Positions 1 through 11,823 of a DNA stretch of 11,823 nt are shown in pieces (position 1 is the first letter of the stretch; every line of letters starts with the position of its first letter). The notes under the pieces were generated by a model. That model made no database searches and was not told the DNA's origin. It saw only the letters and a list, made by a program, of their open reading frames with translations. The stretch is from NCBI GenBank assembly GCA_019136325.1, contig JAGVUJ010000042.1:1-11823 (forward strand). Direction: 5' to 3'. Position numbers and translations under genes: made by a program. This DNA is from Deltaproteobacteria bacterium. GTDB lineage: Bacteria; Desulfobacterota; Syntrophia; Syntrophales; Smithellaceae.

Positions 1-654
1 ATGGCTCAGGGATTCAAGGCCGCCCAACTGGGCTCCCCGGGTGTTGCCAGCAAGCAGATGATCGGCAGTGACCTTGTCCGCTACAATCCTTATCTCAAGG
101 TCATCCAGAATCCCTTGAAGAAAGATAAGGACCCCGTAGTGTTCGTTCCGGCTTTGTATCCCGACGTTTCCTTTATTCATTGTCATGCGGCCGACAAGTA
201 CGGCAACGCGTATATCTATGGTCCGGCGGTGAATGATCTGGCGATGGCCGCCGCCGCCCGCAAAGTCATCATCACCGCGGAAGAGATCGTGCCCGAAAGT
301 GATATTCGCTACAACAAGCAGGGGCAGATCATTCCGTTCTTTTATGCGGATGCCGTGGTCGAAATGCCGTTCGGGGCGCTTCCCGGAAGCATGCCCGGCT
401 GTTATTACTGGCCGAGGCAGTGGTGGGAAAAGTGCATGAGATGGGCCACCCTGACGGACGAAAATGCCAAAACATTTCTTGACGAATGGATTATCAATAT
501 CAAGGACCAGTTCGAATTTGTCGAAAAACTGGGCGGCGCGAAATGGATCGCCGAAGCCCGTCGCCAGACAAAAGCCGCCGAAGGTGATAATGAAGACATT
601 GATTTTTCTTACGAGGAATTTACCCTGAAGCATGATTCAGGACTCTACTACTAG
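1..654 (+). CDS. CoA-transferase alpha subunit, glutaconate CoA-transferase type (5' partial)
   Basis: This is the C-terminal two thirds of a class I CoA-transferase subunit A of the glutaconate CoA-transferase (GctA) type, which with subunit B moves CoA between carboxylic acids in the cytoplasm. The frame is open from base 1. The ATG at 1-3 aligns, from memory of GctA, near residue 110 of about 320, so roughly 100 residues lie outside the window and this ATG is probably internal. Visible family features are the segment FVPALYPDVSFIHCHAADKYGN (about residues 48-69), the following IYGP, and VIITAEEIV (about 89-97), matching the GctA core. The stop at 652-654 lies 13 nt before the beta subunit start, so the two are co-transcribed. 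The substrate cannot be told from sequence; an IpdA-like ring-cleavage role is an alternative. Its neighbours point to acyl-CoA degradation. Confidence 0.85.
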   Translation: MAQGFKAAQLGSPGVASKQMIGSDLVRYNPYLKVIQNPLKKDKDPVVFVPALYPDVSFIHCHAADKYGNAYIYGPAVNDLAMAAAARKVIITAEEIVPESDIRYNKQGQIIPFFYADAVVEMPFGALPGSMPGCYYWPRQWWEKCMRWATLTDENAKTFLDEWIINIKDQFEFVEKLGGAKWIAEARRQTKAAEGDNEDIDFSYEEFTLKHDSGLYY

Positions 655-667
655 AAAGGAGAAAACC

Positions 668-1456
668 ATGCGAGACTTAAATGCACCAGCCAATCCTCTG
701 GAAACATTGGCTTATATTATTGCGCAGCAGATTCACGATCACTCGATCGTATACATAGGAACAGGACTCCCCATGGTGGCGGGGATTCTGGCCAAGAAAA
801 CCCATGCCCCCAATATCACCATCGTCTATGAATCGGGAGGCCAGGACCCGATTGAGGGTGATATGCCCTGGTCGGTCGGTTGTCCCTTTACCTGGCGCAA
901 ATCACCGACTGTTATGGAAATGGCTTATTCCTTCGCCCAGTGTTATAACGGGTACGTCGATATCGGATTCCTTGGCTTCGCCCAGGTGGATATGTACGGC
1001 AACGTGAATACCCACATGATCGGCAAGGATTTTCATCATCCTAAAGTTCGTCTGACCGGCAGCGGCGGAAACAACGATCTTTCGTCGTTGATGAGCAATA
1101 TGGTTCTGGTCGGACTCCAGACACCGGACAAATTTCCCGAGAAAGTTGATTTCGTCACCTCGGTGGGACATTTGACCGGCGGCAATTCCCGCCAGGAAGC
1201 CGGTCTCATCGGCAACGGTCCGAGCGCAGTCATCAGCCCCTGGGGTGTTTATGATTTTCATCCGGTCAGTAAGCGCATGCGCGTCAAGTCCCTGACACCC
1301 GGTGTCACGTTTGAAATCGCGCAATCCCTGACCGGTTTTGAACTGCTCAAACCGGAAGGAGAAATTCCGCAGACGAAACTGATCACCGACGAAGCGTTAA
1401 AGATCATCCGCACTCAGGTGGATCCGCGCGGTGTTTTCACCACCATGCCGACATAA
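668..1456 (+). CDS. CoA-transferase beta subunit, glutaconate CoA-transferase type
   Basis: This 262-residue protein is the subunit B partner of the preceding gene. In the GctB family a glutamate near residue 54 forms the covalent CoA thioester; here E55 in VYESGG (residues 53-58) is at that place, so the active site looks intact. Other family features are GTGLPMVAG (31-39), the region around FLGFAQVDMYGN, and GSGGNNDLSS. The ATG at 668 is preferred because AAAGGAG lies just upstream at about 656-662; an in-frame ATG at 632 would overlap the alpha gene and has no ribosome site. Length matches the family (about 260-270). It forms an operon with the alpha subunit and is probably linked to the acyl-CoA dehydrogenase downstream. 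The substrate is unknown. IpdB-like hydrolase activity is a possible alternative. Confidence 0.88.
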   Translation: MRDLNAPANPLETLAYIIAQQIHDHSIVYIGTGLPMVAGILAKKTHAPNITIVYESGGQDPIEGDMPWSVGCPFTWRKSPTVMEMAYSFAQCYNGYVDIGFLGFAQVDMYGNVNTHMIGKDFHHPKVRLTGSGGNNDLSSLMSNMVLVGLQTPDKFPEKVDFVTSVGHLTGGNSRQEAGLIGNGPSAVISPWGVYDFHPVSKRMRVKSLTPGVTFEIAQSLTGFELLKPEGEIPQTKLITDEALKIIRTQVDPRGVFTTMPT

Positions 1457-1577
1457 CCGGTATACGGGAGATAGCCGGAATGGTAACGGGAGCGGTTTTA
1501 ACGCTGTCTGAAGATATGAAGTCGAGATGATGCAATGGCAATGTTTTTGGTAGAAATAGAAACATCAAAATCACAGT

Positions 1578-1593
1578 AATTAAAATTTTAATT
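1578..1593. repeat. 16-bp perfect AT palindrome before the usp ribosome site
   Basis: AATTAAAATTTTAATT is a perfect 16-bp palindrome ending 1 nt before the AGGAGG of the universal stress protein gene. It could be a protein-binding site or simply AT-rich leader sequence. No function is demonstrated. Confidence 0.4.
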
Positions 1594-1606
1594 CAGGAGG
1601 ACGATG

Positions 1607-2077
1607 ATGGAAAATACCAAAAAAATTCTGGCTGTTAGTTGGGTTACGCAGTACTGTCAGGCAACCGTGCGCGCAGCGATTGCGGTGGCGAGCAGATTTG
1701 ATGCCGAACTGTCCGTGATTCATGTCGTGGATACGCAATTGCTGCAGGGCTGGAATCTGCCCTTCAAGTTTCATGAAACAGAGCACCAGAAAGAGCTGGA
1801 ACGCATCAGAGCGGAGTTGAATACCATTGTCAATCGTGAGAAAAAGGAAGGGATGAAAGTCAAAACGGTTGTCAAGGAAGGCAATCCCGTTGAAGAGATA
1901 TTGAAGTATGTCGAAAAAGAGAAAATGGATCTTGTTGTCCTGCGAGAGCATGAAAAAAGCCGGCTCGAACAGTTTATGGTCGGCAGCAGCAACGATGAAA
2001 TCATCCGCAAGATGCCCTGTTCGATTTTGTTGTTGAAAAACGAGCCTTCGAAGAAAGGCGTCCGGTTTAAAGCTTGA
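1607..2077 (+). CDS. Universal stress protein (UspA family), degenerate nucleotide site
   Basis: This 156-residue single-domain protein has the Usp layout: a first beta strand KKILAV (5-10), SVIHVVD (36-42), a charged helix (about 58-80), VKTVVKEGNPVEEIL (85-99), DLVVL (108-112) and a closing GSSNDEIIRKMPCSILLL (126-143). ATP-binding Usps carry G-2x-G-9x-G-(S/T); here the first two glycines are R113 and E116 and only G126-S127 remain. The acidic residue usually following the first strand is also absent, so ATP binding is unlikely. AGGAGG at 1595-1600 sits 6 nt before the ATG at 1607; the ATG at 1604 is only 3 nt away and less likely. The gene lies between the CoA-transferase and the acyl-CoA dehydrogenase on the same strand, suggesting a role tied to acyl-CoA metabolism or energy stress. 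Confidence 0.85.
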   Translation: MENTKKILAVSWVTQYCQATVRAAIAVASRFDAELSVIHVVDTQLLQGWNLPFKFHETEHQKELERIRAELNTIVNREKKEGMKVKTVVKEGNPVEEILKYVEKEKMDLVVLREHEKSRLEQFMVGSSNDEIIRKMPCSILLLKNEPSKKGVRFKA

Positions 2078-2179
2078 TTTCGATACGAATGTCTGTTAAA
2101 GCCGGATCAATCAATGACAGCGTAAATTCAGGGGGGCAATGCGCTGATCGTTCAAACACAAGACGTAACGGAGCGCGGA

Positions 2180-2201
2180 TGTGATGGTTATGATCATCAC
2201 A
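2180..2201. promoter_or_regulatory. Inverted repeat upstream of the acyl-CoA dehydrogenase gene
   Basis: TGTGATG (2180-2186) and CATCACA (2195-2201) form a perfect 7-bp inverted repeat with an 8-nt spacer, about 42 bp before the acyl-CoA dehydrogenase start. It has the size and symmetry of a repressor operator. No matching sigma70 promoter was seen nearby, so the role is only inferred. Confidence 0.35.
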
Positions 2202-2243
2202 CGACGCGGAATAATGAACTGTTTTTAGTATAAGGAGTATCTG

Positions 2244-3962
2244 ATGAATTATTTAGTGCAGCCGAAAAAATATCAAAGTCTCATGGCTGATGAGGGTTCC
2301 AGGGCCGTCATGAACAAAACAATCGCTTTTTTCGAGAAGATGGGCAAAGAACGCCTGCTCGATGATTATAATAAGAAAGTCTGGTATCGCGAATTTGTTG
2401 ATTTCATTGGCAAAGAGCAGATTTTTGCCAAATTGCTGACGCCCAGCCAGTACGGCGGCGGCGATCCTGACTGCCGCTGGGACACCGCCCGCAACAGCGA
2501 ATACAGCGAACTGCTGGCTTTTTACGGTCTCGGTTACTGGTACTGCTTTCAGGTCAGCATCCTCGGATTGGGTCCCATCTGGATGAGCCCCAATGAAAAA
2601 GCCAAAAAGAAGGCTGCGGAACTGCTTAAGAAGGGCGCGATCTTCGCCTTTGGCCTTTCCGAACGCACGCACGGTGCGGATATCTATTCTACCGAAACAA
2701 CGCTGACACCGGCCAAGGATGGCACCTGGGTGGCCAACGGGGAGAAATATTACATCGGCAACGGCAACGAAGCGGAAATGGTCTCCACGCTGGGCAAGGT
2801 CAAGGACGGCACCGACGATTACACTTTCTTTGTCACCAATTACAAGCATAAAGCGTATGAACTGAAAAAGAACGTCATCTCGCATCAGGAATACGTTTCC
2901 AACTTTGCGCTTCATGACTATCCCATTACCGAAGACGATATTCTGTCCCGCGGGTCTCATGCCTGGGATTCCGCTCTCAATACCGTGAATATCGGCAAGT
3001 TCAATATCGGTCCGGCATCCATCGGCGTCGTGGAACACTGTTTCTACGAAGCCATTACCCATGCCGCCAACCGTATACTTTACGGCATGAGAGTGACCGA
3101 TATGCCGCATGTGCGCAAAAACTTCATGGATGCCTGGCTCAGGCTGGTTGCCATGAAACTGTATCAGCGGCGTTCTACCGATTATTTCCGCAATGCCAAT
3201 GAAAAAGACAGACGCTACCTGCTGTATAATCCCACCAGCAAGATGAAAGTGACCCTGCAATCGGAAGATGTCCTGAATCTGCTTTGGGATGTCATTGCCG
3301 CCAGGGGTTTCGAAAAAGATACGTATTTTCATATGGCCGCCGCCGATATTCGCGGGCCATCCAAACTGGAGGGCACCGTCCATGTGAACGTCCAGCTCAT
3401 CCGCAAATTCATGAAGAATTACTTCTTCAGTCCGGCCTCTTATGCTCCCGTCGCGCCTGATTTTTCCAGCAAAGACGATTTGTTCCTGTTCAATCAGGGG
3501 CCGACCAAGGGTCTGGGTTCTGTTCAGTTCCACGATTACAAACCTGTCTTTGAAGCCAGCAAACAGCTCCCGAATGTGGGCATCTTCATTCAGCAGATTA
3601 ATCTTTTCAAGGAAATGCTGGAGAAGGCCGGACCGGACAAGACGCAGGATATGGACCCGTCGTGGTCGCTGCCGCTGGGCGAAATGTTTTCCATCGTCGT
3701 TTACGGCCAGTTGATTCTGGAGCAGGCTGCGTTCGACAAGGTCGACACGGACATTATCAATCAGATTTTTGATTTCATGGTGCGGGATTTCTCGCGCTTC
3801 GCTCTTCAGATTTACGGCATGCAAAACACCAAAGACGATCAGCGGGCCTACTGCAAGGAAATCATGCTGATTAGAAGCCAGGGTGACGACGCGCAATACA
3901 ACAAAGTCTGGAAAGAATACGTTTTCACTTTAAACGGCGAATACACGATGAGTGAAAAATAG
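2244..3962 (+). CDS. Acyl-CoA dehydrogenase with C-terminal extension
   Basis: This 572-residue flavoprotein belongs to the acyl-CoA dehydrogenase family, which makes the alpha,beta double bond of acyl-CoA and passes electrons to electron-transfer flavoprotein. The N-terminal helical domain (about 1-130) is followed by the FAD/substrate signature FAFGLSERTHGAD (134-146), a variant of A-L-T-E-P-x-x-G-S-D with R for P and A for S. The beta domain runs to about 240 and the C-terminal helical domain to about 395. KLEGTVHVN (374-382) matches the Y-E-G-T region that carries the catalytic glutamate in many members, here E376. About 175 residues follow, an extension reminiscent of the VLCAD type. AAGGAG at 2232-2237 supports the start. 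The gene follows the CoA-transferase and usp genes and ends before a strong hairpin. The chain-length or ring substrate is unknown. Confidence 0.9.
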   Translation: MNYLVQPKKYQSLMADEGSRAVMNKTIAFFEKMGKERLLDDYNKKVWYREFVDFIGKEQIFAKLLTPSQYGGGDPDCRWDTARNSEYSELLAFYGLGYWYCFQVSILGLGPIWMSPNEKAKKKAAELLKKGAIFAFGLSERTHGADIYSTETTLTPAKDGTWVANGEKYYIGNGNEAEMVSTLGKVKDGTDDYTFFVTNYKHKAYELKKNVISHQEYVSNFALHDYPITEDDILSRGSHAWDSALNTVNIGKFNIGPASIGVVEHCFYEAITHAANRILYGMRVTDMPHVRKNFMDAWLRLVAMKLYQRRSTDYFRNANEKDRRYLLYNPTSKMKVTLQSEDVLNLLWDVIAARGFEKDTYFHMAAADIRGPSKLEGTVHVNVQLIRKFMKNYFFSPASYAPVAPDFSSKDDLFLFNQGPTKGLGSVQFHDYKPVFEASKQLPNVGIFIQQINLFKEMLEKAGPDKTQDMDPSWSLPLGEMFSIVVYGQLILEQAAFDKVDTDIINQIFDFMVRDFSRFALQIYGMQNTKDDQRAYCKEIMLIRSQGDDAQYNKVWKEYVFTLNGEYTMSEK

Positions 3963-4036
3963 GTCGAAAATAATTTTGCAATTTGGATACAGGGGATGAT
4001 CGCCTGATCATCTGGGAAAGGTCAATAGAAAATTTA

Positions 4037-4080
4037 AATGGTGCCGTCCGACGCTTTGTAAAACGCCGGGCGGCACCATT
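4037..4080. terminator. Bidirectional terminator-like hairpin between convergent genes
   Basis: Positions 4037-4050 and 4067-4080 pair as a 14-bp stem with one G-U pair and a 16-nt loop. It lies between the acyl-CoA dehydrogenase stop (3962) and the stop of the convergent M24 gene (4084), where a shared terminator is expected. On the - strand the stem is followed by a TTTAAATTTT-like tail; the + strand tail is weaker. Confidence 0.75.
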
Positions 4081-4083
4081 GGT

Positions 4084-5307
4084 TTAGGATATTTCCTCGA
4101 TGCCGAACGGATACTTCGACATCAGTTCGCAGCCGTCTTTGGTGATGAGAAGATCATTTTCATAACGGAAGCCGATATTGTCTTCCGGCGCGGCATACTG
4201 CATGGCCAGAACGACCATTTCATTTTCCTGGTACACGTGATTCGGATCGGTCCAGTAGGGCATGGCGGGATTGATCGTTGCGCCCACGCGCCATTCGTCG
4301 CCGAACATTCCGATGCCGTGTTCGCAGCCGGGCAGAATCTGAAATTCACAGTCGCGGGACCTCGCCAGATCGACCATGATTTCCACCAGCTTGCCGGGAG
4401 TGATTCCCGCGCGGTAATTATCCATCACGATCTGAACCAGCGCGATAAAATTATCCGCGTGCCAGCGCTGTTTTTTGGTTGCGGGTGCGATCAGGTAATT
4501 GTGTGAATGATCGCCCATCGTCAGTTTGAACAGCGAATGCAGATCCAGCATCAGCGGTTCGCCTGCTTTGATTTCCTTGGTGGTCGGAGGCGTACAGGCG
4601 CCTAAGCCCGTGCGGTATCCGCTGGAAATTTCATTCAGCCCCGCGAAATTCCATTCCGATACGCTACCCGCCTTGCGCATGGCCAGCGCGGCGATGCCGC
4701 CGATGACCGTTTCCGTCATGCCCTTGTAACCGCCGTTTTCCAGCGCGGCCCGACAGGCCTTGTGCCCTTCGTCCACCATCAGCGATGCGGTGCGGAAACG
4801 CTCAATCGTGCCCTTATCTTTGATGATGGAGAGACCATCAATGATGTCGTGCGCATTCACCCATTCGAAGCCGGGAAGGGCGTCTTTAAAATGCGTGAAT
4901 TCCCAATGCGTTAAATTTCCTTCCGCCGTGTACGTGGAAATACCGTCCTCATAGCCGATGCGTCCCTTCTTGAGGCCGAGATTGAGTTTGATGAAATTGG
5001 TAATCGCGGCAACCTGATCAATGCCCTCGAGCGGGCCATAGGCGCTCATATGATCCCTGTCGAGCCACGTTTCATCGGCCACGCGCGCAGCATCGATGAT
5101 GAACGTAAAAAAAGTCGGCAGCCCCTCGGACGGAATAATGATGTAACTTCGCCAGGGGCAGAAGGCATCCATGATGAAACTCATGGTGCGGATGCGCGAA
5201 CCGAGGTACACGTCAATGCCGCGCTTGTGCATTTCGGCCTGAATCGCTTTAACGCGTCCCGGATTGTCAATGTAATACTTGTCGTTCGGATCTAATGTTC
5301 TGGACAT
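4084..5307 (-). CDS. M24-fold (creatinase/aminopeptidase, DddP-like) enzyme with incomplete metal site
   Basis: This 407-residue protein has the two-domain plan of the M24 'pita-bread' family: a creatinase-like N-terminal domain (about 1-160) and a catalytic domain (about 165-400). Canonical M24 metal ligands are D, D, H, E, E. Here D255 (MLDLHS), D266 (GDHSH), H330 (CEHGIG) and E383 (RYENDLLIT) are in place, but the fourth ligand, the glutamate of the M-V-x-x-x-E strand, is replaced by M369-Q370. The proton-shuttle histidine after the substrate loop also looks absent (GLGAC, 234-238). The segments GDEWR (336-340) and the end DLLITKDG...KYPF resemble DddP-type members as I recall them. GGGAGG 6 nt upstream supports the start. 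It could be a peptidase, a creatinase-like C-N hydrolase or a lyase; the reaction is not predictable. It is transcribed alone from the promoter at 5556-5584. Confidence 0.82.
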   Translation of the reverse strand: MSRTLDPNDKYYIDNPGRVKAIQAEMHKRGIDVYLGSRIRTMSFIMDAFCPWRSYIIIPSEGLPTFFTFIIDAARVADETWLDRDHMSAYGPLEGIDQVAAITNFIKLNLGLKKGRIGYEDGISTYTAEGNLTHWEFTHFKDALPGFEWVNAHDIIDGLSIIKDKGTIERFRTASLMVDEGHKACRAALENGGYKGMTETVIGGIAALAMRKAGSVSEWNFAGLNEISSGYRTGLGACTPPTTKEIKAGEPLMLDLHSLFKLTMGDHSHNYLIAPATKKQRWHADNFIALVQIVMDNYRAGITPGKLVEIMVDLARSRDCEFQILPGCEHGIGMFGDEWRVGATINPAMPYWTDPNHVYQENEMVVLAMQYAAPEDNIGFRYENDLLITKDGCELMSKYPFGIEEIS

Positions 5308-5362
5308 ATTGGGCCTCCCTTTTATATTGAGTTGGAATCATTCTTGGACCTTCATTCGGACT

Positions 5363-5409
5363 GTCCGGCACAACCGCGGGTTTGAGCGCTTCCTCATGCC
5401 ATGCCGGAC
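5363..5409 (-). promoter_or_regulatory. Leader hairpin upstream of the M24 gene
   Basis: GTCCGGCA (5363-5370) and TGCCGGAC (5402-5409) form a perfect 8-bp stem with a 31-nt loop in the leader RNA. The stem begins 1 nt after the stop of the short leader ORF, so translation of that ORF could affect its folding. There is no U-run, so a simple terminator is unlikely. Confidence 0.35.
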
Positions 5410-5410
5410 C

Positions 5411-5434
5411 TCAATGGGTGAATAGCTCTGACAT
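5411..5434 (-). CDS. Possible 7-residue leader peptide (MSELFTH)
   Basis: ATG at 5434-5432 is preceded by AGGAGG with a spacing of about 7-8 nt, a better ribosome site than many real genes here. The frame encodes only MSELFTH before a TGA. It lies in the leader of the M24 gene, directly before the 5363-5409 hairpin, as a regulatory uORF would. It could also be a chance or decayed start; no run of one amino acid suggests classic attenuation. Confidence 0.35.
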   Translation of the reverse strand: MSELFTH

Positions 5435-5555
5435 GCTGATGCCTCCTGCGTTGTCTGATTTTGAGCAGCATGGGCATGCCGCCCGGGCGGATTTGGTTTA
5501 CGGATTGCGCCTCTTCTTCAAAACGATTGCATAACGAATCTCTTTAGCGGTCGAA

Positions 5556-5584
5556 ATTATAAAAGCAAAAGGCGGGTATGTCAA
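5556..5584 (-). promoter_or_regulatory. Consensus sigma70 promoter for the M24 gene
   Basis: On the - strand TTGACA (5584-5579) and TATAAT (5561-5556) are separated by exactly 17 nt, a perfect match to both consensus boxes. The expected start is near 5549, giving a leader of about 240 nt before the ATG at 5307. So perfect a promoter suggests strong basal transcription with control in the leader. Confidence 0.75.
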
Positions 5585-5632
5585 CTTACATTATTCGGCG
5601 GGAATTTGCGCCTGCGTTATATGAAATGACAA

Positions 5633-5672
5633 AGGGCGCAAAGACCTTTTTTGATTCCGGTCTTTGCGCCCT
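5633..5672 (-). terminator. Terminator-like hairpin after the chalcone-isomerase-like gene
   Basis: GGGCGCAAAGACC (5634-5646) and GGTCTTTGCGCCC (5659-5671) pair perfectly, with one further A-T pair outside and a 12-nt loop. It starts about 25 nt after the stop of the - strand gene ending at 5697. The tail on the - strand (TTTGTCATTT) is only moderately U-rich, so termination may be imperfect. Confidence 0.65.
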
Positions 5673-5696
5673 GAATATGAAATGAAACCGTTACGC

Positions 5697-6260
5697 TTAC
5701 TTGCCGAGCATCGAAGCTTTTAATTTATTATCGGCCGGTTTGTTGCTGAGCCATATTCCGAAAAGGATTTTTTTGAAATCCAGACCTTTGGTCGTACTCT
5801 TCAACTGTTTGTTCTTGTAGGCTTTGAGGCCTTCGCCAGGAATGTAAATCATATCATACACATCACCCAGTTTAATATTATCCTTAAAAACCCCGACAAA
5901 GGCGTCGATCCTGTCTTTGTAAGGCGCCATGTTGCCGTTCGTCGAGTTTTTAAATCCTTCCATGACGGTTTCTTTCATCTTGTCGCTCGTGATCATATTG
6001 GAAATCACCTGGAGTTTGATCGCCATCGGTTCATCGGCGTTCATGATCGCGTTGGCGTCGCCGCCTTTCTGTTTAAGATACAGCCCGCTGACATAAACCT
6101 TGATGAAATACTTTGTTCGGATACCGGCTCCGTTTAACACCAGCGTATCGCTGCCGGCGGCGAGAGTGTCCGGCATATTGATTCCGCCGACTTCTTTTGC
6201 GTAGCCTGCGGAAGTAAGGATAAGGACGACTGAACACAACAGCAATAATTTTTTAAACAT
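5697..6260 (-). CDS. Secreted chalcone isomerase-like domain protein
   Basis: This 187-residue protein begins with a typical signal peptide: MFKK, a hydrophobic core LLLLCSVVLILTSAG and a probable cleavage after AYA-type residues (about 21), so it is likely periplasmic. The mature part has the bacterial chalcone-isomerase-like pattern: GINMPDTL (26-33), LVLNGAGIRTKYFIKVYVSGLYL (40-62), a middle helix with MKETVMEGF (95-103), KLGDVYDMIYIPGEGL (130-145) and the closing FKKILFGIWLSNKPADNKLKASMLG. The bacterial members have no settled enzymatic function; flavonoid isomerisation is not implied. GAGAGG upstream of the ATG supports the start. The gene has its own promoter (6360-6389) and a hairpin downstream, so it is probably monocistronic. 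Confidence 0.85.
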   Translation of the reverse strand: MFKKLLLLCSVVLILTSAGYAKEVGGINMPDTLAAGSDTLVLNGAGIRTKYFIKVYVSGLYLKQKGGDANAIMNADEPMAIKLQVISNMITSDKMKETVMEGFKNSTNGNMAPYKDRIDAFVGVFKDNIKLGDVYDMIYIPGEGLKAYKNKQLKSTTKGLDFKKILFGIWLSNKPADNKLKASMLGK

Positions 6261-6359
6261 AATGACACCTCTCTTTTTTATTTTAGCCTTTCACAGGCCG
6301 GGTTGATATTGATGATGAAATTGTTTCGATGATGGAGAGCTTCCGCTCTTCCGGGCGGC

Positions 6360-6389
6360 AGTATAGGAACAAAGCCGCTGCCCTGTCAA
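6360..6389 (-). promoter_or_regulatory. Sigma70 promoter for the chalcone-isomerase-like gene
   Basis: On the - strand TTGACA (6389-6384), an 18-nt spacer and TATACT (6365-6360) give a near-consensus sigma70 promoter located between the peroxiredoxin stop (6407) and the gene at 5697-6260. The expected leader is about 90 nt. Confidence 0.7.
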
Positions 6390-6406
6390 TTGTTAATTTA
6401 AAAGGT

Positions 6407-6880
6407 TTATTGCCGGCCGACCTGCGTTTCGAGTAAATCAAGCAGTTCTTTGTTCTCCGGTATATCGGCCATCGAATGGCCGTAATGGACGAAGCGAACC
6501 TTGCCGGACTTATCCATGATAACCTGCGCGGGCATCCGGCCCAGTTTGAAAATCTTGACCTCCTGGCCGTACAATTTCAACACATGATGTTCGGGGTCGG
6601 GCAGGCCGACAAACGGCAGCTTTTCTTTCTCCCAGTATTTCTTAAACGCCTCGGCGTTTTCCGGCCCGGCGACGAGGATCTCCGTATCCAGCGCAACGAA
6701 TTTATCATAATCCCGGCGCAACTGCGCCATATGCGCGCGGCAGAACGGTCAGATAAAACCGCGGTTGAAAACCAGCATTACATTCTTTTTGTTTTGATAA
6801 TCGGCAAGCGAAACGCTTTTGCCGTTGAAATCATTCAACGTAAAATCCGGCGCCTGAACGTTTAATTCAACCTTTGGCAT
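6407..6880 (-). CDS. Peroxiredoxin-like (AhpC/TSA) selenoprotein, Sec44 encoded by in-frame TGA
   Basis: Read through one TGA at 6751-6749, the gene encodes a 157-residue thioredoxin-fold peroxiredoxin. The N-terminal part MPKVELNVQAPDFTLNDF, the strand NVMLVFNRGFI (33-43), then U44-P45-F46-C47-R-A-H-MAQLRRDY and the later KLGRMPAQVIMDKSG are contiguous family sequence; relatives have Cys at residue 44, the peroxidatic position in GF-x-C-P-x-C. The ATG at 6880 has AAGGAGG 9 nt upstream, whereas the ATG at 6730, the first after the TGA, would remove the whole active site. A SECIS-like hairpin lies at 6715-6728. The codons on both sides of the TGA keep the frame without indels, which argues against a pseudogene. 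A TATAAT at 6928-6923 may be the -10 box, with no good -35. It probably reduces peroxides using small thiol partners; the partner is unknown. Confidence 0.88.
6715..6728 (-). promoter_or_regulatory. Putative bacterial SECIS element of the peroxiredoxin-like gene
   Basis: In the mRNA GGCGC pairs with GCGCC (5 bp, plus an outer U-G pair) around the loop AGUU. The loop begins 26 nt after the UGA and has G as its second base, fitting the published bacterial rule of a short stem with G in the first two loop positions about 16-37 nt from the UGA. A competing GCGC/GCGC pairing slightly upstream is possible, so the exact fold is uncertain. Confidence 0.6.
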
Positions 6881-6993
6881 GACGTCTGTCCTCCTTAGTT
6901 CTTAATACCTGTACAACAGATAATTATAAAACTATTTTTGACGAACAAACAGTTATTTAAGGTTCAATTCCAATGATTACTAGTGGTACGAAT

Positions 6994-7158
6994 TTAAATA
7001 ATAATTATTTTTTCAAAAATATCAATTTCATCATAATCAGGATTAAAGTCTTGCATTATTTTGTTTTTCCTCTTGAATGCATCAATGGAATTATAAAAAA
7101 CTTCTGGTTCTTGAATGAATCCTTTTTTGACTAATGTTAAAATCCATATCTTCTTCAT
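6994..7158 (-). CDS. Small 54-residue protein translationally coupled to the nuclease-like gene
   Basis: ATG at 7158-7156 overlaps the TGA of the upstream gene as ATGA, the usual sign of translational coupling, and the frame runs 54 residues to a TAA at 6996-6994. The protein starts MKKIWILTLV, has an acidic/aromatic middle QEPEVFYNSIDAFKRKNK and ends DYDEIDIFEKIIII. It has no signal peptide or recognisable domain; the alternation of strand, helix and strand-like segments suggests a small folded alpha/beta protein. Its base composition matches the nuclease-like gene. Being in one coupled unit, it may be a partner, inhibitor or immunity factor of that gene; this is inference from position only. 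Confidence 0.65.
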   Translation of the reverse strand: MKKIWILTLVKKGFIQEPEVFYNSIDAFKRKNKIMQDFNPDYDEIDIFEKIIII

Positions 7159-8066
7159 TTTGTTATTCCTATTGTTCTGTTAAACCAACTATACACATCT
7201 TTATATTCCAAGAAATTACAAACATCACTTAACCCACTACGTTTAAAAGTTGGTCGATTAATTTGTTTCAGGAAAAGAGACCGCCTGACGTCATTGGAAA
7301 CAACACTGAACTTCGGTTTCAATTTCTGCTCTGTTAAATACAAATCATTGAATCTAAGCAAGCCTGAATATATTGGAGTAGAATGTTCAACTTCAAACAT
7401 AGCCTTCAATTCACTGGAGCCCCTTTGCATCCATAAAACATCAATTTCTTTGATAATGTTATCCATATTCCCGTATCTTGATGGTAATTCATTCATACAA
7501 ATAAATTTTTTTGTTAGGTTCCAATCTAATTTGTTTCTATCATTTTGTGGTATCCATACTTCATATCCTTTTGTTGCCCCTATAGAACCAATAAATGTTT
7601 GTATTTGAGAATGAGTAAAGTCAGGTAAAATTGTTAATTTGTTTGCATCAATGAGGTTATCTAAATTGTTCCATCCATAAAAACTTTCTATGTTAAAGCG
7701 TCCTGCATTTGCAATATAAAGTTCTGTGCCATCACCGAGATAAACTTGAGCTTTGTATTGTCCATCTGAAGCAGGTGAAATGGAATTGAATACCTCTTCA
7801 AATTCAGAAAATGGAATAAAAATTGGTTCAGATTGTGTATCCCATAAAAAACAGATGACGGAGTTGTATCCTTCAAGTTGTTTTAGGTCTGATTGTCTTA
7901 AACCATAGAAAGCCTGGTTTCTTCCATGTATTTTTGAATATCTTATATAAACACGTGCCGTGCCGTTGGAAATGTCAAACAAAGATAAGCTGCCAGATAA
8001 TTGCTTTGGTTTGCCATATTTCTTTGCCAATTTTTCTAAACAAGATGTTTTGATTGGATTTGGCAT
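7155..8066 (-). CDS. Putative restriction-like nuclease, PD-(D/E)XK type
   Basis: This 303-residue protein has no family I can name with certainty. Its C-terminal half has the pattern of a PD-(D/E)XK nuclease: a helix ending IGSIGATKGYEVWIPQNDR (159-177), then I-D209-V-L-W (208-212), and F-E225-V-E227-H-S-T (224-230), followed by PIYSGLLRFNDL. The D-x15-E-x-E arrangement has Glu in the usual Lys position. The N-terminal half (VYIRYSKIHGRNQAFYGLR, 39-57; ICFLWD, 71-76; PIFIPFSEFEEVF, 81-93) could be a DNA- or modification-recognition domain. No methyltransferase is adjacent, so a solitary type IV-like or modification-dependent enzyme, or another defence nuclease, is plausible. The ATG at 8066 lacks a well-spaced ribosome site (AAAGGA about 16 nt away). 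Its AT-rich composition suggests transfer. Confidence 0.6.
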   Translation of the reverse strand: MPNPIKTSCLEKLAKKYGKPKQLSGSLSLFDISNGTARVYIRYSKIHGRNQAFYGLRQSDLKQLEGYNSVICFLWDTQSEPIFIPFSEFEEVFNSISPASDGQYKAQVYLGDGTELYIANAGRFNIESFYGWNNLDNLIDANKLTILPDFTHSQIQTFIGSIGATKGYEVWIPQNDRNKLDWNLTKKFICMNELPSRYGNMDNIIKEIDVLWMQRGSSELKAMFEVEHSTPIYSGLLRFNDLYLTEQKLKPKFSVVSNDVRRSLFLKQINRPTFKRSGLSDVCNFLEYKDVYSWFNRTIGITK

Positions 8067-8113
8067 GAATCGAATCTGGTTATCCTTTATATATTTTATA
8101 TGTTTATTGTTTT

Positions 8114-8142
8114 ATAATAACAATATGGAGAGTTAGAGTCAA
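8114..8142 (-). promoter_or_regulatory. Sigma70 promoter of the AT-rich cassette
   Basis: On the - strand TTGACT (8142-8137), a 17-nt spacer and TATTAT (8119-8114) form a good sigma70 promoter about 48 nt before the nuclease-like start. The cassette therefore does not rely on transcription from the DsbA-like gene upstream. Confidence 0.6.
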
Positions 8143-8222
8143 TACAATCATTTGGATATACTAGACATTAAGACAATAATTAGAAAGCACTGTTCTTGAA
8201 AATAATTCTATAGATATTTAAG

Positions 8223-8819
8223 TTATTTAATTTTATCGAGAAGATTGCGGAAGGTTTCCATCGGCTGGGCGCCGGTGATTTGATATTTGTTATTGATGAT
8301 GAACAGGGGAATGCCCGTTAAACCAAGCAACTCTCCTTCTTTTCTGGCTTCATTTAGACGAGACGCATAGCGGCCGTCGTGTATGGCGGTGATAATTTCC
8401 TTTTCATCCAGTCCGCTTTTTTTCGCAACGGCGGCGATCACATCCGGCTTGCCGATATCCAGTCCCTCCGTAAAGTACGCATGAAACATGTTTTCATGGA
8501 ACGATTCGTATTGGCCTCGATCGCGCGCATATTCGGAGGCCATCAGCGCCAGTCTGGAATTGGAAAGAATGGAATGCGTGTTGAACACAACGCCGACTTC
8601 TTTGCCTCGCCGGCGGAGTTGTTCGTAAAAAGAAGAAAGATCATAACCCTTGAATCTTTCGGCAAGCATCATTCCCTGGGGCGGTGTCTCCGGATGAAGT
8701 TCGAAACTCACCCAGTGATCGTTGATGTCGTATTCTTTTTTCAGCCGGTCGACAATGCCCTTGCCGATATAACAGAAGGGTCAGATATAGTCGGAATATA
8801 TTTTAAAGGTGATGGTCAT
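8223..8819 (-). CDS. DsbA/FrnE-like thioredoxin-fold selenoprotein, Sec13 encoded by in-frame TGA
   Basis: Read through one TGA at 8783-8781, the gene encodes 198 residues of a DsbA-family (FrnE/2-hydroxychromene-2-carboxylate isomerase-like) oxidoreductase. MTITFKIYSDYI (1-12) is the first strand, then U13-P14-F15-C16-Y-I-G-K, where relatives read S-D-x-x-C-P-x-C-x-x-G. After the TGA come HWVSFELHPETPPQG (about 34-48), the inserted helical domain, and the cis-Pro loop GLTGIPLFIINNKY near the C terminus. The ATG at 8819 has GAGG 5 nt upstream; the GTG at 8711, the first usable start after the TGA, would lose the active site. A SECIS-like hairpin lies at 8749-8767. No signal peptide is visible, so it acts in the cytoplasm. 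It is probably a reductase or isomerase of disulfides; the substrate is unknown. Confidence 0.88.
8749..8767 (-). promoter_or_regulatory. Putative bacterial SECIS element of the DsbA-like gene
   Basis: In the mRNA UCGGCAA pairs with UUGUCGA (7 bp, one G-U) around the loop GGGCA. The loop begins 21 nt after the UGA and starts with G, a close fit to the bacterial SECIS rule. Confidence 0.68.
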
Positions 8820-9017
8820 TTGATGCCTCGAAGAACACAATTCACTATACTCGCATTTATCTCATTTTCACATCATTTTTTGTTAAAGAAAAATTGCAAT
8901 ATGTGATAAAAGAAAGTAATACTGACTGCAATCAAAAATTATTTTCGTATCGGATAAAATTTTAGCGCTGTAGATTACCTGTTGTTTTTGAATTGGTTTG
9001 ATCGGTCCAGAGGAAGC

Positions 9018-9039
9018 CTGTGTGCCATGTGCAACACAG
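9018..9039. repeat. Short inverted repeat before the SpoIIAA-like gene
   Basis: CTGTGT (9018-9023) and ACACAG (9034-9039) form a 6-bp inverted repeat with a 10-nt spacer, about 50 bp before the start at 9090, in the 270-bp divergent intergenic region. It might be an operator. Nothing else in 8820-9089 was recognised apart from a TATAGT that could be a -10 box for the DsbA-like gene. Confidence 0.25.
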
Positions 9040-9089
9040 AAAGATGAGTTCCAGTCATATTCATTCTGAACGTTGAGAGGGGATGCACG

Positions 9090-9476
9090 ATGCGCGACGA
9101 GATTATAGTGGAGTATAATCAGGAAGGTTATGTTCATGCAAGACACTACGGTAAAAACAATTACGACATTTCGCTTGAAGTGTGGCGGCGTATCATGGCG
9201 CTATGCAAGGAACATAATTGTTTAAAAATTCTCGGAGAGAACTTCACCACCGAAGAACTCTCCACAATGGACGCTTTCAATCATCTCGATATATTGGCAT
9301 TGGTTGGACTGACCCCGCAGCATCGTGTCGCCTGGGTGAATCATGTGAAGGAAGCCGCCCGAGGGCTCGAATTTGTTGAGACGGTTGTCGTGAAGAATCG
9401 CGGTTTGGCAAACGGCAAATTATTCCAGACGATTGAAGAAGCCAAACGCTGGTTGCTGGGTTCAGAGAACGGATAG
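9090..9476 (+). CDS. SpoIIAA/STAS-like protein
   Basis: This 128-residue protein resembles the SpoIIAA-like (STAS/SEC14-type) small proteins: an N-terminal strand pair (EIIVEYNQEGYVHARHYG, 4-21), a helix with SLEVWRRIMALCKEHNCLKIL (28-48), a middle LDILALVGL (66-74), the strand FVETVVVKNRG (95-105) and the C-terminal helix LFQTIEEAKRWLLG. The N-R-G then F-x-x-x-x-E-A-x-x-W-L ending is typical of that group. Members are of unknown function and may bind small hydrophobic ligands or partners. GAGAGGGG with about 8 nt spacing supports the ATG. It is the first gene of a likely + strand operon; 78 bp separate it from the next gene. The family assignment is moderate. Confidence 0.6.
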   Translation: MRDEIIVEYNQEGYVHARHYGKNNYDISLEVWRRIMALCKEHNCLKILGENFTTEELSTMDAFNHLDILALVGLTPQHRVAWVNHVKEAARGLEFVETVVVKNRGLANGKLFQTIEEAKRWLLGSENG

Positions 9477-9554
9477 CGGAAGGTTGCAACGGCATCCGGG
9501 AGGCGCCGCCGGGATCAGACGCTTTACATCTTTAAAATCAACACGGAGAGAATC

Positions 9555-9992
9555 ATGGGAAAAAGCGAACAGGCCATGGCCAAATTTGTGGGCGGTTTCA
9601 ACTGCGCGCAGTCGGTTCTTTTTGCTTTTTGCGACGATCTCGGCCTGGATAAAAATCAGGCGCTCAAGATGTCCTGCGGGTTCGGCGCGGGCATGGGCAG
9701 AAAGGAAGAGGTTTGCGGAGCTGTGAGCGGCGGCATCATGGTCATCGGCGCCAAATACGGCCGGGGAGAAAATGACGAACGTCAATCAACAGAAGTGACT
9801 TACGCAAAAATCAGGGAACTGATGGACCGATTTTCTCAGCAACACGGCACTTATCTTTGCCGCCGGTTGCTCAGAGGCTGTGAACTGACGACCGATGAAG
9901 GTCAAAGGATTTATCTGGGCAACGATTATTTTAATAAAGTATGCAAGCCGTGTGTGAAGAGCGTGGTGGAAATACTTGAAACAATCATCTGA
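9555..9992 (+). CDS. C_GCAxxG_C_C family protein (Cys-rich putative redox protein)
   Basis: This 145-residue protein matches the C_GCAxxG_C_C family by its spaced cysteines: C17 (FNCAQSVL), C26, C41 (SCGFGAGMGR), C54 in EVCGAVSGG (52-60), and C102, C109, C130, C133 (VCKPC). The family is thought to be redox- or metal-related, but no function is settled. The C-terminal C-x-x-C and the glycine-rich centre suggest cofactor or metal binding. GGAGAG at 9545-9550 gives the start. Its last 17 nt overlap the next gene's proposed TTG start, which indicates coupling. In this redox-flavoured neighbourhood it might be a partner of the thiol oxidoreductases, but that is inference. Confidence 0.82.
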   Translation: MGKSEQAMAKFVGGFNCAQSVLFAFCDDLGLDKNQALKMSCGFGAGMGRKEEVCGAVSGGIMVIGAKYGRGENDERQSTEVTYAKIRELMDRFSQQHGTYLCRRLLRGCELTTDEGQRIYLGNDYFNKVCKPCVKSVVEILETII

Positions 9993-10695
9993 GCCACCCG
10001 CAAAATTTTATCTGATTTCGCTTGTCAGCTTTTTAATCACGGCCTATCTGGCCGTGGTTCAGAAATGGTCGGTGCAGGAATTCTGCTGGTGCGTGTGGCT
10101 GGCCGGACTTTTTTACTCGTGGACGTGCGTTGTCACGGCGGCCATTCAAATTATGCTGACGGTTCGAACGAACAAGAAATACTATGATGCGGAGGCGCCG
10201 TTCGTTCAAAGCATTTCTCCCGAAGTGTTCGCGCTGGTCATTATTCCGGTGACCGTACTGGCGGGATTTGTCGCGCTTTATATTTATTGCTGGCTGTTTT
10301 CCTTCTACGGCCTTTTCTTGTCCGTATTTGCCGAGATGCCACCCCTGGATCTTTTCGGGCGAAACGGTTTTATCAATTCCGATTTTTTCACGCCGGTGAC
10401 ATATCTGGCGGAGCGGTACTGGCCGATGATTGCTGCCACTCTCATTGCGAACGCCGATGATTTCATGCGTCGCCAGGCCTGGGAACGGATGGTGCTGCCA
10501 TTCAGAGACAATCAGATTCTGCGCATTCACATCATGACGCTTGCTCTGCCTTTTTTGATGATGCTCACCTGGGCTTTGTTCCGGGAGGCGTATCAGCCGT
10601 TGACAATTGTCATTCTCATTGGTATTTTCTTTTTGATTCCAAAGAAACAATTCAAAAGAAAGAATATCGTCGATCATGATTCAGAACATGAATAG
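9976..10695 (+). CDS. Integral membrane protein of unknown function
   Basis: This 239-residue protein has about five or six hydrophobic segments: roughly 11-28, 37-62, 84-118 (long, perhaps two), a weak one at 147-160, 182-202 and 209-222. The C terminus is basic then acidic (KKQFKRKN...DHDSEHE), so probably cytoplasmic. Aromatic motifs such as FCWCVWLAGLFYSW (36-49) recur in uncharacterised bacterial membrane families; I cannot name one with certainty. The apparent start is TTG at 9976, overlapping the upstream gene by 17 nt, with only a weak GGTGGA before it. Its 3' end overlaps the methyltransferase gene by 20 nt, so it is part of the operon. No catalytic residues are evident. Confidence 0.75.
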   Translation: MKQSSEPPAKFYLISLVSFLITAYLAVVQKWSVQEFCWCVWLAGLFYSWTCVVTAAIQIMLTVRTNKKYYDAEAPFVQSISPEVFALVIIPVTVLAGFVALYIYCWLFSFYGLFLSVFAEMPPLDLFGRNGFINSDFFTPVTYLAERYWPMIAATLIANADDFMRRQAWERMVLPFRDNQILRIHIMTLALPFLMMLTWALFREAYQPLTIVILIGIFFLIPKKQFKRKNIVDHDSEHE

Positions 10696-11239
10696 AAAGA
10701 TTATTAAACAGACGCCTTTCGGCCCGGTTGCCATTATCTGGTCTGTTTCCGGTAAATTGCCGAAGATTGTCAGTGTTTTACTTTCCCGCCCGGTATTGCC
10801 GGCGGAGAAGCAGGCGGCCGGACTTTTCCCTGAATCAAGAATATTGTCCTGCGCCGAAATCGATCGTGTCGCTTCTTCCATCAAGGCCTATCTTGAGGGG
10901 GAGGATATAACGTTTAATCTGAATCTCGTTGATTTGTCGCCTTTCTCAAAATTCCAGCAGTCGGTTTTGCGGGCGCAGCATGCGATTCCGCGAGGCAGGG
11001 TCAGCACGTACGGACTCATTGCCGCTCACGTGGGAGCGCCCGGTGGCGCGCGGGCGGTGGGCAATGTGATGGCGGGAAATCCTTTTCCCCTGATTGTGCC
11101 CTGTCACCGAACCATTCTTTCCAACGGCCGTCTCGGCGGTTTTCAAAGCGGATCCGAAATAAAGAGAGCCTTGCTGAAAAACGAAGGGGTGATGTTTGAT
11201 GAAGCGGGGCGCGCTGTCTGCCCTCGATTTCATTTTTAA
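10676..11239 (+). CDS. ogt: Methylated-DNA--protein-cysteine methyltransferase (O6-alkylguanine repair)
   Basis: This 187-residue protein directly reverses O6-alkylguanine by moving the alkyl group to its own cysteine. The active site P142-C143-H144-R145 is followed by the SNGRLGGFQSG loop (149-159). The DNA-binding part has FQQSVLRAQHAIPRGRVSTYG (93-113), a typical helix-turn-helix lead-in, and ARAVGNVMAGNPFPLIVPCHR, with R126 as the likely arginine finger and N130 conserved. The N-terminal half (1-85) is a less conserved alpha/beta domain. Length fits the Ogt/MGMT type without an Ada domain. It overlaps the membrane protein gene by 20 nt and has no strong ribosome site at the first ATG (10676) or at the second (10688), so it is probably translated by coupling. 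The gene ends 17 bp from the convergent response regulator. Confidence 0.92.
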   Translation: MIQNMNRKIIKQTPFGPVAIIWSVSGKLPKIVSVLLSRPVLPAEKQAAGLFPESRILSCAEIDRVASSIKAYLEGEDITFNLNLVDLSPFSKFQQSVLRAQHAIPRGRVSTYGLIAAHVGAPGGARAVGNVMAGNPFPLIVPCHRTILSNGRLGGFQSGSEIKRALLKNEGVMFDEAGRAVCPRFHF

Positions 11240-11256
11240 GAAATATTTCTCCGGCC

Positions 11257-11700
11257 TCAATGTATCAAAGGAGGCGGTTTATTCCATGAAAGCCAGTAGA
11301 GCCCCAGCACTTTAACCGCTTCCATGAACTCATTAAAATCCACCGGCTTGGGGATATAGCTGTTGGCACCCAGTGTATAGCTGGCGAGCAGATCTTCATT
11401 CCGGTTGGAAGAGGTGATAACGACGACCGGCAGCAGTCTGGTCATCTCGTTTTGACGGATGGCCGTGAGCACTTCCAATCCGTTGATCTTGGGAAGATTT
11501 AAATCCAGCATGATGAGTACAGGCAGGTCTTTTATATCCCGTTCCTGATACATTCCCCTGCCAAAAAGATAATCCAGGGCTTCCACACCGTTCGGGGCGA
11601 CGATCAACTTGTTGACGATATGATTTTTCTTGAAAGCGCGAAGGGTTAATTCAACGTCGTCGGGATTATCCTCCACCAGAAGAATAACTTTATCTTTCAT
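11257..11700 (-). CDS. Single-domain response regulator (CheY/Rcp1-like)
   Basis: This 147-residue protein is a receiver domain only. It shows the acidic pair at VEDNPDD (9-15), the phosphoacceptor D66 in MLDLNLP (64-70), the T96 switch position in VVITSSN (93-99) and the conserved K118 in YIPKPVDF (115-122). The C-terminal GLYWLSWNKPP is typical of the Rcp1-like group that works with phytochrome-like or other hybrid kinases. The ATG at 11700 has AAGGAG about 8 nt upstream and is preferred over an in-frame start at 11772, whose extra 24 residues are basic and unlike the family. A histidine kinase ends 78 bp upstream on the same strand and is the likely partner. With no output domain it must act by protein contact. 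Confidence 0.9.
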   Translation of the reverse strand: MKDKVILLVEDNPDDVELTLRAFKKNHIVNKLIVAPNGVEALDYLFGRGMYQERDIKDLPVLIMLDLNLPKINGLEVLTAIRQNEMTRLLPVVVITSSNRNEDLLASYTLGANSYIPKPVDFNEFMEAVKVLGLYWLSWNKPPPLIH

Positions 11701-11721
11701 CGTAAATCTCCTTCGTCGTCG

Positions 11722-11749
11722 GTGAACGGTGAATCGTGAATATTGAAAG
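11722..11749. repeat. Degenerate 7-bp tandem repeat between kinase and regulator
   Basis: GTGAACG, GTGAATC, GTGAATA and TTGAAAG follow one another as four imperfect 7-bp units in the short gap between the kinase and response regulator genes. It may be a heptamer microsatellite remnant or spacer sequence. Confidence 0.45.
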
Positions 11750-11778
11750 GTACAGCGTATTTCGTATTGCACGCTTTT

Positions 11779-11823
11779 TCATTCCGGAAGTGTGAAGAAG
11801 AAGGTCGCGCCTTTTCCCGCTTC
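11779..11823 (-). CDS. Histidine kinase, C-terminal end only (partial)
   Basis: The last 14 codons before a TGA at 11781-11779 read EAGKGATFFFTLPE. G-x-G-A/T-x-F-x-F-T-L-P is the usual end of a sensor kinase ATPase domain (HATPase_c, G2 box and last strand). The rest of the gene lies beyond the window. It sits directly upstream of the response regulator on the same strand, as expected of a two-component pair. Confidence 0.75.
   Translation of the reverse strand, partial: EAGKGATFFFTLPE

Follow-up and report, generated by a model that had tools for sequence, protein, structure and literature searches.

A DsbA-like UxxC selenoprotein gene of FrnE type in a Smithella-like desulfobacterote

DsbA-like selenoproteins with a UXXC motif have been in print since 2005, when they were filed under COG2761 (PMC1088965), in line with the statement of the sequence-only reading that such proteins were already known. 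Four DsbA-like sequences, including those of Anaeromyxobacter, Desulfovibrio desulfuricans and Desulfotomaculum reducens, followed in 2006 (PMC1794560), and 45 genes in 41 organisms were reported in 2016 (PMC5029168). In a list of 2026, the DsbA-like selenoprotein stands as 'form 1' (PMC13188914). The gene described here belongs to these known proteins. It is located on a stretch of 11,823 nucleotides, referred to as the window, whose nearest relatives are Smithella and Syntrophaceae. The open-access literature searched contained no paper on selenoprotein in combination with Smithella, or with DsbA and Desulfobacterota. Neither a placement with FrnE, nor the share of Sec in Desulfobacterota, nor a link between DsbA-like and Prx-like selenoprotein genes was met in it; the words 'selenoprotein' and 'FrnE' co-occur, e.g., in PMC6627142 and PMC3965025 (two and three times, respectively). 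The selenoprotein-operon section of the 2026 review names other pairs (PMC13188914). The additions made here are a predominance of Sec over Cys among the Desulfobacterota matches, several Sec/Cys switches, copies in relatives of Tumebacillus, and, for one clade, linkage to a Prx-like UPFC selenoprotein gene. The reading frame, the Sec site, the hairpin, the fold and the Sec machinery of the relatives were established computationally (for an overview of the features see Table 1). As a whole, a true Sec gene of a Smithella-like desulfobacterote, together with the mechanism proposed below, is very probably the best explanation.

Table 1. Features of the window discussed in the text
Feature	Position	Strand	Description	Basis
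frnE-like selenoprotein gene	8223..8819	-	198 codons and TAA; Sec is codon 13; active site U13-P-F-C16	translation with TGA as U; Pfam; closest PDB sequence FrnE
In-frame TGA, almost certainly read as selenocysteine	8781..8783	-	codon 13	TGA in 113 of 129 distinct loci
GAGG, likely Shine-Dalgarno sequence	8826..8829	-	6 nt upstream of ATG	sequence
Bacterial SECIS hairpin	8749..8767	-	TCGGCAA / loop GGGCA / TTGTCGA	pairing in TGA genes; frozen synonymous sites; covariation
Prx-like gene, U-P-F-C	6407..6880	-	TGA codon 44 at 6751-6749; same strand as frnE-like gene	AhpC-TSA (PF00578)
Low-GC gene	7155-8066	-	303 codons; between the two selenoprotein genes	33% GC versus 47-50% for the two selenoprotein genes
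C_GCAxxG_C_C family protein	9555-9992	+	without in-frame TGA; divergent from frnE-like gene	PF09719

The frnE-like gene and the codon at its active site

The gene starts with ATG at 8819-8817 and ends with TAA at 8225-8223; 12 codons precede the TGA (8783-8781) and 185 follow, the TGA being the only interruption of the frame. The sequence-only reading had placed this TGA at residue 13, at the position of the attacking cysteine, behind 12 codons headed by an ATG and a Shine-Dalgarno sequence. Both the ATG and a GAGG (8829-8826) are present, and a similar purine-rich stretch is seen by eye 5' of the start in many relatives. Cys homologs do carry Cys at this position, and the alignment proposed as a check, in which C-P-x-C was expected, returned C-P-F-C. 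With TGA translated as Sec, the product matched the Pfam family DSBA (PF01323) over residues 6-194 with 123.3 bits (cut-off 25.6), which together with the U13-P-F-C16 site gives the combination of PF01323 domain and UxxC that marks form 1. C16 is the sole cysteine of this product. A scan of the protein against NCBIfam yielded no family above cut-off. Five structure models were produced, of which the one kept scored 86.8 and the others 51 to 75. In this model, strand 1 starts at residue 3, and Sec13 is positioned just ahead of helix 1. As strand 1 leaves no space for a signal peptide, the model suggests that the product is probably cytoplasmic, and it may be the functional cytoplasmic oxidoreductase that had been proposed.

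To determine what stands at the TGA codon in relatives, 168 loci were taken in. Setting aside one that lacks the site and 38 whose sequence around it duplicates that of others left 129 distinct loci, with TGA in 113, TGC in nine and TGT in seven cases. TAA or TAG in orthologs, which the sequence-only reading had named as an observation speaking against selenocysteine, occurred in none of them, and neither did TGG. The first set of DNA matches (26 loci) comprised 23 TGA, one TGT and two TGC codons. Within the order to which the window belongs, 50 out of 155 genomes gave 51 matches, 50 of which had exactly one TGA; the single match without a stop (L113, genome G143) lies at a contig edge and covers the protein from residue 14 on, with the site itself missing. 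In 14 genomes of the Tumebacillus order, five matches were obtained, three with TGA and two with Cys. As some genomes recur between these searches and the query was a Sec form throughout, the shares of TGA and Cys do not represent a census. This also applies to the search of the phylum, in which 71 of 395 genomes drawn evenly had one match each at E 1e-25 or better: 60 matches had one TGA and 11, with TGC or TGT as the codon, had no stop. Thus, Sec outnumbers Cys among these Desulfobacterota matches, a share that describes this part of the family and not all DsbA-like proteins, since threshold and query favour near relatives. According to work of 2006, Cys homologs are much more numerous than Sec forms in most selenoprotein families (PMC1794560). 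The codons 5' of the TGA are conserved as protein among the relatives, so that an in-frame TGA aligned with the Cys of homologs is flanked by conserved coding sequence.

A protein search returned 532 matches, and the following figures rest on the 120 listed as nearest relatives, two of which are the window's own short frames. Among these 120, 92 begin after the Sec site, 17 show W at the site and 11 show C, in agreement with the earlier description of the gene as unannotated. The 92 proteins lack the active site, and their function is therefore not readable from these entries. Judging from the sequences, the 17 W-bearing proteins are likely TGA genes, with the W as printed by a gene finder using a Trp code. 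Plasmid records gave 787 matches, every one below 60% identity; among 20 of the 787 (30-34% identity), 13 were annotated as DsbA family oxidoreductase and one as a polyketide protein, and six had no annotation. No relatives were found among 13 pattern matches in viral contigs.

The hairpin, the Sec machinery and the reading of the TGA

A 7-bp hairpin with the loop GGGCA had been described 21 nt after the TGA. The hairpin is present, with arms at 8767-8761 and 8755-8749 and the loop at 8760-8756; the distance fits the loop, which starts 20 nt from the TGA, and not the stem, which starts after 13 nt. The suggested prediction of the fold did not support it, as the minimum in single-sequence folding is not this hairpin (z -0.7 to -1.0 for three stretches). 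Rfam at the gathering threshold gave no match in the window either, and the case for a hairpin just 3' of the UGA with a G-rich apical loop, as in a SECIS element, therefore rests on comparison. All seven pairs were found in all 24 TGA genes compared (the window and 23 loci). Over the 129 loci, TGA genes have a mean of 6.65 and Cys genes of 3.44 out of seven pairs (p 2e-13 in a rank test that ignores relatedness), and with the 3' arm displaced 1 to 3 bases the TGA genes averaged 1.8 to 3.6 pairs. The low mean of the Cys genes is driven by distant copies. In the UPFC clade, i.e., the 49 loci with at least 43% identity (45 TGA, four Cys), 39 TGA genes have seven and six have six pairs, and the four Cys genes keep 5, 6, 5 and 5 pairs, indicating that the hairpin of near Cys copies is only partly decayed. 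Across all 113 TGA genes, 25 have six pairs and five have five or fewer in the common register. The third TGA copy from the Tumebacillus order (L080), which is more distant, has five of seven pairs. Two TGA copies on another branch (L147 and L167) display no pairing in the common register; by eye, they have a longer hairpin that is displaced by a few bases.

The codons 5 to 10 past the TGA form the most codon-conserved six-codon run of the gene among close relatives, and codon conservation of the hairpin block (codons 4-11) exceeds that of the rest of the gene (rank test, p 0.002). The UPWC sister group keeps the register of the stem but spells it differently. Among its 61 genes, 25 two-sided changes were counted, and 1000 shuffles, which ignore relatedness, gave no more than 10. 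These alignments indicate that in this sister group the hairpin is rebuilt via compensatory changes.

The Sec machinery was searched in 17 genomes carrying a relative and in 14 control genomes. SelB was above cut-off in all 17 (controls 2/14), as was tRNA-Sec (weakest in G014 with 4.8e-9; controls 5/14, making this model less specific than those for SelB and SelA), and SelA was above cut-off in 16 (controls 1/14), the search finding none in G017. Absence of the machinery, the other objection raised beforehand, is thus not what the genomes of the relatives show. SelB also occurred in 13 of 14 Tumebacillus-order genomes, carriers of the Cys form among them, and the machinery therefore does not tell Sec from Cys carriers. 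From the relatives we infer that the window's own organism has the machinery and decodes UGA.

In the proposed mechanism, translation would start at 8819, and the ribosome would insert Sec at UGA codon 13, delivered by tRNA-Sec via SelB bound to the hairpin downstream. Sec13 would then attack a substrate disulfide (or another oxidised thiol), and Cys16 would resolve the mixed selenide-sulfide, leaving a Sec13-Cys16 bond. This bond would be reduced by another protein, probably of the thioredoxin system; an external reductant is proposed because the C-terminal CXXXXC used by FrnE of Deinococcus radiodurans is absent here. The redox reaction itself, its reductase or isomerase direction, the reductant, the substrates and the partners are what we infer.

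At codon 13, the UGA almost certainly encodes selenocysteine instead of terminating translation. If the TGA were a real stop, the working protein would start at a later GTG, TTG or ATG and have no CxxC site, which is how 92 of the 120 listed database proteins are predicted. However, according to the model such a protein would lose the active site together with strand 1 of the fold, the codons before the TGA are conserved as protein, and in the relatives read the Sec residue is replaced by Cys alone and never by TAA or TAG, so that this explanation is extremely unlikely. A single in-frame stop within an otherwise intact gene may also result from a recent nonsense mutation (pseudogene) or a sequencing error, but the homologous codon is TGA at 113 of 129 loci across many assemblies; on this ground both were ruled out, their probability being close to nil. 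The W at the site in 17 of the 120 listed proteins is what a Trp-code gene finder would print if TGA encoded tryptophan in the window organism (code 4 or 25). This assumption is just as close to impossible, as TGA terminates four of 14 window genes, two of them directly past a complete Pfam match (Usp, 4-141 of 141; C_GCAxxG_C_C, 1-118 of 118), where relatives have no TGA at the site they have a Cys codon and never TGG, and a Trp codon leaves the hairpin unexplained. The frame continues across a TGA in two of the 14 window genes, the frnE-like and the Prx-like one, both at U-P-F-C; the remaining 12 had been called on the assumption that TGA is a stop and hence are unable to show such a codon.

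A further alternative accepts the selenoprotein and assigns it to a GST-kappa or HCCA-isomerase-like enzyme instead of thiol-disulfide exchange. However, the closest solved structure by both sequence and fold is FrnE of D. radiodurans (3e-22, compared to 4.9e-4 for 3fz5; Z 23.5), and UPFC fits the FrnE motif CP(W/F)C, which renders such an enzyme very unlikely and supports the earlier designation as DsbA/FrnE-like, with FrnE as the nearest subfamily.

Genes in the neighbourhood

The linkage to the Prx-like gene was scanned in 62 loci, with some genomes represented by a second copy. The frnE-like gene could be placed in all but three of them (L021, L023 and L113), which left 59 loci. A same-strand Prx-like gene was found downstream in seven distinct close relatives (L001, L002, L003, L005, L006, L007 and L083; with L085 and L086 as additional copies of L002 and L006) and in the distant L024. 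The Prx-like codon is TGA in the first six and a stop in L083, and about 90 nt separate the two genes in L003. In L024, a shortened DsbA-like gene (3615-4064; 136 codons past the TGA) precedes the Prx-like gene, the two overlapping at the stop of one and the start of the other, and the Prx-like site is U-P-F-A with the TGA frame open. No Prx-like match was present within the available flank in 48 of the 59 loci, where absence is weak because flanks are short in many. Prx-like linkage looks like a trait of one clade, with a single operon-like case at a distance from it, and not of the whole family. At L021 (from 5001), which was excluded from this count, a full-length DsbA-like gene stands before a partial Prx match in damaged frames.

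The low-GC gene matched the PADLOC model REase_II (type II restriction enzyme) at 1.6e-9; it had no Pfam match, and no methylase family was matched in the window genes scanned. It is probably an insertion between the two selenoprotein genes. Upstream, the window and four distinct relatives (L001, L005, L006 and L007) share the divergent C_GCAxxG_C_C gene; selenoprotein members of this family exist elsewhere (PMC13188914). The largest of the other neighbour clusters is an ORF of 307-323 aa in six of 25 loci. It is conceivable, though rather unlikely, that in syntrophic and sulfate-reducing bacteria the FrnE-type and the Prx-like U-P-F-C proteins act together as a cytoplasmic selenium redox relay of two components, one Sec-Cys protein reducing or recharging the other.

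Sec and Cys forms and comparison with known proteins

A quick tree was calculated from 139 rows (112 Sec, 27 Cys), consisting of 128 of the 129 loci (L024 was omitted as too short) and 11 Cys database proteins known from protein sequence; its root serves for drawing only, and several long branches were flagged. The Sec/Cys label requires 13 changes on this tree, at least seven of them being forced by well supported branches, compared to about 25 with random labels. Within the UPFC clade, 15 of 62 rows are nested Cys rows, for four of which DNA was read. These rows fit repeated loss of Sec, which is the direction we would assume, and the nesting of Cys copies among Sec copies can be used to study how Sec comes to be exchanged for Cys, and why. 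In the Firmicute Tumebacillus lacus (G011), TGA, hairpin, SelB, SelA and tRNA-Sec are all present, and this copy may point to transfer between phyla. In the Tumebacillus order (Firmicutes), L022 (5001-5591) and L078 (G170) have the Sec form with the full hairpin, and two close relatives have Cys.

Among the described proteins, form 1, known from the Sargasso Sea survey and from lists published later, shares PF01323, UxxC and the downstream SECIS element with the window gene, a likeness drawn from description and not from alignment. The Prx-like thiol:disulfide oxidoreductase selenoprotein (UxxC, PF00578) has U-P-F-C in common with the frnE-like protein but belongs, with its AhpC/TSA domain, to another family. 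The UPWC DsbA-like TGA genes of Desulfobacterota (61 distinct loci) share the TGA at the homologous codon and the hairpin register, whereas they differ in the UPWC motif, in the letters of the hairpin and in having about 29-38% identity to the window protein. FrnE of D. radiodurans (DR_0659; 5cp1, 5cnw) has the DsbA-type fold as well and is 27% identical over 197 aligned residues. Its active site is described as CP(W/F)C (PMC8945050), which the window protein matches as UPFC with Sec for the first active-site Cys. In contrast to D. radiodurans FrnE, the window protein has no C-terminal extension bearing CXXXXC; as this motif is reported to be missing from some FrnE proteins (PMC8945050), it does not define the subfamily.
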